Program-made: the position numbers and the translations under genes
Notes under the pieces: model-generated
What the model saw: the letters and a program-made list of their open reading frames with translations, nothing else
Databases searched by the model: none
Told to the model about the DNA's origin: nothing
NCBI RefSeq assembly: GCF_018327685.1
Contig: NZ_BNEL01000001.1
Location: forward strand, 2,542,001 to 2,606,000
DNA: 64,000 nucleotides
Reading direction: 5' to 3'
From: Streptomyces sp. TS71-3
Lineage (GTDB): Bacteria; Actinomycetota; Actinomycetes; Streptomycetales; Streptomycetaceae
In this document: positions 1 to 64,000 of the stretch, in pieces
How the letters are laid out: each line of letters starts with the position of its first letter
Position numbering within the stretch: the first letter of the stretch is position 1

Positions 1-91
1 GCCGGCAGGCACAACTCCAGCACATCCGGGGGATCGCGACCCGATCCGCGGCCGTTCAGGCGGGGATCGGCATGGAGAAAGGCCAACCACC

Positions 92-1603
92 ATGACCTCG
101 GCCCAGGTGGATCACCACGACGGCGACGGCTCGGGAGCGGTCGGCTCCTCGGCCGTGGGCGGTCGCAGCCAGGAGGGGTACCAGCGCGGTCTGGGTGCCC
201 GCCAGATCCAGATGATCGCCATCGGCGGAGCCATCGGCACCGGTCTGTTCCTCGGTGCCGGCAAGGCGATAGCGAAGGCCGGCCCCAGCCTGATCCTCGC
301 GTACGCGGTCGCCGGCCTGGTGATCTTCTTCATCATGCGGGCGCTCGGGGAGCTCCTGATGTACCGCCCGGTCTCGGGTTCCTTCTCGGAGTACGCCCGC
401 GAGTTCATCGGCCCCCTCTCGGGTTACGTGACGGGCTGGACGTACTGGCTCTTCTGGGTCGTCACCGGCATCACCGAGGTCACCGCGGCGGCGACCTACA
501 TGACGTTCTGGTGGCACATCCCGCAGTGGGCCTCGGCCCTCGTCTTCACGGTCATCCTCTACGGCGTGAACCTGATCTCGGTGAAGGTCTTCGGCGAGCT
601 GGAGTTCTGGTTCTCGATGGTCAAGGTCACCGCGATCGTCGGCATGATCCTCATCTGCGTCGGCATCCTGACCATCGGCTTCTCCGACGCCGGCGGCACC
701 GCGTCGGTGACCCACCTCTGGGGCGACGGCGGATTCTTCCCCAAGGGCGTCGGCGGCACCCTGATGACGCTGCAGATCGTGATGTTCGCGTTCCTCGCCG
801 TGGAGCTGGTCGGCGTCACCGCGGGCGAGTCCAAGGACCCGAAGAAGACCCTGCCGAAGGCGATCAACACCGTGCCGTGGCGGATCGCGGTCTTCTACGT
901 CGGCGCGCTGATCATGATCCTCTCGGTGGTGCCGTGGAGCAGCTTCCAGCCCGGCGTCTCGCCGTTCGTCGCGGCGTTCGAGAAGATGGGCCTCGCGGCC
1001 GGCGCCGGGATCGTCAACTTCGTCGTGCTCACCGCCGCCCTGTCGTCCTGCAACTCCGGCATGTACTCCACCGGCCGGATGCTCCGCGACCTGGCGCGCA
1101 ACGGCCAGGGCCCGGCCGTCTTCACCCGGCTCACCAGGAGCGGCACGCCGCTGGTCGGCACCACCTTCTCGGCGGCGCTGATGCTCGTCGGCGTCTGGAT
1201 CAACTACATGTGGCCGGGCCAGGCCTTCACCTACGTGGTGTCGTTCGCCACCATCTCCGGCATGTGGGCCTGGATCATGATCCTGGTCTGCCAGATCCGC
1301 TACCGCGCGAAGGCGGACCGCGGCGAGCTGCCGCGCTCGGCCTTCCGCGCGCCCGGCGCGCCGCTCACCAGCTGGTTCGCGCTCGGCTTCATCGGCGTGG
1401 TGATCGTGATGATGGGCATCGACAAGGACACCCGGATCTCGCTGTACTGCGCGCCGCTGTGGGCGTTGATCATGGTGGTGAGCTACTTCGTGCTGAAGGC
1501 GCGCAACCCCGAGGCCTTCGCCCGCACCCAGGCCGCGGCGGAGCGCGCGGCCGCGCGGGCGGGGGAGAGCGGGGCCGGTGGGCGACCGGCGGGGGAGGCC
1601 TGA
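92..1603 (+). CDS. APC-family amino acid permease
   Basis: A 503-residue integral membrane protein of the amino acid-polyamine-organocation superfamily (AAT type, like AnsP/GabP/CycA), which imports an amino acid by proton symport. The family start motif is seen at residues 41-60 (IAIGGAIGTGLFLGAGKAIA), after a hydrophilic N-terminus of about 35 residues. Around a dozen hydrophobic segments follow, with the conserved SSCNSGMYSTGRMLRDLA stretch in the middle and a charged Ala-rich C-terminal tail. GGAGAAAGG lies about 8 bases before the ATG. The substrate cannot be read from sequence; asparagine or GABA would be typical. Confidence 0.9.
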   Translation: MTSAQVDHHDGDGSGAVGSSAVGGRSQEGYQRGLGARQIQMIAIGGAIGTGLFLGAGKAIAKAGPSLILAYAVAGLVIFFIMRALGELLMYRPVSGSFSEYAREFIGPLSGYVTGWTYWLFWVVTGITEVTAAATYMTFWWHIPQWASALVFTVILYGVNLISVKVFGELEFWFSMVKVTAIVGMILICVGILTIGFSDAGGTASVTHLWGDGGFFPKGVGGTLMTLQIVMFAFLAVELVGVTAGESKDPKKTLPKAINTVPWRIAVFYVGALIMILSVVPWSSFQPGVSPFVAAFEKMGLAAGAGIVNFVVLTAALSSCNSGMYSTGRMLRDLARNGQGPAVFTRLTRSGTPLVGTTFSAALMLVGVWINYMWPGQAFTYVVSFATISGMWAWIMILVCQIRYRAKADRGELPRSAFRAPGAPLTSWFALGFIGVVIVMMGIDKDTRISLYCAPLWALIMVVSYFVLKARNPEAFARTQAAAERAAARAGESGAGGRPAGEA

Positions 1604-1658
1604 CGGGCGAGGCCCCCGTACCCACCTGCGGCCCTGGTCCCTGCTTATGCTGACCGAC

Positions 1659-2087
1659 ATGCTGACCATCACCCAGGCCCTCCACGACCAGATCGTGGCG
1701 CACGCCCGCAAGGACCACCCGGACGAGGCGTGCGGCGCGATCGCGGGCCCGGAGGGCACGGACCGGCCCGAGCGGTTCATCCCGATGCTGAACGCCGCGC
1801 GGTCGCCCACGTTCTACGAGTTCGACTCGGGCGACCTGCTGAAGCTGTACAAGGGCATGGCGGAGCGCGACGAGGAGCCGGTGGTCTTCTACCACTCGCA
1901 CACGGCCACCGAGGCGTACCCGTCACGCACGGACATCTCCTACGCGAACGAGCCCGGCGCCCACTACGTCCTCGTCTCCACCGCCGACACGGACGGCCTC
2001 GGCGATTTCCAGTTCCGCTCGTTCCGCATCGAGAACGGCGAGGTCACCGAGGAGGAAGTCCACGTAGTGGACGAATACCCGAACTAG
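1659..2087 (+). CDS. mec: JAMM/MPN+ metalloprotease (Mec-like)
   Basis: A 142-residue zinc peptidase of the JAB1/MPN/Mov34 (M67) family. The full JAMM motif is present: Glu23 in DEACG, His79-Ser-His81, seven residues, then Ser89 and Asp92. In Mycobacterium tuberculosis the homologue Mec releases cysteine from the CysO-cysteine adduct, and JAMM enzymes of this type also trim C-terminal residues off sulphur carriers (QbsD acting on QbsE). cysO and cysM lie downstream, but about 2 kb away with an opposing gene between, unlike the contiguous mec-cysO-cysM of mycobacteria. ATG 1659 was chosen because the conserved fold begins there; ATG 1647 is an alternative four codons upstream. Confidence 0.88.
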   Translation: MLTITQALHDQIVAHARKDHPDEACGAIAGPEGTDRPERFIPMLNAARSPTFYEFDSGDLLKLYKGMAERDEEPVVFYHSHTATEAYPSRTDISYANEPGAHYVLVSTADTDGLGDFQFRSFRIENGEVTEEEVHVVDEYPN

Positions 2088-2633
2088 CTGCTTCGGGGCC
2101 CCCGGTTCCCTTCAGGGGCGCGGGGCTGTGTCGTGGGGGCACCTCCCACGCCCTTGAGGCAGTGGGGGAGGCTCCGCCGCGTGGGCGCGACCAGCCATGA
2201 CGCGACCTTGCAGGTCGTCACAGGCCGGAAGGGGCTGGTTCTGTCGTTTCCTGACCACCGGCGGGTGGGTGGTCGCTCGCGCAGTTCCCCGCGCCCCTTC
2301 CGGGCGGGCACGTACGTTGGGCGAGACCCCGGCCTCCCCAGGGGCGCGGGGAACTGCGCGCTCAGCTACGACTGGGGGCACCTCCCACGCCCTTCAGGCA
2401 GTGGGGGACGTCGCGTCGTCACCGTCCCGAGGGGGCTGGTTCTGTCGTGTCCGGACCACCGGCGGGTGGTGGCTGCTCGCGCAGTTCCCCGCGCCCCTCA
2501 GGGGGAACCGGGCGCACCCGAACAGTTCCACCTGCCTCGAAAGCCCCGGGGGCGCCCGGAATCCGAGCGCCCCGAGGGGACCGGGGGACCCGGGGGCACC
2601 CGGGGGGATTCCGGGGTGCCCCCGGAGGAGGTG
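2088..2633. repeat. Intergenic mosaic of repeats A and B
   Basis: There is no credible gene. The stretch is built from dispersed elements found elsewhere in the window: repeat B at 2134-2170 and 2373-2408, repeat A in plus orientation at 2275-2298 and 2475-2498, and repeat A in minus orientation at 2340-2361. A G/C-rich segment of short GGGG/CCCC runs (2545-2630) follows, next to the stop of the converging PRC-barrel gene. Several segments can fold into hairpins and could stop transcription from both sides. Confidence 0.7.
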
Positions 2634-3623
2634 TCACGAGGAGGGGCCCTCCTCGGGCGTCTCCACGTCGATCCGCTCCTTGCGGACCTCCCCCCGCACG
2701 GTCTCCTGCTCCGTCTTCTCCTCGACCCCCAACCGAACCCGCTCCACCGGCACGGTCTCCGTCTCGATCACCACGCGATCGGCGTGCAGCACCACCTCGT
2801 GCTGCCCCTCGGAGATGTCCGGCCCGGCCAGCGCCGCGTCCCGGTTCTCCTCGGTGATCGGCTCGCGCTCGATCCTGACCTCCTCGTGGGTCAGCGGGAT
2901 CCGCTGCTCCTCCTCCTCGGTGATCACGTACTTGCGCAGCCGCGCCCGGCCCACGGCCTGCCGCTCGGTGGTGAGGTGCAGGTGCTCCTCGGAACGGGTC
3001 ATGGCCTCCGTGAAGTCACCGCCCCGCTCCGGCGCAGGCTGCCCGGACGCCGCGGGCATGGCGCCCTCGGTCCCGGCGGGCGGGGGCATGGCGCCCACAC
3101 CAGCGCCGCCCTCGGCGGGCATCCCCTCGCGGGAGGTCCCCGCGCCCTCACCGGTCATCCCGGACGCCTCGCCCTCGGCGGGCATCTCGGCGGTCTCCTC
3201 GGCGCCCGACTCCGCGAAGGCCGGCCCGGAGCGCTCCGCCGCGCCGCTCTCACCGGTGCCGGTGCGGCCCGCGGCCGGCTGCTCGGTGGTCTGCCAGGCG
3301 GTGTCCCACTCCACCTCGTAGTACTCGTACAGCCGGTGCTCCTCCTCGGCGGACAGGTGCCCGCCGGAGTCGATGGCGACGGTGGGGGCCTCCTTGACCT
3401 TCGCCTTGTCGAACGGGACCTCCAGGTGGTCCTCGACCAGCGCGGCGTCCCGGATCGGGACGAAGGACTCACGGCCGCCGAACATGCCGGTCTTCACGCT
3501 GGCCCATTCGGGGCGGCCGCTGACGTCGTCGAGGAAGATGTGCTTGGCGTCGCCGATCTTGTTCCCCTGCGTGTCGTACACGGCGTGGTCCAGCACGCTC
3601 GGTATCTGCTCTCGTGTGATCAC
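2634..3623 (-). CDS. PRC-barrel / DUF2382 stress-response protein
   Basis: A 329-residue protein of the AvaK/YsnF-like family. An N-terminal PRC-barrel (about residues 1-90, ITREQIPSVLDHAVYDTQG) is followed by a long Ala/Gly/Glu/Pro-rich linker. A C-terminal DUF2382 domain (about 215-315) carries the typical RIPLTHEEVRIEREPI signature. Such proteins are abundant in stressed or sporulating actinomycetes and their biochemical role is unknown. The GTG at 3623 was chosen because GAGGGAG precedes it by six bases; the open frame runs further upstream without a better site. It lies antisense between mec and cysO, so it interrupts a gene set that is contiguous in mycobacteria. Confidence 0.85.
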   Translation of the reverse strand: MITREQIPSVLDHAVYDTQGNKIGDAKHIFLDDVSGRPEWASVKTGMFGGRESFVPIRDAALVEDHLEVPFDKAKVKEAPTVAIDSGGHLSAEEEHRLYEYYEVEWDTAWQTTEQPAAGRTGTGESGAAERSGPAFAESGAEETAEMPAEGEASGMTGEGAGTSREGMPAEGGAGVGAMPPPAGTEGAMPAASGQPAPERGGDFTEAMTRSEEHLHLTTERQAVGRARLRKYVITEEEEQRIPLTHEEVRIEREPITEENRDAALAGPDISEGQHEVVLHADRVVIETETVPVERVRLGVEEKTEQETVRGEVRKERIDVETPEEGPSS

Positions 3624-3845
3624 GGTCTGCTCCCTCGTCTCAGCGGTTCTGAGGCGCGGGTCACCCCCATGCGAGGCGTAAAACTCGATGTTTGCCATGA
3701 ATGCCGATAAATGGGGAGTCAAAGGCGGTAGGCGGTGCAAATCGGGTGCAATGTCACAGAGGTATATCTCGCATTATAGGTGTTTTCCATCCACCATGTG
3801 AGACCACATCTCGGGGCGGCATCAGGGAATCGATACGATGACGGC
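3624..3845. promoter_or_regulatory. Divergent promoter region, PRC-barrel gene / cys leader
   Basis: This AT-richer stretch (notably 3735-3795) separates the minus-strand PRC-barrel gene from the plus-strand cysteine leader. An inverted repeat ATGTG-AGAC-CACAT is at 3796-3809. A TACGAT hexamer at 3834-3839 could be a -10 element for the plus strand, which would place transcription start close to the ATG at 3846. No convincing -35 is seen, so these are suggestions only. Confidence 0.4.
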
Positions 3846-3959
3846 ATGGTTCCTCAAGACGTGAGCGACAAGACGCCGGGGGTGGCGCTTCCGTGTTCGT
3901 TGAGGGCCTCCTGCGCCCGTTGCCCCGAGGGCCCCGGTGGCATCCCAGGGGAGATGCTC

Positions 3960-4016
3960 GTGGCGCGGCTGCACGTCGACCTCTGCCGGATGGCCAGCGC
4001 GATCTGTTGCGGCTGA
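3960..4016 (+). CDS. Cysteine-rich leader peptide upstream of cysO
   Basis: A tiny ORF encoding MARLHVDLCRMASAICCG (18 residues, GTG start). AGGGGAG at 3947-3953 gives an ideal ribosome binding site; ATG 3954 in the same frame is too close to it. The RLHVDL-R-ASA-C pattern matches a class of short Streptomyces peptides often annotated as putative leader peptides near sulphur genes. Three Cys codons, two adjacent just before the stop, fit a ribosome-stalling sensor of Cys-tRNA. The same frame extends up to ATG 3846 (56 codons, six Cys), so a leaderless longer form is possible. It ends 142 bases before cysO. Confidence 0.7.
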   Translation: MARLHVDLCRMASAICCG

Positions 4017-4158
4017 CTCCCGCGCTGTGCGGCGCGAGCAGCGGAGCCCGTCCGCGCAGCACCCGTACCACCCCGCACCGCCAGGGAATCCGCGGCCGTA
4101 CCGTGGTGCCGCGTGCCCACCGAACCGACACCTCCACCCCGACAGGAGCCCTGAAGCC
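4017..4158 (+). promoter_or_regulatory. Candidate attenuator region between leader and cysO
   Basis: The 142-base spacer holds a possible stem CGCGGC (4091-4096) with GCCGCG (4108-4113), and further GC-rich repeats just after the leader stop that could form alternative structures. CAGGAG precedes the cysO ATG by about ten bases. A cysteine-controlled switch between a terminator and an open ribosome binding site is an inference from the leader's composition; no T-rich terminator tail is present. Confidence 0.4.
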
Positions 4159-4446
4159 ATGGCCATCGAGGTCCGCATCCCGACCATCCTCCGCCAGTAC
4201 ACCGACGGCGAGAAGGCCGTAGAGGGCTCGGGGACGACCCTCGCCGAGCTCTTCGCCGACCTGGAGTCCCGGCACACCGGCATCCAGGCCCGACTGATCG
4301 ACGCGGACAACGGCGACAAGCTCCGCCGCTTCGTCAACGTCTACCTGAACGACGAGGACGTCCGCTTCCTGGACGGCGTGGACACCAAGGTGTCGGACGG
4401 CGACAGCATCACGATCCTGCCGGCCGTGGCCGGCGGCCGGGCCTGA
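4159..4446 (+). CDS. cysO: Sulphur carrier protein CysO (MoaD/ThiS fold)
   Basis: A 95-residue ubiquitin-like sulphur carrier. In the known M. tuberculosis pathway its C-terminal Gly-Gly is thiocarboxylated and donates sulphur to O-phosphoserine-derived aminoacrylate on CysM. Here the tail reads ILPAVAGGRA, so Gly92-Gly93 is capped by Arg94-Ala95 and would need trimming before activation; the Mec JAMM protease upstream is the obvious candidate. The gene is followed after six bases by cysM, so the two should be co-transcribed. Length and the DGDSITILPAV motif fit the family well. Confidence 0.92.
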   Translation: MAIEVRIPTILRQYTDGEKAVEGSGTTLAELFADLESRHTGIQARLIDADNGDKLRRFVNVYLNDEDVRFLDGVDTKVSDGDSITILPAVAGGRA

Positions 4447-5403
<957 letters not shown>

Positions 5404-5577
5404 AGCCTGCTTCTGGGGGCACCCCCGGTTCCCCCTAGCGCGCCGGTGTGCCGACGTAGCGCGCCGGTGTGCCGACGTGCGGCCCCGCCGCGGGGCGCGC
5501 AGCGCCTCCTGAGGGGCGCGGGGTGGGAGGTACCCCCATCCCCGCGCCCCTCAAAGGAACCGGGGTGCCCGGTGAGA
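5404..5577. terminator. Bidirectional terminator after cysM, with 21-bp tandem repeat
   Basis: A perfect 14-bp stem (5510-5523 with 5540-5553) around a 16-base loop lies between converging genes and should terminate cysM and the small membrane gene. Ahead of it is an exact 21-bp tandem duplication, 5436-5456 and 5457-5477, whose unit begins TAGCGCGCCGGTGTG. Confidence 0.65.
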
Positions 5578-5724
5578 TCACTCCCGGGGATCCTGGTGGT
5601 CCTTCCGGCGTGACCGGCGCCGTGGGCGCCGTACGCGCCGTCCCCGCCCCCACCCGTCCACCACCGTGGCCAGCAGCGCGAGGAGCGCGACCACCGCCAC
5701 CCCCGGCCACCAGGACGCGTTCAT
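5578..5724 (-). CDS. Small single-pass membrane protein
   Basis: A 48-residue product: MNASWWPGVAVV, then a hydrophobic helix through about residue 21, then a strongly basic tail rich in RRxRR that ends KDHQDPRE. This is the layout of a small membrane protein with a cytosolic positive tail. The ATG at 5724 is the start nearest the hydrophobic segment, and the frame upstream of it is compositionally shadow-like. No function is recognised. Confidence 0.55.
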   Translation of the reverse strand: MNASWWPGVAVVALLALLATVVDGWGRGRRVRRPRRRSRRKDHQDPRE

Positions 5725-6021
5725 GACGCGACCGTACCCGGGGGTGACGGGCCCGTCGAGGCCGCCGAACCGGTGACAGCGCAGGTGAGTTCCCCCACAA
5801 CGGCCCACGACGGAGGAGCGACCGGCGCTTTTGCGCCTTACGCTCTCCGCCTGGGGGTATTGCCCACGCTTTTCAGCGTCGTGGTGGACCTTTGGGGTCC
5901 CCCACTGCCTTGGAGGCGCGGGAGGCACCCCCAGGGTGCCCCGGACCGCACGACCACGTCTGTCCCGTCGCCGATACGGCCGTCCCGTCCAACGCCAGCC
6001 CGCGCGGAGGTTCCAGCAGCA
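5725..6021. repeat. Gap with degenerate repeat B copies
   Basis: This holds the divergent promoters of the small membrane gene and the MBL gene. A diverged repeat B in minus orientation sits at 5898-5933, and a more decayed plus-orientation copy lies at about 5850-5885 (TGGGGGTATTGCCCACGC). The open frame of the MBL gene extends through this region, but the protein family starts at 6022. Confidence 0.5.
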
Positions 6022-6774
6022 ATGAAGCTCACCGTCGTCGGCTGCTCGGGTTCGTTCCCGTCCGTGGACTCGGCCTGCTCGAGCTACCTCGTGGAGGCCG
6101 ACGGCTTCCGGCTGCTCCTCGACATGGGCAACGGTGCCCTGGGCGAGTTGCAGCGCCACGTCGGCCTCTACGACCTCGACGCCGTCTTCCTCAGCCATCT
6201 GCACGCCGACCACTGCATCGACATGTGCGCCTACTTCGTCGCCCGGTACTACCGGCACGACGGCGGGCGCTGCGCGCCGATCCCCGTCTACGGGCCCGAG
6301 GGCACCGAGCAGCGGCTGACCACGGCCTACGCGGACACGCCGTCCGCGTCCTCGATGAGCGAGGTCTTCGACTTCCACACGATCAAGCCCGGCACCTTCG
6401 ACATCGGCCCCTTCACCGTCCGCACGGAGAAGGTGCGCCACCCCGTGGAGGCGTACGGCATCCGGCTGGAGCACGACGGCCGTTCCCTCACCTACTCGGG
6501 GGACACCGGGCCGGCCGAGGAGCTGACGGAACTCGCCGCGGACACGGACCTCTTCCTGTGCGAGGCGGCGTTCACGGCCGGCAAGGAGAACGTCCCCGAC
6601 CTGCACCTCAACGGCCGCGAGGCGGGCGAGGCCGCGCGGCTCGCCCGCGCCCGGCGGCTGGTCCTCACGCACATTCCCCCGTGGACGGATCCCCGGGGGA
6701 ACCTCGCGGACGCGCGAGCGGAGTACGACGGCCCGGCGGAGCTGGCGGCGCCGGGCGCCGAGTACTGGCTCTGA
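6022..6774 (+). CDS. MBL-fold metallo-hydrolase (RNase Z-like)
   Basis: A 250-residue metallo-beta-lactamase-fold hydrolase. The metal motif HLHADHCID is at about residues 59-67, and the later ligands are seen in SGDTGPAEEL and LTHIPP. The fold resembles the ElaC/phosphodiesterase subgroup; the real substrate is unknown. ATG 6022 starts the conserved sequence MKLTVVGCSGSFP and has GGAGG about 11 bases upstream. It probably stands alone, since the next gene converges on it. Confidence 0.85.
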   Translation: MKLTVVGCSGSFPSVDSACSSYLVEADGFRLLLDMGNGALGELQRHVGLYDLDAVFLSHLHADHCIDMCAYFVARYYRHDGGRCAPIPVYGPEGTEQRLTTAYADTPSASSMSEVFDFHTIKPGTFDIGPFTVRTEKVRHPVEAYGIRLEHDGRSLTYSGDTGPAEELTELAADTDLFLCEAAFTAGKENVPDLHLNGREAGEAARLARARRLVLTHIPPWTDPRGNLADARAEYDGPAELAAPGAEYWL

Positions 6775-6843
6775 GGGTTCCCCTTCGGCAAGGGGCCACC
6801 CCGGCGCCCCTTGAGGGGCACCGGGCTCACCCCGGACAGAAGG

Positions 6844-8091
6844 TCACGCCTGAGTGAGGTCCTCCTCCTCCGGCTCGCGTCCCGGCGTCGGCAGGTTGAA
6901 CCTGATGATCGCGAACCGGAAGACCACGTAGTAGACGACCCCCATCACGAGACCGATCGGAATGATCAGCCACGGCTTCGTCGCCAGGTGCCAGTTGAGT
7001 ACGTAGTCGATGAAGCCGGCCGAGAAGTTGAACCCGGCGTGCACGCCGAGACCCCAGGTCAGCGCCATGGAGAAGGCGGTCAGCAGGGCGTGCAGCACGT
7101 ACAGCACCGGCGCGATGAACATGAACGAGAACTCGATCGGCTCGGTGACACCGGTCACGAACGAGGTCAGCGCCAGCGAGACCATCATGCCCATGACGAC
7201 CTTGCGCCGCTCGGGCCGTGCGCAGTGCGCGATGGCGAGCGCGGCGGCCGGCAGGCCGAACATCATGATGGGGAAGAAGCCCGACTGGAACATGCCGGCC
7301 GAGGGGTCGCCCGCGAGGAACCGGGTGATGTCGCCGTGCACGACCTGGCCCGCGGAGTTGGTGAAGTCGCCGAGCTGGAACCAGGCCACCGTGTTGACGA
7401 ACTGGTGCATGCCGATCGGGATCAGCCCGCGGTTCACCGCGCCGAACAGCGCCGCGCCGGCCGGGCCGAGCCCCGTCAGCCACTCGCCGAAGCTGGAGAT
7501 GCCGTTGCCGATGGGCTCCCAGATCAGGCCGAAGAAGACGCCCATCACGATGCCGACGAACGCCATGATGATCGGCACGAGCCGGCGGCCGTTGAAGAAG
7601 CCCAGCCAGTCCACCAGCTTGGTGCGGTGGAACCGCTGCCAGAGCACCGCGGCGAGCAGGCCCATGATGATGCCGCCGAGCACGCCCGGGTCGTTGTAGG
7701 TGGCCGGCACGTCCGGGCCGCTCTTGACCACGGCCTCGGTCACGGGGAACGCCTGGAGCACCTGCTTGTAGACGAGGAAGCCGACGAGCGCGGCCAGCGC
7801 GGTCGAGCCGTCCGACTTCTTCGCGAAGCCGATCGCCACGCCGATGCAGAACAGCATCGGCAGGGCCCCGGTCAGGGCGCTGCCCGCGTTGCTGAAGACC
7901 GAGGCGACGCGGTCCCAGCCGAGGCCGTCCTTGCCGAAGATGTCGTCCTGCCCGAGGCGGACCATGATGCCCGCCGCCGGCAGCACGGCGATCGGGAGCT
8001 GGAGGCTGCGGCCGATCTTCTGGAGGCCCTGGAACAGGCCCGAACCCCGCTTCTTCGCGGGTGCCGCCGCGGCGGTGGCGGTGGTCATCAA
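6844..8091 (-). CDS. nagE2: PTS GlcNAc permease, EIIC
   Basis: A 415-residue glucose/GlcNAc-family PTS membrane subunit with about ten transmembrane segments. Its motifs are typical of the IIC domain (GLIPIGMHQFVNTVAWFQ, GFFPIMMFGLPAAALAI, TEPIEFSFMFIAPVLY). It lacks fused IIA and IIB domains; IIB is encoded divergently at 8339. In S. coelicolor NagE2 with NagF (IIB) imports N-acetylglucosamine and is controlled by DasR, and the dre operators here support the same assignment. GGAGGAC lies upstream of the ATG. Confidence 0.92.
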   Translation of the reverse strand: MMTTATAAAAPAKKRGSGLFQGLQKIGRSLQLPIAVLPAAGIMVRLGQDDIFGKDGLGWDRVASVFSNAGSALTGALPMLFCIGVAIGFAKKSDGSTALAALVGFLVYKQVLQAFPVTEAVVKSGPDVPATYNDPGVLGGIIMGLLAAVLWQRFHRTKLVDWLGFFNGRRLVPIIMAFVGIVMGVFFGLIWEPIGNGISSFGEWLTGLGPAGAALFGAVNRGLIPIGMHQFVNTVAWFQLGDFTNSAGQVVHGDITRFLAGDPSAGMFQSGFFPIMMFGLPAAALAIAHCARPERRKVVMGMMVSLALTSFVTGVTEPIEFSFMFIAPVLYVLHALLTAFSMALTWGLGVHAGFNFSAGFIDYVLNWHLATKPWLIIPIGLVMGVVYYVVFRFAIIRFNLPTPGREPEEEDLTQA

Positions 8092-8145
8092 CGTCCTCCA
8101 TGTACGGGAGCCGCCCGCGGCGCGATGCGCCCGGGCGGTCTCGAT

Positions 8146-8176
8146 AGTGGTCTACACCACACTGGTGTAGACCTGT
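8146..8176. promoter_or_regulatory. Two abutting DasR (dre) operators
   Basis: Two 16-bp palindromic sites abut with a one-base overlap: AGTGGTCTACACCACA (8146-8161) and ACTGGTGTAGACCTGT (8161-8176). They match the dre consensus ACTGGTCTAGACCAGT at 12 and 14 of 16 positions by eye. They lie 55-85 bases upstream of the IIC start, where the GntR-type repressor DasR would block transcription until glucosamine phosphates accumulate. Confidence 0.85.
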
Positions 8177-8262
8177 TCTAGCATGGGTCGTGGCCGTCCG
8201 GAACCCGCGACTCCTGTGTCCTGGACCATAGGTTCCGGGCGGTGGTTGAGGTGCAAGGACAT

Positions 8263-8278
8263 GCTGGTGTAGACCAGT
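8263..8278. promoter_or_regulatory. DasR (dre) operator of nagF
   Basis: GCTGGTGTAGACCAGT matches the dre consensus at 14 of 16 positions and lies 60 bases upstream of the EIIB start. With the pair at 8146-8176, this makes three operators in a 247-bp divergent promoter region. Confidence 0.85.
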
Positions 8279-8338
8279 TGCGCCATGGCCGTTCGGGCCC
8301 GCCGACGTGCCACCGTGACCACGAGAGGGAGCCGGGAC

Positions 8339-8572
8339 ATGCCCAGCAAGGCCGAGAAGATCGTCGCCGCACTCGGCGGTATCGAGAACATCGAGGAGAT
8401 CGAGGGCTGCATCACCCGCCTGCGCACCGAGGTGGTCGATCCGGCGAAGGTCGACGAGGCCGCGCTCAAGGCCGCGGGCGCGCACGGAGTCGTCGCGATG
8501 GGCTTCGCCATCCAGGTGGTCGTCGGCACGGACGCGGACCCGATCGCCTCGGAGATCGAGGACATGATGTGA
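8339..8572 (+). CDS. nagF: PTS GlcNAc EIIB
   Basis: A 77-residue IIB domain protein. The phosphorylated cysteine is in EGCITRLRTEV (about residue 24), and the end GTDADPIASEIEDMM is typical. It receives phosphate from EIIA (Crr) and passes it to GlcNAc during uptake through the IIC encoded divergently. GAGAGGGAG precedes ATG 8339; in-frame ATG 8285 lies upstream, but the family begins at MPSKAEKIVAALGG. Confidence 0.92.
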   Translation: MPSKAEKIVAALGGIENIEEIEGCITRLRTEVVDPAKVDEAALKAAGAHGVVAMGFAIQVVVGTDADPIASEIEDMM

Positions 8573-8610
8573 CCTGGGCCGGATTCCGGCCGGATTCCGA
8601 CCGCTTCGGC

Positions 8611-8685
8611 GCCCGGTGAACGAAGGCCCGGTGAACGAAGGCCCGGTGAACGGAGGCTTGGCGAACGGGCCCCCGGTGAGCGGGC
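8611..8685 (+). repeat. Five imperfect 15-bp tandem repeats before rph
   Basis: The unit GCCCGGTGAACGAAG is exact at 8611-8625 and 8626-8640, nearly exact at 8641-8655, and degenerate at 8656-8670 and 8671-8685. The array lies between nagF and the rph promoter. It contains no start or stop arrangement suggesting a gene. Confidence 0.8.
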
Positions 8686-8722
8686 GTCCGGGGGCGGTGC
8701 CGGCCGGGACTAGGCTCACCCC

Positions 8723-9445
<723 letters not shown>

Positions 9446-9652
9446 GGCCCCGGCGCCGGCCGGTCCGGTGAGAGTGCGGGCCGGCCGGGTGTCCGGGGGC
9501 CGCCTGCGGCGTGGCCGGATAGCGCGCCTGGTGCGTGCCCGCCATGGTTCTGACGGTAAAGAAGCAACCAAGGGGTGCCCCGAAGGCGTTCTATGGAGTA
9601 CACGCGCGGGCCGCTCCGCGTGCACCGCCGTGACTCCTGGGAGGACCGCCGC

Positions 9653-10051
9653 ATGGCTTCGGGCCGCCGCCGCATCACCACCGCCCTCGCCGCCGCCGTC
9701 GCGGCCGTCGCCTTCGCGGCCCCCGTCCTGACGGGATGTGACGCCGTCGGCACGGCCATGGACTGCCTGCACACCGCCGACTCCATCGCGGACAGCGTCA
9801 CCGACCTCCAGCAGGCCGTGGAGAACGCCTCCGACGACCCCGCCAAGGCGGACGACGCCCTGGACGCCATAGAGAAGAAGCTCGGCGACATCGGCGACAG
9901 GACCGGCCACGACGACGTCGACAAAGCGGTCGACGACCTCAAGGACGCCGTGGGCGCCATCCGCACCGACCTCAGGAACGGCGACGAGACGCCCGACATG
10001 ACCCCCGTCACGGACGCGGCGGGCGAGCTGACCAAGGTCTGCACGCCCTGA
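9653..10051 (+). CDS. Small putative lipoprotein
   Basis: A 132-residue exported protein with a basic N-terminus, an Ala/Val hydrophobic core and a lipobox LTGC at about residues 24-27, so it is probably anchored to the outer face of the membrane. The mature part is acidic and likely helical (DSVTDLQQAVENASDDPAKADDALDAIEKKL), with three further Cys. GGGAGG lies eight bases before ATG 9653; an in-frame ATG at 9575 is less likely because it would bury the signal peptide. Function unknown. Placement between rph and rdgB may be conserved in Streptomyces. Confidence 0.75.
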   Translation: MASGRRRITTALAAAVAAVAFAAPVLTGCDAVGTAMDCLHTADSIADSVTDLQQAVENASDDPAKADDALDAIEKKLGDIGDRTGHDDVDKAVDDLKDAVGAIRTDLRNGDETPDMTPVTDAAGELTKVCTP

Positions 10052-10131
10052 CCCCTCATCCTCGCCCCCCATCCCTGACTCCTCATCCTCGACCCCTCAT
10101 CCCTGACCTCTGACCCCTGGCCCCTGACACC
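10052..10131. repeat. Degenerate CCCCTCATCC repeats
   Basis: This pyrimidine-rich run before rdgB is made of imperfect copies of CCCTGACTCCTCATCCTCG and CCCTCATCCCTGACC. It looks like slippage-prone low-complexity DNA and shows no coding potential. Confidence 0.6.
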
Positions 10132-10164
10132 CGGGCGGCCCGTGGCGCCCGCGATACTGGGTGC

Positions 10165-10767
10165 ATGACGCGTCTGATTCTCGCCACCCGCAACGCCGCC
10201 AAGGTCATCGAGCTCCGGGCGATCCTCGCCCACGCGGGGCTCACCCACGAGCTGCTCGGCGCGGATGCGTATCCGGAGCTGCCCGACGTCAAGGAGACCG
10301 GCGTCACGTTCGCCGAGAACGCGCTCCTCAAGGCGCACGCCATGGCCCGCGCGACGGGGCTGCCCGCGGTCGCGGACGACTCCGGGCTCTGCGTGGACGT
10401 ACTGGGCGGGGCACCCGGGATCCTCTCCGCGCGCTGGGCCGGGCGGCACGGCGACGACCAGGCCAATCTGGAACTGCTGCTGGCCCAGCTCGCCGACATC
10501 GACGAGGCACATCGCGGCGCGCACTTCGCGTGCGCGGCGGCGCTGGCGCTGCCGGACGGGCGCGAGCGGGTCGTCGAGGGGCAGCTGAGGGGGACGCTGC
10601 GTTACGAGGCCGTGGGCGACGGCGGGTTCGGCTACGACCCGATCCTCCAGCCGGAGGGAAACTCCCGGACCTGCGCGCAGCTGACCCCCGCGGAGAAGAA
10701 CGCGATCAGCCACCGGGGGAAGGCCTTCCGGGCGCTGGTGCCCGCGGTGGAGGAGCTGGTCGCCTGA
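10165..10767 (+). CDS. rdgB: RdgB/HAM1 non-canonical purine NTP pyrophosphatase
   Basis: A 200-residue dITP/XTP pyrophosphatase that cleanses the nucleotide pool. The N-terminal substrate motif LILATRNAAKVIELRAIL, the catalytic stretch AVADDSGLCVDVLGGAPGILSARWAG, and GDGGFGYDPIL with the closing NAISHRGKAF are all present. It is of normal length. A strong hairpin terminator follows. Confidence 0.96.
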   Translation: MTRLILATRNAAKVIELRAILAHAGLTHELLGADAYPELPDVKETGVTFAENALLKAHAMARATGLPAVADDSGLCVDVLGGAPGILSARWAGRHGDDQANLELLLAQLADIDEAHRGAHFACAAALALPDGRERVVEGQLRGTLRYEAVGDGGFGYDPILQPEGNSRTCAQLTPAEKNAISHRGKAFRALVPAVEELVA

Positions 10768-10821
10768 GCGGCCGGACCAGTCCGGGCCGGGCGGAGCCGA
10801 CTCCCGAGGAAGAAAGAGGGT

Positions 10822-10847
10822 GGCCCTGGTTCCGGTGAACCAGGGCC
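10822..10847. terminator. Perfect hairpin between rdgB and tRNA-Leu
   Basis: An 11-bp perfect stem (GGCCCTGGTTC with GAACCAGGGCC) closes on the tetraloop CGGT. It lies between the end of rdgB (plus) and the 3' end of the minus-strand tRNA, so it should act in both directions. No T-tract is present, which is common in Streptomyces. Confidence 0.8.
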
Positions 10848-10851
10848 CGTG

Positions 10852-10936
10852 TGCGGCCGGAGGGACTTGAACCCTCACGGGGTGTTAGCCCACTGGGACC
10901 TAAACCCAGCGTGTCTGCCAGTTCCACCACGGCCGC
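10852..10936 (-). tRNA. tRNA-Leu (anticodon UAG)
   Basis: An 85-nt class II tRNA. The acceptor GCGGCCG pairs with CGGCCGC, with discriminator A at 10852. The D arm is TGGTGGAACTGGCAGACA, the anticodon stem-loop CTGGG-TTTAGGT-CCCAG gives anticodon UAG, there is a long variable arm, and the T arm contains GGTTCAAGTCC. CCA is not encoded. It reads CUA, a very rare codon in high-GC genomes, plus other CUN codons by wobble. Confidence 0.95.
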
Positions 10937-11027
10937 GTGCCGTCCATATCGTAGTGGCCCCGGCGCCATGGTCGCCGCACGATGGGGCCACATCCCGCCG
11001 GAAACCCCCGGAAAGCGGCTTCCGCCT

Positions 11028-12527
11028 TCAGAACTTGGGCTCGTGCGCCTGCGACTCGACCATCTCCGCCGCCTCCTCCGGCGTCCCCACGGCCGGGGGC
11101 GAGCCGTCCAGCGGCTGCTGCGCCGTCTCCTTCATGATGGCCACCGAGACCACGCCGACCAGCGCCGCCGCCATGGCGAAGTACGCGGGCATCATGTTGG
11201 TGCCCGCCCAGCTGATCAGCGCCGTGACCACCAGCGGTGTCGTACCGCCGAAGAGGGACACCGACAGGTTGTAGCCGATCGACAGCGAGCCGTACCGCAC
11301 CTGGGTCGGGAAGAGCGCGGGCAGCGCCGCCGACATGGTGCCCTGGAGGCAGACCAGGGAGAGCCCGAGCAGCAGGAGCCCGGCCGGTACCGCCACCGGG
11401 CCGCCCAGCCTGATCAGCAGCAGCGACGGCGCCGAGAGCACCAGGAAGCCCAGCATCCCGGCCATCAGCAGCGGCTTCCTGCCGAACCGGTCGGACAGCC
11501 TGCCGACCTGGTTGATGACCAGGATCATCACGACCATGACGCACAGCAGCGCCACCAGGCCGTCGACGGTGCCGTAGTGCAACTCGTCGGTCAGGTACGT
11601 CGGCATGTACGTCAGCAGCAGGTAGACGGCGATGTTGTACGCGCCCACCAGGCAGATGCAGAGGATCAGCGTGCGCCACTGGGTGCGGAAGATGTCCGCC
11701 AGCTCGCTCTTCGTGGTGGTCTCGACCTTGTTCGCCGCGTCGGCGACGGTGTGGGTGGAGCGCTCCTCCAGGTTCTGGAAGGCGGGCGTCTCGTCGAGCC
11801 GCAGCCGCAGGTAGAGGCCGACCAGGCCGAGCGGCCCCGCGACGAGGAACGGGATCCGCCACGCCCAGGAGTCGATCTGGCCCTGGGAGAGGAGCGCGCT
11901 CAGGATGACGACGAGCCCGGAGGCGCCGACGTACCCGGAGAGCGTGCCGAACTCCAGGAAGCTGCCGTACCAGCCGCGCCGCTTGTCGGGCGCGTACTCG
12001 GCGATGAACGTGGACGCCCCGCCGTACTCGCCGCCCGTCGAGAAGCCCTGCACCAGCCGGAAGAAGATCAGCAGGGTCGGCGACCAGAAGCCGATCGAGG
12101 CGTAGGACGGGACGAGGCCGATCGCGAAGGTGCCGATCGCCATCATGATCATCGTGAGGGCGAGCACCCTCTTGCGGCCGATCTTGTCACCCATCGGGCC
12201 GAAGACCATGCCGCCGATCGGCCGCACCAGGAAGGAGACCGCGAAGGTGGCGAAGGACGACAGCAACTGGACGGTGTCGTTCCCCGACGGGAAGAAGACA
12301 TGGCCGATGGTGACCGCGAGATAGCTGTAGATCCCGAAGTCGAACCACTCCATGGCGTTACCGAGCGCGGCGGCCTTCACCGCCCTGCGCACCGCCGCCT
12401 CGTCCGTGACGGTGATGTCCGTACGCCGCAGTGGAGGGTTCCTGCGGCGTCTCACGGCACGGAAGAGAGCCGGGTGTCGCCTGATCGCCGCAGGATCTGC
12501 CTCGTGGTCATGCCCGCCGACCGCCAT
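11028..12527 (-). CDS. MFS transporter, metabolite:H+ symporter (ProP-like)
   Basis: A 499-residue twelve-helix MFS protein of the metabolite:proton symporter subfamily that includes ProP and KgtP. Signature segments are GNAMEWFDFGIYSYLAVTIG at the first helix, GDKIGRKRVLALTM in loop 2-3 and RLVQGFSTGGEYGGA in helices 4-5. Likely substrates are a compatible solute such as proline/betaine, or a dicarboxylate. AGGAGGG lies about nine bases before ATG 12527, which decides the start; the frame is open further upstream. The hydrophilic N-terminus of about 45 residues is rather long. Confidence 0.88.
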   Translation of the reverse strand: MAVGGHDHEADPAAIRRHPALFRAVRRRRNPPLRRTDITVTDEAAVRRAVKAAALGNAMEWFDFGIYSYLAVTIGHVFFPSGNDTVQLLSSFATFAVSFLVRPIGGMVFGPMGDKIGRKRVLALTMIMMAIGTFAIGLVPSYASIGFWSPTLLIFFRLVQGFSTGGEYGGASTFIAEYAPDKRRGWYGSFLEFGTLSGYVGASGLVVILSALLSQGQIDSWAWRIPFLVAGPLGLVGLYLRLRLDETPAFQNLEERSTHTVADAANKVETTTKSELADIFRTQWRTLILCICLVGAYNIAVYLLLTYMPTYLTDELHYGTVDGLVALLCVMVVMILVINQVGRLSDRFGRKPLLMAGMLGFLVLSAPSLLLIRLGGPVAVPAGLLLLGLSLVCLQGTMSAALPALFPTQVRYGSLSIGYNLSVSLFGGTTPLVVTALISWAGTNMMPAYFAMAAALVGVVSVAIMKETAQQPLDGSPPAVGTPEEAAEMVESQAHEPKF

Positions 12528-12749
12528 GGAGCGGATCCCTCCTTCGCCTCTGGGCACACGTCCATGGGATCGCTTGCTCCGATACGGCGACCGCAAACGA
12601 GATCCCCCATTGCGGGGGAGTTTCGTCACACTATGGAGTACTTGTGTGCAGAGCCGTGCGGACGTGGCCGGGCCGGGGGGCGGCGGGTCGCGGGCGGCGG
12701 GCGGCGGGCGGCGGGCGGCGGGCTTTGGGCGGTGGGCCGGTCGGAGGCC
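12528..12749. promoter_or_regulatory. MFS upstream region with inverted repeat and GGGCGGC run
   Basis: An inverted repeat TCCCCC-ATTGC-GGGGGA at about 12603-12619 could be an operator or attenuator for the MFS gene. At about 12692-12723 five GGGCGGC heptamers are tandemly repeated. These give evenly spaced GGG runs on the plus strand that could form a G-quadruplex, lying just past the bcp stop. Confidence 0.6.
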
Positions 12750-13217
12750 TCAGAGGCCGAGGTCCTTGATGAGCTTCGCGACGTGCCCGGTGGCCCTGAC
12801 GTTGTACAGGGCCCGCTCGACCTTGCCCTCCTCGTCGACGAAGACGGTGGAGCGGATCACGCCCGTGACCGTCTTGCCGTAGGAGTTCTTCTCGCCGTAG
12901 GCCCCGTACCGCTGGAGGACGGACTTGTCCGGGTCCGCCAGCAGGGTGACCTTCAGCTGCTCCTTCTCCCGGAACTTGGCCAGCTTCTCCGGCTTGTCCG
13001 GGGAGATGCCGAGCACGTCGTAGCCGGCGTCCGCGAGCAGCGCGAGGTTGTCGGTGAAGTCGCAGGCCTCCTTGGTGCAGCCGGGGGTCATGGCGGCCGG
13101 GTAGAAGTACACGATGACCTTGCGGCCCCGGCGGTCGGCGAGGGAGACCTCGGCGCCGTCGGCGTCGGAGAGGGTGAAGGCGGGTGCGGTGTCGCCCGGC
13201 TGGAGGCGCTCGCTCAT
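12750..13217 (-). CDS. bcp: Thiol peroxidase Bcp (peroxiredoxin Q)
   Basis: A 155-residue thioredoxin-dependent peroxidase that reduces hydroperoxides. The peroxidatic Cys is in AAMTPGCTKEACDF, with a resolving Cys five residues later, as in E. coli Bcp. The stretch before it reads YPAAMTPGC where PKDNTPGC is more usual, a mild variation. It is full length and cytoplasmic. The start is fixed by the conserved MSERLQPGDTAPAFTL. Confidence 0.95.
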   Translation of the reverse strand: MSERLQPGDTAPAFTLSDADGAEVSLADRRGRKVIVYFYPAAMTPGCTKEACDFTDNLALLADAGYDVLGISPDKPEKLAKFREKEQLKVTLLADPDKSVLQRYGAYGEKNSYGKTVTGVIRSTVFVDEEGKVERALYNVRATGHVAKLIKDLGL

Positions 13218-13431
13218 GGTCGTTCTCCTGGATCCCCCGGCGGACGGGCGCGGCCCGCGCGCCGGGCGGGTGAAAGGTGTGGTCCGCGGATGCGGAGGGC
13301 GGCTGACGGTTACGAGCCTAACGAGCCCGCAGGGGGTGCCGTGCGGGCGCGCGCCCGGCGAGCTGACAGACTGTCGCCCTGACCCAGCACAGCCGGCGCC
13401 CGGCGCCGGATCGGACCACGGAGGCAGCGCG

Positions 13432-13761
13432 GTGTCGGAAGCGGCGGATACCAGGACCCCTGCGCAGATCGAGGCGGACATCAGGCACCGCAGGGAGCGG
13501 CTGGCCGAGGCGCTCGACGAGATCGGTGTCCGGGTGCATCCGAAGACGATCGCCGCGGACGCGAGGGCCAAGGTCGTCGAGGGCGTGGACCGCTCCCTGG
13601 GACGCGCGTACGTGCGCGCGAACCGGCTGGCCACCGAGGTGCGCAGGCAGTTCGTCGACGACGACGGGCGGCCGCGCCCCGAGCGGATCGTGCCGGCGGC
13701 GCTGGTGGTCGTCGGGCTGGTCGGGCTGCTGGTGGCCGGGTCCCGGCGGCGCGGGCGCTGA
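13432..13761 (+). CDS. DUF3618 membrane-anchored protein
   Basis: A 109-residue protein. The N-terminal half is the DUF3618 helix (TPAQIEADIRHRRERLAEALDEIGVRVHPKTIAADARAK, quoted in parts: RHRRERLAEALDEI), followed by a single C-terminal transmembrane helix (IVPAALVVVGLVGLLVAG) and a basic RRRGR end. GGAGG lies seven bases before GTG 13432. It probably sits on the cytosolic face of the membrane; function unknown. It is divergent from bcp and upstream of the GroES-like gene. Confidence 0.8.
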   Translation: MSEAADTRTPAQIEADIRHRRERLAEALDEIGVRVHPKTIAADARAKVVEGVDRSLGRAYVRANRLATEVRRQFVDDDGRPRPERIVPAALVVVGLVGLLVAGSRRRGR

Positions 13762-13839
13762 CCTCCTGCCGTACCCGCCGGCTCCGGCGCCGGCCACCCG
13801 GAGGCGGGTGGGCGGGCCGCGGCCAGGTAGGTTCATGAC

Positions 13840-14220
13840 GTGAGCGCGAACAGCGAGAGGCACGCGGACAGCGAGATGGACCGTACCCCTGACCACCCGG
13901 ACAAGCTGCCCATCCGGATGCTGCACGACCGTGTGCTGGTCCGGCAGGACACCAGCGAGGGCGAGCGGCGCTCCGGCGGCGGCATCCTGATCCCCGCGAC
14001 CGCAGCGGTCGGCCGGCGGCTGGCGTGGGCCGAGGTGGTCGCCGTGGGGCAGAACGTGCGGACGGTGGAGCCCGGGGACCGCGTTCTGTACGACCCGGAG
14101 GACCCTGCCGAGGTGGAGGTCCGCGGTATCTCCTACGTCCTGATGCGCGAACGAGACCTCCACGCGGTGGCGGCGGACCGCTTCGAGGGGTCGCAGGACT
14201 CTACGGGGCTGTACCTGTAG
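13840..14220 (+). CDS. GroES-like co-chaperonin domain protein
   Basis: A 126-residue protein with a GroES fold: IRMLHDRVLVRQD, SGGGILIPATA, AEVVAVGQNV and VEPGDRVLYDPED follow the order seen in Cpn10. It carries an acidic N-terminal extension of about 23 residues and lacks the exact mobile-loop hydrophobic tripeptide of true GroES, so it is a paralogue. There is no groEL next to it. It may be a specialised co-chaperonin of unknown partner. GTG start at 13840. Confidence 0.8.
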   Translation: MSANSERHADSEMDRTPDHPDKLPIRMLHDRVLVRQDTSEGERRSGGGILIPATAAVGRRLAWAEVVAVGQNVRTVEPGDRVLYDPEDPAEVEVRGISYVLMRERDLHAVAADRFEGSQDSTGLYL

Positions 14221-14734
14221 CCGTTTTCGGCTCCGCCGCGGGGCCCTGCGGGCGGCTACCGGCCGGATGGGGTTGTTCCGGTTGTGTCCGGACCACCGGT
14301 GGGTGGGGCTTCGCCCCGATAAGCGGCTCCGCCGCTTGGACCGTCCCGGTGGGGCGGTTTCTGTCGTGTCCGGATCGTCGGTGGGTGGGTGGTTGCTCGC
14401 GCAGTTCCCCGCGCCCCTATCAGGACGGGGCTTCGCCCCGATCCCCCGGCTCGCGTCGCGGCTGCCGCACCCCTATCGGGGCGGAGCCCGGCCTTGCCAG
14501 GGGCGCGGGGAACTGCGCGACCAGCTACGGCGAGGCCGTTGGATCGTCACCGGCCTGAAGGGGCGGTTGGGGGATCGGGGCGGAGCCCGGCCTTGCCAGG
14601 GGCGCGGGGAACTGCGCGACCAGCTACGGCGAGGCCGTCGGATGGCCACCGGCCCGAAGGGGCAGACGGGGATCGGGGCGAAGCCCCGTCCGGATAGGGG
14701 CACGGGGGGCAGCGCCCCCTGAGGGGGCGGTCTC
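14221..14734. repeat. Repeat A array with 68-bp direct duplication
   Basis: No gene is supported. Repeat A occurs in plus orientation at 14395-14418 and in minus orientation at 14499-14523 and 14598-14622. The latter two lie inside a near-identical direct duplication of about 68 bp with a 99-bp offset (about 14475-14542 and 14574-14641). GGGGC(T/G)TCGCCCC-type short palindromes are interspersed. It separates the converging GroES-like and PBP genes and probably terminates both. Confidence 0.7.
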
Positions 14735-17398
14735 CTAACGGGGCGCAGCCCCGCGCTCGTGCCGGGGCGGATCCGGCACCGTCCGCCCCGCGTCCGTGGG
14801 CGCGGGAGGCCCCGGCATGGGCCCGTCGCCCGCACCCCCGCCCGGAGGGCCCTGCGCACCGCCGTCGCCGGCGTCACCCCCGGTAGCCCCGGGCGCCTCC
14901 CCGGTACCTTCGGGAACCTCCCCGGGCTCCTGCCCGGTACCCCCCGGGTCCCGCCCGGCACCACCGGTGTCCTCCCCGGTACCCCCGGTCCCGGCGTCCC
15001 CGGTCCCGCCGTCGCCCCCGGTACCCCCGTCACCCCCGGGTTCCCGCCCGGTATCACCGGGCTCCTCACCGGACGGATCCGGCTCCCCCGGCGTCGGCTC
15101 AGGCGAGGGCGCAGCCCCCTGCTGGACCTGGAGGTCGAAGTCCCGCACCGGCACCCGGTCCAGGGCCGTCTCCGTGAACGCCGCCCAGATCCGCGCCGGC
15201 AGCCCGCCGCCGTTGATGCGCGCCTCGCCCAGCGCCCCGTACAGGGGGATGTGCCCGCCGGTCTTCGGGTCCTGGCCCATTACCGTGACGACGGTCGCCA
15301 GCTCGGGGGTGTAGCCGGCGAACCAGGCCGCCTGGTCGTCCTCCGCGGTGCCCGTCTTGCCCGCGGCGGGCCGCCCCGCCGCCTGCGCCGCGGTGCCGGT
15401 GCCGCCGTCCACGACGCCGCGCAGCACGGACGTGGTGGTGTCCGCGGCCTCCCGGCTCACCGCCTGGGTGGGCGTCCGGTCGGGAAGCGGCACGTTCCTG
15501 CCGTCCCTGGTGACCTTCTCCACCAGCGTGTACGGGATGTGCCTGCCGTGGCCCGCCAGCGTGGCGTACGCGCTCGCCAGGTCGAGGGCGCTCGCGGTGG
15601 CGGTGCCCAGCGCGATGGCAGGCCCCTTCGGCATGTCGTGGGTGTCCGCAGGCAGTCCGAGGCCGATCGCGGTCGAGCGCACCCTCTCGGGGCCGACGTC
15701 CACGGCCATCTGCGCGTACACCGCGTTCACGGACTTGTCGGTGGCCTCGCTGACGCTGATCCGGCCGTAGTCGGTGTGGTCCTCGTTCCCCGGCGCGTAC
15801 GCGCGGCCCCGCCAGCCCACCACGGGGCGCTGGTCGTGGCCGTCGTACATGGAGTTCGGGGAGATCGGCTCCCCGTGCTGGTCCTGCGCGCCGTGCTCGA
15901 TGGCCGCCGCGAGCACGAACGGCTTGAACGCCGAGCCGACCTGGTAGTCCCGGCGGGTGGCGTTGTTGACGTACTGCTTCGTGTAGTCGACGCCGCCGTA
16001 CATCGCGATGACCTTGCCGGTGCGCGGGTCGACGGCGGCGCCGCCCGCGCGCACCGCCCGGTCCACGCGGGACTCCTTGTCGAGCCGGGAGAGCAGCTGG
16101 TCGTCGACGGCGGCGGCGAACGCGTCCTGGTCGCGGCGCCGCAGCGTGGTGGTGACCCGGTAGCCGTTCGCCTTCTTCGGCATGACGTGGTGTCCGACGA
16201 GGTAGTCCTTCACGGCCTGGACCACGTACCCGCGCTGCCCGCCGAGCCCGCTCCCCGTGTGCGGCGAGCGGGGCGTGGGGAAGACCGCGCGCGCCCGCTG
16301 GGCCGGGGTGAGCCAGTGCTCCTTGGCCATCCCGTCGAGCACGTACCGCCAGCGCGCGAGGGCCCTCGGCCGCATCTCCGGGTGCGCCACGACGTCGTAG
16401 GCGCTCGGCGCGTTCAGCAGGGTGGCGAGGTAGGCGCCCTGCGCGATGTCCAGGTCCCCGACGTCGAGACCGTAGTAGGCCTGGGCGGCGGCCTGGATGC
16501 CGTAGGCGTTGCGGCCGAAGTAGCTGGTGTTGAGGTAGCCCTGGAGGATCTCCCGCTTGCTGTGCTCGCGGTCCAGCTTGATGGAGATGAAGAACTCCTT
16601 CACCTTCCGGGAGACGGTCTGCTGCTGGTCCAGGTAGTAGTTCTTGACGTACTGCTGGGTGATGGTCGAGCCGGACTGCCTGCCCTTGCCGGTCGCCGTG
16701 TTCCAGCCCGCGCGGAGCATCGCCATCGGGTCGACGGCCGACTCGGCGTAGAAGTCCCGGTCCTCCGCGGCGAGGACGGCCCGCCGGACGTGCTTGGGGA
16801 CGGCGGCCAGCGGGACGTTCTCGCGGTTGACGTCGCCCTCGCGGGCGATCGGGGTGCCGTCCGCGTAGAGGTACACGTTGTTCTGCGCCGTCGCCGCGGC
16901 GTTGGCGGCCGGGATGTCGACGAGCAGGTAGCCGGCCATGAAGGCGCCCGCCACCAGCGCGACCCCGCCGGCCCCGGAGAACAGCAGCATCCGCCAGGTC
17001 GGCAGCAGGCGGCGCAGGCCCTTGCGCTTCGGGCGCTTCCTGCGCTTCTCCCCCCGGCCGGGGCGGGCCGCGGTGGCGCCGCCGCGCCCGGGGTCGCCCG
17101 GGTGGTGGGGCCCGCCGGGATGGTGGTGCGCCCTGCCGCGGTGGCCGCGCGGACCCGTCGAGCCGCGCCGTCCGCCTCGCCCGCCCCGGCCGGAGGGCCC
17201 GCCGCGGCCGTGCGCGGATCGGGCGCTCCGGCCGCCGCGACCGCCGCGGCCCCCAGCACCACCGTCGCCCGGACCCGGCCCCTGGTGCAGGGCCCAGCCG
17301 GGGGAGAGCGGCCGGGCGGGGCGGGGCCCGATGGCCGGGCCGTACCCGGGCCCGAGGGCCCGGCCGAACTCGTCGTGCTGCTGCGGCTCGTCGATCAT
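14735..17398 (-). CDS. Class A penicillin-binding protein
   Basis: An 887-residue bifunctional murein synthase. A Gly/Arg/His-rich basic cytosolic segment (1-136) is followed by one transmembrane helix (137-160). The GT51 glycosyltransferase (about 185-365) has AAEDRDFY and SGSTITQQYVKN. The transpeptidase (about 460-740) has Ser-Ala-Phe-Lys in GSAFKPF, the SVN motif in DKSVNAVYAQ, and KTGTAEDDQAAWFAGYTP. The tail from about 755 is a Pro/Gly/Thr/Glu low-complexity extension of roughly 130 residues, likely wall-spanning. It acts at the outer face of the membrane. I recall a PBP at the equivalent S. coelicolor locus. Confidence 0.95.
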   Translation of the reverse strand: MIDEPQQHDEFGRALGPGYGPAIGPRPARPLSPGWALHQGPGPGDGGAGGRGGRGGRSARSAHGRGGPSGRGGRGGRRGSTGPRGHRGRAHHHPGGPHHPGDPGRGGATAARPGRGEKRRKRPKRKGLRRLLPTWRMLLFSGAGGVALVAGAFMAGYLLVDIPAANAAATAQNNVYLYADGTPIAREGDVNRENVPLAAVPKHVRRAVLAAEDRDFYAESAVDPMAMLRAGWNTATGKGRQSGSTITQQYVKNYYLDQQQTVSRKVKEFFISIKLDREHSKREILQGYLNTSYFGRNAYGIQAAAQAYYGLDVGDLDIAQGAYLATLLNAPSAYDVVAHPEMRPRALARWRYVLDGMAKEHWLTPAQRARAVFPTPRSPHTGSGLGGQRGYVVQAVKDYLVGHHVMPKKANGYRVTTTLRRRDQDAFAAAVDDQLLSRLDKESRVDRAVRAGGAAVDPRTGKVIAMYGGVDYTKQYVNNATRRDYQVGSAFKPFVLAAAIEHGAQDQHGEPISPNSMYDGHDQRPVVGWRGRAYAPGNEDHTDYGRISVSEATDKSVNAVYAQMAVDVGPERVRSTAIGLGLPADTHDMPKGPAIALGTATASALDLASAYATLAGHGRHIPYTLVEKVTRDGRNVPLPDRTPTQAVSREAADTTTSVLRGVVDGGTGTAAQAAGRPAAGKTGTAEDDQAAWFAGYTPELATVVTVMGQDPKTGGHIPLYGALGEARINGGGLPARIWAAFTETALDRVPVRDFDLQVQQGAAPSPEPTPGEPDPSGEEPGDTGREPGGDGGTGGDGGTGDAGTGGTGEDTGGAGRDPGGTGQEPGEVPEGTGEAPGATGGDAGDGGAQGPPGGGAGDGPMPGPPAPTDAGRTVPDPPRHERGAAPR

Positions 17399-17799
17399 GT
17401 CTCGTGGACTCCCGATTCGCGCCCGGGCCCGGCTGGGGCTCCCCCTGACTCCGCTATGGGCTCAATGCATGGGCTCAATGCGCCTTATGCCTCCTATGCA
17501 CGTACTTGCACACTTTCGCACTTTTCCCCGGGAGCCCCGCGGCGGGGCGCGCGCCGCACGCGGAAAATCTGTGGCCGCGCCGCGACGGGGCGTCTAAGCT
17601 CCTGCGTTCGGCTGTCCGGACACGGCGGGGCGCGGCTGGACCGGGTGCGGGGAGGGTGCGCCCGCCGGAACGCGGGCCCCGCGGGACGGCGGCCGGAGCG
17701 GCGGGGCGGCCGTGCAGGACGCCGCCGGGACCGTTGCATCGAGACGGGAAGACGGGAAGACGGGAAGACGGGAAGACGGGAAGACGGGGAGAGGACGCG
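17399..17799. promoter_or_regulatory. Divergent region PBP / ABC exporter with tandem repeats
   Basis: This 401-bp gap has no gene. It contains an exact 13-bp tandem repeat ATGGGCTCAATGC at 17456-17468 and 17469-17481, followed by an AT-richer stretch (about 17482-17525) that is a plausible promoter. Six 8-bp units (GACGGGAA five times, then GACGGGGA) lie at 17743-17790, directly against the ribosome binding site of the ABC permease gene. Confidence 0.65.
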
Positions 17800-18612
17800 G
17801 TGGTGCGCAGCGGACGGCTGTACGCGCTGGTCGCGCTGAACGGGTTCAGACGCCACGCCACCTACCGGACGGCCACCGCCGCCGGGATCTTCACCAACAC
17901 CGTGTTCGGGGTGATCCTCGCCTACACCTACCTGGCCCTCTGGCACCAGAGGCCGCACCTCGGCGGTTACGACCAGGGGCAGGCGCTCACCTACGTCTGG
18001 CTGGGCCAGGGGCTGCTCATGGTGATGGCGACGATGGGCGGCGGCTTCGAGGACGAGCTGACCGAGCGGATCCGCACCGGCGACATCGCCATCGACCTCT
18101 ACCGGCCCGCCGACCTCCAGGTCTGGTGGTTCGCGGGCGACACGGGCCGCGCGGCGTTCCACCTGGTGGGGCGGGGGGTGCTGCCGATGGCCGTGGGCTC
18201 GCTGCTCTTCGACCTCGCGCTGCCCGCCGACCCGGTGCGCTGGCTGGCCTTCCTGCTGGCCGTCGCGCTCGGTACCGCCGTCAGCTTCGGAATCCGCTTC
18301 CTGGTCGCGCTCTCCGCGTTCTGGCTGCTGGACGGCGCCGGGGTGACGCAGATGGCGTGGCTCGCCGGGATGTTCTTCTCCGGGATGCTACTGCCGCTGA
18401 ACGTCTTCCCGGGCACCCTCGGCGAGGTGGCGCGGGCGCTGCCGTGGTCCGCGCTGATCCAGGTCCCCGCGGACGTCTTCCTCGGCGAGCGCACCGGCCG
18501 GGCCCTGCTCGGCGCGTACGCCTTCCAGGCCGGCTGGGCTCTCGTCCTGCTCGCCGCCGGCCGCCTGCTCCAGTCCACGGCGACCCGGCGGGTGGTGGTG
18601 CAGGGTGGCTGA
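17800..18612 (+). CDS. ABC-2 family exporter permease (first)
   Basis: A 270-residue membrane protein of the ABC-2 family transporter type (DUF990/PF06182-like, often labelled viologen exporter family permease) with about six transmembrane helices. It has TYVWLGQGLLMVMATMGG and the family's RTGDIAIDLYRP segment. GTG 17800 follows GGGGAGAGGA formed at the junction with the 8-bp repeat array. It overlaps the second permease gene by eight bases, so the pair is translationally coupled; the ATPase gene follows. Confidence 0.85.
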   Translation: MVRSGRLYALVALNGFRRHATYRTATAAGIFTNTVFGVILAYTYLALWHQRPHLGGYDQGQALTYVWLGQGLLMVMATMGGGFEDELTERIRTGDIAIDLYRPADLQVWWFAGDTGRAAFHLVGRGVLPMAVGSLLFDLALPADPVRWLAFLLAVALGTAVSFGIRFLVALSAFWLLDGAGVTQMAWLAGMFFSGMLLPLNVFPGTLGEVARALPWSALIQVPADVFLGERTGRALLGAYAFQAGWALVLLAAGRLLQSTATRRVVVQGG

Positions 18613-19498
18613 GGGCTCCGCGGCGGTGGGCGCCGCGCACCGCGCGCCCGCTGTCCCGCCGCACCTCGACCGGCCGGAACGGCGCCGGGACCTCCTCGCG
18701 CACGGCCTGCGCTGCTACGGGCTGATCGCCGCCATGTGGATCCGCTCCACGCTCGCGTACCGCGCCTCCTTCGCGATGACGTTGTTCGGCAGCTTCGTCG
18801 CCACCGCGTTCGACTTCGCCGCGATCCTGCTGATGTTCTCCCAGGTGGACTCCCTCGGCGGGTACGCGCTGCCCGAGGTCGCCCTGCTGTACGGCACCGC
18901 GGCCACCGCGTTCGGCCTGGCGGACCTGGTGATGGGCTCGACGGAGCGGCTGGGCCGGCGGGTGCGGGACGGCACGCTGGACGTCCTGCTGGTGCGCCCG
19001 GTGCCGGTGCTCGCGCAGGTCGCCGCGGACCGGTTCGCGCTGCGCCGCCTCGGCCGCGTCACCCAGGGGGCGCTGGTGCTCGGCTACGGTCTCGCCGCCG
19101 CCCCGATCGCCTGGACCCCGCAGAAGGTGCTGCTGCTGCCGGTGATGCTGGTCAGCGGGGCGGCCGTCTTCTCGGCGGTGTTCGTGGCCGGCGCCGCGTT
19201 CCAGTTCGTCGCGCAGGATGCCGCCGAGGTGCAGAACTCCCTCACGTACGGCGGCACCACGCTGCTCCAGTACCCGCCGACGGTGTTCGCCAAGGACCTG
19301 GTGCGCGGGGTGACCTTCATCGTGCCCCTGGCCTTCGTCAACTGGCTGCCCGCCCTCTACATCCTGGGCCGCCCCTACCCCGTCCACCTGCCGCAGTGGG
19401 TCGCCTGGGCGCCCCCGCCGGTCGCGCTGGCCTGCTGCGCGCTGGCGGGCGTGGCCTGGCGCGCGGCCCTCCGCTCGTACCGCAGCACCGGGAGCTGA
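18605..19498 (+). CDS. ABC-2 family exporter permease (second)
   Basis: A 297-residue paralogue of the preceding permease with an extra hydrophilic N-terminus of about 35 residues. It has the matching RVRDGTLDVLLVRPVPVLAQ motif and about six helices. The GTG start overlaps the previous stop. Two related permeases plus one ATPase give a heterodimeric exporter; the cargo is unknown. Confidence 0.85.
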   Translation: MAEGSAAVGAAHRAPAVPPHLDRPERRRDLLAHGLRCYGLIAAMWIRSTLAYRASFAMTLFGSFVATAFDFAAILLMFSQVDSLGGYALPEVALLYGTAATAFGLADLVMGSTERLGRRVRDGTLDVLLVRPVPVLAQVAADRFALRRLGRVTQGALVLGYGLAAAPIAWTPQKVLLLPVMLVSGAAVFSAVFVAGAAFQFVAQDAAEVQNSLTYGGTTLLQYPPTVFAKDLVRGVTFIVPLAFVNWLPALYILGRPYPVHLPQWVAWAPPPVALACCALAGVAWRAALRSYRSTGS

Positions 19499-19501
19499 AC
19501 C

Positions 19502-20578
19502 GTGTCCGACACAGTGCCAGACAGGGCCGGGCAGGCCCTGCGACGTGAACAGGCCGTGCTGGGCGAGGGGGCCAGGGACGCCGATCAGGCCGCGGCGGCC
19601 GAGGCGTTCATCTCCCTCGAAGCCGTCGAGAAGGTCTTCGACGTGCGCCGCAGGACGGGCCTGCTGCGCCACGAGAAGCGGCGGGTGCGGGCCGTCGACT
19701 CGCTCTCCTTCACGGTCGGCCGCGGCGAGATGGTCGGCTACATCGGGCCGAACGGCGCAGGCAAGTCCACCACCATCAAGATGCTGACCGGCATCCTCAC
19801 GCCCAGCGGCGGCCGGCTCCGGGTCGCCGGCATCGACCCGGCACGCGAGCGCACCCGGCTGGCCCGCCGGATCGGCGTGGTCTTCGGGCAGCGCACCACG
19901 CTCTGGTGGGACCTGCCGCTCATCGACTCCTACCGCCTGGTGCGCCGCATGTACCGCATCCCCGACGCGGCGTACCGCGCCAACCTGGACCGCTGCGTCG
20001 AACTGCTGGAGCTGGCCGACCTGCTGGACGTGCCCGTACGGCAGCTGTCGCTGGGCCAGCGGATGCGCGGCGACATCGCGGCGGCCCTGCTGCACGACCC
20101 CGACGTGCTCTACCTCGACGAGCCCACGATCGGCCTGGACGTCGTGTCGAAGGCCCGGGTACGGGAGTTCCTGCGCGGCCTGAACGACGAGCGCGGCACC
20201 ACCGTGCTGCTCACCACCCACGACCTCACGGACATCGAGCAGCTCTGCCGCCGGGTGATGGTCATCGACCACGGGCGCCTGATGTACGACGGGCCGCTCA
20301 CCGGGCTGCACGAGATCGGAGCGGGGGAGCGCACGCTCGTCGTGGACCTGGAACGGGAGATGCCGCCCATCGACACCGGCGGCGAGGCGCGCGTCGTACG
20401 GACCGAGGGGCCGCGCCAGTGGCTGGCCTTCCCCGCGGGCCGCCCGGCCGCCCCGCTGGTGGCGATGATCGCCGCCGCCCACCCGCTCGTCGACCTGTCC
20501 GTGCGGGAGCCGGACATCGAGGCCGTCATCGCAAAGATGTATGCCGGGCAGGCGACCGTGCACCCCCCGACCTCGTAG
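19502..20578 (+). CDS. ABC exporter ATP-binding protein
   Basis: A 358-residue ATPase subunit. Walker A is GPNGAGKST, the signature is LSLGQRMRGD, Walker B is DVLYLDEPT, and the H-loop is TTHDLTD. An N-terminal extension of about 30 residues precedes the ATPase fold, and the C-terminal part (after about 265) is an accessory domain common in the ABC-2/DUF990 group. It starts three bases after the second permease and completes the operon. The substrate cannot be told from sequence. Confidence 0.93.
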   Translation: MSDTVPDRAGQALRREQAVLGEGARDADQAAAAEAFISLEAVEKVFDVRRRTGLLRHEKRRVRAVDSLSFTVGRGEMVGYIGPNGAGKSTTIKMLTGILTPSGGRLRVAGIDPARERTRLARRIGVVFGQRTTLWWDLPLIDSYRLVRRMYRIPDAAYRANLDRCVELLELADLLDVPVRQLSLGQRMRGDIAAALLHDPDVLYLDEPTIGLDVVSKARVREFLRGLNDERGTTVLLTTHDLTDIEQLCRRVMVIDHGRLMYDGPLTGLHEIGAGERTLVVDLEREMPPIDTGGEARVVRTEGPRQWLAFPAGRPAAPLVAMIAAAHPLVDLSVREPDIEAVIAKMYAGQATVHPPTS

Positions 20579-20587
20579 GCTGCTGGT

Positions 20588-21430
20588 ATGACGGATGCTG
20601 TGCCGCCCGGGGGAGCGCCCGGGGACGACGAGCCCCGCACCCCGGCGGTGGGCCACGCGGGGCAGGTGGACCGCGCGGGTCAGGCGGGCCCGGTGGACCA
20701 CCACGACCTGCGCGCCTCGGACGCCGACCGCGAGCGGGTCGCCGAGCAGCTCAGGGAGGCCATGGCCGAGGGCCGGCTGGACATGGAGGAGTTCCAGGAG
20801 CGCCTGGAGGCCACCTACCGCGCCAGGACCTACGGCGAGCTGGCCCCCATCACCCGCGACCTGCCCGCCTCCGGCGCCCCCGTCGCACCCGTCTCCACGA
20901 CCAAGCGGCCGGCAGCGCCCGCCGGCGCCGAGTGGCCCGCCCGGATCGGGGCTGAGCCCACGTCGTCGGGGGCGTTCGCGTTCTGGGGCGGCTTCGTGCG
21001 CAGGGGCCGGTGGACCATCTCCAAGGTCTTCACGGCGTTCGCGATGTGGGGCGGCGGCGAGATCGACCTGCGGGACGCGTCGTTCGAGGACCGCGAGACG
21101 GTCATCCGGTGCTTCACGATCATGGGCGGCGTGCAGGTGACGGTGCCGCCCGACGTCAACGTGGACGTCTCCGGCATCGGCATCATGGGCGGCTTCGGCA
21201 ACCGCGGCGCCGACGAGGGCGATCCCGCGGCGCCCCGCGTGAAGATCACCGGCTTCGCGCTGCTGGGGGGCGTGGGCGTGGAGCGGAAGGTGAGCAGCGC
21301 CGAGAAGTTGCGGCGCAAGGAAGAGCGGCGGGCTCTGGAGATGGACCGGCGCCGGTACCACGACGAGCGGCGCCGTGACCGCCTGGACGCGCGGGAGGCG
21401 CGGCGCGAGTCGCGCCGGGGGCGCCGTTAG
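20588..21430 (+). CDS. DUF1707 / LiaF-like C-terminal domain protein
   Basis: A 280-residue protein. The DUF1707 motif (about 40-92) reads LRASDADRERVAEQLREAMA, LDMEEFQERLEATYRARTYGEL. A beta-repeat segment (about 140-240, MWGGGEIDLRDASFEDRETV, CFTIMGGVQVTVPPDV) resembles the C-terminal domain of cell-wall-stress regulators such as LiaF. The end is a highly basic coiled region with many RR pairs. It lies nine bases after the ABC ATPase gene, so it may be co-expressed with the exporter. Function unknown. Confidence 0.8.
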   Translation: MTDAVPPGGAPGDDEPRTPAVGHAGQVDRAGQAGPVDHHDLRASDADRERVAEQLREAMAEGRLDMEEFQERLEATYRARTYGELAPITRDLPASGAPVAPVSTTKRPAAPAGAEWPARIGAEPTSSGAFAFWGGFVRRGRWTISKVFTAFAMWGGGEIDLRDASFEDRETVIRCFTIMGGVQVTVPPDVNVDVSGIGIMGGFGNRGADEGDPAAPRVKITGFALLGGVGVERKVSSAEKLRRKEERRALEMDRRRYHDERRRDRLDAREARRESRRGRR

Positions 21431-21668
21431 GCGCCCGATAGGGGCGCGGGGTGGGGGTACCTCCCACGCCTTCAAGGCAGTGGGGGAGCGAGCAACCACC
21501 AACCGCCGATGGTCGGAGACGGCAGAACCAGCCCCCTCGGGGCGGTGACGACCTGATGGCTCGTCGTGGCTGGTCGCGCAGTTCCCCGCGCCCCTAAGAG
21601 ACGGGGCTTCGCCCCGAAAAGACAGGGGGTGCCCCCAAAAAGTGCCCGCGCCCCCGCCGGGGCGGGCC
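21431..21668. repeat. Repeat B and A between converging genes
   Basis: Repeat B in plus orientation at 21452-21488 and repeat A in plus orientation at 21571-21595, joined by the CGGTTGGTGGTTGCTCGC-like linker seen at other loci. It separates two converging genes, as expected for a terminator role. Confidence 0.7.
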
Positions 21669-23021
21669 TCAGAGAGACGCCGCCGCCGCGCTCTTCAGGT
21701 CGCTGAGGTTGAAGGACTCCGCCATCTTCCGGTAACCCGCGTCGCTCGGGTGCAGGTGGTCCCCCGAGTCGTACTCGGGGCGGAGCCTGCGCGGCGCGTA
21801 CGGGTCGCGCAGGGCCGCGTCGAAGTCGACGACGTGGTCGAACACCCGGCCCGCGCGGATCTGCTGATTGACCGTCTCCCGGATGCCCTCCAGCCGCCGC
21901 TGGTACCCCACATGCCCCCCGAACGGCATCAGCGTCGCCCCCACGACACGCAGCCCGCGCCCGTGCGCCTGCCGCACCAGCTCGCGCAGGCCGTCGACGA
22001 TGCGGCCGGCGTTCGCGTAGGGCTGGTCGTGCAGGATGTCGTTGACGCCCAGGGCGATCACGACCGCCTTCACGCCCGCCCGGCCGAGCGCGTCGCGCTG
22101 GAAGCGGGCGAGGCCGCTCAGGTTCACGGGCGGCCGCCCGGGGCCGTCGGTCAGGATCCGGTTGCCGCTGATGCCCTCGTTGGCGACGGAGAACCGGGGC
22201 GCGCCCGTCTCCGTGCGCAGCCGGTCGGCGAGGACGTCGGTCCAGCGGTGGTTCGCGCCGGTGGTGGAGGTGATGCCGTCGGTGAGCGAGTCGCCGACGA
22301 CGACCACGGTGCCGTCCGCGTCGCCGCTCAGCACGTCCAGCGCCGTCACGTAGCGCCAGAACGGCACCTGCTGGGTGTAGGACGAGCCGCTGGTGTCCTC
22401 GGTGCGGTCGCCCTCGGCGACGTACGAGATCTGGCGGGCGTGCGCGTGGTACGTCACCGGGCCCGACTCGGTCGGCGAGTACGTGCTCACCAGCAGGTCG
22501 GAGCCGGGCGTCACGTGCAGCCGCACCGGGTCGCTGAGCGTCTGCTCGCCCGCCGGGATCACCACCGAGGAGGCGCCGCCGAACGTCAGCCTGCGCAGCG
22601 TGCCGAACGCGGCCGCCGGGGTGCCGGGGGCGGCGGCCACCGCGAGCGAGGCATGCGTGATCGTGAGGGGCTGCTGCCCGTACAGGTTCGACAGGGTGAT
22701 CCTGGCGTGCGTGCCGCCCGCGGTGGTGTGCACGACGTTGCGCACCGAGCGGCCCGCGAGTCCGGTCAGCTCGGTGCCCGGCTCGGCGCCGCTGGGAGCC
22801 GTGGACCAGGCGGAGACCCAGGTGTCCACGGAGGCCGCCGCGGCACCGCCCCGCGAGGGGTGCGAGTCCGCCAGGGTGTCCCGGCCGCTGCCGTCGCTGC
22901 GGGACGTACCGACGTAGATGGCGGTCGAGACGACCACGATCACGGCGACGAGCGCTGCGAGCAGCGCACCGTATCTGGCGGGGGACAGCGGTCCCGGGCC
23001 CCCGTCGTGACGCTTGGTCAT
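21669..23021 (-). CDS. Secreted SGNH/GDSL hydrolase
   Basis: A 450-residue exported esterase-like enzyme. The N-terminus has one hydrophobic helix (GALLAALVAVIVVVSTAIYVG), serving as signal or anchor. Block I is VVVGDSLTDG, block III is ALGVNDIL, and block V SGDHLHPSDAGY carries the catalytic Asp and His. An accessory beta domain occupies about residues 50-190, as in Streptomyces lipases of the SGNH type. ATG 23021 with GAGGAG upstream was preferred over the longer frame. Substrate unknown; it acts outside the membrane. Confidence 0.88.
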   Translation of the reverse strand: MTKRHDGGPGPLSPARYGALLAALVAVIVVVSTAIYVGTSRSDGSGRDTLADSHPSRGGAAAASVDTWVSAWSTAPSGAEPGTELTGLAGRSVRNVVHTTAGGTHARITLSNLYGQQPLTITHASLAVAAAPGTPAAAFGTLRRLTFGGASSVVIPAGEQTLSDPVRLHVTPGSDLLVSTYSPTESGPVTYHAHARQISYVAEGDRTEDTSGSSYTQQVPFWRYVTALDVLSGDADGTVVVVGDSLTDGITSTTGANHRWTDVLADRLRTETGAPRFSVANEGISGNRILTDGPGRPPVNLSGLARFQRDALGRAGVKAVVIALGVNDILHDQPYANAGRIVDGLRELVRQAHGRGLRVVGATLMPFGGHVGYQRRLEGIRETVNQQIRAGRVFDHVVDFDAALRDPYAPRRLRPEYDSGDHLHPSDAGYRKMAESFNLSDLKSAAAASL

Positions 23022-23243
23022 GCGGTCTGCTTCTCCTCGGGCAAGGGGAGCCCGAGGCTCCGATGTCATGCGCCCCATGATGGGTCATGGGGCAGAAGGG
23101 CACGGGAGGCCCCCCGACCACGAAGACGGCGGGAACTCGCGGCGCGTTCCAGGAGTCCGTCAAAGAGTGGGCCACGCGACAATGGGACGAAGGCCCGTGG
23201 GAATCCGCGCCGGCCACGGCGCAGCTCACCGGACGGGGCGCAG

Positions 23244-24704
23244 ATGAATCGGCAGGACGGACAGCAGGACGGCGGGGATCCGGCGGACGGATCCGGCGCG
23301 GACGGATCCGGGGCGGATGGGCCTGGCGCGGACGGATCCGGCACGGACGGACCCGGCGCGGACGGGCGCGCGGCGGAGCGGCGCCCGCAGGACGGGCCTC
23401 CGGACGGCGCGCGCGGGGCATCCCTCCCCACCCCCGCGACCACGTTCGCCTACAGCACGGCGGACCGCGAACGGCGCCGCGGCGTGCGGCGGATGAAGGC
23501 GACGGCCACCGGGCTGCTGCTCTTCGTCGCCGTCGTCTACGTGCTGGCGAAGTGGGCGCAGAACAGCGGTGCCGGCGCCTGGGCCGGGTACCTCGCGGCG
23601 GCCTGCGAGGCCGGCATGGTCGGCGCGCTCGCCGACTGGTTCGCGGTCACCGCCCTCTTCCGCCACCCCCTCGGCCTGCCCATCCCGCACACCGCCATCA
23701 TCCCGACGAAGAAGGACCAGCTCGGCGTCTCGCTGGGGGAGTTCGTCGGGGAGAACTTCCTCTCCTCCGAGGTGGTCAGGAGCAGGCTGCGCGCGGTCGG
23801 CATCTCCGGTCGGCTGGGCGGGTGGCTGGCCCGGCCGGAGCACGCCGACCGGGTCACCGCCGAGCTGGCCACCGCGCTGCGCGGCGCCCTGACCGTGCTG
23901 CGGGACTCCGACGTGCAGGCCGTGGTCGGCGAGGCGATCACCCGGCGCGCCGAGGCGCAGGAGATCGCCCCCGGCATCGGCAAGCTGCTGGAGCGGATCG
24001 TGGCGGACCGCGGCCACACCCGCGTCGTCGACCTGGTCGTCACCCGCGCGCACGACTGGCTGGTGCTGCACGGCGACTCGGTGGTCGACGCGGTGCAGGG
24101 CGGCGCGCCCGGGTGGACGCCGCGGTTCGTGGACCGCCGGGTCGGCGAGCGGGTCTACCGCGAACTCCTCCGGTTCGTCACCGAGATGCGCGACATGCCC
24201 GAGCACCCGGCCCGCGGCGCCCTGGACCGCTTCCTGCGCGACTTCGCGTCCGACCTTCAGGCCGACACGGAGACCCGGGCTCGGGTGGAGCGGCTCAAGG
24301 GGGAGGTGCTGGCGCGCTCCGAGGTGCAGGACCTGATCGCCTCGGCGTGGGGCGCGGTACGCGGCATGATCGTCGCGGCGGCCGAGGACGAGCGCAGCGA
24401 GCTGCGGCTGCGGGTGCGCGCGTCGCTGCTGTCGCTGGGCAGCCGGATGACCGCGGACGCCCGGCTGCGCGGCAAGGTGGACGGCTGGGTGGAGGGCGCG
24501 GCGGTGTACGTGGTCTCCACCTACCAGAGAGAGATCACCGCTCTCATCACGGACACGGTGGCCGGCTGGGACCCCGACCAGACCACGCGCAAGATCGAGG
24601 CCCACATCGGCCGCGACCTCCAGTTCATCAGGATCAACGGCACGGTGGTCGGCTCGCTCGCGGGCCTGGCGATCTACACGGTGTCGCGGGCGGTGGGGGC
24701 GTAG
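23244..24704 (+). CDS. DUF445 membrane protein
   Basis: A 486-residue protein of the DUF445 (YjiN-like) family: MVGALADWFAVTALFRHPLGLPIPHTAIIP is its hallmark (quoted here as GALADWFAVTALFRHPLGLP). There are N-terminal and C-terminal hydrophobic helices and a long helical middle. The N-terminal 60 residues include a low-complexity tract made by six 15-bp DNA repeats (23286-23375) encoding D-G-S-G-A units. The start is uncertain, since ATG 23244 has a weak ribosome site and the frame is open upstream. Function unknown. Confidence 0.8.
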   Translation: MNRQDGQQDGGDPADGSGADGSGADGPGADGSGTDGPGADGRAAERRPQDGPPDGARGASLPTPATTFAYSTADRERRRGVRRMKATATGLLLFVAVVYVLAKWAQNSGAGAWAGYLAAACEAGMVGALADWFAVTALFRHPLGLPIPHTAIIPTKKDQLGVSLGEFVGENFLSSEVVRSRLRAVGISGRLGGWLARPEHADRVTAELATALRGALTVLRDSDVQAVVGEAITRRAEAQEIAPGIGKLLERIVADRGHTRVVDLVVTRAHDWLVLHGDSVVDAVQGGAPGWTPRFVDRRVGERVYRELLRFVTEMRDMPEHPARGALDRFLRDFASDLQADTETRARVERLKGEVLARSEVQDLIASAWGAVRGMIVAAAEDERSELRLRVRASLLSLGSRMTADARLRGKVDGWVEGAAVYVVSTYQREITALITDTVAGWDPDQTTRKIEAHIGRDLQFIRINGTVVGSLAGLAIYTVSRAVGA

Positions 24705-24916
24705 GCCACCGGGGGACGGGCGCCGTGCGGCGGCCACCGGGAGGCAGGCGGCACGGGCCGGGGCACGGCCCACCGAAACGGGCACACGGGCCACTGCGAC
24801 GGGCACACGGCCCACTCCAACGGGTACGTGAGAAACGGCGGCGAGCGGGCACACGCACCCACATTCACGTACGCGCACCCGCCCACCCGGCGGGTCACCG
24901 TTCGAAGGAGGGAACC
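24705..24916 (+). promoter_or_regulatory. Spacer with CGGGCACACGG direct repeats
   Basis: Imperfect direct repeats of CGGGCACACGGCCCACT, with a period of about 20 bp, lie at about 24755-24830. They precede the MFS gene, which has a strong ribosome site (AAGGAGGG, 24905-24912). No gene is seen. Confidence 0.5.
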
Positions 24917-26401
24917 GTGTCCGATTCAGCCTCCAGAGGAACCGGCGTGGTGACCACCGCCGTACCCGCCAGGCTGGACCGCCTGCCCTGGTCGCGCTGG
25001 CACTGGATGATCGTCATTGGCCTGGGCACCGTGTGGATCCTGGACGGCTTGGAAGTCACCGTCGTCGGGAACATCGCCGGCCGGCTCTCCGAACCCGGCA
25101 GCGGCCTGCACATCGACTCGGGCCAGATCACGGGCGTCGCGGCCGCGCTGTACGTCGCCGGGGCCTGCGTGGGCGCGCTGTTCTTCGGCCACCTGACCGA
25201 CCGGTTCGGCCGCAAGCGCCTCTTCATGGTGACGCTGGTGGTGTACCTGGCGGCCACCGCGCTGACCGGCGTCTCGTTCGAGTCCTGGTGGTTCTTCGTC
25301 TTCCGCTTCCTCACCGGCCTCGGCATCGGCGGCGAGTACGCGGCCATCAACTCGGCCATCGACGAGCTCATCCCGTCCGACTACCGCGGCCGGGTCGACC
25401 TGATCATCAACGGCACCTTCTGGCTGGGCGCCATCGGCGGGTCGCTGCTGTCCATCGTGATGCTGGACACCGACCTCTTCGCGAAGGACCTCGGCTGGCG
25501 GCTCACCTTCGGGCTGGGCGTCGTGCTCGGCCTGGTGGTGCTGCTGGTGCGGCGGAACGTACCCGAGAGCCCGCGATGGCTGATCATCCACGGCCGCGAG
25601 CAGGAGGCGGAACGGCTGGTGGACTCGGTGGAACGGCGGGTGGCCGCCGAGACCGGCCGGGAACTGCCGCCGGCAGCGAGTGAGATCACCATCCACCAGC
25701 GCACCACGATCGGCTTCCTGGAGATCGCCCGCACCCTGTTCTCGTCCTACCGCAAGCGCAGCGCGCTCGGCTTCGCGCTCTTCGTCGGCCAGGCGTTCCT
25801 CTACAACGCGATCACCTTCGGCTTCGGCGCCATCCTCACCACGTTCTTCGACGTGCCGAGCGGGGACACCGGCTACTACTTCGCGGTGATCGCCGCCGGC
25901 AACCTGCTCGGGCCGCTGCTGCTCGGCCCGCTCTTCGACACCGTGGGCCGCCGCATCATGATCTCCTCCACGTACCTGCTCTCCGGGGTGCTGCTGTTCG
26001 GCACGGCTGCGCTCTTCGACAGCGGCGTGCTGAGCGCGGCCACGCTCACGGCGTGCTGGTGCGTGGTGCTGTTCTTCGCGTCGGCCGGCGCGAGCAGCGC
26101 GTACCTCACCGTCTCGGAGATCTTCCCGATGGAGACCCGCGCCCTGGCCATCGCGTTCTTCTATGCCATCGGCACGGCGGCCGGCGGCATCACGGGCCCC
26201 CTGGTCTTCGCCGACCTCACCGGCAGCGGCAAGGTCGGCGACACGGTACTGGCGTTCCAGATCGGAGCGGCGCTGATGTGCGCGGCGGGCCTGGTGGCGG
26301 CGGCGTGCGCGGTGCGCGCGGAACGCCGCTCGCTGGAGTCCATCGCCACCCCGCTCACGGCGGCGGCGACCCCGTCGCGGGGTCGCGCCCCGGCGACTTA
26401 G
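24917..26401 (+). CDS. MFS transporter (sugar/aromatic-acid type)
   Basis: A 494-residue twelve-helix MFS protein. Conserved segments are GHLTDRFGRKRLFMVTLVVY (loop 2-3), FRFLTGLGIGGEYAAINSAI (helices 4-5), RRNVPESPRWLIIHGREQEAE at the central loop, and the late SEIFPMETRALAIAFFY. The central loop and PESPRWL motif fit the sugar porter and AAHS-related groups. GTG 24917 has AAGGAGGG four bases upstream. Substrate unknown; proton symport is likely. Confidence 0.87.
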   Translation: MSDSASRGTGVVTTAVPARLDRLPWSRWHWMIVIGLGTVWILDGLEVTVVGNIAGRLSEPGSGLHIDSGQITGVAAALYVAGACVGALFFGHLTDRFGRKRLFMVTLVVYLAATALTGVSFESWWFFVFRFLTGLGIGGEYAAINSAIDELIPSDYRGRVDLIINGTFWLGAIGGSLLSIVMLDTDLFAKDLGWRLTFGLGVVLGLVVLLVRRNVPESPRWLIIHGREQEAERLVDSVERRVAAETGRELPPAASEITIHQRTTIGFLEIARTLFSSYRKRSALGFALFVGQAFLYNAITFGFGAILTTFFDVPSGDTGYYFAVIAAGNLLGPLLLGPLFDTVGRRIMISSTYLLSGVLLFGTAALFDSGVLSAATLTACWCVVLFFASAGASSAYLTVSEIFPMETRALAIAFFYAIGTAAGGITGPLVFADLTGSGKVGDTVLAFQIGAALMCAAGLVAAACAVRAERRSLESIATPLTAAATPSRGRAPAT

Positions 26402-26634
26402 GGCTGCGGGGACGGCTCCGTCGGGCCACCGGTGAGTGGGTGGTTTTGCGCAGTTCCCCGCGCCCCTGGGTGGGCCGGGGCGTAGCCCCGCTTTTCAGGG
26501 CGGATTCCAGGGGCGCGGGGAACTGCGCGAGCAACCACGACGAAACCGTCGAGTCGGCACTGTCCTGAGGGGCCTGGTTCTGGCGCGTTCGGGCCGCTGC
26601 CCGTGGGGGCCACCAGTGGCCGGATTACTCCCAT
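26402..26634. repeat. Repeat A inverted pair
   Basis: Repeat A in plus orientation at 26446-26467 and in minus orientation at 26509-26533. These form a long inverted repeat that could fold into a large hairpin downstream of the MFS gene and upstream of the AraC-type gene. Confidence 0.65.
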
Positions 26635-27743
26635 ATGCAAGAATCAAGCCATGGAAGGCACCGGCAACCACGGAGAGCGGCCACCGGGGCGAAGCTCCAG
26701 CGGCCAACCGGGGCCAAGCCCCACAGGATCGCCGTGCTCGTTCGCGACGGCGTGCTCCCGATGGAGCTGGGCCTCGTTCACCAGCTCTTCGGAACGGCAC
26801 GTTCCATCCCCGCGGGGGACCCGCTCTACGAGGTGCTGACCTGCGCGATCACCCCGGGCCTGGTCCGCACCGACGCCGACTTCCCGATCCACGCGCCGCA
26901 CGGCGCCGACCTGCTGGCCGCCGCAGGCACCGTGATCGTGCCCGCCTCCCACGAGCACGACGAGTCGCTCACCGCCGCCGGCGGCCTCCCCGAGCCGCTC
27001 GCCGCCGCGCTGGCGGCCGTGCCGCCCGGCAGCCGGATCGCGTGGATCTGCACGGGCGCGTTCGTGCTCGCCGCGGCGGGCCTGCTGGACGGGTGCCGGG
27101 CCACCACGCACTGGAGCTCCGCGGAGGAGTTCGCGCGGGCCTTCCCGGCCGTGGCCACCGACCCGGACGTGCTCTACGTCGACGAGGGCCGGGTGCTCAC
27201 CTCGGCGGGCGAGGCGGCCGGGATCGACCTGTGCCTGCACATGATCCGCCGGGACCACGGGGCCGCCGTCGCTCCCCCACTGCCTGAAAGGCGTGGGAGG
27301 TACCCCCAGAGGTGGCGCGGCGCTGCGTGGTGCCGCCGCACCGGGAGGGCGGCCAGGCGCAGTACATCCGGCGGCCGGTGGTGCAGGACCGCTCCACGTC
27401 CACGTCCGCCTCGCGCGCCTGGGCGCTGGGGCGGCTGGGCGAGCGGATCACGCTGGCGGAACTCGCGGTCCGGGAGGCGATGAGCGTGCGCACCTACAGC
27501 CGCAGATTCCGCGAGGAGACCGGCCTCACCCCCGTCCAGTGGCTGACCCAGCGGCGCCTGGACCGGGCCCGGCAGCTCCTGGAGGAGACCGACCGCACGG
27601 TGGACCGGATCGCGGCGGAGGCGGGCTTCGGCACCGGGGCGTCCCTGCGGCAGCACTTCCACGCGGCGCTCGGGGTCTCCCCGGGTGCGTACCGGACGAC
27701 GTTCCGGGGCACTCGCACGACCCAGGACCAGCCCCGGCGGTGA
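26635..27743 (+). pseudogene. GlxA-type AraC regulator interrupted by repeat B
   Basis: Two adjoining frames together spell one regulator: a DJ-1/PfpI-like domain (HRIAVLVRDGVLPMELGLVH through LCLHMIRRDHGAAVA) and an AraC helix-turn-helix (RITLAELAVREAMSVRTYSR, then VDRIAAEAGFGTGASLRQHF). Between them, 27273-27308 is a copy of the palindromic repeat B. It replaces the few bases expected between GCC-GTC-GC and GAG-GTG-GCG and shifts the frame by 2. Intact relatives read straight through (AAVANEVARR-type). GTG 27312 could restart translation, since repeat B supplies GGGAGG 11 bases ahead, giving a free DNA-binding domain ending at 27743. Confidence 0.8.
27273..27308 (-). mobile_element. Repeat B copy inside a coding region
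   Basis: Begins TCCCCCACTGCCTGAAAGG and ends GTGGGAGGTACCCCCA. It is the reverse complement of the intergenic repeat B (for example 21452-21488). Its presence inside a conserved reading frame argues that the element can move or be copied. There is no open frame in it, so any movement would need enzymes supplied from elsewhere. Confidence 0.7.
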
Positions 27744-27783
27744 CCGCGGCCGCCGAGGGCGCGCGAGCGGAGAGGCGGTTGCC

Positions 27784-28713
27784 TTGAGCACGTCACCCGG
27801 GAGCATCCCGTCGCGGATGGGCGACCTGACGGGCGCGGCCGGCGAGCCCGAGCCGCCCCGCGCCGGCGCCGGGCGGCTGCGGGTGCTGACGATGAACGTC
27901 CTGGAGCCCCAGTACGCCAACGGCGGCCTGCGCCGGGCCGCGCTCGGGGCGCTGCTGGAGCAGCTCGCACCCGACGTCGTCGCACTCCAGGAGATCACCG
28001 GCGAGGAGGCCACGCGGCTGCGCGCCGACGGCTGGCACGTGGCGCCGCATCCGCACTGGTCGGCCGAGCCGTTCGAGGGGGTGGGGGCGGTGCTGGCCGC
28101 GCGCCGGCCGTTCGGCCGGATCGAGCAGGACGAGCTGCGGGTGACCGAGCGGACCGCGAGCACCCCGTGGTGCGGTGTCGTCGCGGCGGAGCTGCCGATG
28201 CCCGAGCCGCTGGGGAACGTGCTCGTGGTCCACCACAAGCCGAGTTTCCCGTACGGCTTCGAGCACGAACGGGAGCTTCAGGCGGTGGCCACGGCCCGGC
28301 TGGTGGAGGAGGCGGTCACGGTGTGGGGCGCCCGGCACGTGGTGCTGGCCGGCGATCTCGACGCGGCGCCGGACGCGGCGTCGATCCGGTTCCTGTCCGG
28401 CCGGCAGTCGCTGGACGGCATGAGCGTCCGCTACCAGGACGCCTGGCTCAGGCTCCACCGCGACGCCACGCCCTCTTCCGGCCACACGTTCTCGCCACGG
28501 AACCCGCTGGTCCGGCGCGGCGACATGCCGGACGAGGAGGGGCGGCGCATCGACTACATCATGGTGCGGTGCGGATCGTACGGGCCGACGCTGCGGGTGG
28601 CGGCGTGCGAACGCGCCGGGGTGGAGCCCGTACGCGGCGTCCAGGTCAGCGACCACTACGGGGTCGTCGCCGACCTGACTCCGCAGTCACGCCGTCCCGG
28701 CAGGTGGGGCTGA
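27784..28713 (+). CDS. Endonuclease/exonuclease/phosphatase family protein
   Basis: A protein of about 309 residues with the EEP fold: LRVLTMNVLEP (Asn metal site), PDVVALQEIT (Glu), VVHHKPS, LAGDLDAAPD (Asp), RIDYIMV and the terminal SDHYGVVADL (Asp-His) are all in order. It may cut nucleic acid or act as a phosphodiesterase; the substrate is open. It lies 40 bases after the broken AraC gene. TTG 27784 has GAGAGG upstream; ATG 27817 is an alternative start. Confidence 0.82.
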   Translation: MSTSPGSIPSRMGDLTGAAGEPEPPRAGAGRLRVLTMNVLEPQYANGGLRRAALGALLEQLAPDVVALQEITGEEATRLRADGWHVAPHPHWSAEPFEGVGAVLAARRPFGRIEQDELRVTERTASTPWCGVVAAELPMPEPLGNVLVVHHKPSFPYGFEHERELQAVATARLVEEAVTVWGARHVVLAGDLDAAPDAASIRFLSGRQSLDGMSVRYQDAWLRLHRDATPSSGHTFSPRNPLVRRGDMPDEEGRRIDYIMVRCGSYGPTLRVAACERAGVEPVRGVQVSDHYGVVADLTPQSRRPGRWG

Positions 28714-29167
28714 GCGGTATCCCCGCAGGGGCGCAGCCAGTTTTCAGGGGCGCGGGGAACCGTGCGACAAGCCACGACGTGACCGTCGGGTAGTCACCGA
28801 CCTGACGGGGCTGGTTCTGTCGTGTCCGGACCATCGGTGGGTGGGTGGTTGCTCGCGCAGTTCCCCGCGCTCCTTTTCAGGCGGGGCTGCGCCCCGGCCA
28901 ACCTGGGAGCGCGGGGTCGGGGTACCTCCCACGCTCTCAAGGCAGTGGGGGAGCGACAAGCCACGACTGGGGGCACCTCCCACGCCCTTCAGGCGGTGGG
29001 GGACGTCAGGTCGCCACCGGCCTGGAGGGGCAGTTGGGGTCGTGTCCGGACCGCCGGTGGGTGGGTGGTTGCTCGCGCCCACGCGGCGGAGCCGCACAAC
29101 GACACAGCCCCGCGCCCCTGGGTGGGCCGGGGCGCGGCCCCGCATCGCGTCCCGGACGCGGCGGGCG
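28714..29167. repeat. Dense mosaic of repeats A and B
   Basis: No gene is supported. Repeat A minus (from 28746) and plus (28851-28874), and repeat B plus at 28917-28953 and 28968-29003, alternate with the linker GTCCGGACC(A/G)(T/C)CGGTGGGTGG. The region lies between converging genes. Confidence 0.7.
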
Positions 29168-31306
29168 TCACCCCTGGCGTACCGAGGCCGGGCCGCCGTG
29201 TGAGGTCTGGATGAGGAGTACCGCGAGGTCGTCCAGCCGCGGCGTGTGCCGCGACGCATGCTGCACCAGGGTGTCGGCGAGCGCCTCCATGGGCTGGTTC
29301 CCCGCACGGGCGACGGCGTCGGCGAGCGCCGCGGTCGCCTCGTCCGGATCGGTCCGCGGCGCCTCCACCAGACCGTCGGTGTAGAACACCAGCACCGCAC
29401 CGGGCGGCAGGTCCACCTCCGTCGTCGCGTAGTCCGCCGCGGAGTCGATGCCCAGCAGCAGTCCGACCGGCAGGTCGATCACCTCGGTGTGCCCGTCGGC
29501 GTGCCGCAGCAGCGGCGGGGGATGGCCCGCCGAGGCCAGGCAGGCGCGGTGCCGGACGAGGTCCAGCCGGGCGTGCAGGCAGCTGGTGAACAGCCCGGGG
29601 TCGAGGTCCGTGAGCAGCCGGTTGGTGCGGGAGAGCACCTCGCCGGGCGGCGACCCCGCGGTGGCGTGCACCGCGGTGCGCACCTGCCCCATCAGCGCCG
29701 CCGCGGACACGCTGTGCCCCTGGACGTCGCCGATCGTCACCGCCGTGCTGGCGGGCCCGTCGCGCATCACGTCGTAGAAGTCGCCGCCGATGTCCATGCC
29801 GCGGGTCGCCGGCAGGTAGCGGGCGACCACCTTGAGGCCGGGCACGTGCGGCAGTGCCTGGGGCAGCAGGCTGGCCTGGAGGCTGCGGGCGAGGTCCTGC
29901 GTGGAGTCGTAGAGCCGGGCCCGGTCCAGGGCCTGCGCGATCAGGCCGGCGAGCGCGGTGAGGATGGAGCGCTCGTCCTCCGCGAAGGTGTGCGTCCGGT
30001 CGTAGGCGAGCACCAGCGAGCCGACGATGCGGCCGGACGCGATCAGTGGCAGGAACGCCCAGGACGACTTGTAGTCCCGCAGGACCGCCTTGGGATAGGC
30101 GCGCTTGAGCTCGGCGAAGCTGGTGAAGAAGCGGGGTATGCCGGTGGTCAGGATGTGGCTGGCCGGGGTGTCCGCGTCGAGCGGCGCGGCGTCGAACTCG
30201 CGCATCAGCTCGGCCGGGTATCCGCGGTGGCCGATGATCCGCAGCCGGCCCTCGTCGGCGACCATCAGCGCCAGCGCCTGCGCGCGGAAGACGGGCATGA
30301 TCTCGTCGGTGACGTGCTCGACCACGTCCTGCACCCCCAGCGCCTCGGTGAGCGTGGCGGCCAGGTGCACCAGGTAGTACAGCGCCGTGGCCCGCCCCGG
30401 GGAGGCGGGGGGCCGCAGCAGCGACGCGCTGTCCGGGGCCTCGTCCGTCGCGGCGGAGACGATGCGCATGCTCACGCCGTGGCCGTCCGCGTGGATGTAG
30501 AACGTGAGCCAGTCGTCCGGGGGCTTGAGGACGCTGCAGGACGTGGACTCGCGGCTGATCACCGCGGAGCGGTAGCGGTCCTCGAAGACGGGGTCGTCCA
30601 TCCAGGGCAGCACCTCGCGGAGGGTGGCGCCCTGTAGCTCGGACGCCTCGGCGCCCAGCATCTCGGCCGCGTTGTCGGAGACGAAGCTCACCCGGCCCTG
30701 GACGTCGAGCGAGCAGCAGCCGCCCGGCAGCCGCTGGGCGAAGTCGGCCGCGGCGAGCGCCGCTTCCCGCGACGGGGTGCGGGCGCGCTGCGGTTGCAGC
30801 AGCCTCGGCTGGGTGCCGGGCAGCACGGGACGGCCCATGCCGTCGGCGCTGCGCAGCAGCATGCCGAGGCTGCGGCAGCAGTTCTCCATGGCTTCGCGCT
30901 CGTCCGGCGCGAGCTGGGGCAGGTGCGAGCCCGACCAGCCGAGCGCCAGGCAGCCCCAGTCGGTGCCGCCCTCGGTGATCGGCATGGCGGCGATGGCGAA
31001 ACGGTAGGGCAGCACGAGGGAGGTGCCGGGGTAGCGCCGGGCCACCTCTTCCTGGCTGCTCAGCCACACCAGGCGGTGTTCGCGGACGGCATCGCTCGCC
31101 GGGAGGGGTGCGGCGAGCCGCACCCGTATCCAGGGGGTCATGATCTGCTGCGGGACTCCCGTCAGCGTCGCCAGCCGCAGCACCTGCTCGCCCCTCGGCA
31201 GCAGGTAGAGCATGCCTGAGGTGGCACCGGCCTCCCGCACGGCCTCGGTCAGCACGAGATCGAGCTGTTCGAGGCCGGAACCTGCGATGGCGACCGGACT
31301 CTGCAC
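29168..31306 (-). CDS. GAF-PAS-GAF-SpoIIE PP2C phosphatase
   Basis: A 712-residue cytosolic signalling protein. An N-terminal GAF-like domain (about 10-155) is followed by PAS (about 185-300, GGCCSLDVQGRVSFVSDNAA), a second GAF (about 320-470, IIGHRGYPAELMREFD) and a SpoIIE/PP2C phosphatase (about 480-700) with GGDFYDVM, GDVQGHSVSAAALM, ASAGHPPPLL, YTDGLVEA and DDLAVLL. It likely dephosphorylates an anti-anti-sigma factor in response to an unknown signal. No cognate anti-sigma gene is adjacent. GTG 31306 with AAGGTGA upstream is the start. Confidence 0.9.
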   Translation of the reverse strand: MQSPVAIAGSGLEQLDLVLTEAVREAGATSGMLYLLPRGEQVLRLATLTGVPQQIMTPWIRVRLAAPLPASDAVREHRLVWLSSQEEVARRYPGTSLVLPYRFAIAAMPITEGGTDWGCLALGWSGSHLPQLAPDEREAMENCCRSLGMLLRSADGMGRPVLPGTQPRLLQPQRARTPSREAALAAADFAQRLPGGCCSLDVQGRVSFVSDNAAEMLGAEASELQGATLREVLPWMDDPVFEDRYRSAVISRESTSCSVLKPPDDWLTFYIHADGHGVSMRIVSAATDEAPDSASLLRPPASPGRATALYYLVHLAATLTEALGVQDVVEHVTDEIMPVFRAQALALMVADEGRLRIIGHRGYPAELMREFDAAPLDADTPASHILTTGIPRFFTSFAELKRAYPKAVLRDYKSSWAFLPLIASGRIVGSLVLAYDRTHTFAEDERSILTALAGLIAQALDRARLYDSTQDLARSLQASLLPQALPHVPGLKVVARYLPATRGMDIGGDFYDVMRDGPASTAVTIGDVQGHSVSAAALMGQVRTAVHATAGSPPGEVLSRTNRLLTDLDPGLFTSCLHARLDLVRHRACLASAGHPPPLLRHADGHTEVIDLPVGLLLGIDSAADYATTEVDLPPGAVLVFYTDGLVEAPRTDPDEATAALADAVARAGNQPMEALADTLVQHASRHTPRLDDLAVLLIQTSHGGPASVRQG

Positions 31307-31934
31307 TGCCCCTCACCTTCCGACGGCCACTACCAGGCGCCACGCCCGGTGGCCGCTCTCCCGCCGCGACGGCGCGCCGCGGTTCACCGCCGCGCTCCGG
31401 GCGCCCCATGCGGGTACGTCGTGCGCAGCCCGCTCCCTGCGGGGGCGCCGTCGACGGGCGTGCCCTGCGGAGGCGCCTGCCCGCCTCGCGGTCCGCGGCG
31501 CCGCCACGGTCGGCTGCGCTGCCGGGGCCGGCCGTGCTTTTTCCGCCGGCCGCGTCGCGTCCGGCTTGCCGACGGGCCGCCGGACGCACGGCACAGGCCG
31601 CGGGTGGGCCTGCTGCCGGTGTGCCGCCCGGTCGATCGGGCCGCTGCCGGTTCGGTTGTCGATCCGGTCGCTGCCCATCCGGTCGCTGCCCATCCGGTCG
31701 CTGCCGATCTGATCGCTGCCGATCCGGTAGCCACCGATGGCTGACCGTGACCGCGTACGATCAGGCCGCGCGCGCCGCATAACGCCCATAAAGGGATTTT
31801 ACGCCCATTGCAGGAACGGGGTCCTGGTTGCGGGGCGAGCACCAGGTCAGGAGCCAGGAGCCAGGAGTCAAGCGTCAGGAGCCCGGGCGCTCCGCTCGCG
31901 GGGGCCAGGCGCCCAGGGCCCGAATCGGGATGGC
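31307..31934. repeat. Gene-poor gap with five 15-bp repeats
   Basis: Of 628 bp, no frame looks like a protein family. Five 15-bp units of GATCCGGTCGCTGCC type lie at 31661-31735, the first three almost identical. A second low-complexity patch of CAGGAGCCAGGAGTC repeats lies at about 31850-31885. AT-richer sequence near 31775-31815 may hold the promoter for the SpoIIE gene or be a relic. Confidence 0.65.
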
Positions 31935-32261
31935 TCAGGCGGAGTGCCGGTCCGCGAGTGCCCAGGAGGCGAGGGCCATCCCGCCGGCCACCGAGAAGAC
32001 GGCGGGCCAGGCGCCGACCTTCTTGGCCAGCGGGTGCGAGCCGGCGAACGCGCCGACGTACGCGACGCCCAGCGCCCCCGCCGTCCTCCCCCCGGCCTGC
32101 CGCCACCACTGCCATCCGGCGGCGGCGCCCGCCACCGCCAGCACCGCCCCGCCGAGTTCGCGGCGCTTCGTCCACCGCGCCACGGCGTACCCGCCGACGA
32201 GTCCGGCGGCGGCCACGGGAGCGCTGGGGACGCGGGCGGGGCGGGTGGTGCCGAGAGCCAT
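31935..32261 (-). CDS. Small integral membrane protein
   Basis: A 108-residue protein with about four short hydrophobic segments: APVAAAGLVGGYAVARW, GAVLAVAGAAAGW, AGALGVAYVGAFAGS and PAVFSVAGGMALASWAL. The conserved-looking SHPLAKKVGAWPA loop precedes the last helix. GGAGGT lies five bases before the ATG. I recall similar proteins as conserved hypotheticals in Streptomyces; function unknown. Confidence 0.75.
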   Translation of the reverse strand: MALGTTRPARVPSAPVAAAGLVGGYAVARWTKRRELGGAVLAVAGAAAGWQWWRQAGGRTAGALGVAYVGAFAGSHPLAKKVGAWPAVFSVAGGMALASWALADRHSA

Positions 32262-32441
32262 CAGGACCTCCGATACGGGGGACCGGGCGGTCCCGTGCCG
32301 ACGGCTTCGAGGCTAGCCGTCCAGCCGCCGACTCCGCGCGCGTGCCGGCGTCTTCGGGCTGGGATCACCGGCCGGGTGGGACCGGGGGAGGCCGGGTGCG
32401 CGCCCCCCGGTCCGGGCCCCGCACCCCGCACGGCCGGCGGC

Positions 32442-33575
32442 CTACTCGGTGCCGGTGCCGGTGCCGGTGCCGGTGCCGTGGCAGTCGGCGTACGGCCGCG
32501 TGGAGACACACCAGCAGGGATCCGCCGAGGGCGGGGGCCAGGGCAGGGCGCGGCCGCGGGCGGCGAGGGTGGTGGCGTACTGGGGGAGCAGGGTGGCGTC
32601 GGTGGGGGAGGACGCCTCGGAGGCGGCGAAGGCCTCGTACGAGGGGACGGTGGCGGAGACGATGCCGAGGTTGGCCGTGCCGGACGCGGCGAGCTCCCGC
32701 AGGGACCGCTCTATCGTGGCGAGGTGCTCCTCGTGGGAGGGGTACTCGGTGGTCAGCGACGGATACGCGTCGGTCAGCTCGGCGAGTTCGGCGGCCGGCC
32801 AGTGCAGCACCGCCACCGGGAACGGGCGGGACAGGGCCGCGCGGTAGGCGCCCAGTTCGGCGCGGAGGCGGGAGATCTCGGCGCGCAGCTCGGCGGGGTT
32901 GTCCGAGCCCAGGGACCAGACGCGCTTGGGGTCGTGCAGCTCGTCGAGGGAGACCGGCGCGGCGTGCAGGGCGTCCGCGAGGCGGTCCCGGTCGTCGTGG
33001 TCCGCGCCGAGCATGCGCCGCACGCGGTGGCGGCCGAAGAGGAGCGGGTGGGCCTCGGCGGTGTCCGGGGTCTCCGCGCCGGCGGGCAGCAGGATGTCCA
33101 TCGCCTGCGAGAACGTCTCGTGCGCCGCGTCGAGTTCGTCGTGCGCCTCAAGGGTCTCCGCGACGATCACCCAGGGAGCCGGGTCGGCGGGGGCGGCGGC
33201 GCGGACGCCCTCGATGATGGCGCGGGCCTCCGCCTCGTGGCCGTACTCCCAGAGGTTCGCGGCCTTGAGCGCCTTGATCAGCTGGGGGTTGTCCAGATCC
33301 TCCGGCGCGAAGGAGGAGAGCAGGCGGTCGTAGAGGGAGGTGGCGCGCTCGCGTGCGCCGGCCAGCTCCAGATGCGCCCCGGCCTGGAGCAGCAGGTGCT
33401 CGGCGTCCTCGGGGTAGAGGGCGGCGGTGCGCTCCAGGCGTTCGGCTTCGGCGATGTGGTCGACCTGGTCGGCGGGGTCGACGGGGTTGCTCGGTGCGGC
33501 GCCGTGGGAGTTCGGGGCGTCGGCGGCGGTCGAGGGGTGACGGGGGTTGCCGGCAGCAGGCGTGTCGGGACACAT
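32442..33575 (-). CDS. TPR-like protein with SEC-C-type tail
   Basis: A 377-residue protein. Helical repeats in the N-terminal half (LERTAALYPEDAEHLLLQAG, WVIVAETLEAHDELDAAHET) resemble TPRs. Near the C-terminus PCWCVSTRPYADCHG has the spaced Cys-x-Cys and Cys-His of a SEC-C zinc motif, as found on SecA. The last residues are a (GT)n tract coded by five GGTGCC repeats (32448-32477). It may be an adaptor or metal-binding protein; function unknown. ATG 33575 lacks a strong ribosome site. Confidence 0.75.
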   Translation of the reverse strand: MCPDTPAAGNPRHPSTAADAPNSHGAAPSNPVDPADQVDHIAEAERLERTAALYPEDAEHLLLQAGAHLELAGARERATSLYDRLLSSFAPEDLDNPQLIKALKAANLWEYGHEAEARAIIEGVRAAAPADPAPWVIVAETLEAHDELDAAHETFSQAMDILLPAGAETPDTAEAHPLLFGRHRVRRMLGADHDDRDRLADALHAAPVSLDELHDPKRVWSLGSDNPAELRAEISRLRAELGAYRAALSRPFPVAVLHWPAAELAELTDAYPSLTTEYPSHEEHLATIERSLRELAASGTANLGIVSATVPSYEAFAASEASSPTDATLLPQYATTLAARGRALPWPPPSADPCWCVSTRPYADCHGTGTGTGTGTE

Positions 33576-33982
33576 GAGCAAACCGTACTGCCGCCCCACT
33601 CCGGCGGAGCAGGACCGGTCGCTTCCGGTCCCCCGCCCGTGGCCCCTCCGCCCCGACGCCCCTTGATCGGGGCGCAGCCCCGCCCTTAGGGGCGCGGGGC
33701 TGTGCCGATTTGCGGCTCCGCCGCGTGGGCGCGACCAGCCACGACGAGACGTGCAGTCCGCCACCGTCCCGAAGGGGCAGTCGGGGCCGTCGCCGGACCA
33801 CCGGTGGGTGGGTGGTTGCTCGCGCAGTTCCCCGCGCCCCTGAGGGACAAGGCTGCGCCCCGATCAGGGGCGCGGCGAGTCGCGCCTCCTCGGGAGAGCC
33901 GCAGCCCGCCACCGCCCCGAACGGACAGCCGGGGTACCCCGGACCCCCCGCCGCCCGCCCTCGGCCGGGCCGACCAAGAACC
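33576..33982. repeat. Repeat A region
   Basis: Upstream of the SEC-C gene and downstream of the MFS stop. Repeat A in plus orientation is at 33818-33841 and a GGGGCGCGGGGCTGTG variant lies at about 33690-33708. No gene is supported. Confidence 0.6.
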
Positions 33983-35530
33983 TCAGCGGCGCTCGCGCAG
34001 CACCAGCGCCGCCACCGCCGCGACCACCGCCAGCCCCGCCGACACCAGCACGGCGATGTCCGTACCGTGGGCCAGCGCCGCGGCACCGCCCCGGGAGCCC
34101 CCGCCCCCGGCGGTGGTGGCGACCGCGATGGTCAGCGCGACGCCCGCCGACGAACCGATGTAGCGGGCGGTGTTGTTCGCGCCGGACCCCATCGCGGCCC
34201 GATCCCTGGGCACCGACTCGACGGCGAGCAGCGGCAGCGCGGCATTCAGCAGGCCGCTGCCGACTCCCGTGATGAACAGGCCCGGCAACAGCCGCGTCCA
34301 GTGGCCGGAGGCCATCGCGCCCAGCATCGTCAGCACCCCGGCCGCGTGCAGCACGAAGCCGAGCGCGAGCTGGTGGCGCGCCGAGATCCGGCCCGCGAGG
34401 CGCGGGGACTGGACGAGGCGGCGCGCCTGGAGCGCGACCACGAAGGACGTGCCCGACCACGCCATGTACAGCCACGCCGTGCCCAGCGGGCTCAGGCCCA
34501 GCGCGCCCTGCACCAGGGTGGGCAGGAAGCTGTAGAGGCCGATCACCGCGAGGCCGGTGAACAGCCCGCCCGAGGACGCGGCCAGGAACAGCGGGCGCCG
34601 CAGCAGCCCCAGGTCGATCATCGGGCTCGCCGTGCGCCGCTCGACCGCCACGAAGGCCCAGATCAGCAGGGCGAACGCGAGCAGCAGCAGGCCCACGGAG
34701 GGGCGCACCCAGCCGTCCCTTCCGAGCGTGAGCGCCGCGAGCAGCGCCACCAGCGCACCGCTGAGCGCCGCCGCGCCCGCCAGGTCCGGCCGGCCAGGGC
34801 GCGGCGCCTTCGACTCCACCAGCGCGCCCCCGCCGAGGGCCGCGATCAGCAGCCCCGCTATGCCGAGCACGACGTACGCCCATCGCCAGTCGAACGTCGC
34901 GAGCCAGCCGGCGAGCAGCGGTCCCAACGCGATGCCGCCGCTGACGAACGCACCCCAGACCCCCGTCGCCCGCACCCGGCCGTGCGCGGTCGGGAAGGCG
35001 TGCACGAGCAGGCCGAGGCTGCTGGCCAGCACCGCGGCGCTCGCCGCTCCCTGGGCGAGGCGGGCCAGCACGAACAGCCACGTGTCGGTGGCCAGTGCCC
35101 CGAGCGCCGTGGTGATCCCGAGCGCGAGGGTGCCGGAGAGGAAGACCTTCCGGCGGCCGTAGTCGTCCGCGAGGCTGCCGGCGACCAGCAGCAGCGCGGC
35201 AAGCCCCAGCGGCGCGCCGTTCAGCAGCCAGGCCTGTACGGACACCGAGCTGCCGAGCGAGGCGGCGGTGTCCGAGAGCGTGACCATCGGGGCGGTGTAC
35301 GACATCAGGGCCACGGCGGTCGCGGCGCTGGTGACGGCGAGGGTGGCCGCGGGCCGCAACCCCGCGCCGTCCGCCGGGGCCGCGGCCGGGGCCTGGGCCG
35401 CCGGCGTTCTGGGACCCGCGGGTTCCCCGTCAGGGGCGGGCGGAGGCGGCGACGGCGTCGTGGTGCCGGCTTCCGCGGTCGTCGCGGCGGTGTCAGAGGG
35501 GTACGGGGGACGGGACATGGGACGGGACAT
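33983..35530 (-). CDS. MFS drug exporter (DHA-type)
   Basis: A 515-residue MFS protein with a Pro/Ala-rich N-terminal tail of about 60 residues, then about 12-14 helices. Motif A is GSLADDYGRRKVFLSGTLAL, and helices 4-5 read RLAQGAASAAVLASSLGLLV and FVSGGIALGPLLAGWLA, as in multidrug or metabolite exporters. ATG 35530 was chosen because the in-frame ATG 15 bases upstream sits on the GGAGG that serves as its ribosome site. It is divergent from an HxlR regulator with paired operator-like sites between, a classic efflux-repressor layout. Confidence 0.87.
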   Translation of the reverse strand: MSRPMSRPPYPSDTAATTAEAGTTTPSPPPPAPDGEPAGPRTPAAQAPAAAPADGAGLRPAATLAVTSAATAVALMSYTAPMVTLSDTAASLGSSVSVQAWLLNGAPLGLAALLLVAGSLADDYGRRKVFLSGTLALGITTALGALATDTWLFVLARLAQGAASAAVLASSLGLLVHAFPTAHGRVRATGVWGAFVSGGIALGPLLAGWLATFDWRWAYVVLGIAGLLIAALGGGALVESKAPRPGRPDLAGAAALSGALVALLAALTLGRDGWVRPSVGLLLLAFALLIWAFVAVERRTASPMIDLGLLRRPLFLAASSGGLFTGLAVIGLYSFLPTLVQGALGLSPLGTAWLYMAWSGTSFVVALQARRLVQSPRLAGRISARHQLALGFVLHAAGVLTMLGAMASGHWTRLLPGLFITGVGSGLLNAALPLLAVESVPRDRAAMGSGANNTARYIGSSAGVALTIAVATTAGGGGSRGGAAALAHGTDIAVLVSAGLAVVAAVAALVLRERR

Positions 35531-35620
35531 GGCGAGGTCCTCCACGCTCGGGCGGGGCGATGACGGGCAGGGCGAGAACGGGCAGGGCGGCAGGGGAACG
35601 GCGGCCTGGACCCCTTCTTG

Positions 35621-35682
35621 ATTCAGTGAATGAACCTTGGGCTCGCCAGCACCGTACCATCTAAAGTTCGTTCATTGAACTT
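35621..35682. promoter_or_regulatory. Paired operator-like sites in MFS/HxlR intergenic region
   Basis: A perfect inverted repeat AAGTTC-GTTCATT-GAACTT is at 35664-35682. A related site with TTCAGTGAATGAAC is at about 35623-35636. Both share the TTCA-RTGAA-YGAAC core and lie between the divergent starts, so the HxlR protein probably binds both to control itself and the exporter. Confidence 0.65.
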
Positions 35683-35710
35683 ACCTCGTGGCGATGGCTA
35701 CACTGGCGCC

Positions 35711-36319
35711 ATGGCTCTTGGTAAGGACTACGCGGCGCAGGAGTGCTCGATGGCCCGCGCGCTGGAGGTCGTCGGCGAGCGCTGGACCCTGCTGCTGGTG
35801 CGTGACGCGCTGTACGGCGTGCGGCGCTACAACGACTTCCTCGTCCACCTGGGCATCCCGCGCGCCGTGCTCGCCGCCCGCTTGCAGACGCTGACCTCCG
35901 CGGGCGTCCTGGAGAAGCGCCGCTACCAGGACTCGCCGCCGCGCTACGAGTACGTCATCACCCCCCGGGGCTGCGCCCTCTGGCCGACGCTGCGCGGGCT
36001 GGGCGTGTGGGGCGAGGAGACGTTCCCCGACACGAGGCCGCTGCGCACGTTCCACCACGTCGCGTGCGGCACGGAACTCGGTGTCCACGGGGAGTGCCCC
36101 GAGTGCCGGATATTCGTCCCGGTCGAGGACGTCGAGATGCGCCCCGGGCCGGGCCTGGAGCAGGAGCCGGCGAATCCGGTCAGCCGCGCGCTGCTGCGCC
36201 CGCGCAGGTTCCTCCAGCCGGTCGACGTCGCCGCCGAGGAGGCCGCTGCCGCGGAAGCCGCTGCCGCGGAGGCCGCCGAAGGGCAGGCCGCCGAGGCCGC
36301 CGTGCCGAGCACGCCCTAG
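35711..36319 (+). CDS. HxlR-family transcriptional regulator
   Basis: A 202-residue winged-helix regulator. CSMARALEVVGERWTLLLVR, the recognition region PRAVLAARLQTLTSAGVLEK and the wing (RYEYVITPRG) are typical of HxlR. It extends past the usual domain with a CPECRIF segment and an Ala/Glu-rich tail encoded by GCCGC repeats. The family Cys near the start (Cys12) is often the redox or electrophile sensor. Its position suggests it represses the divergent exporter. Confidence 0.9.
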   Translation: MALGKDYAAQECSMARALEVVGERWTLLLVRDALYGVRRYNDFLVHLGIPRAVLAARLQTLTSAGVLEKRRYQDSPPRYEYVITPRGCALWPTLRGLGVWGEETFPDTRPLRTFHHVACGTELGVHGECPECRIFVPVEDVEMRPGPGLEQEPANPVSRALLRPRRFLQPVDVAAEEAAAAEAAAAEAAEGQAAEAAVPSTP

Positions 36320-36369
36320 CCCGGCCCGCCCGGCGGAACGGACTCCCCTCCGCCATCGGCCCAGGACCT

Positions 36370-36425
36370 CACCGGTCCCTCCACCACGGCACGTGGACGC
36401 GTTCCCCGTGGTGGAGGGACCGGTG
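36370..36425. terminator. 20-bp perfect hairpin after HxlR gene
   Basis: The left arm 36370-36389 and right arm 36406-36425 pair perfectly over 20 bp around a 16-base loop. It begins 50 bases after the HxlR stop, and at this length it should be a very stable transcription terminator. Confidence 0.85.
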
Positions 36426-36597
36426 ACGTAAGCCACACCTCCGATCCGGGGCACCCGCGCCGTCCCCCGCGTACGGTCGAGCACACAGGCACGTGACGAC
36501 ACGAACCCGAATGGCAACGTGACGACACGTCCGTGCCTCCGCGACGAACGACGACGAACGGCGACGAGCGGCGACGAGCGGTGAGAGGAGGGCAGGC

Positions 36598-36936
36598 ATG
36601 ACGCGGATCCCCACGATCCGGGCAGGGCTCCAGATGACGCTGCGGCCCGCGGTCCTGCTGCTCTTCCTGCTCGCCGAGACCGTCCTCGTCGCCCTGGCGG
36701 GCGCGGGCGGTGTCCCGGTGGTCGTCGCCTTCGCCGCCACCGCCGCGACCGGCGCCGCACTCGTCTTCTGCTCCCTGCGGATCTCGCGCAGTGCCCCCGC
36801 CGTGCCGCACACCAGGGTCCGTACGACCCTGCGCGAACGCGCGCTGCGCACCGCGTTCCTCCCGCAACGCGACCCCGACGCGCCCGGCCGCAACAGGCCA
36901 CGAGCGCCAGGACGGCCGTCCCCGACGGCCGTGTAG
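36598..36936 (+). CDS. Small membrane protein before YidC (DUF6412-like)
   Basis: A 112-residue protein with two hydrophobic helices (TLRPAVLLLFLLAETVLVAL and VVVAFAATAATGAALVFCSL) and a basic, proline-rich cytosolic tail. AGAGGAGGG precedes the ATG. It lies about 250 bases upstream of the YidC-family gene on the same strand, a pairing I recall from other Streptomyces. Its role is unknown; help in membrane insertion is only a guess. Confidence 0.7.
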   Translation: MTRIPTIRAGLQMTLRPAVLLLFLLAETVLVALAGAGGVPVVVAFAATAATGAALVFCSLRISRSAPAVPHTRVRTTLRERALRTAFLPQRDPDAPGRNRPRAPGRPSPTAV

Positions 36937-37184
36937 GGGTTACACGGGGTCAGACGGCGGTCGCCGAGCGGCGCCCCTCCTGACCGCGGGCGGGCACCGT
37001 GCCCGCCCGCGACGGGCCTCCCGATCCAGATGACGGGACGGGCCCGACCCTTGAGAGTCCCCACGGGCACCACCGTGCGGATCCGGGCTGCCCCGCAGCC
37101 CCCGCCGCCCCTCCGCGGGCCGTCACGCCGACGCGTTCAGCACGCTCTTTCCCGGCACGACGAGATCCCCAGGAGGGGTTTCCC

Positions 37185-38396
37185 ATGTCTGTTTTCGCGA
37201 CCTTCGCCGACCTGGTCATGCAGCTCGGCCACGCGCTGCAACCGGTGTTCCACACCTCCGCCACCGCCGCCGCGATCGTGCTCTTCACCATGCTCGTGCG
37301 GCTCCTCGTCCATCCCCTGTCGCGGGCCGCGGCGCGCGGGCAGCGCGCCCAGGCGCGGCTCTCCCCGCGGATCGCGGAGCTGCGCCGCCGGCACCACAAG
37401 AACCCCGAGCAGCTCCAGAAGGCGACGATGGAGCTGTACAAGGAGGAGAAGGTCTCGCCGCTGTCGGGCTGCCTGCCGAGCCTGCTCCAGGTCCCGGCGT
37501 TCTTCCTGCTCTACCGGATCTTCTCCTCGGCGCGCATGGGCGGCCAGCCCAACGCCCTGCTCGGCCACACCCTCTTCGGCTCACCGCTCGGGGGCCGCTT
37601 CGCCGGGGCGCTCGCCCACGGCGGGCTCTTCGGGACGCGCGGCCTCGTGTACCTGGGACTGTTCGTCATCGTCGCGGTGGTTGCGACGTTCAACTACCGC
37701 AAGACCAAGCGGACGATGGCCGCGAACGAGGCGGCCACCGCGAGCGCGTCCGGAACGGCCAAGGGCGGCGCGACCAAGGGCGGCACGGCCAGGAACAGCT
37801 CGGCCAAGAGCCGCACGGCCGAGAACGGCTCGGCCAGGAACGGCATGGCGAAGAACGGCACGGCCAAGGCCGGCAGGTCCGGTCGTGACGTGGCCGGTCG
37901 TGACGGGCAGGGCGAGCCGATGGCCGCGATGGCCGCCGTGACGAAGGCCATGCCACTGATGTCGTTCCTCACCCTGATCACGGTCGCCGTCGTGCCGCTC
38001 GCCGCCGCGCTGTACGTGGTCACCAGTACCACCTGGAGCGTCGTGGAGCGCGCGATGCTGCACAAGGACGCGCCCGCGGCCGACTCCGCGGCGGCCCCCA
38101 CGGCGGACGGCGCCTCGCAGGGTCCGAAGGCCCGCGCCCGCAACCGCCGGGCAGCCGCCACCGCGAAGGCCGCACCGGCCGGGGCGGCGAAGGCTGTCGC
38201 GGCGAAGGCGGCCAAGGCCGGGTCCGCCGAGCCCGAGTCCGCCGGGGCCGGGTCCAGTAGGGCCGCCACCGGCGCCACGCCGGCCGGCCGGCTCGCCCGT
38301 GCCCTCAAGACCACCCGCTTCCCCCGGGCCGCCGTGCTGCCGGGCCCGGCCGAGGCCGCGAAGCCGGCGGAGGGCTCGGGCAGCTCGCCCGCGTGA
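37185..38396 (+). CDS. YidC/Oxa1 family membrane insertase
   Basis: A 403-residue member of the 60kD inner membrane protein family. The core segments are ATAAAIVLFTMLVRLLVHPL, the coiled cytosolic hairpin RIAELRRRHHKNPEQLQKAT, and GCLPSLLQVPAFFLLYRIF. Between the transmembrane parts, about residues 187-245 are a low-complexity N/G/A/K/T loop from 15-bp-like DNA repeats, which is not part of the fold. The C-terminal 100 residues are a basic Ala/Lys tail. AGGAGGGG lies upstream. It is probably a secondary YidC paralogue, since the housekeeping copy normally sits near oriC. Confidence 0.88.
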   Translation: MSVFATFADLVMQLGHALQPVFHTSATAAAIVLFTMLVRLLVHPLSRAAARGQRAQARLSPRIAELRRRHHKNPEQLQKATMELYKEEKVSPLSGCLPSLLQVPAFFLLYRIFSSARMGGQPNALLGHTLFGSPLGGRFAGALAHGGLFGTRGLVYLGLFVIVAVVATFNYRKTKRTMAANEAATASASGTAKGGATKGGTARNSSAKSRTAENGSARNGMAKNGTAKAGRSGRDVAGRDGQGEPMAAMAAVTKAMPLMSFLTLITVAVVPLAAALYVVTSTTWSVVERAMLHKDAPAADSAAAPTADGASQGPKARARNRRAAATAKAAPAGAAKAVAAKAAKAGSAEPESAGAGSSRAATGATPAGRLARALKTTRFPRAAVLPGPAEAAKPAEGSGSSPA

Positions 38397-38593
38397 CGGG
38401 CGGAACCCGCCGCACCGCCTCGGCCTCCGGATCCGGCGGGGTCCGTGGTCCAGAGCGTGGGCGGGGTATTGCGGCGGGAACGTTCTGCTTGGAGGATCAA
38501 CCAAACATCCGATGCCCCGCCGCGACCGGTCGTGCCCGGCCGCGGCAGGGCCGGGCCGGGGCAACAGCCCAGCAACACCTAGGGAGATCCACC
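38397..38593 (+). promoter_or_regulatory. Upstream region of FAH gene
   Basis: A palindrome CATCCGATG at about 38506-38514 and an inverted TTGG-AGGATCAA-CCAA at about 38489-38504 lie upstream of the FAH-family gene and could be regulator sites. No gene is seen. Confidence 0.4.
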
Positions 38594-39448
38594 ATGAAGC
38601 TGCTGCGTGTCGGTGCGGCCGGCGAGGAGCGTCCCGCGCTGCTCGCCGACGACGGGAGCCTGCGCGACCTGTCCGGACTCGTCACGGACGTCGACGGCGC
38701 CCTGCTCGCCGACGACGACGCACTGATCCGGGTCCGGGCCGCGGGCGAGTCGGGCGAGCTGCCGGTGCTCGACGCCCCCGGGCGGATCGGCCCGCCGCTG
38801 GCGCGGATCGGCAAGGTCGTCTGCATCGGTCTCAACTACCACGACCACGCCCGCGAGACCGGGGCCGAGCCGCCCTCCGAGCCGGTCATCTTCTTCAAGG
38901 CGGCGGACACGGTGGTGGGCCCGAACGACACCGTTCTCGTGCCGCGCGGCTCCACCAAGACCGACTGGGAGGTGGAGCTCGCGATCGTCATCGGCCGCAC
39001 GGCCCGCTACCTGGAGTCCCACGAGGAGGCGCTCGCGCACGTCGCGGGGTACGCGCTCTCCAACGACGTGTCCGAGCGCGAGTTCCAGATCGAGCGCGGC
39101 GGCACCTGGGACAAGGGCAAGAACTGCGAGACGTTCAACCCGCTCGGCCCCTGGCTGGTGACCGCGGACGAGGTGCCCGACCCGCAGAAGCTCTCGCTCA
39201 GGACCTGGGTCAACGGCGAGCTGAAGCAGGACGGCAGCACCGCCGACCAGATCTTCCCGGTGGCCGAGGTGGTCCGGTACGTCAGCCAGTTCATGACGCT
39301 CTACCCCGGCGACGTCATCAACACCGGAACCCCCGCGGGCGTGGCCATGGGCCGCCCGGAACCCAAGCCGTACCTGCGGGCCGGCGACGTGGTGGAGCTG
39401 GAGATCGCGGGACTCGGCCGCCAGCGGCAGGAGTTCGGCGCGGCGTAA
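38594..39448 (+). CDS. Fumarylacetoacetate hydrolase family enzyme
   Basis: A 284-residue FAH-fold enzyme: KVVCIGLNYHDHARETG, the metal-binding Glu-x-Glu in DWEVELAIVIG, the Asp in GYALSNDVSEREFQ, and VINTGTPAGVAMG. Members hydrolyse or hydrate 2-keto acyl compounds in aromatic or sugar-acid catabolism (acylpyruvase, 2,4-diketo-3-deoxy sugar acid hydrolase). AGGGAG precedes the ATG. The neighbouring Gfo/Idh enzyme and ROK regulator hint at sugar breakdown. Confidence 0.9.
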   Translation: MKLLRVGAAGEERPALLADDGSLRDLSGLVTDVDGALLADDDALIRVRAAGESGELPVLDAPGRIGPPLARIGKVVCIGLNYHDHARETGAEPPSEPVIFFKAADTVVGPNDTVLVPRGSTKTDWEVELAIVIGRTARYLESHEEALAHVAGYALSNDVSEREFQIERGGTWDKGKNCETFNPLGPWLVTADEVPDPQKLSLRTWVNGELKQDGSTADQIFPVAEVVRYVSQFMTLYPGDVINTGTPAGVAMGRPEPKPYLRAGDVVELEIAGLGRQRQEFGAA

Positions 39449-39518
39449 CCCCGATCGCCCTCGGGCGGTCCTGGCCTTCGGGCGGGCCCGCGTGCGGCCC
39501 AGGGCCCCGAGATCCCAA

Positions 39519-39556
39519 GGCCCGGATGCCCCCGTCACGTGCGGGGCACCCGGGCC
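39519..39556. terminator. Bidirectional hairpin terminator
   Basis: The arms 39519-39532 and 39543-39556 pair over 14 bp with one mismatch around a 10-base loop, centred between two converging stop codons. Confidence 0.8.
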
Positions 39557-39562
39557 TCGTCG

Positions 39563-40657
39563 TCACAGCGTGACGGTCGTGCCCGTCTCCGCGGATCGGC
39601 GTGCGGCCTGAAGGACCTCCAGGGTCGCCGCCGCCTCGCCGGCCGTGACCGGGTTCGGCCCGCCGGTCCGCAGGGCGGCGGCGAGGCGCGTGTAGTACGC
39701 GGGGTAGTCGCCGGGGAGGGAGGGGTACGGGTCGCCGTGCCCGGTCATGGGGGACTGGCCGGTGGTGACGTGGCCCCACTCGGACTCCGGCTCCCGGCCC
39801 CAGTCGGCCTCGCCGGCGGGCCGCCGGCCGGCGCGGAGGTCGGCCTCCTGGGGGTCGAGCCCGTACTTGACGTAGCCGGCGCGGGAGCCGAGCACCCTGA
39901 AGCGCGGGCCGAGCTGCGCCGCCGTCGAGGAGACATGGAGGTGGGAGCGGACGCCGCCGGCGTGCGTGAGGGCGAGGAACGTGTCGTCGTCCGCGCCCGT
40001 ACCCGGGCGGCGTGTCTCGGACTCGGCGTACACCCGGACGACGGGGCCGAACAGGACGAGCGCCTGGTCGACCACGTGGCTCCCCAGGTCGTAGAGCAGA
40101 CCTCCGACCTCTTCGGGGTCGCCGGACTCGCGCCAGCCGCCCTTGGGCTGCGGGCGCCACCGCTCGTAGCGCGACTCGAAGCGCCAGACGTCGCCGAGCG
40201 TGCCTTCGTCGAGGAGCCGGCGGAGCGTCAGGAAGTCGTTGTCCCAACGGCGGTTCTGGAAGACGGAGAGCAGCCGCCCCTGCCGCTCGGCGAGCGTGGA
40301 CAGCTCACGGGCCTCGGCGGCGGTGGCCGCGAGCGGCTTGTCCACGACGACGTGCAGGCCCGCCTTGAGCGCGGCCGTCGCGTACGGGACGTGGGTCCTG
40401 TTCGGGGAGGCGATCACGGCCACGTCGAACTCGCCCGCCCGGGCCCACACGTCATCCGCGCCCGCGGCGAACCGGACGTCGGGGAACTCCGCACGCGCCT
40501 GCTCCCGCCGCTCCTCGCTGCCGGTGGCGATCGTGTCGAGCGCGAGGCCGCCTGCGGCGGTGATCAGCGGGGCGTGGAAGACGGAGCCTGCGAGTCCGTA
40601 GCCGACGAGGGCGACGCGGAGGGGGGTGTCGGTTCCGGTACCTGTCATGGCGGTCAT
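39563..40657 (-). CDS. Gfo/Idh/MocA family oxidoreductase
   Basis: A 364-residue NAD(P)-dependent sugar dehydrogenase-like enzyme. The Rossmann start is RVALVGYGLAGSVFHAPLI, the conserved EKP-type motif appears as VVVDKPLAATAAEA, and the substrate-domain motif is YDLGSHVVDQAL. Its reaction is probably oxidation of a sugar, inositol or sugar-phosphate carbon; the substrate is unknown. ATG 40657 (or 40648) follows a 27-bp near-palindrome that is probably the operator of the divergent ROK regulator. Confidence 0.9.
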   Translation of the reverse strand: MTAMTGTGTDTPLRVALVGYGLAGSVFHAPLITAAGGLALDTIATGSEERREQARAEFPDVRFAAGADDVWARAGEFDVAVIASPNRTHVPYATAALKAGLHVVVDKPLAATAAEARELSTLAERQGRLLSVFQNRRWDNDFLTLRRLLDEGTLGDVWRFESRYERWRPQPKGGWRESGDPEEVGGLLYDLGSHVVDQALVLFGPVVRVYAESETRRPGTGADDDTFLALTHAGGVRSHLHVSSTAAQLGPRFRVLGSRAGYVKYGLDPQEADLRAGRRPAGEADWGREPESEWGHVTTGQSPMTGHGDPYPSLPGDYPAYYTRLAAALRTGGPNPVTAGEAAATLEVLQAARRSAETGTTVTL

Positions 40658-40663
40658 GGCGAC

Positions 40664-40690
40664 CACTTTGGCAACAGTGTTGCTAAAGTG
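40664..40690. promoter_or_regulatory. 27-bp near-perfect palindrome, probable ROK operator
   Basis: Half-site CACTTTGGCAACA, central G, then TGTTGCTAAAGTG. The arms pair at all but one position, and the core GCAACAGTGTTGC is perfect. It lies seven bases before the start of the Gfo/Idh gene, covering its likely promoter and facing the ROK gene. Confidence 0.75.
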
Positions 40691-41040
40691 CAAGGGCGCC
40701 CTGACGGGCGCGGGGGACCGGGTGAGCAACCGGCGGCGGGCCGGTGGCCGGGTGCGGGCCGGGCTGTGCCTTCCGGTCGGTGGCGACCAGCTACCGGCCG
40801 GTGGCCGGACCACGACCGGGACTGCCCCTTTGGGCCGGTGACGACGTTGCGGCTTCGTTGTGGTTGCTCGCGCAGTTCCCCGCGCCCCTATCGGGGCGCA
40901 GCCCCGTCATGAAGGGGCGCGGGGAACCGGCGACCAGCCATGACGGGACCGGAAGACGCCACCGACCTGAAGGGGTGTTTCGGTCGTGGTCCGGCCACCG
41001 GCCGGTACGTGCGAGGGTGAACGAAGAGGAAGAGGCGGGC
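40691..41040. repeat. Repeat A pair in the ROK upstream region
   Basis: Repeat A in plus orientation (40866-40889) and in minus orientation (40913-40937) form a long inverted repeat between the operator and the ROK start. The rest shows no gene. Confidence 0.65.
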
Positions 41041-42420
41041 GTGGTGGACGGACAGCAGAGTGGTGCGCCGGCGCACGCCGCCGTGCCGGGGTGGCCGGCC
41101 GGGGCCGGTCTTCCCGCCTTGCGCGGGCACAACACCGCCCTCGTGCTGGACCTCCTCCGCGTCGCCGGCACCGCCGGCATCAGCCGCCGCGAGCTGGCCG
41201 ACCGCACCGGGCTCACCCCGCAGGCCGTGAGTAAGATCACCGCGCGCCTGCGGACCGAGGGGCTGGCCGCGCCCGCAGGGCGCCGCGCGTCCACGGGCGG
41301 CAAGCCGCCCACCGCCCTCCGCCTGGTGCCCGGCGCCCGGTTCGCCGTCGGGCTGCACCTGGACCGTGACGCGTGCACGGCGGTGCTGGCGGACCTGACC
41401 GGAACCGTCGTGGCGGAACGCCACGGCCCGCTGGACCTGGGCGCGGGCGCCGGAGAAGTGGTGGACCTGGTCGTCCGCGAGGTCCGGGCGCTGACGGAAG
41501 CCGCCGGACGGTCGGCCGCCGCCCAACAGCCGGCCGCCGCCCAACGGCCGGGCACCGCCCAGCCGCCAGGCGCCGCCCCCGCAGTGCTCGGCGTGGGTGT
41601 CGCGGCGCCGGGGCCGCTCGATCACCGGCTCGGGGTGCTGCACCGGGTCACCGGCTTCCCCGAGTGGGACGGCTTCCCGCTCCGCGATGTGCTCGCCCGC
41701 CGCCTCGGCCTGCCGGTCGCCGTCGACAAGGACACCAACGCCGCGGCCCTCGGCCTCTCCCTGAGCACGGACCTCGGACCGTCCGGGGTCGACTCCTTCG
41801 CCTACCTGCACCTGGGCACCGGCCTGGGCGCCGGGCTCGTCCTCGACGGCGCCGTACGCCGGGGCGCCCGCACCGGCGCGGGCGAGTTCGGGCACCAGGT
41901 GATCCTGCTGGACGGACCCCTCTGCTCCTGCGGCAACCACGGCTGCGTGGAAGCCCTCTGCCTGGACGCCGCGGCCCGCGGCGACCTCGCCGGTGCCGCC
42001 CGCGTGCTGGGGGAGGGCGCGGCGAACCTCACCGCCTTGCTGGACGTCGACCGGGTCCTCCTCGGCGGCGCCACGATCAACTCCGGCGCCGTCACCGGCG
42101 AACGCTTCGTACGCGGGGTGGCCGCCGTGCTCGCCGAGCGCGCCGGCCGCACCGGGCGCGACCCGGCCGTCCCGGTCGCCCTCGCCCCGGGCGGGCCGCG
42201 CGCCGTGGCCGAGGGCGCCGCCCAACTCCTCCTCGCACCCCTCTTCGGCCGCGCCCCGTCCATCCCCGCCGTATCTGCAATGCCTACGGCAGCCGCAACG
42301 CCTGCCGTATCCGCAACGCCTGCGGCAGCCGCAACCCCCGCCGCATCCGCAACGCCCGCCGAACCCGCGATGCCGCCCGAACCCGCCGCGCCCGCGGCCT
42401 CCCCCACCCCCGCCGACTAG
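41041..42420 (+). CDS. ROK-family transcriptional regulator
   Basis: A protein of about 459 residues. The N-terminal winged helix reads HNTALVLDLLRVAGTAGISR, RRELADRTGLTPQAVSKITA. The ROK sugar-binding domain has DKDTNAAALG, HLGTGLGAGLVLDG and the zinc motif CSCGNHGCVEALC. A Gln/Ala/Pro insertion lies between the domains, and the C-terminus ends in seven hexapeptide repeats of V/A-S/A-A-T-P-A type (18-bp DNA units). GTG 41041 has AGAGG upstream; GTG 41017 is possible. It probably controls the divergent sugar oxidoreductase through the 40664-40690 palindrome. Confidence 0.88.
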   Translation: MVDGQQSGAPAHAAVPGWPAGAGLPALRGHNTALVLDLLRVAGTAGISRRELADRTGLTPQAVSKITARLRTEGLAAPAGRRASTGGKPPTALRLVPGARFAVGLHLDRDACTAVLADLTGTVVAERHGPLDLGAGAGEVVDLVVREVRALTEAAGRSAAAQQPAAAQRPGTAQPPGAAPAVLGVGVAAPGPLDHRLGVLHRVTGFPEWDGFPLRDVLARRLGLPVAVDKDTNAAALGLSLSTDLGPSGVDSFAYLHLGTGLGAGLVLDGAVRRGARTGAGEFGHQVILLDGPLCSCGNHGCVEALCLDAAARGDLAGAARVLGEGAANLTALLDVDRVLLGGATINSGAVTGERFVRGVAAVLAERAGRTGRDPAVPVALAPGGPRAVAEGAAQLLLAPLFGRAPSIPAVSAMPTAAATPAVSATPAAAATPAASATPAEPAMPPEPAAPAASPTPAD

Positions 42421-42507
42421 GGCGCCCGCACGATTAGGCTGTCCGCGTCGGAACCGAGGTCCGGCACCCCGCACCGGGGTATCCCCAGTACGGCAGGAGA
42501 CCGGCAC

Positions 42508-43287
42508 ATGGCAGAGCGCAAGTCCATCGAATCGTGGCTCACCGACATGGACGGGGTGCTCATCCACGAAGGGGTGCCGATCCCGGGCGCCGAGGCGTTC
42601 ATCAAGCGGCTGCGCGACTCGGGCCGGCCGTTCCTCGTGCTCACCAACAACTCCATCTACACGCCTCGCGACCTGCACGCCCGCCTCTCCCGGATGGGCC
42701 TGGACGTGCCGGTGGACAACATCTGGACGTCCGCCCTGGCCACGGCGAAGTTCCTGGACGACCAGCGGCCGGGCGGCACCGCCTACGTCATCGGCGAGTC
42801 GGGACTGACGACCGCGCTGCACGACATCGGGTACGTGCTCACCGACCACGAGCCCGACTACGTCGTCCTGGGCGAGACGCGCACGTACTCCTTCGAGTCC
42901 ATGACGAAGGCGGTGCGGCTGATCAAGGACGGCGCGCGGTTCATCTGCACCAACCCGGACGAGACGGGGCCGTCCGCCGAGGGCCCGCTGCCCGCGGCCG
43001 GTTCGGTCGCCGCGCTCATCACCAAGGCCACCGGCAAGGACCCGTACTTCGCGGGCAAGCCCAACCCGCTGATGATGCGCACGGGCCTGAACGCGATCGG
43101 TGCGCACTCCGAGACCAGCGCGATGATCGGCGACCGGATGGACACCGACGTGCTGGCCGGTCTGGAGGCCGGCATGACGACCTTCCTCGTGCTCAGCGGG
43201 CTGACCTCACCGGGCGAGGTCGACGACTACCCGTTCCGCCCCTCGACGGTCGTCGATTCCATCGCGGACCTGGTCGAGCTGATCTGA
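42508..43287 (+). CDS. HAD-IIA sugar phosphatase (NagD-like)
   Basis: A 259-residue haloacid dehalogenase subfamily IIA phosphatase. Motif I is WLTDMDGVLIHEG, motif II is FLVLTNNS, the motif III Lys is in YFAGKPNPLM, and motif IV is MIGDRMDTDVLAGLEAG. The cap is of the IIA type. Relatives such as NagD dephosphorylate nucleotides or sugar phosphates. It is full length, in a plus-strand run between the ROK regulator and a GNAT gene. Confidence 0.93.
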   Translation: MAERKSIESWLTDMDGVLIHEGVPIPGAEAFIKRLRDSGRPFLVLTNNSIYTPRDLHARLSRMGLDVPVDNIWTSALATAKFLDDQRPGGTAYVIGESGLTTALHDIGYVLTDHEPDYVVLGETRTYSFESMTKAVRLIKDGARFICTNPDETGPSAEGPLPAAGSVAALITKATGKDPYFAGKPNPLMMRTGLNAIGAHSETSAMIGDRMDTDVLAGLEAGMTTFLVLSGLTSPGEVDDYPFRPSTVVDSIADLVELI

Positions 43288-43338
43288 GCGCCCCGGACGA
43301 CGGACGGCCATCGAGAAAGGGAGGGTAGGGGGATCAGG

Positions 43339-43794
43339 ATGGACATAGCCGTCGACGACCTCTCCGGCGATGACATCGCGGCCTTCCTGGCGGCGCACGT
43401 CAGCGAGATGAAGACCCTCAGCCCGCTGGAGAGCAAGCACGCCCTGGACCTGGACGGGCTGCGCAGGCCCGAGATCACCTTCTGGTCGGTCAGGGACGGC
43501 GGCGCCCTGGTGGGCTGCGGCGCGCTCAAGGAGCTCGACGGCGACCACGCCGAGCTGAAGTCCATGCGCACCGACCCCGTGCGCAAGCGCAGCGGCATCG
43601 CCTCCTGGCTGCTCGCGCACATCGTCGCGGAGGCCGGCCGGCGGGGCTACCGCAGGCTGAGCCTGGAGACCGGGTCGGCCGAGTTCTTCGCCCCGGCACG
43701 CGCGCTGTACGCGAAGTTCGGCTTCGCGTACTGCCCGCCCTTCGGCGAGTACAGGGACGACCCTCACAGCGTGTACATGAGCCGCCTGCTCTGA
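43339..43794 (+). CDS. GNAT acetyltransferase
   Basis: A 151-residue GNAT-fold enzyme. The acetyl-CoA loop is in VRKRSGIASWLLAHIVAEAG, with LVGCGALKEL and YAKFGFAYCPPFGEY typical of the YafP/ElaA-like group. It starts 51 bases after the HAD gene and may be in its transcript. Substrate unknown. Confidence 0.9.
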   Translation: MDIAVDDLSGDDIAAFLAAHVSEMKTLSPLESKHALDLDGLRRPEITFWSVRDGGALVGCGALKELDGDHAELKSMRTDPVRKRSGIASWLLAHIVAEAGRRGYRRLSLETGSAEFFAPARALYAKFGFAYCPPFGEYRDDPHSVYMSRLL

Positions 43795-43934
43795 GCCCGG
43801 CTGATCCCGGTTCGCTGATCCCGGTCGAGTCCGGCCGGGTCCGGCCGTGCGGCGGAGCCGGCCGCGCCCGCCGTGCGGCCCGCCGCATATGGGTCCAACC
43901 TGGACGGGGAGGACCAGGCGCAGGGAGACGCACC

Positions 43935-44963
43935 ATGCGAGTCGGAGTGCTCACCGGGGGCGGCGACTGCCCTGGGCTCAACGCGGTGATCCGGGGCATC
44001 GTCCGCAGGGGCGTGCAGGAGTACGACTGGCAGTTCGTGGGCATCGTGGACGGCTGGCGCGGTGCGCTGGAGGACGTCACCGTCCCCCTGGACGTGCCGA
44101 GCGTGCGGGGCATCCTCACGCACGGCGGCACCATCCTCGGAGCCTCCCGCACCAACCCGCTCCGCACCGAGGACGGCATCGCGCGGATCAAGCGCACCCT
44201 CGACGTCCGCGGCATCGACGCGCTGGTGGTGGTCGGCGGCGAGGACACCCTCGGGGTGGCGCAGCGGCTCGCCGACGAGGGCGTCCGGCTGGTGGGGGTG
44301 CCCAAGACCATCGACAACGACGTCGGCGGCACCGACTACACGTTCGGGTTCGACACCGCCGTCAGCATCGCCACCGAGGCCATCGACCGCCTGCACACCA
44401 CCGCCGCCTCGCACCGCCGGGCGCTGGTGGTGGAGGTGATGGGCCGGCACTCCGGGTGGATCGCGGTGCACGCGGGCGTGGCCGGCGGTGCCAGCGCCAT
44501 CCTGATCCCGGAGCGCGCCTTCGACGTGGAGCAGGTGTGCGGCTGGGTCCTCAGCCGCTTCCAGCTCCGCCGCGCGCCGGTCATCGTGGTCGCGGAGGGC
44601 GCGGTTCCGGAGGCCGGGCAGCTCGTGGTCAGGGACGAATCCCGGGACGAGTACGGCCACGTCCGGCTCTCCGGCATCGGCGACTGGCTGGCCGACGAGA
44701 TCGAACGGCGCACCGGCAAGCAGGCCCGCACCACGGTGCTCGGCCACGTGCAGCGCGGCGGCACCCCGACGGCGAACGACCGCTGGCTGGCCACCCGCTT
44801 CGGGCTCCAGGCGGTCGCGGCGGTGTGGGACGGCGACTTCGGCACGATGACGGCGGTGCGCGGCACGGACATCGTCCGCGTACCGCTCAGGGAGGCACTG
44901 GCCACGGCCAAACGGGTGCCGCTGGAACTGTACGAGGAGTTCGACGTGTTCTTCGGAACGTAG
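43935..44963 (+). CDS. pfkA: 6-phosphofructokinase with PPi-type residues
   Basis: A 342-residue phosphofructokinase. The fold motifs are GVLTGGGDCPGLNAVIRG, VPKTIDNDVGGTDYTFGFDT, EVMGRHSGWIA and VLGHVQRGGTPTANDR. At the two positions that set the phosphoryl donor it has Asp104 (GGEDT) and Lys124 (PKTIDND). ATP enzymes normally have Gly104, and the Asp/Lys pair is the known pattern of pyrophosphate-dependent PFKs such as that of Amycolatopsis methanolica. It may thus work reversibly with PPi. It catalyses fructose 6-phosphate to fructose 1,6-bisphosphate in glycolysis. Confidence 0.93.
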   Translation: MRVGVLTGGGDCPGLNAVIRGIVRRGVQEYDWQFVGIVDGWRGALEDVTVPLDVPSVRGILTHGGTILGASRTNPLRTEDGIARIKRTLDVRGIDALVVVGGEDTLGVAQRLADEGVRLVGVPKTIDNDVGGTDYTFGFDTAVSIATEAIDRLHTTAASHRRALVVEVMGRHSGWIAVHAGVAGGASAILIPERAFDVEQVCGWVLSRFQLRRAPVIVVAEGAVPEAGQLVVRDESRDEYGHVRLSGIGDWLADEIERRTGKQARTTVLGHVQRGGTPTANDRWLATRFGLQAVAAVWDGDFGTMTAVRGTDIVRVPLREALATAKRVPLELYEEFDVFFGT

Positions 44964-45432
44964 GCGCGTCCGCGGGTCGGCCGACTGCCGGGGCGCGCCT
45001 TCTCCGTGACGTGACCGTTGGGTCGTCGCCGTAGCTCGCGCCCACGCGGCGGAGCCTCCCCCACTGCCTCAAGGGCGTGGGAGGTACCCCCAGGACGCGG
45101 TCCCGCGCCCCTTGAGGGCACTGGCGGCACTCAGTTGTAAGGCCGCGCCCCGCAAGGGGCGCGGGGAACTGCGCGACCAGCCACGACGAGACCGTCAGGT
45201 CGTCACCGTCCCGAGGGGGCTGGTTCTGTCGTTTCCGGACCATCGGCGGGTGGGTAGTTGCTCGCGCCCACGCGGCGGAGCCTCCCCCACTGCCTCAAGG
45301 GCGTGGGAGGTACCCCCAGGACACAGTCCCGCGCCCCATGATGGAACCGGGGTACCCAGCCTGTAAGGCTCCCCCGACAGGGGCGCTTTTCCGGCCCAAG
45401 CCCTCCGCGGGAACCCGTGGTGGGATGGACCC
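44964..45432. repeat. Repeats A and B with 78-bp duplication
   Basis: Two near-identical 78-bp copies (45034-45111 and 45260-45337, 226 bp apart) each carry a minus-orientation repeat B (45056-45092, 45282-45318). Repeat A in minus orientation lies between them at 45155-45180. No gene is supported. Confidence 0.75.
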
Positions 45433-46362
45433 GTGGAGCTGAGAGAGATGCGGGCGTTCGTCGTCGTCGCCGAAGAGGGCGGGCTTTCCAGGGCGGCACG
45501 GCGGCTGCACGTCAGCCAGCCCGCCCTGTCCCAGACGATGAGCGCCCTGGAACGGGAGCTGGGCGTCCAGCTCCTGGTGCGCAGCAGCACCGGGGTGAAG
45601 GCCACCGACGCCGGAATGACCCTGCTCGCCGAGGCCCGCGCGGTGCTCGCCCGCTACGACCAGGCGCTCTCCGCCGTCGCCCGGCACACCGCGGCGGGCG
45701 GTGGCGTCCTGCGCCTCGGGATCCCCCTGGAACTCCCCGGCGACCTGCTCTCCCGCCCCCTCGCCGAACTCGCCGCCGCCTACCCGGCCACCCGGGTGCA
45801 GGTCAGCCACATGTCGACGTCGGTGCAGTTCGAGTCGCTGCGCCGCGGGGACATCGACGTCGGCCTGGTCCGGGAGCACCCCGTGGGCCAGGACCTGGAC
45901 GCCGTCCTCGTCGTCGAGGAGCACCTCGGGGTGCTGCTCGCCGCCGAGCAGGCCGCACGGACCGCCGGCCCGGACGGCGTCGCGCTCGACGCCCTCGCCG
46001 GCCTCAACTGGGTCGGCTTCCCCCGCTCCGGCAGCCCCGCCTGGTACGACGAGTTGACCGCGATCCTGCGCAGCCACGGCCTGGACCTGGGCCCGGCCGC
46101 CGCCGAGGGCCAGGAGCTGATCGCCGAAGTGAAGTTCGCGGCGGTCACCGGAGGCGACGCGTTCGCGCTGGCGCCGCCCGAGTGGTCCCAGCAGCTTCCC
46201 GAGAACGTCGTCTGGTCCCCGCTGGCCGGCCACCCGCTGGTCCGGCGCACCTGGGCGGTCTGGCCGGCCAGCTCCCACCGCCGCGACCTCGCCCGCTTCG
46301 TCCTCGCTCTCGACGAGCAGGGCCCCCGGCGCACCCCCCGCGACCCGGTGCCGGTGGGCTGA
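45433..46362 (+). CDS. LysR-family transcriptional regulator
   Basis: A 309-residue LTTR. The N-terminal helix-turn-helix (AARRLHVSQPALSQTMSALE) is followed by the periplasmic-binding-protein-like effector domain (about 90-300). GTG 45433 is the start. Downstream, on the same strand, is a broken SDR gene with a palindromic LTTR-type box between, so the SDR is the likely target. The effector is unknown. Confidence 0.9.
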   Translation: MELREMRAFVVVAEEGGLSRAARRLHVSQPALSQTMSALERELGVQLLVRSSTGVKATDAGMTLLAEARAVLARYDQALSAVARHTAAGGGVLRLGIPLELPGDLLSRPLAELAAAYPATRVQVSHMSTSVQFESLRRGDIDVGLVREHPVGQDLDAVLVVEEHLGVLLAAEQAARTAGPDGVALDALAGLNWVGFPRSGSPAWYDELTAILRSHGLDLGPAAAEGQELIAEVKFAAVTGGDAFALAPPEWSQQLPENVVWSPLAGHPLVRRTWAVWPASSHRRDLARFVLALDEQGPRRTPRDPVPVG

Positions 46363-46391
46363 CCTGGCCAGAGGGCGGAAGGCCGGAACCG

Positions 46392-46408
46392 CTTATGGCG
46401 GCCATAAG
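46392..46408. promoter_or_regulatory. LTTR-type palindromic box
   Basis: CTTATGGCGGCCATAAG is a perfect 7-bp inverted repeat around CGG that contains the T-N11-A layout of LysR boxes. It lies 30 bases after the LysR gene and 114 bases before the SDR start. Confidence 0.65.
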
Positions 46409-46521
46409 AGGCCAGTCACGCCGGACGGGAAACCCCGCGACCCCCTCACCGCTTACACCCACGCGGCCGGCACGGGAGCCGGCCGCAAGTACTGATTCAC
46501 GTAACCGAATGTGGGTGAACC

Positions 46522-47266
46522 ATGACATCCGAACTCTCCGGAACCTCGGCTCTGGTGACCGGCGCCACCAGCGGCATCGGCCGCGCCACGGCCCTCGCGC
46601 TGGCCGCGCAGGGCGCGCGTGGTGGTCTCGGGCCGCGACGGGATCCGCGGGAAGGAAGTGGTCGAGGAGATCAGGGCGCAGGGCGGCCAGGCCGACTTCC
46701 TCGCGGCCGACCTGCGTGACGAGGCCTCCGCCCGTGACCTGGCGCGACGCGCCAAGGGCCTGGTCGGCGAGGTGGACGTGCTGGTCAACAACGCAGGCAT
46801 GTTCCCCTTCGGCTCGACCGAGGAGACCACCGAGCCCGATTTCGACGCGGTGTACGCGCTCAATGTGAAGGTGCCGTACTTCCTCGTCGCCGAGCTGGCC
46901 CCGGACATGGCGCGGCGCGGCCACGGCACGATCGTCAACATCAGCACGATGGTCGCCGAGTACGGCGCCAACGGGATGGGCCTGTACGGGTCGAGCAAGG
47001 CCGCGCTGGTCCTGCTCACCAAGTCCTGGGCCGCCGAGTACGGGCCGAAGGGCGTCCGGGTGAACGTGGTCAGCCCCGGCCCCACCCGTACCGAGGGCAC
47101 CGCGGTCATGGGCGACGCCCTGGACCAGCTCGCCGCCACCACCCCGGCCGGCCACCCCGCCGCCCCGCGGGAGATCGCCGACGCGATCGTGTTCCTCGCC
47201 TCGGACAGGGCGAGCTTCGTGCACGGCGCGGTACTGCCGGTGGACGGCGGCCGGATCGCCGTCTGA
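46522..47266 (+). pseudogene. SDR oxidoreductase with frameshift
   Basis: The first frame gives MTSELSGTSALVTGATSGIG (TGxxxGxG cofactor loop) up to LAAQGAR. The second frame, from 46619, gives VVVSGRDG and the rest, with NNAG, catalytic Ser in VNISTM, YGSSK (Tyr and Lys) and the terminal VDGG. They join if one GC dinucleotide is restored in the run GCGCGCG (46613-46619), so a 2-base loss has split an otherwise intact gene of about 249 codons. It could be a real mutation, slippage-based switching or an assembly error. Confidence 0.82.
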
Positions 47267-47297
47267 CCAGGGGCCAGGGACCTGGGATCCGGGGCCT

Positions 47298-47332
47298 GGG
47301 ATCCGGGACCCGGGACCAGAGTCCCGGATCCC
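47298..47332. terminator. Hairpin between converging SDR and kinase genes
   Basis: GGGATCCGGGAC pairs perfectly with GTCCCGGATCCC (12 bp) around an 11-base loop, within a tract of CTGGGATCCGGG near-repeats (47280-47340). Confidence 0.7.
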
Positions 47333-47360
47333 GGCCCCCGGCCGTGTCAGGCCGGCAACC

Positions 47361-49550
47361 TCAGGCCCGCAACCTCCACAGATACGAGCCCCTGGACGTG
47401 CCGACGACCACCCTGCCGTCCGGGCTGAGCGCCACCTGCTCGCTCTTCTTCCCGCCCTCGCCGATCGTCCTGGTGACGCGGTGCGAGCGCGGGTTCCACA
47501 GCCGGATGGAGTTGTCGTCGTAGCAGACGGCGAGGGTGCCGTCGCCGCCGAACCCCAGCCCGAGCGGGAGCGTGCCCGCGTGCCGGAGGCCGACCGGCCG
47601 CCGGCGCACGGCCGGCAGGTTCCAGAGGTGGACGGTCTCGTCCCGTGTGCCGATGCCGGCCAGGACCGACCCGTCCGCGCTGACCGCCAGCTTCCGCAGA
47701 CCGCTGGCGGCCCGGCCGACGGCGGTGGTGCGGCCCGTCGCCGTGGACAGCGCACGCAGGGTGCCGTCGCCGCAGCCGACCACGAGGGTCCTCCCGTCCG
47801 GCGTGAGGACCGAGCACGTGGTCGCCTCCTCGGCGGGCGAGGTGACGCGCCAGGCCTCCGGGGAGCCCCCGCCCGTGGTGTGCCACACCTGCACCTGGCC
47901 GTCGCCGACGCCGTACACCCTCCCGCCGTCCGGGGAGACCGCGAGGCCGATCAGGCTGTTCGCGCTCCTGGGCGCGGCCACGAACGTCCGCCCGAGATCG
48001 CCCCACACGTGGACGGTGCCGTGCACGTCGGCGACCGCCAGCACGCGGCTGTCCCCGCTGAACGCCGGGGCGCAGTTCGAGGACGCCTGCGCCTCCCGGA
48101 ACCGCACGACCCGTTCGCCCGTGCTCGGGTTCCAGACCTGGACGGACGCCTCGCAGCCGCCGGCCAGTTGCCTGCCGTCCGGGCTGAACGCCGTGTTCAG
48201 GACGTACTCGCCGCCCGCGGACAGCGGGACGCCGTCCTGCCCGGCGGCCGTCTTCAGCGCGAGGGGCACGCCGATCGCGGTGGCCGCGGCCACCGCACCG
48301 AGCGCGACCAGCGCCCGCCGGCGGGTCGTCGCGGGACGCGTGCGGAGCACGGCGGGACTTCGGGGCCCGGCTCCGGTCCCCGCCGCGACCGGCGGGGGAG
48401 GCGCCGCGGCGCCCGGCGGCCCGTACGGCGCGCCCTGCTGAGGCCGGGGCCGGGGCCGGGGCGGCGCGGAAACCGTCGCCTGCGCGTGGACCGCCCGCCC
48501 ACCCGCGCGCGCCGGGGTGACGGCCGGATCGGCGGCGGGATCGACAGCCGGATCGGCCACCGGGTCGACGGCCGTAGTGGTGGCCGTGGCGACGGCCACC
48601 GCCGGCACCCGCCCCCGCTCCACACCCGTGCCCGATCCGCCCGGGGCCGGCCCGCCCTCCGGCCCGACCCCGTTGCCCGGCCTCACCCCGCCGTCCGCGA
48701 GGGCCCCCAGCACCTGGGCCACGGCCGGCCGGTCGCGCGGGTCCTTCGCCAGGCACGCGGCGACCAGCGGGCGCAGCCCGTGTGCGGCGGGCACCCGGCG
48801 GAGGTCGGGCTCCTCGGTGGTGATCCGGTGCATCACGTTCATCAGCGACGTGGCCTCGAACGGCGCCGTGCCGCTGGCCGCGAAGGCCAGCACACCGCCC
48901 AGCGAGAACACGTCGCTCTCGGCTCCCACGGGCCGCGCGTGCAGCTGCTCGGGCGACATGAACAGGAAGGTGCCGAGGACGGCGCCCGCCGTGGTCATCG
49001 CGTCACCGGTGCTGGTGCTGGTGCCGGTGCCGGTGCCGGTGCCGCTGCCGGAGCCGGTCGCGGTTCCGGTGGCGCGGGCGATGCCGAAGTCGATGATGCG
49101 CGGCCCGTCGTGGGCGAGCAGCACGTTGCCGGGCTTGAGGTCGCGGTGCACCACGCCGCACGCGTGGATCGCGGCCAGGCCCTCGGCGAGCCCGGCGCCC
49201 AGGGTGCGCAACGCGTCGGGGGACAGCGGGCCGTCCTTCTCGACGGCGTCGTCCAGGGAGGGCCCGGCGACGTACGCGGTGACCATCCACGGCGGGTCGG
49301 CCACCGGGTCCGCGTCGACCACCGGCGCCGTGTGGAAGCCGCCCACCCGCCGCGCCGCCTCGATCTCCCGGGCGAACCGCGCCCGGAACTGCGGGTCCCC
49401 GGCGTACTCGGATCTGATCACCTTCACGGCGACGGGCCGCCCGCCCGCCGACCTGCCGAAATACACCACACCCATGCCGCCCGCACCGAGCCGGCCCGTC
49501 AGCCGGTAGCCGCCGATCCGGTCGGGATCGCCTGGCTGGAGGGGATCCAT
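47361..49550 (-). CDS. Ser/Thr protein kinase with WD40-like repeats
   Basis: A 729-residue receptor-like kinase. The P-loop is GRLGAGGMGVVYFG (20-33), Lys43, HRDLKPGN (135-142) and DFG (154-156). The activation segment carries a low-complexity insert (about 161-183, G/T/S only) before GTFLFMSPEQ. A Pro/Ala linker and transmembrane helix (412-434) lead to an extracytoplasmic sensor of about seven WD40/PQQ-like repeats (SPDGRQLAGGCEASVQVWNP and others). The kinase is cytosolic, the repeats outside. Its targets are unknown. Start ATG 49550 is fixed by the conserved MDPLQPGDPDRIGGYRL. Confidence 0.92.
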   Translation of the reverse strand: MDPLQPGDPDRIGGYRLTGRLGAGGMGVVYFGRSAGGRPVAVKVIRSEYAGDPQFRARFAREIEAARRVGGFHTAPVVDADPVADPPWMVTAYVAGPSLDDAVEKDGPLSPDALRTLGAGLAEGLAAIHACGVVHRDLKPGNVLLAHDGPRIIDFGIARATGTATGSGSGTGTGTGTSTSTGDAMTTAGAVLGTFLFMSPEQLHARPVGAESDVFSLGGVLAFAASGTAPFEATSLMNVMHRITTEEPDLRRVPAAHGLRPLVAACLAKDPRDRPAVAQVLGALADGGVRPGNGVGPEGGPAPGGSGTGVERGRVPAVAVATATTTAVDPVADPAVDPAADPAVTPARAGGRAVHAQATVSAPPRPRPRPQQGAPYGPPGAAAPPPPVAAGTGAGPRSPAVLRTRPATTRRRALVALGAVAAATAIGVPLALKTAAGQDGVPLSAGGEYVLNTAFSPDGRQLAGGCEASVQVWNPSTGERVVRFREAQASSNCAPAFSGDSRVLAVADVHGTVHVWGDLGRTFVAAPRSANSLIGLAVSPDGGRVYGVGDGQVQVWHTTGGGSPEAWRVTSPAEEATTCSVLTPDGRTLVVGCGDGTLRALSTATGRTTAVGRAASGLRKLAVSADGSVLAGIGTRDETVHLWNLPAVRRRPVGLRHAGTLPLGLGFGGDGTLAVCYDDNSIRLWNPRSHRVTRTIGEGGKKSEQVALSPDGRVVVGTSRGSYLWRLRA

Positions 49551-49975
49551 GTGCTTTCGTTCACCGCCCCGTGAGACCTCCGCCGGACCTTTCCGGCCGC
49601 GCGATGGTAGCCCCAGGTCAATCGCCCCGTGAGGGGCGCCCCCGGAGGGGCGCGGGGCTCGTTGGTGTAGGGCTCCGCCGCATGGGCGAGAGCAACCGAG
49701 ACGAAACCGACGGAACGTCACCGTCGTGGAGTAAGTGGAGTAAGTGGAGTAAGTGGAGTAAGGGGAGTAAGGGGTCGTCACCGTTCCGAAGTACGGATCT
49801 GCACCGTTCCGAAGTACGGATCCGAACCGTCCCGAAGGAACGGTTCGTCACCATCCTGGAGGAGCTTTCTCCATGTCTTCTACCCCCACGTCGGAGCCGT
49901 ACGCCGCGCCCGCACACCCGCGTACGCCGGCGTACACCACGCCCCGCGCAGCCGGCCCCCCGGGGGCAAGCGAAC
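49551..49975. repeat. Gap with 9-bp and 21-bp tandem repeats
   Basis: Upstream of the kinase lie four exact GTGGAGTAA units plus a GGGGAGTAA (49726-49770). Then come two copies of a 21-bp unit, CACCGTTCCGAAGTACGGATC (49779-49799, 49802-49822; quoted as 20 or fewer: CACCGTTCCGAAGTACGGAT), and a degenerate third. A GGGGCGCGGGGCTCGTTG fragment of the dispersed repeat lies at about 49648. No gene is supported. Confidence 0.7.
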
Positions 49976-50012
49976 GGGGCGGTGAGGGCCCCTGCAATGC
50001 CCTCACCGCCCC
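49976..50012. terminator. Terminator hairpin of the M4 protease gene
   Basis: GGGGCGGTGAGGGC (49976-49989) pairs perfectly with GCCCTCACCGCCCC (49999-50012) around nine bases, just past the minus-strand stop. Confidence 0.85.
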
Positions 50013-50023
50013 GCAGCGATGCC

Positions 50024-51769
50024 TCAGCCGTTGGAGGCGGTGACGTTCACCGCCGCCCACGCCTTGTCGACGGTGTTGTACTCGGTGCCGCCCTGGCCGT
50101 AGAGGTCGGCGGCGGCCTGGAGGGTCGCCGTGCGGGCGTCGTGGAAGTCGGTGGTGGAGACCATGTACCGGGTCAGGGCCTGGTAGAAGATCGCCGTCGC
50201 CTTGGTCCGCCCGATGCCCGTGACCGTGGAGCCGTCGAACGTCGCGGAGTTGTACTGGACGCCGTTGATGGTCTTGCTCCCGCTGCCCTCGGCCAGCAGG
50301 TAGTACGCGTGCGAGGAGACGCCGGAGCCCGCGTGCACCTCGGTGTTCGGGGCGTTCGTGCTCCAGTAGTCGACCGCGCCTTCGAGCTTGTCCAGCGACG
50401 GGTGGTCGAGCCGGCGCAGGAAGCCCTGTGCGAGGCCGAGCTGCTCGCCCATGAGGTAGTTCGGCGGGTCGGCGGGGTTGTTCGTGGTGAACTCCACGTT
50501 GCTGCCGAAGATGTCGGCCAGCGACTCGTTGAGGGAGCCGGGCTCGCCGACGAACGTGCCCTGGAGTTTGGCCGTGGACGCCACCACGCCGTGCGTCAGC
50601 TCGTGGCCGGTGACGTCGAGCTGGGTGAGGGGCTTGGTGAACGTCTGCCCGTCGCCGTCGCCGTAGATCATGCACCAGCAGTCGTCGGACCAGCCGGCGT
50701 TGCCGTAGTTCTGCCCGTAGTGGACGGCGCCCTGGGGGCCGACGCCGTCATTCCGGATGCCGTTGCGGCCGAACGTGTTCTTGTAGAAGTCGAACGTCTT
50801 GGTCAGCCCGTACGTGGCGTCCACGCCGGCGGTGTTGGTGTCGGACGTGGTGCCGTTGCCCCACTTGTTGTCCGTGTCGCTCATCACGGTCGCGTCGACG
50901 AACGGGTCCGCCAGGAACTGGTTCTTGTCGCTCCTGATCTCCGTCTGGCCGCGCGTGGTGTCGACGAGGGTGTACTTGGACGCCGCGGTCTGCGTGGTGT
51001 TGAGCGTGACCGTGCCGCTGTACATGGAGGCGCCGCTGCCCACCGCGGGCGTGGGGAACTTGACGGCCGGGCCCTTGACCTTCGGCGTCGAGGTCTGCCC
51101 CGTCAGGGACGGGTTGGCGCGCTCACCGCGCTCCTTGAGCTTCTGCTGCACCGCGGGCGAGATGAACTCGTCCAGGTTGCTGACGTTGCTGAGCACGCTG
51201 CCCGTGGCCGCGTCGACGACCACCGAGTGGGAGGCGGTCACGTCGCTGCCGGCGGTGACCGTGGACCGGTAGGCGAGGACGCTCTTGCCGTCCTGCACGT
51301 TCACGAAGAGCTGGGGGGCCTCGGAGGCCCCCTTCTTCACGGCCGAGGCGGCCTTGGCCCGCGCCTGCTTCACTGTCAGCTTCGCGGCGACGGACGGCAC
51401 CGAGACCGTCGTGTCCGCGGCACGCGTCACGCCGAGGTACTTCGACCCCGAGGTGAGGTGGACAACGATGTCGGCACCGGCGACGGGCAGTCCGCGGTAC
51501 GTCTGCGAGAAGCGGACGTGCTGCTTGCCGCTCTGGTCGACCATGACGTCCGTGGCGACGAGGCCGCTGTGTCTGGACAGCCCGGTCTCGGTCGCGTGCG
51601 CGAACGCCGCGGCACTGGCGGCGTCGGCGACCGCCGCGCGGGAGGCCGAGGCCTGGGTGCTGGTGCTGTGGGGAGCCGGGCTCGCCATCGCCGTCGCCGT
51701 GATCGAGGCGGAGGCCGCGGTCACGATGGTCACCGCGATGGCGAGCTTGGATATCAAGGGAGCACGCAT
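50024..51769 (-). CDS. Secreted M4 (thermolysin-family) metalloprotease
   Basis: A 581-residue pre-pro-enzyme. A signal peptide (about 1-30, ISKLAIAVTIVTAASASITA) is followed by an FTP/PepSY pro-region (about 45-250). The catalytic domain has zinc motif HELTH (VTGHELTHGVV) and the third ligand Glu in GSLNESLADIFG. The C-terminal M4 domain ends GTEYNTVDKAWAAVNVTASNG (part: VDKAWAAVNV). It is exported and matured by autoprocessing in known relatives. An I36-type inhibitor gene, whose founding member SMPI blocks M4 enzymes, lies about 3 kb away. Confidence 0.95.
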   Translation of the reverse strand: MRAPLISKLAIAVTIVTAASASITATAMASPAPHSTSTQASASRAAVADAASAAAFAHATETGLSRHSGLVATDVMVDQSGKQHVRFSQTYRGLPVAGADIVVHLTSGSKYLGVTRAADTTVSVPSVAAKLTVKQARAKAASAVKKGASEAPQLFVNVQDGKSVLAYRSTVTAGSDVTASHSVVVDAATGSVLSNVSNLDEFISPAVQQKLKERGERANPSLTGQTSTPKVKGPAVKFPTPAVGSGASMYSGTVTLNTTQTAASKYTLVDTTRGQTEIRSDKNQFLADPFVDATVMSDTDNKWGNGTTSDTNTAGVDATYGLTKTFDFYKNTFGRNGIRNDGVGPQGAVHYGQNYGNAGWSDDCWCMIYGDGDGQTFTKPLTQLDVTGHELTHGVVASTAKLQGTFVGEPGSLNESLADIFGSNVEFTTNNPADPPNYLMGEQLGLAQGFLRRLDHPSLDKLEGAVDYWSTNAPNTEVHAGSGVSSHAYYLLAEGSGSKTINGVQYNSATFDGSTVTGIGRTKATAIFYQALTRYMVSTTDFHDARTATLQAAADLYGQGGTEYNTVDKAWAAVNVTASNG

Positions 51770-51949
51770 GTGGGGGTTTCGTCCTTCCTGACACGTCTCG
51801 ACAAGACCCCCACGGGTTGGCGGGGGCCTTGGCGAGATCATGACACGGTGAACGTTTCCTGCGAAGTCTTGGAAAGTTAAAGAACTTTTCGGGGCCGCGG
51901 AGGCGGGGAGATACTTCCGGCCTTTCTTGTGAAGGCCCCATTGCGCAAC
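51770..51949 (-). promoter_or_regulatory. Upstream region of the M4 protease gene
   Basis: Unusually AT-rich patch (about 51850-51945) for this window, including AAAGTTAAAGAACTTTTC, which contains the inverted GAAAAGTTC/AAGAACTTTTC-like halves. It probably holds the protease promoter. No coding potential. Confidence 0.45.
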
Positions 51950-51977
51950 GGCGGGCCCCCAGGTAGGAGGGCCCGCC
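51950..51977. terminator. Terminator of the XRE-DUF397 operon
   Basis: GGCGGGCCC (51950-51958) pairs with GGGCCCGCC (51969-51977) around ten bases, eight bases past the DUF397 stop on the minus strand. Confidence 0.75.
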
Positions 51978-51984
51978 GGACAGT

Positions 51985-52236
51985 TCAGCCGTCGCTACGG
52001 GTGGCGAACGGGAGGAAGTTCTCCCAGGCCGTGGGGGCGAGGGCCAGGCTGGGGCCCTGCGTGTTCTTGGAGTCGCGGATGTGGACGGCGGTGGGGCAGC
52101 TGGCTATTTCGAGGCAGTCGCCGGAACCGCTGCTGCTGTACGTCGACTTGTGCCAGGTGAGGGCGACCTCCACGCAGTCGTCGCCCGAGCTGCTGCTGTA
52201 GCTGCTCTTGAACCAGGCCAGTGCTTCCGAACTCAT
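51985..52236 (-). CDS. DUF397 protein with doubled motif
   Basis: An 83-residue protein with two successive copies of the DUF397 core: WFKSSYSSSSGDDCVEVA and WHKSTYSSSGSGDCLEIA, followed by the usual VHIRDSKNTQGPSLALAP and WENFL end. DUF397 proteins typically come right after XRE/DUF5753 regulators, as WhiJ-type pairs in Streptomyces development, and may modulate them. The ATG overlaps the XRE stop by four bases (ATGA), giving translational coupling. Confidence 0.92.
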   Translation of the reverse strand: MSSEALAWFKSSYSSSSGDDCVEVALTWHKSTYSSSGSGDCLEIASCPTAVHIRDSKNTQGPSLALAPTAWENFLPFATRSDG

Positions 52237-53159
52237 TCCGATCCTCGCATTCGCTGCAACAGGTCAAGGGAGTCGCTGGGGCTGAGGGCCTGCGAACGCA
52301 TCCTGGCATACCGCCTCTGGAGGGTGCTGACGACTTTCGGGTCGGCGACGAACTGCCCGTTCTCCTGGCCTTCGAGGTAGGCGAACCACTTGTGCTCTGG
52401 GGTCTCCAGAAGCCGGATGGGGCCCTGCAAACCTGCGTGTTCCTCTCGAACCACCGGCATGATCTGGATCTCGACGTTCCTGAACTGGGCGACGTCGATG
52501 AGGTGGTCGGCGAGTTCCGAGTTCCTGAACTGGGCGACGTCGATGAGGTGGTCGGCGAGTTCCGAGGTCACTTCCTCGCCGCCAGTGCGCCGCAGTAATA
52601 CGTGCTCCTCCAGGATAAAGTCGAAGGACGTGTTCGGGCGCTCCCGAAGGAGGCGTTGCCGTTCCAGCCGCGCCGCGAGTTGAGTCTCGATCAGCTCCGC
52701 ATCCAGCGGTGGAACGTGGTTGAGGAACAGCGCCCGTGCGTATCCCTCCGTCTGCAACAGCCCAGGGATGGACCGGCACTCATACGTGTAGAGACAGATC
52801 GCCTCCGCCTCCATCCGCGCCCACAGCCGGAACCAACTGGCCAATCCGCGGCGCCGCGCGATGTGGCGTGCCGCGCGGCGCAACGCGCCCGTGTTGCCGG
52901 TGGCCATCTCCGCCGCCTCCACGTAGTCGGGGTCGGGCATCCGCCGCCCCTGCTCGATGGAGGCGACCGTGTGCTTGGAGAAGCCGACCTTCTCGCCGAA
53001 CTCCGCGCGGCTGAGGCCCGCGTGCTCCCGTAACCCCTGGACCGCGGCGCCGAAGGTCCGCAGACTGTCCGAGGACTCCAGGTCCATGCCCGTGGTCCCC
53101 GAGGTTTCCGAGGCTCCCGTGGTCTCCGTCGTTTCCGTCGTTTCCCTCTCGTCTGTCAT
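52233..53159 (-). CDS. XRE regulator with DUF5753 (WhiJ-like)
   Basis: A 308-residue regulator. A Thr/Glu-rich N-terminus is followed by a helix-turn-helix (about 36-90, LSRAEFGEKVGFSKHTVASI) and the DUF5753 domain (about 115-300, YECRSIPGLLQTEGYARALF). Within it a 15-residue block SELADHLIDVAQFRN occurs twice in tandem (199-213, 214-228) from an exact 45-bp duplication at 52476-52520/52521-52565. GGGAGGAAG precedes ATG 53159. With DUF397 and the divergent ATPase it forms a common actinomycete regulatory set. Confidence 0.92.
   Translation of the reverse strand: MTDERETTETTETTGASETSGTTGMDLESSDSLRTFGAAVQGLREHAGLSRAEFGEKVGFSKHTVASIEQGRRMPDPDYVEAAEMATGNTGALRRAARHIARRRGLASWFRLWARMEAEAICLYTYECRSIPGLLQTEGYARALFLNHVPPLDAELIETQLAARLERQRLLRERPNTSFDFILEEHVLLRRTGGEEVTSELADHLIDVAQFRNSELADHLIDVAQFRNVEIQIMPVVREEHAGLQGPIRLLETPEHKWFAYLEGQENGQFVADPKVVSTLQRRYARMRSQALSPSDSLDLLQRMRGSE
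52476..52565 (-). repeat. Exact 45-bp in-frame tandem duplication
   Basis: Two identical 45-bp units, 52476-52520 and 52521-52565, inside the XRE/DUF5753 gene. Each codes for SELADHLIDVAQFRN. The absence of any difference between the copies points to a recent event. Confidence 0.9.
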
Positions 53160-53330
53160 CGCCGACTTCCTCCCGTAGCCCTTCGGATGACGTCCGGTGT
53201 TATTAACAGCACTGGTTCGAGGGAGGTAACGGGTGGCCCGTCGTACCGTTTTGGGAAAATCGGCGTACAACGCCCGGGGTACGCAGGGCGGACATAGCGG
53301 AGGGCCCCGGCGGCGGAACACATTGCTGCC

Positions 53331-53780
53331 ATGACGTCACGCGAGTTCACGCAGCGGTTCAGTTCCACGCCCCTCGGGGCGCGCCTCGCCCGGCACCTGG
53401 TCGTGCACCAGCTCCACACCTGGGGCATCCCGCACGGCACGGAGGCGTCCGACACCGCTGCCCTGATCGTCGCCGAACTCGCCGCCAACGCGGCCACGCA
53501 CGGCCGCGTGCCGGGGCGGGACTTCGAGGTGCGGGTGACGCTCACGGCGGAGGCGGGGGCCGTGGGTGCCGAGCGCGGCGGCACGCTCACCGTGGAGGTC
53601 TCGGACACCCGAGGCGAGTGCCGCCCGCCGGACCCGGCCGGGCTCGCCGCGCCCGCACCGCTGGGCCACGGCGGGCGCGGCCTGTTCCTCGTGGCGGCGT
53701 GTGCCTCACGCTGGTCGGTGCGGGACCGGGCGCCGGGTCCGGGGAAGACGGTCGTCGCGGAGCTGGACCTCAAGGCGTGA
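53331..53780 (+). CDS. Anti-sigma-type ATP-binding protein (HATPase)
   Basis: A 149-residue protein of the RsbW/SpoIIAB-like HATPase_c family. The N box is IVAELAANAATHG, then the G1-like VEVSDTRGE and the G2-like LGHGGRGLFLVAACA. Members bind sigma factors or act within the XRE/DUF397 triad. It is divergent from the XRE gene across about 170 bp that should contain both promoters. Confidence 0.9.
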   Translation: MTSREFTQRFSSTPLGARLARHLVVHQLHTWGIPHGTEASDTAALIVAELAANAATHGRVPGRDFEVRVTLTAEAGAVGAERGGTLTVEVSDTRGECRPPDPAGLAAPAPLGHGGRGLFLVAACASRWSVRDRAPGPGKTVVAELDLKA

Positions 53781-53795
53781 GCCCGGGGTGCCGGC

Positions 53796-54743
53796 TCAGG
53801 GCCCGACGACTGCCCGTAGGCGTCGGCGGAACTCGTCCAGATCGCGCCGGTACCGCTCGGTGAGCACCTGCTGCTCGATTCGCTGCTGCGCCTTCTGCGT
53901 CACCGGCCGCAGGTGCACCGTGGCCTGGCAGGCCGCGTCCGCCTCGGCGGTCGTGAGTTCCGCGCGGGTCGCTGCCTGTGCCGCGGCCGAGCTGCGGGCG
54001 TCCCGGAACCGGAGGTAGATCTGCTGGCGCGGGTCCGCCAGTTTCCGCGCGGGGTGGCCGGCTCGGCGCATGCAGGAGGACCACGCCCTCGTCGCGACCG
54101 TGACCGCGGCGTCCTTGCCCGTCCGCCCTATGACGACGTTGCTCAGTGCCTGGACGGTGTAGGAGAGCCGGTCCCAGTCGCCGCCGAAGACCGTCTGCCT
54201 GGCCTTGGCCACGCACCCGTCCACCGAGATGGTCACTTCGCTTCTGTCCGGCAGGTCGAGCGTCCGCTGGTGCTTGCGGCTGCCGACCAGCGCGTCGTCG
54301 TACCGGGCATCAGCAGCCGGCTGCGCGGGGGCGCCGCTCTGCGGGCGGTCGGGGGCCTGGCGGACGGGCAGGATTCCGTACCCGTCCGTGCGCGCCGTTG
54401 CCGCGTCGAGCAGGTAGTAGGGGTTGTCCGGCTCGGACGGCGACGGGGACGGGGACGGCGACGGGGACGAGGACGAGGACGGAGACGTGGGCAGGGACCC
54501 GGACGCCGCGGGCGCCTGGGGCCGGTAGCTGAACCCTCGCGTCCGCATGCACGTCGCGGTGGCCCGGTCGAGTTTCTGGTCGATGGTGCGCTGCTGACCG
54601 GCCGTGTAGTAGGCGGCGTTGCGGAAGGGGTAGAGGCGCGCGGGGCGGGCCTGGTCGGAGGGGGACGGCGTCCCACAGGCGACCAGGCCCGCGAGCGCGA
54701 ACGCCCCCACGAGGCAGCGGGTGACGACGGCTCGGGGATTCAC
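53796..54743 (-). CDS. Putative lipoprotein, translationally coupled to I36 gene
   Basis: A 315-residue exported protein with a lipobox LVAC at about residues 20-23. A Ser/Pro repeat linker (about 83-105, PSPSPSPS) separates a short N-terminal from a larger helical C-terminal domain, with conserved-looking Cys at several sites (ATCMRTRGF, DGCVAKAR, SSCMRRAGH, DAACQATV). GTG 54743 overlaps the stop of the upstream I36 gene by four bases (GTGA), so the two are coupled. Function unknown. Confidence 0.75.
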   Translation of the reverse strand: MNPRAVVTRCLVGAFALAGLVACGTPSPSDQARPARLYPFRNAAYYTAGQQRTIDQKLDRATATCMRTRGFSYRPQAPAASGSLPTSPSSSSSPSPSPSPSPSEPDNPYYLLDAATARTDGYGILPVRQAPDRPQSGAPAQPAADARYDDALVGSRKHQRTLDLPDRSEVTISVDGCVAKARQTVFGGDWDRLSYTVQALSNVVIGRTGKDAAVTVATRAWSSCMRRAGHPARKLADPRQQIYLRFRDARSSAAAQAATRAELTTAEADAACQATVHLRPVTQKAQQRIEQQVLTERYRRDLDEFRRRLRAVVGP

Positions 54744-55114
54744 GAGCAGTTGAACCACTTGTTGCTGAGGGCGCTCTCCTGGATGGCGCTTCCGTTGAGG
54801 CTCTTCCAGCCCGTGCCCCGGTTGAGGGCGTAACGGGTCCCGCGGTACCACTGGTAGGAGTAGATGTAGACGTCGCACCGGGTGCCGTTGTTGTAGATCG
54901 AGTTGGCGGTGGTCCACTGGTAGTAGGGCGTCAGATCCTGGTTGTCTCCGTACAACGGCCCAGGAACGCCTCTCCAGTCGAGATCCTGGTAAGCGCACAC
55001 GGCGCCGGACGGGCAAGCGCTGGCACTGGCGGTTTCGGTGACACCTGCTGTGGCGATCGCCGCCAGCGCGGTGGTCGTGGCGAGAGCGGTGAGGCTCCGT
55101 CTCAGTGAGTGCAT
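54740..55114 (-). CDS. Secreted I36-family peptidase inhibitor-like protein
   Basis: A 124-residue protein. The signal peptide (about 1-32) ends in ASA, and the mature part of about 92 residues has four Cys (33, 40, 80, 123). ACPSGAVCAYQDLDWRG and the GWKSLN...NKWFNC end are typical of peptidase inhibitor family I36 as annotated in Streptomyces. Its founding member SMPI inhibits thermolysin-type metalloproteases. The M4 protease at 50024-51769 is a plausible target, but this is inference. The downstream lipoprotein gene is coupled. Confidence 0.85.
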   Translation of the reverse strand: MHSLRRSLTALATTTALAAIATAGVTETASASACPSGAVCAYQDLDWRGVPGPLYGDNQDLTPYYQWTTANSIYNNGTRCDVYIYSYQWYRGTRYALNRGTGWKSLNGSAIQESALSNKWFNCS

Positions 55115-55531
55115 CGGCTCTCCTCGGTTCGTTGGACGTGGCGTCCGGGTGTCCGGCAGTGGACGGGGCCGAGGGGGCGGGACCGATCCTGCTCCCGCCC
55201 GTCGGCTGGCCCACAGTGCGACGTCCGGCCGGTGCTGCCCAGGGGGTACCGAGGAGTTGAGCACGATCTGGGACGTCCCGCGCTGTGACCTGGGCGGACG
55301 CGCCCGGGAGTGAGGCGCCGGCGGGACGGCTGAGGGGGCGGCGGCGGATGGCTGAGGGGGTTCGGCGGCGGACGGCCGGAGACGTTCCCCGGCCGTGTAC
55401 CCGTCCGTGATCACGGGAGTTCCAGGCTTCCGGCCAAGCGGAACGGGCGCATGGAAAGTGGTGCTGGGTCCACCCCTGTGGTGGTGCTGGACCGCTGGCA
55501 GGCCGAGCGGGCCGTTCATAGCGTCGTGCTC
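55115..55531. promoter_or_regulatory. Divergent region I36 / alpha-beta hydrolase
   Basis: A 417-bp region without a supported gene, containing the promoters of two outward-facing exported-protein genes. The frame of the hydrolase is open through 55451-55531, but the Tat signal starts near 55532. Repeats of the type GCGGCGGATGGCTGAGGGGG are seen near 55330-55370. Confidence 0.45.
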
Positions 55532-56518
55532 ATGATGGATGACACGAACGAAGAACGAACCGGTGCCACCAGGCGGACGGCCTTGCGTGGGCTGGGACTC
55601 GCGGTGGGAGGCATGGCCCTGGCCATGGGGCTCGGAACCTCGCCGGCCGCTGCGGACCCGCGTCGCGGGCCCACCACCTACGTGCTGGTGCACGGTACCC
55701 ACAGCGCCGGCGCGTTCTGGATGCCGATCGCGCGGGAGCTGACGCTGCGCGGTCACCGCGTCGTCATGGTGGACCAGCCGCAGCATGGCGCGGAGGCATT
55801 CGTGCCGGAGTCGTATCAGCGGCAGGACCTCGAAGCGATGGCCGTCGAGCCTTCCCCGCTGAAGGGACTCGGCCTGGAGGACTACGAGGCGCGCGTCACG
55901 GGCATCGTGCGGCGGGCGGCACGGAACGGCCCGGTGGTGCTGGTCGGGCACAGCCTGGGCGGCGTATCGGTCAGCCGTGTCGGCGATGCCGTACCGCATC
56001 TGCTGCACCACATCTGCTACATGGCGGCCTTCTGTCCCAGCCGCGTCCTGCCCACAGCGGACGCCTGCACGGCGGCACCCGAGAACGCGAACGCCGTCAG
56101 CCCGGTCGAGCTGACGGTGGGTGACCCGGACCGGCTCGGTGTCCTACGACTGAACTTCCGGACAGGTGACGGCCGTGCGCTGGCCCTCCTGAAGGAGATG
56201 ATCTGCGCGGACTACCCCGACGCCGCATTCCGCCGGATCCTCGCCGGCATGCAGACCGACGAGCCCATCGCCGCTTATGCGGGCCGGGCGGTCGGCCGGG
56301 CCGGCAGCTGGGGACGCGTTCCCCGCACCTACCTGCGTTTCGGCAAGGACCGGACGATCGCCACCGCACTCCAGGACAGAATGATCGCGGAAGCCGACGC
56401 GTTCACGCCCGGCAACAGCTTCCGCGTGCACGACTTTCCCGGCGCGTCGCATGTCGGCCCTCTGGATCCCGTCCCGGTCGCTGAGATCCTGGACACGCTC
56501 GCAGGGCGAGGGATATAG
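55532..56518 (+). CDS. Tat-exported alpha/beta hydrolase
   Basis: A 328-residue hydrolase. The twin-arginine signal TRRTALRGLGLAVGGMALAM is cleaved near SPAAA. The alpha/beta hydrolase fold follows: TTYVLVHGTHSAGAFW (oxyanion HG), nucleophile elbow VLVGHSLGGVS, acid near RFGKDRT and a final His in FPGASHVGPLD. It is probably an extracellular esterase or related enzyme. ATG 55532 gives a normal-length signal. Confidence 0.88.
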   Translation: MMDDTNEERTGATRRTALRGLGLAVGGMALAMGLGTSPAAADPRRGPTTYVLVHGTHSAGAFWMPIARELTLRGHRVVMVDQPQHGAEAFVPESYQRQDLEAMAVEPSPLKGLGLEDYEARVTGIVRRAARNGPVVLVGHSLGGVSVSRVGDAVPHLLHHICYMAAFCPSRVLPTADACTAAPENANAVSPVELTVGDPDRLGVLRLNFRTGDGRALALLKEMICADYPDAAFRRILAGMQTDEPIAAYAGRAVGRAGSWGRVPRTYLRFGKDRTIATALQDRMIAEADAFTPGNSFRVHDFPGASHVGPLDPVPVAEILDTLAGRGI

Positions 56519-56535
56519 GGCACTCGAAGAAGGTC

Positions 56536-56575
56536 GTCGGCTCGTCGGCTCGTCGGGTCGTCGGCTCGTCGGGTC
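56536..56575. repeat. Five 8-bp tandem repeats between converging genes
   Basis: Units GTCGGCTC, GTCGGCTC, GTCGGGTC, GTCGGCTC and GTCGGGTC lie just past the hydrolase stop. They encode nothing and are likely slippage products. Confidence 0.8.
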
Positions 56576-56618
56576 GTACCCGGCGTACGAGCGCGGCGGC
56601 CCCCCGTCCGCCGTCGCC

Positions 56619-58160
56619 TCACTCGATCCGTGCCGCCCGGATGTCGTGCCCGTCCGCCGTCAGGCAGCGGCCCGTGGGCAGGTCGTAGCGCCAGCCGTGC
56701 AGCGTGCAGGTGAGGACGTCGCCGTCGAGCTGGCCGAAGCGGCTGAGGTCGGCGCGCAGGTGGGGGCAGCGGCGCTGGACCTGCCAGTCCTCGATCTTGA
56801 TGTCGTCCTCTTCCCCGTCGCCCGCCTCGTAGTAGTTCTCGACGTAGTCGATGCGTTCCTGCGAGAGGCACTTGAAGAAGACGTAGAGGAATTCGTTGTA
56901 GGGCCCGACGCGGCTGGCCGAGAAGCGCAGGGACAGCAGCAGGCTGTTGGACCAGTCGATCTCGCGGCGGACGATGTTGGTGGCGATGAGGTCGCCCGCG
57001 GTGGAGAGCGTGTAGCGGCAGCGTTCGCCCGCCCAGAACCTGACCTCGCGGGCCGGGAAGTCGATCACGAGAGAGGTCTCGCCGACGTTGAAGCGGGCCG
57101 GGCCGCCGACGCCCTCGCAGATCCGGTCGGCGCGGGCGAGCAGCGGCTCCCACCACTGCTTCAGCTCGGCGAGCAGTCGGTCCGGGGCGAGCGCGGGGGT
57201 GCGGGAGGCCTTCTCGGCGGCGAGTGCGGGGCGCTGCCGTTCGGCGTAGTCGCGCAGGTAGCCGCGCTTGTCCTCGAAGACGCGGTCGATCTCCTGCTGG
57301 CTGAACCGGTGGCTCGGCTTGCACGGGCCGTTCCGCGTCAGCTCCACCTCCGTGCCCGGCAGCAGCAGGTGCGCGGAGACGTCGGGGCGGGCTGCGGCGA
57401 GCTTGCCCAGGAACTCGCGCTGGTCGACGAAGATGCTCTCGCCGTCGAGCCCGGTGCCGTTCAGGTCGAAGAGGTCGTCGTCGAGGAAGCAGGCCGGGCC
57501 GGCGTTCGGGAACACCTGCGCGGCGCCCACCGCGTCGATGTAGGTCAGCGCGCGGTCGAACTGCCCCTGGCGCTTCCGCGCGGCGAACTCCTTCTTCGCC
57601 GCGTCCGGGAAGTCGTACACCATCGGGTGCCAGATAGCGCCGGAGAACTGCAGGAAGTACGCGTCTACCTCGCCGAACTCCCGGATGTCCTGGACCGCGA
57701 GCGGGTGCGCGTCGTTCTGGTTGAGCAGCACCATCCGGCCGTCGTCGAGGGAGAGCGCGGAGTCGCCGATGGGGCCGTCGCCCGGTCCGGTCAGCGCGGT
57801 GATCATGATGCGCAGCCCGTCGCGCTCGACCGGGACGCCGGTGCGGGTGCGCAGGAAGTCCGTGAAGCCGAGCGCGCGCAGCTCGCTCTCCAGCTCGTCG
57901 GTGGCGAAGGCGGGCAGCAGTACGGTGACGTCCTTGCTGACGTTGCGCCGCAGGTTCTCCGCGTCGAAGTGGTCCCGGTGCAGGTGGGACACGTAGAGGT
58001 AGTCGGCGGCGCGGCCGTAGTGGGGCCAGTCGAGATCCGAGTTGTCCGGGAACGGGAACCACGACCCGAAGAAGGCGGGGTTCACCCAGGGGTCGCACAG
58101 TACCGATCCTGCCGCGGTCTCGATGAACAGCCCAGCATGGCCAAGCCCTGTCACACGCAC
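56619..58160 (-). CDS. MBL-fold hydrolase fused to a C-terminal Rieske domain
   Basis: A 513-residue two-domain protein. The UlaG-like MBL fold (about 1-250) has HLHRDHFD at residues 59-66. The middle (about 250-450) is unassigned. The C-terminal Rieske [2Fe-2S] domain has Cys465-x-His467 and Cys485-x2-His488 (RRCPHL and CTLHGW). CMP-sialic acid hydroxylase joins the same two folds in the reverse order. Here the redox domain could feed electrons to a metal centre in the MBL part; the substrate is unknown. GTG 58160 starts MRVTGLGHAG. Confidence 0.88.
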   Translation of the reverse strand: MRVTGLGHAGLFIETAAGSVLCDPWVNPAFFGSWFPFPDNSDLDWPHYGRAADYLYVSHLHRDHFDAENLRRNVSKDVTVLLPAFATDELESELRALGFTDFLRTRTGVPVERDGLRIMITALTGPGDGPIGDSALSLDDGRMVLLNQNDAHPLAVQDIREFGEVDAYFLQFSGAIWHPMVYDFPDAAKKEFAARKRQGQFDRALTYIDAVGAAQVFPNAGPACFLDDDLFDLNGTGLDGESIFVDQREFLGKLAAARPDVSAHLLLPGTEVELTRNGPCKPSHRFSQQEIDRVFEDKRGYLRDYAERQRPALAAEKASRTPALAPDRLLAELKQWWEPLLARADRICEGVGGPARFNVGETSLVIDFPAREVRFWAGERCRYTLSTAGDLIATNIVRREIDWSNSLLLSLRFSASRVGPYNEFLYVFFKCLSQERIDYVENYYEAGDGEEDDIKIEDWQVQRRCPHLRADLSRFGQLDGDVLTCTLHGWRYDLPTGRCLTADGHDIRAARIE

Positions 58161-58378
58161 GTCAAAGCACCCCGATTTCCGGACGGCGGGAAGATCGCAT
58201 ACGTCTCGACCATGGGCCGGGTCGGGCGGGCGCGCATCCGGAGCGTGGCGGAAGGGTGACGGTGGGTGGGGGCGGGTGGATGCCGGTGCGGCCGGTCGGG
58301 GCAGGCCACACCGGCAGCTGAGGAAAGGCGGTGAACGCTCAGGACAGGTGCCGAACGCTCAGGAAGTGCGGTGAACGC
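58161..58378. repeat. GAACGCTCAGGA direct repeats
   Basis: Three approximate 20-bp repeats containing GAACGCTCAGGA lie at about 58328-58390; the last runs over the aquaporin stop. The rest is upstream DNA of the MBL-Rieske gene. Confidence 0.6.
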
Positions 58379-59236
58379 TCAGGACATGTGCGAACCGTCC
58401 CGGTGGGTGCCGCAGAGCCGGTGGGTGAGGAGCCGGCGCCGGGTGACGAGCCCGTGCAGCGCGGTCGCCGCGATGGCGCCGGCCATGGGGGCGAGCAGGT
58501 AGGCCCAGAGGAAGTCCAGGTGGCCCGAGACGAGGGCGGGGCCGAACTGGCGGGCCGGATTGACGCAGCCCCCGGTGATCGTCCCGAGCGTCGCGATGGC
58601 CGTGCCGACGAGCAGCCCCACCAGGCCGGGCGCGAAGCGGGCGAGCCTCGGCACCGACAGGAACCACCCCACGAGCAGCACGATGACGCCGAACGACGCG
58701 CCCTCCGCCCCGAAGAGGGCCAGGTCCGACCAGCCGGGGCCGGGCCGCAGCGCGGCGTCGTTCACGGGCGGCCCGTCGACCACGTCGCCCCACGCGGCAC
58801 GGGCGATCAGCACGCCGAGAAAGGATCCCGCGAGCTGGGCCGCGATGTACGGCACCACGGCCACTCCGTGGAAGACCCCGAACCGCCACATCGTGAGCGT
58901 GATCGCGGGGTTGACGTGGCCTCCGGACACCCTGCCGGCCGGGCTCACGATCAGCCCGGAGAGCAGCACGCCGACCGCGCCGCCGACGATGAGCAGTTGC
59001 AGGTTGATCGACGGGACGGCCGAGGAGACGGGCGAGGGGCCAGAGACCCACCGCACGATCGTGGTCACCGTGAACAGCAGGACCAGGGCAAGCAGGAACT
59101 CCAGCAGGCTGTTCCGGAGGATCACCTTCGGCGCGATGGGCCCCGCCGGGGTGGCGGACGCGGGGCCGGCGGAGCCGGAGCGGCCGGACGCGGAGCCACC
59201 GGACGCCGGGCCGCGCGCGTGGGGGGAGCGGGGCAT
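58379..59236 (-). CDS. MIP-family channel (aquaporin)
   Basis: A 285-residue channel with six helices and both NPA motifs (GGHVNPAITL and GGCVNPARQFGP). Position H5/filter residues were not worked out. The Arg after the second NPA fits water or glycerol channels. The N-terminal 35 residues are hydrophilic and Gly/Ser/Ala-rich. ATG 59236 is the chosen start; an upstream TTG at 59323 would add 29 residues encoded partly by TTCGGA hexamer repeats (59273-59296). Confidence 0.9.
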   Translation of the reverse strand: MPRSPHARGPASGGSASGRSGSAGPASATPAGPIAPKVILRNSLLEFLLALVLLFTVTTIVRWVSGPSPVSSAVPSINLQLLIVGGAVGVLLSGLIVSPAGRVSGGHVNPAITLTMWRFGVFHGVAVVPYIAAQLAGSFLGVLIARAAWGDVVDGPPVNDAALRPGPGWSDLALFGAEGASFGVIVLLVGWFLSVPRLARFAPGLVGLLVGTAIATLGTITGGCVNPARQFGPALVSGHLDFLWAYLLAPMAGAIAATALHGLVTRRRLLTHRLCGTHRDGSHMS

Positions 59237-59365
59237 GGGGGTGGCTCGCTTCGGCCGGGTGCCGATGACGGGTTCGGATTCGGATTCGGATTCGTAGCTT
59301 AGTGCCCGGTATCGGGCGTGCAAGGAACCGCTCCGGTCGCCCGTCGGGCCGGTGTCCCGGCTGGA

Positions 59366-60049
59366 TCAGACGGTGTCCGGCTCCCGTGGGGCGAGCCGGG
59401 CCGTGAGGAGCCGTTCCCGGGCATGGTCCAGGTGCTCGGTCAGGCGCGCCTGCGCCGCGGCCGAGTCGCCCGTGCGGATGGCGTCGAGGATCGCCGCGTG
59501 CTTCTGGGCGACCGTCTCGGGGGCGGTGGTGCGGTGCGCCTGGTACTGGCCCATGGTCAGGTGGACCTCGCCCAGGATGATCTGGTGCATCCGGGAGAGG
59601 CGCTGGCTGCCGACGCCGTCCACCAGAGCCGAGTGGAAGGCGATGTCGGCCTCCACCTGCGCCTCGAAGGTGCGGTCCCGGGCGGCCAGCTCGATCGCGG
59701 TCTGCGCGCGCTCGGCCTCGATGGGGACGGTGCGGGTGGCGGCGAGCGAGACGACCGCGGCGCGCTCGATGGTGCCGCGGCTGAAGAAGAGGTCGCGGAT
59801 CTCATCGTCGTCCAACTGCGGCACGACGGCCGTCTTGTGGGCGGAACGGCGCAGCAGGCCGCCGACGACCAGGCGCTCCAGGCACGCCTTCGCGGTGGGC
59901 CGCGCGACGTCGTACTCCGTCGCTATGCGGACCTCGGTGAGCTTCTCGCCGGCCTTGATGTCGCCGGTGACGATGCGTCGCCGTACCGATTCGTAGAGCG
60001 CCTCGGTCAGCGAGGACGGGCCGACCCGGAAGCGTGCGTCGTTTGCCAC
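59366..60049 (-). CDS. GntR/FCD-family transcriptional regulator
   Basis: A 227-residue FadR-type regulator. The winged helix (about 15-75) reads TEALYESVRRRIVTGDIKAG and IATEYDVARPTAKACLERLV. The FCD effector domain (about 90-215) has the metal-binding Asp/His pattern (DIAFHSALV, HLTMGQYQAH, EHLDHAR). GTG 60049 lies close to a TAGTCAGACAA palindrome at 60065-60075 that could be its own operator. Target genes are not evident; the divergent chitinase is a neighbour. Confidence 0.9.
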   Translation of the reverse strand: MANDARFRVGPSSLTEALYESVRRRIVTGDIKAGEKLTEVRIATEYDVARPTAKACLERLVVGGLLRRSAHKTAVVPQLDDDEIRDLFFSRGTIERAAVVSLAATRTVPIEAERAQTAIELAARDRTFEAQVEADIAFHSALVDGVGSQRLSRMHQIILGEVHLTMGQYQAHRTTAPETVAQKHAAILDAIRTGDSAAAQARLTEHLDHARERLLTARLAPREPDTV

Positions 60050-60404
60050 GCCCTTAGTGTGCCATAGTCAGACAAGTGCACTGGGCAGACCATGGTTCAA
60101 CGGTGTACAGGCCATGGTTCACGGTGGCATTGACCGAATACGAGCGTTGACGGGCCTGAATCCACCTGCCATGGTCTAGACCTGAAACGGCAGTGGCTCT
60201 TCCGCACGTAGCAGTGGCTCTTCCTCCCAGAGCAGTGGACCCTCCGCCCCCCCGTGCCATCCCGACGGACCGCCGCACGGACCGCGGCACAGATAGCCGT
60301 ACCGCCGCACAGATCGCCGTACCGCCGTACGTCCGCCGCACGTCCCGCGGAGGCGGAGGCCTCTGCTCCCTGCCTTCCGACACCACCAGGAGTGTGACGT
60401 CGCG
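60050..60404. promoter_or_regulatory. Divergent GntR / chitinase control region
   Basis: No gene. It contains TAGTCAGACAA (60065-60075, GntR-like), a direct repeat CCATGGTTCA-(A)CGGTG at 60090-60105 and 60112-60126, TTGACG at 60147-60152 as a possible -35, and the dre site where the -10 would lie. Further on, CAGTGGCTCTTCC repeats (60190-60235) and GCCGTACCGCCG(C)AC repeats (60280-60345) fill a long leader. Confidence 0.6.
60170..60185. promoter_or_regulatory. DasR (dre) operator of the chitinase gene
   Basis: CATGGTCTAGACCTGA has the perfect 11-bp core TGGTCTAGACC of dre and matches the 16-bp consensus at 12 positions. It overlaps the place expected for the -10 box, 18 bases after TTGACG. 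DasR control of chitinases is established in S. coelicolor. Confidence 0.8.
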
Positions 60405-61604
60405 ATGCCCACCCCTCCCGTCAGACAGACGTCTCAAAGACGCACGGTCTCCCTCAGACGCACGGTCTCCCCCGGACGCGCGGCCCCGCTCGCACGCGTG
60501 GCCGCCGTCCGCCTCGCCGTGTGCGCGGCGCTGGCCGCGGTGTTCGCCGCGCTGTTCGTCGCCGTGCCCGCCCAGGCCGCCGACGGCCAGATCACCGGAC
60601 TCGCCGGCAAGTGCGTCGACGTGGCCGGGGCCAGCAGCACCAACGGCGCCGCCGTGCAGCTCTACGACTGCAACGGGACCACCGCGCAGCGCTGGTCCAA
60701 CCCGGGCGACGGCACCCTGCGCGCGCTCGGCAAGTGCCTGGACGTGGTGGACCGCAGCACGGCCGACGGGGCCGCGGTCCAGCTCTGGGACTGCTCGGGC
60801 AGCGCCAACCAGCAGTGGGTGGTCACCTCCGCCCACGACATCGTCAACCCCGCCGCGAACAAGTGCCTGGACGTGCGCGACAACACCAGCGCCAACGCCA
60901 CCCGCCTCCAGATCTGGACCTGTACGGGTGGCTCCAACCAGAAGTGGAACGCGCCCGCGGGCAGCGGTGGCGGCGGCACGCCGTCCGGGTTCGTGGTCTC
61001 CGAGTCGCAGTTCAACCAGATGTTCCCGGGCCGGAACGGCTTCTACACGTACAGCGGCCTCGTGGCGGCGCTGAGCTCCTATCCGGGCTTCGCGAAGACG
61101 GGCAGCGACACGGTCAGGAAGCAGGAGGCGGCGGCCTTCCTCGCCAACGTCAGCCATGAGACGGGCGGGCTGGTGTACGTGGTCGAGCAGAACACGGCCA
61201 ACTACCCGCACTACTGCGACGCGAGCCAGTCCTACGGCTGCCCCGCCGGCCAGGCCGCCTACTACGGACGCGGCCCCATCCAGCTCAGCTGGAACTTCAA
61301 CTACAAGGCCGCCGGCGACGCGCTCGGCATCGACCTCCTCCACAACCCGTGGCTGGTGGAGAACGACGCGGCCGTGGCCTGGCGCACCGGCCTCTGGTAC
61401 TGGAACACGCAGTCCGGCCCCGGCTCCATGACCCCGCACAACGCCATGATCAACCAGGCCGGCTTCGGCCAGACGATCCGCAGCATCAACGGCTCCCTGG
61501 AGTGCGACGGCAGGAACCCCGCACAGGTGCAGAGCCGGGTGGACAGGTACCAGCAGTTCACGTCCATCCTCGGGGTCAGCCCCGGAGCGAACCTGTACTG
61601 CTGA
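60405..61604 (+). CDS. Secreted GH19 chitinase with ricin-type lectin domain
   Basis: A 399-residue exported enzyme. A long basic signal region (1-58) contains a doubled RRTVS motif. A ricin-B/CBM13 domain (about 60-185) has three QxW-like repeats (TTAQRWSNPG, SANQQWVV, GSNQKWNA). A Gly linker precedes the GH19 catalytic domain (about 195-399), with AAFLANVSHETGGL (catalytic Glu), YYGRGPIQLSWNFNYKAAG and the late ECDGRNPAQVQSRVDRY. It cleaves chitin; the released GlcNAc feeds the nagE2/nagF PTS in the same window, under the same operator type. Confidence 0.94.
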   Translation: MPTPPVRQTSQRRTVSLRRTVSPGRAAPLARVAAVRLAVCAALAAVFAALFVAVPAQAADGQITGLAGKCVDVAGASSTNGAAVQLYDCNGTTAQRWSNPGDGTLRALGKCLDVVDRSTADGAAVQLWDCSGSANQQWVVTSAHDIVNPAANKCLDVRDNTSANATRLQIWTCTGGSNQKWNAPAGSGGGGTPSGFVVSESQFNQMFPGRNGFYTYSGLVAALSSYPGFAKTGSDTVRKQEAAAFLANVSHETGGLVYVVEQNTANYPHYCDASQSYGCPAGQAAYYGRGPIQLSWNFNYKAAGDALGIDLLHNPWLVENDAAVAWRTGLWYWNTQSGPGSMTPHNAMINQAGFGQTIRSINGSLECDGRNPAQVQSRVDRYQQFTSILGVSPGANLYC

Positions 61605-61621
61605 CCGGCCCCGCACCACTC

Positions 61622-61662
61622 GCCGTGCGCGCGGCCCGGCCGATTGCCGCCGCGCGCACGGC
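61622..61662. terminator. Terminator hairpin after chitinase
   Basis: GCCGTGCGCGCGGC (61622-61635) pairs perfectly with GCCGCGCGCACGGC (61649-61662) around 13 bases, between converging genes. Confidence 0.85.
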
Positions 61663-61705
61663 GCCCCACTCGATGCCGGGCCACGCGCGACGGCTCCCGG
61701 CCCTC

Positions 61706-62629
61706 TCAGTACCCCTCCTCCTTGTCCACCACGTTCACCAGCGGCTCCCCCCGCGCGAACCGTCGCAGGTTCTCCAGCAGGATCGCGTCTCCGCGCCGGG
61801 CCGTGGCCTCGGTCGTGGCGCCGTTGTGCGGGGTGACGATGACGTTGGGGAGGGTCCACAGCGGGCTGTCGGCGGGCAGGGGTTCGGTCGCGTGGGCGTC
61901 CAGGCCCGCGCCCGCGAGGCGTTCCTCGCGCAGGGCCGTCACGAGCGCGTCCTCGTCGATGATTCCGCCGCGGGAGATGCAGATGACGAATGCCGTGGGC
62001 TTCATCAGCCGGAGCGCCGCGGCGTCGATCAGCCCGGCGGTCGCCGGGGTGCGGGGTGCGGTGACGACCAGGAAGTCCGCGGCGGCCAGTACCCGCGGCA
62101 GCCCCTCGGGCCCGTACACCTCGTCCACCGCCGGTGTGGGCAGCCCGGCCCTGCGCCGTACCCCGACCACCCGCATGTGGCAGGCCTTGGCCTTGGCCGC
62201 GAGGTCCACGCCGCTGTGCCCGAGGCCCACGATGCCCAGGGTGTGCCCGGCCAGCTCGCCGTGCACCCGGCGCTCCCAGCGGTGCTCGGCCTGGGCCCGC
62301 GCCCACCGGGGCGCGTCGCGGCTGAGCATCAGCATGAGCATCAGGGCGTGCTCGGCGAGCGGGATCGCGCCGTTGCCCACGGACGACGTGAGTTGGATGC
62401 CGGAGGCGGACAGCTCCGGGGAGAGGTAGCCGTCGACGCCGGCGGCGGCGCTGTGGATCCAGCGCAGGCGGCGCGCGGTCGGCAGTCTCTCCGGCGGGAC
62501 CGGGCCCACGACGGCGTCCGCCGCGGTGAGCAGGGCGTCGTCCGGTTCCGGTGCGAAGACGACTCGGGCGGGGGAGGCTGCCGCCTCCATGTGCCGGAGT
62601 TCTTCGGGGCGCCGGGGGCCGAGCACCAC
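61706..62629 (-). CDS. D-isomer 2-hydroxyacid dehydrogenase
   Basis: A dehydrogenase of about 307 residues of the D-2-hydroxyacid family. The NAD loop is LGIVGLGHSGVDLA, the catalytic Arg is in CISRGGIIDEDAL, the Glu region is DAHATEPLP and the His is in VIVTPHNGAT. The first Val codons (GTG 62629 or 62626) are the only starts before the conserved IVVLGPRRPEELR. Just upstream a 77-bp tandem duplication with repeat A begins, which may have replaced the original start. Its substrate is unknown. It lies downstream of sugar ABC permease genes. Confidence 0.88.
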   Translation of the reverse strand: MVLGPRRPEELRHMEAAASPARVVFAPEPDDALLTAADAVVGPVPPERLPTARRLRWIHSAAAGVDGYLSPELSASGIQLTSSVGNGAIPLAEHALMLMLMLSRDAPRWARAQAEHRWERRVHGELAGHTLGIVGLGHSGVDLAAKAKACHMRVVGVRRRAGLPTPAVDEVYGPEGLPRVLAAADFLVVTAPRTPATAGLIDAAALRLMKPTAFVICISRGGIIDEDALVTALREERLAGAGLDAHATEPLPADSPLWTLPNVIVTPHNGATTEATARRGDAILLENLRRFARGEPLVNVVDKEEGY

Positions 62630-62641
62630 GATGAGGGGGAT

Positions 62642-62795
62642 GCCCCCTCGGGCCGGTGGTCCGCTTTCCCTTTCGTCGTGGCCGCTCGCGCAGTTCCCCG
62701 CGCCCCTGTCGGGGCCCTGCCCCCTCGGGTTCGTGGGCTGCTTTCCCTTTCGTCGTGGCTGGTCGCGCAGTTCCCCGCGCCCCTTATGGGGCGCT
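62642..62795. repeat. 77-bp tandem duplication containing repeat A
   Basis: Copies at 62642-62718 and 62719-62795 share GCCCCCTCGGG, CTTTCCCTTTCGTCGTGG and the repeat A core GCGCAGTTCCCCGCGCCCC at a constant 77-bp offset, with differences between. It fills the gap between the permease and the dehydrogenase. Confidence 0.8.
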
Positions 62796-62805
62796 GACGC
62801 GCCCG

Positions 62806-63717
62806 TCATTTCAACCCCGTCGTCGCAATGCCGCGGACCAGGTGCCGCTGCGCCAGTGCGAAGAAGACGAGGATCGGCAGGAGCGAGATCAGCGACATCG
62901 CGAACAGCATGCCGATGCCGCTCTGGTTCTCCGCGGACACCATCGAGTTCAGCGCCACGGGCACCGTGAACGCGCCGGTGCGGGTCAGGTAGATCAGGGG
63001 GACGAAGAAGTCGTTCCAGGTCCAGATGAACGTGAAGATGGTGGTGGTCACCAGCGCGGGCCGCATCAGCGGGAGGATCACGCTCCAGAACGTGCGGAAC
63101 GGTCCCGCGCCGTCGATCCACGCCGCCCGGTCCAGATCGCGCGGAACGGTCCGGATGAACTGCACCATCAGGAAGACGAAGAACGCGTCGGTGCCCAGGA
63201 ACTTCGGGAGCAGCAGCGGCACGTACGTGTTCACCAGGTGCAGCTTCGAGAAGACGATGTACTGCGGAATGATCAGCGCGTGGATCGGCAGCATCACCGC
63301 GCCCAGCGTGATGGCGAGGTACACCTTCCGCATCCGGAACTCCATGCGGGCCAGCGCGTAGGCGGTCAGCGAGCAGGAGAAGAGGTTCCCGACGATCGCC
63401 CCGACGGAGACGATCAGGGAGTTGATGAAGAAGATGGAGAACGGCTGGTTGAGGATGTTCCAGCCCTCGACGAAGTTCCGGAACGTGAACTGCTTCGGGA
63501 TCAGGCCCGGTTCCGTGAGCACCAGGTGCCCGGGCTTGAACGCGCTGACCAGCATCCACAGCAGTGGATAGAGCATCAGCAGGACGAACACGATGAGCGC
63601 GGCGTGGGTGAAGGCGGAGCGCATCCGGGAGCTGGTCGGCACCCGTCCGTGGTGCGTCTGCGGCGACTTGGCCGTCGCCGGCGTCTGAATCGCCTCCGTG
63701 GCGGACCCGGTAGTCAT
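62806..63717 (-). CDS. Carbohydrate ABC transporter permease (MalG-type)
   Basis: A 303-residue inner permease with six helices. The EAA loop contacting the ATPase reads DRAAWIDGAGPFRTFWSVIL, PLMRPAL, and the N-terminal cytosolic part is about 30 residues. It is the second permease of a sugar importer; the first ends three bases upstream. The ATPase is probably the shared MsiK elsewhere. Sugar unknown. Confidence 0.93.
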   Translation of the reverse strand: MTTGSATEAIQTPATAKSPQTHHGRVPTSSRMRSAFTHAALIVFVLLMLYPLLWMLVSAFKPGHLVLTEPGLIPKQFTFRNFVEGWNILNQPFSIFFINSLIVSVGAIVGNLFSCSLTAYALARMEFRMRKVYLAITLGAVMLPIHALIIPQYIVFSKLHLVNTYVPLLLPKFLGTDAFFVFLMVQFIRTVPRDLDRAAWIDGAGPFRTFWSVILPLMRPALVTTTIFTFIWTWNDFFVPLIYLTRTGAFTVPVALNSMVSAENQSGIGMLFAMSLISLLPILVFFALAQRHLVRGIATTGLK

Positions 63718-63720
63718 ACG

Positions 63721-64000
63721 TCACTCGTCTCCGTAGAAGACCCAGTACTTCGACAGCAGGAAGTGGACGGCGGTGATGACCGCGATCACCACCATCAGCA
63801 CCCACGCGAGCGCCGAGGCGTATCCCATGTCGAAGTTCACGAAGCCCTGCTTGTAGAGGTACAGGGTGTAGAAGAGCGTGGAGTTCGACGGCCCGCCGGT
63901 GCCCTTGCTGACGATGTCGGCCTGCGTGAAGGACTGGAAGGCGCCGATCGTCTGGAGGATCAGGTTGAAGAAGATGATGGGCGTGAGCAGCGGGATCGTG
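63721..64000 (-). CDS. Carbohydrate ABC transporter permease (MalF-type), partial
   Basis: The C-terminal 92 codons of the partner permease run off the window. The visible part TIPLLTPIIFFNLILQTIGA, ...GGPSNSTLFYTLYLYKQGF and the last helix WVLMVVIAVITAVHFLLSKY matches MalF/UgpA-type permeases. It ends three bases before the MalG-type gene, so both are in one operon; a solute-binding protein gene is expected beyond the edge. Confidence 0.9.
   Translation of the reverse strand, partial: TIPLLTPIIFFNLILQTIGAFQSFTQADIVSKGTGGPSNSTLFYTLYLYKQGFVNFDMGYASALAWVLMVVIAVITAVHFLLSKYWVFYGDE

Follow-up and report, generated by a model that had tools for sequence, protein, structure and literature searches.

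DDE transposition leaves a target duplication, and IS200/IS605 elements insert cleanly. Cyanobacterial SDR are very small mobile repeats of tens of bases that also lie inside other repeats and appear to be mobile without a known enzyme. SDR5 is said to insert precisely between two HIP1 bases (PMC4390886, PMC2884548). As described in the accessible parts of a review, Rickettsia palindromic elements are palindromic repeats of about 150 bp that lie in genes, often in frame, and MITEs are short, non-autonomous and present in many copies (PMC10969869). REPs and REPINs with their RAYT are short imperfect palindromes in many copies, mostly intergenic, occurring as singlets or doublets and thought to be mobile and non-autonomous (PMC2817692, PMC3116915; accessible parts). 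How short palindromes of this kind come to occupy new sites has long been asked, and the accessible text of the REPIN paper describes the mechanism as unsettled (PMC2817692, PMC3116915).

Here we analyze repeat B, a 36-bp palindrome found within an AraC-type regulator gene of Streptomyces sp. TS71-3. The gene lies in a 64,000-nucleotide stretch of the genome, analyzed as a whole and termed the window. In open-licence literature, which mostly lacks subscription papers and provides no proof of absence, we recognized no description of B.

Results

A copy of repeat B in an AraC-type regulator gene

An earlier note on this DNA had reported a repeat B copy at 27273-27308, between two in-order regulator halves in changed frame. 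We confirm both observations. The block is a full-length 36-bp B inside the gene, its borders are those obtained from 112 copies of the repeat, and the DJ-1/PfpI domain (26635-27483) and the AraC helix-turn-helix (27312-27743) are encoded in separate reading frames. This domain combination is what we take to be the GlxA-type make-up. The best-matching named loci of the gene are mostly from Streptomyces, with some from Saccharopolyspora, Prauserella and others.

The alignment of orthologues that the note had proposed found the block in none of 137 homologous loci, where the local length is 32 bases less; these represent fewer than 137 independent cases, since several genomes entered via two collections and not all loci are necessarily orthologues. 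Among them is a syntenic orthologue without the block, L062 from Streptomyces sp. ODS25 (genome G416), whose neighbor genes are 73-85% identical to those at the regulator and whose shared set of neighboring genes marks it as a true positional match. With flanks aligned separately, the replaced length was 4 bp in all 135 measurable loci of the 137. The expectation that relatives lack exactly this block therefore stands as to its absence and fails as to its extent, as 36 bp replace 4 bp. A simple insertion of 36 or 38 bp is ruled out by the net gain of 32 bp. Since 32 equals 2 modulo 3, the reading frame is shifted, and the regulator was probably lost upon insertion of B. That the block was ancestral in the regulator gene and was lost elsewhere is extremely improbable, with nothing found in its favor, given its absence from all 137 loci including the syntenic orthologue and its breaking of the frame.

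The earlier note had also proposed that GGGAGG within B could drive re-initiation at GTG 27312. We find the two 11 bases apart. The upstream frame has its stop only at 27481-27483, about 170 bases past the GTG, so termination-coupled re-initiation is inapplicable and was rejected on frame grounds. With GGGAGG mostly paired in the predicted hairpin as well, this proposal is weak and such re-initiation unlikely.

Table 1 Features of the window (64,000 nucleotides) discussed in the text
Position	Strand	Feature	Evidence
2134..2169	-	B between class 2 repeat flanks (GGCGGAGCC..ACACAG)	
2373..2408	-	Repeat B copy, class 3 flanks	
5898..5933	+	B, diverged	
21452..21487	-	Repeat B copy within one repeat A arm; other arm at 21578 without B	
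26635..27483	+	Upstream ORF, DJ-1/PfpI part of regulator; continues through B with a tail out of frame	
27273..27308	+	Repeat B, 36 bp, replaces 4 bp of AraC-type regulator gene	Homologue alignment, unit borders
27295..27300	+	GGGAGG of B, putative ribosome site; largely paired in the predicted hairpin	
27312..27743	+	Downstream ORF, AraC helix-turn-helix part	
28917..28952	-	B within an arm of repeat A	
28968..29003	-	Repeat B copy, class 3 flanks	
45057..45092	+	Repeat B copy, class 2 flanks	
45283..45318	+	Repeat B copy, class 2 flanks	
26450-26526; 2281-2498; 14401-14615; 21578; 33824; 40872; 45155; 62690-62784		Repeat A in window	

The repeat unit, its hairpin and its placement

Information content across 112 copies from this genome delineates a sharp 36-bp unit with T at one end and A at the other, beyond which the signal is close to background. 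These distinct copies stem from the window and from loci around about 100 of the 178 genome copies (up to 6 mismatches). The search pattern does not reach the right border but includes the left one, which depends on the tolerated mismatches. Because copies were located with full-length patterns, truncated insertions are missed and the fixed ends are partly built in. The count of 178 for the 9.79 Mb genome (89 + 89 matches) was obtained with a 35-base pattern and up to 3 mismatches, and the reversed control pattern gave 0. The window itself has nine copies when up to 9 mismatches in 38 are allowed.

The copy in the AraC gene starts with TCCCCCA and ends with CCCCCA, and its central TGGGAGG is able to pair with either end, making two alternative stems possible. 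Its predicted hairpin energy is modestly better than that of shuffles (z -1.97 and -1.12). Across 22 variants chosen by hand from the search results, 95% of stem cells are paired and 13 double changes occur, compared with 3.9 in shuffles. This covariation support is narrow, as 12 of the 13 double changes come from a single pair; 24 of 500 shuffles reached B's number of pairs with double changes, and 492 of 500 had as many further pair types. An Rfam search of positions 26000-29000 with E up to 1 yielded no match in B and one sub-threshold match in repeat A.

Stem covariation in the 22 variants is consistent with B being kept as a functional hairpin at gene ends, a terminator or mRNA stabilizer, with the AraC copy accidental. 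The placement of B points the same way. The 104 placed intergenic copies divide into 36 convergent, 55 tandem and 13 divergent gaps, compared with 61, 140 and 62 among 263 background gaps from the same loci, with genes called by a simple composition script. B thus favors convergent gaps (36/104 vs 61/263, p 0.035) and avoids divergent ones (13/104 vs 62/263, p 0.021). However, the background includes B-holding gaps, and avoidance of the promoter side is also expected from selection against harm. Uneven copy number and copies in genes and other repeats need no function either, and we consider this explanation improbable.

Among 392 genomes of the genus, 193 contain at least one B (up to 3 mismatches), and its copy number is very uneven between species: against 178 copies here, the next highest count among the 392 is 47, and G416 holds 92. 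No B was found in 45 kb of G416 (L341-L343) that is syntenic to positions 1-32 kb of the window; the seven copies that the window has there are therefore not shared with this relative. Elsewhere in G416, a larger repeat holds B with conserved flanks on both sides (L234, L237, L239, L243, L248, L249, L257-L260), partly as inverted doublets with a spacing of about 108 bp. In L173 and L188 (about 2988-3070), two oppositely oriented B copies adjoin each other, as if one had entered the other's end. B-like units also form short tandem arrays, with a period of about 31-34 bp, in L230 (about 2945-3078), L186 (about 3025-3095) and L235 (about 1501-1567).

Repeat B within other repeats

The chief host of B is repeat A, a longer palindrome whose arms surround GCAGTTCCCCGCGCCCCT and which occurs repeatedly along the window. 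A repeat A arm holds 51 of the 112 own-genome copies; the script had assigned 56 to this class, of which 5 were dropped as their flanks were not both those of A. For empty arms, 519 kb of own-genome sequence gave 91 pattern matches, of which 73 have the form TCGC-GCAGTT-CCCCGCGCCCC. Filled arms are without GCAGT in 25 copies and without GCAGTT in 21, while 5 are odd. The shorter loss occurs mostly with one A arm type (8 vs 2) and the longer with the other (8 vs 3). As the length of the loss tracks the arm type, B inserted into A at least twice, followed by spread of the composite.

Two further repeat classes host B. For class 2, with 10 copies after 2 of the 12 listed were dropped for other flanks, 5 of 10 matches to the empty form read CGCATATCG, which suggests a loss of about 6 bases. 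Empty forms differ within class 3 (15 copies), for which we tentatively put the loss at about 5 bases.

Further gene insertions replace three to six bases

A scan of reading frames at 112 own and 38 G416 copies returned 8 rows for 7 sites, namely the AraC gene, L010 (twice), L198, L209, L225 and two in L246; a third L246 site is visible in its reading frame. This gives eight gene sites, five in this genome including AraC and three in the relative G416 (L246). The genome search for B with comparison of empty sites, as suggested in the earlier note, thus gave 178 copies and filled gene sites that are empty in homologues, and with eight such sites in two genomes the note's idea that B inserts as a minimal non-autonomous mobile unit gains support.

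The commonest replaced lengths at the seven sites besides AraC are 5, 6, 3, 6, 3, 3 and 3 bp. At L198, 5 bp are replaced in 24 of 24 loci and at L010 6 bp in 24 of 24. At L225 the value is 3 bp in 21 of 24 loci (-3 in 2; 2 in 1), and at L209 6 bp in 17 of 22 measurable among 24 (7 to 11 in 5). The three L246 sites were compared with 25 loci, which include this genome's own copy, the homologous L010 gene: 3 bp are replaced at the first site in 14 of 15 measurable loci, at the second, where B is diverged with 6 mismatches, in 23 of 23, and at the third (L246c) in 17 of 24 (5 in 5, 0 in 1, 9 in 1). Blast-based net lengths agree, with 31 in 23 of 24 loci at L198 (28 in 1), 30 in 24/24 at L010, 33 in 24/24 at L225 and, for the G416 sites, 33 in 15/21, 24/24 and 22/22. 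As a control, we used random cut points in the same genes (12 cut points x 10 loci in each of six genes). Of these 720, 652 were measurable; 537 gave 0 and only 12 gave 3-6. Since the control cut points mostly gave 0, the replacement of 3-6 bp belongs to the insertions. Target duplication was the commonest result at none of the eight gene sites; only the 2 of 24 rows at L225 gave -3.

Six of the seven further sites are in frame and add 10-11 residues (L010, L209, L225 and three in L246), while AraC and L198 shift the frame. Because the frame is kept, the replaced lengths at six of the eight sites are limited to multiples of 3. The in-frame B of L225 (2970-3005) adds 11 residues to a protein that by eye resembles the GH18 type, and that of L209 (2968-3003) adds 10 to one that by eye resembles an L,D-transpeptidase. 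L246 of G416 is one long gene, by eye for a phage-tail baseplate assembly protein, with clear in-frame B at 1499-1534, 1928-1963 and 2890-2925 and perhaps a fourth, diverged B near 2724; its homologue in this genome, L010, holds one B.

A loss that varies between 3 and 6 bp without duplication may be a trace of patch repair. Host repair could copy B when a short strand or end from a B locus is pasted in via microhomology or end joining with loss of a few target bases; the hairpin would then be a frequent donor and not a transposing unit. Junctions viewed by eye offer some support: those of L198 (CCACCG before and GG after B) resemble L200, and GTCGC precedes B in the AraC gene and likewise in repeat A arms. 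Yet random patches should vary in their ends, whereas here one 36-bp unit is found repeatedly, and its right border is sharp and lies beyond the search pattern. We regard host repair as a rather unlikely source of the insertions. With the identical 36 bp recurring, we lean toward a dedicated end-recognizing step.

Search for a partner enzyme

The sole Y1_Tnp gene of the genome has an internal stop and adjoins a tnpB-like gene; by eye it is IS605-like. No B occurs in 3363 bp around it (up to 9 mismatches), and no RAYT gene was found in the genome, the only Y1_Tnp match being this interrupted gene. We considered whether B could nevertheless belong to the REP type and be mobilized by RAYT or a different Y1 transposase, as it is a short imperfect palindrome in many copies with inverted doublets about 108 bp apart in G416. 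Y1_Tnp is also more frequent among genomes that hold 10 or more B copies (18/28 vs 139/392 overall, p 0.0017, uncorrected for kinship and genome size). Against this, no Y1_Tnp match was obtained for 10 of the 28 B-rich genomes, among them the genome with 47 copies, and the single gene here is broken, sits beside the tnpB-like gene and has no B within 3.4 kb. For these reasons we do not file B as a REP/RAYT element, an assignment that we hold to be quite improbable. A transposon bounded by inverted B copies was also rejected as a candidate: the ~3.6 kb between two B in L200 hold folate-synthesis-like frames by eye, with no transposase recognized.

Discussion

Insertions into genes, copies inside other repeats and the uneven copy number make B look like a non-autonomous mobile unit. 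We assign a probability of roughly 0.7 to the reading that B is a mobile palindromic unit of this kind, 36 bp long with defined ends, which replaced 4 bp of a GlxA-type AraC regulator gene on insertion, the net gain of 32 bp breaking the frame and most likely the regulator. A trans-acting factor might join a full-length copy, perhaps as a folded single strand, into a staggered break or a small gap. The target overhang would be lost rather than filled in, so that no duplication arises, and B copies may also multiply inside larger repeats.

A broader proposal is tentative and, in our estimate, falls somewhat short of an even chance. A self-contained hairpin of 36 bp in Streptomyces may spread by replacing target sequence, exchanging a defined-end copy for 3-6 bp of target and adding 10-11 residues to proteins if the frame allows, unlike DDE, IS200/IS605 or RAYT/REPIN systems. 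The similar small replacements at the other gene sites suggest, at the level of sequence, that B is among the smallest DNA units able to spread. Gene frames and homologues make the events involving B legible; their consistent scar is 3-6 lost bases. This footprint is concrete and testable, as the genus grows in the laboratory. In-frame copies further represent one way in which proteins gain short new segments.

Comparison with known systems

Measured against the accessible descriptions, B shares features with each of these systems. Like REPs and REPINs, it is a short imperfect palindrome in many copies, mostly intergenic, as singlets and doublets. It differs in that no RAYT was found in this genome, the examined gene insertions are singlets and 3-6 bp of target are replaced. 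By eye, B also has no GT(A/G)G head before the hairpin; its GTGG lies inside the 3' arm of the stem on either strand. In REPINs it is the inverted doublet that moves, whereas the AraC copy of B is a singlet, although inverted doublets exist in G416. B resembles MITEs in being non-autonomous, short and in many copies, but target duplication is not its commonest result at the eight gene sites and it forms one hairpin rather than two terminal repeats around a core. With Rickettsia palindromic elements, as far as the accessible text describes them, B shares its presence in protein genes in frame (L010, L209, L225 and three in L246); it is only 36 bp long and occurs in Streptomyces, the comparison being one of description. 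Like the SDR, B measures tens of bases, lies inside other repeats and is apparently mobile without a known enzyme. In contrast to the precise insertion without target loss given for SDR, B replaces 3-6 bp of its target.
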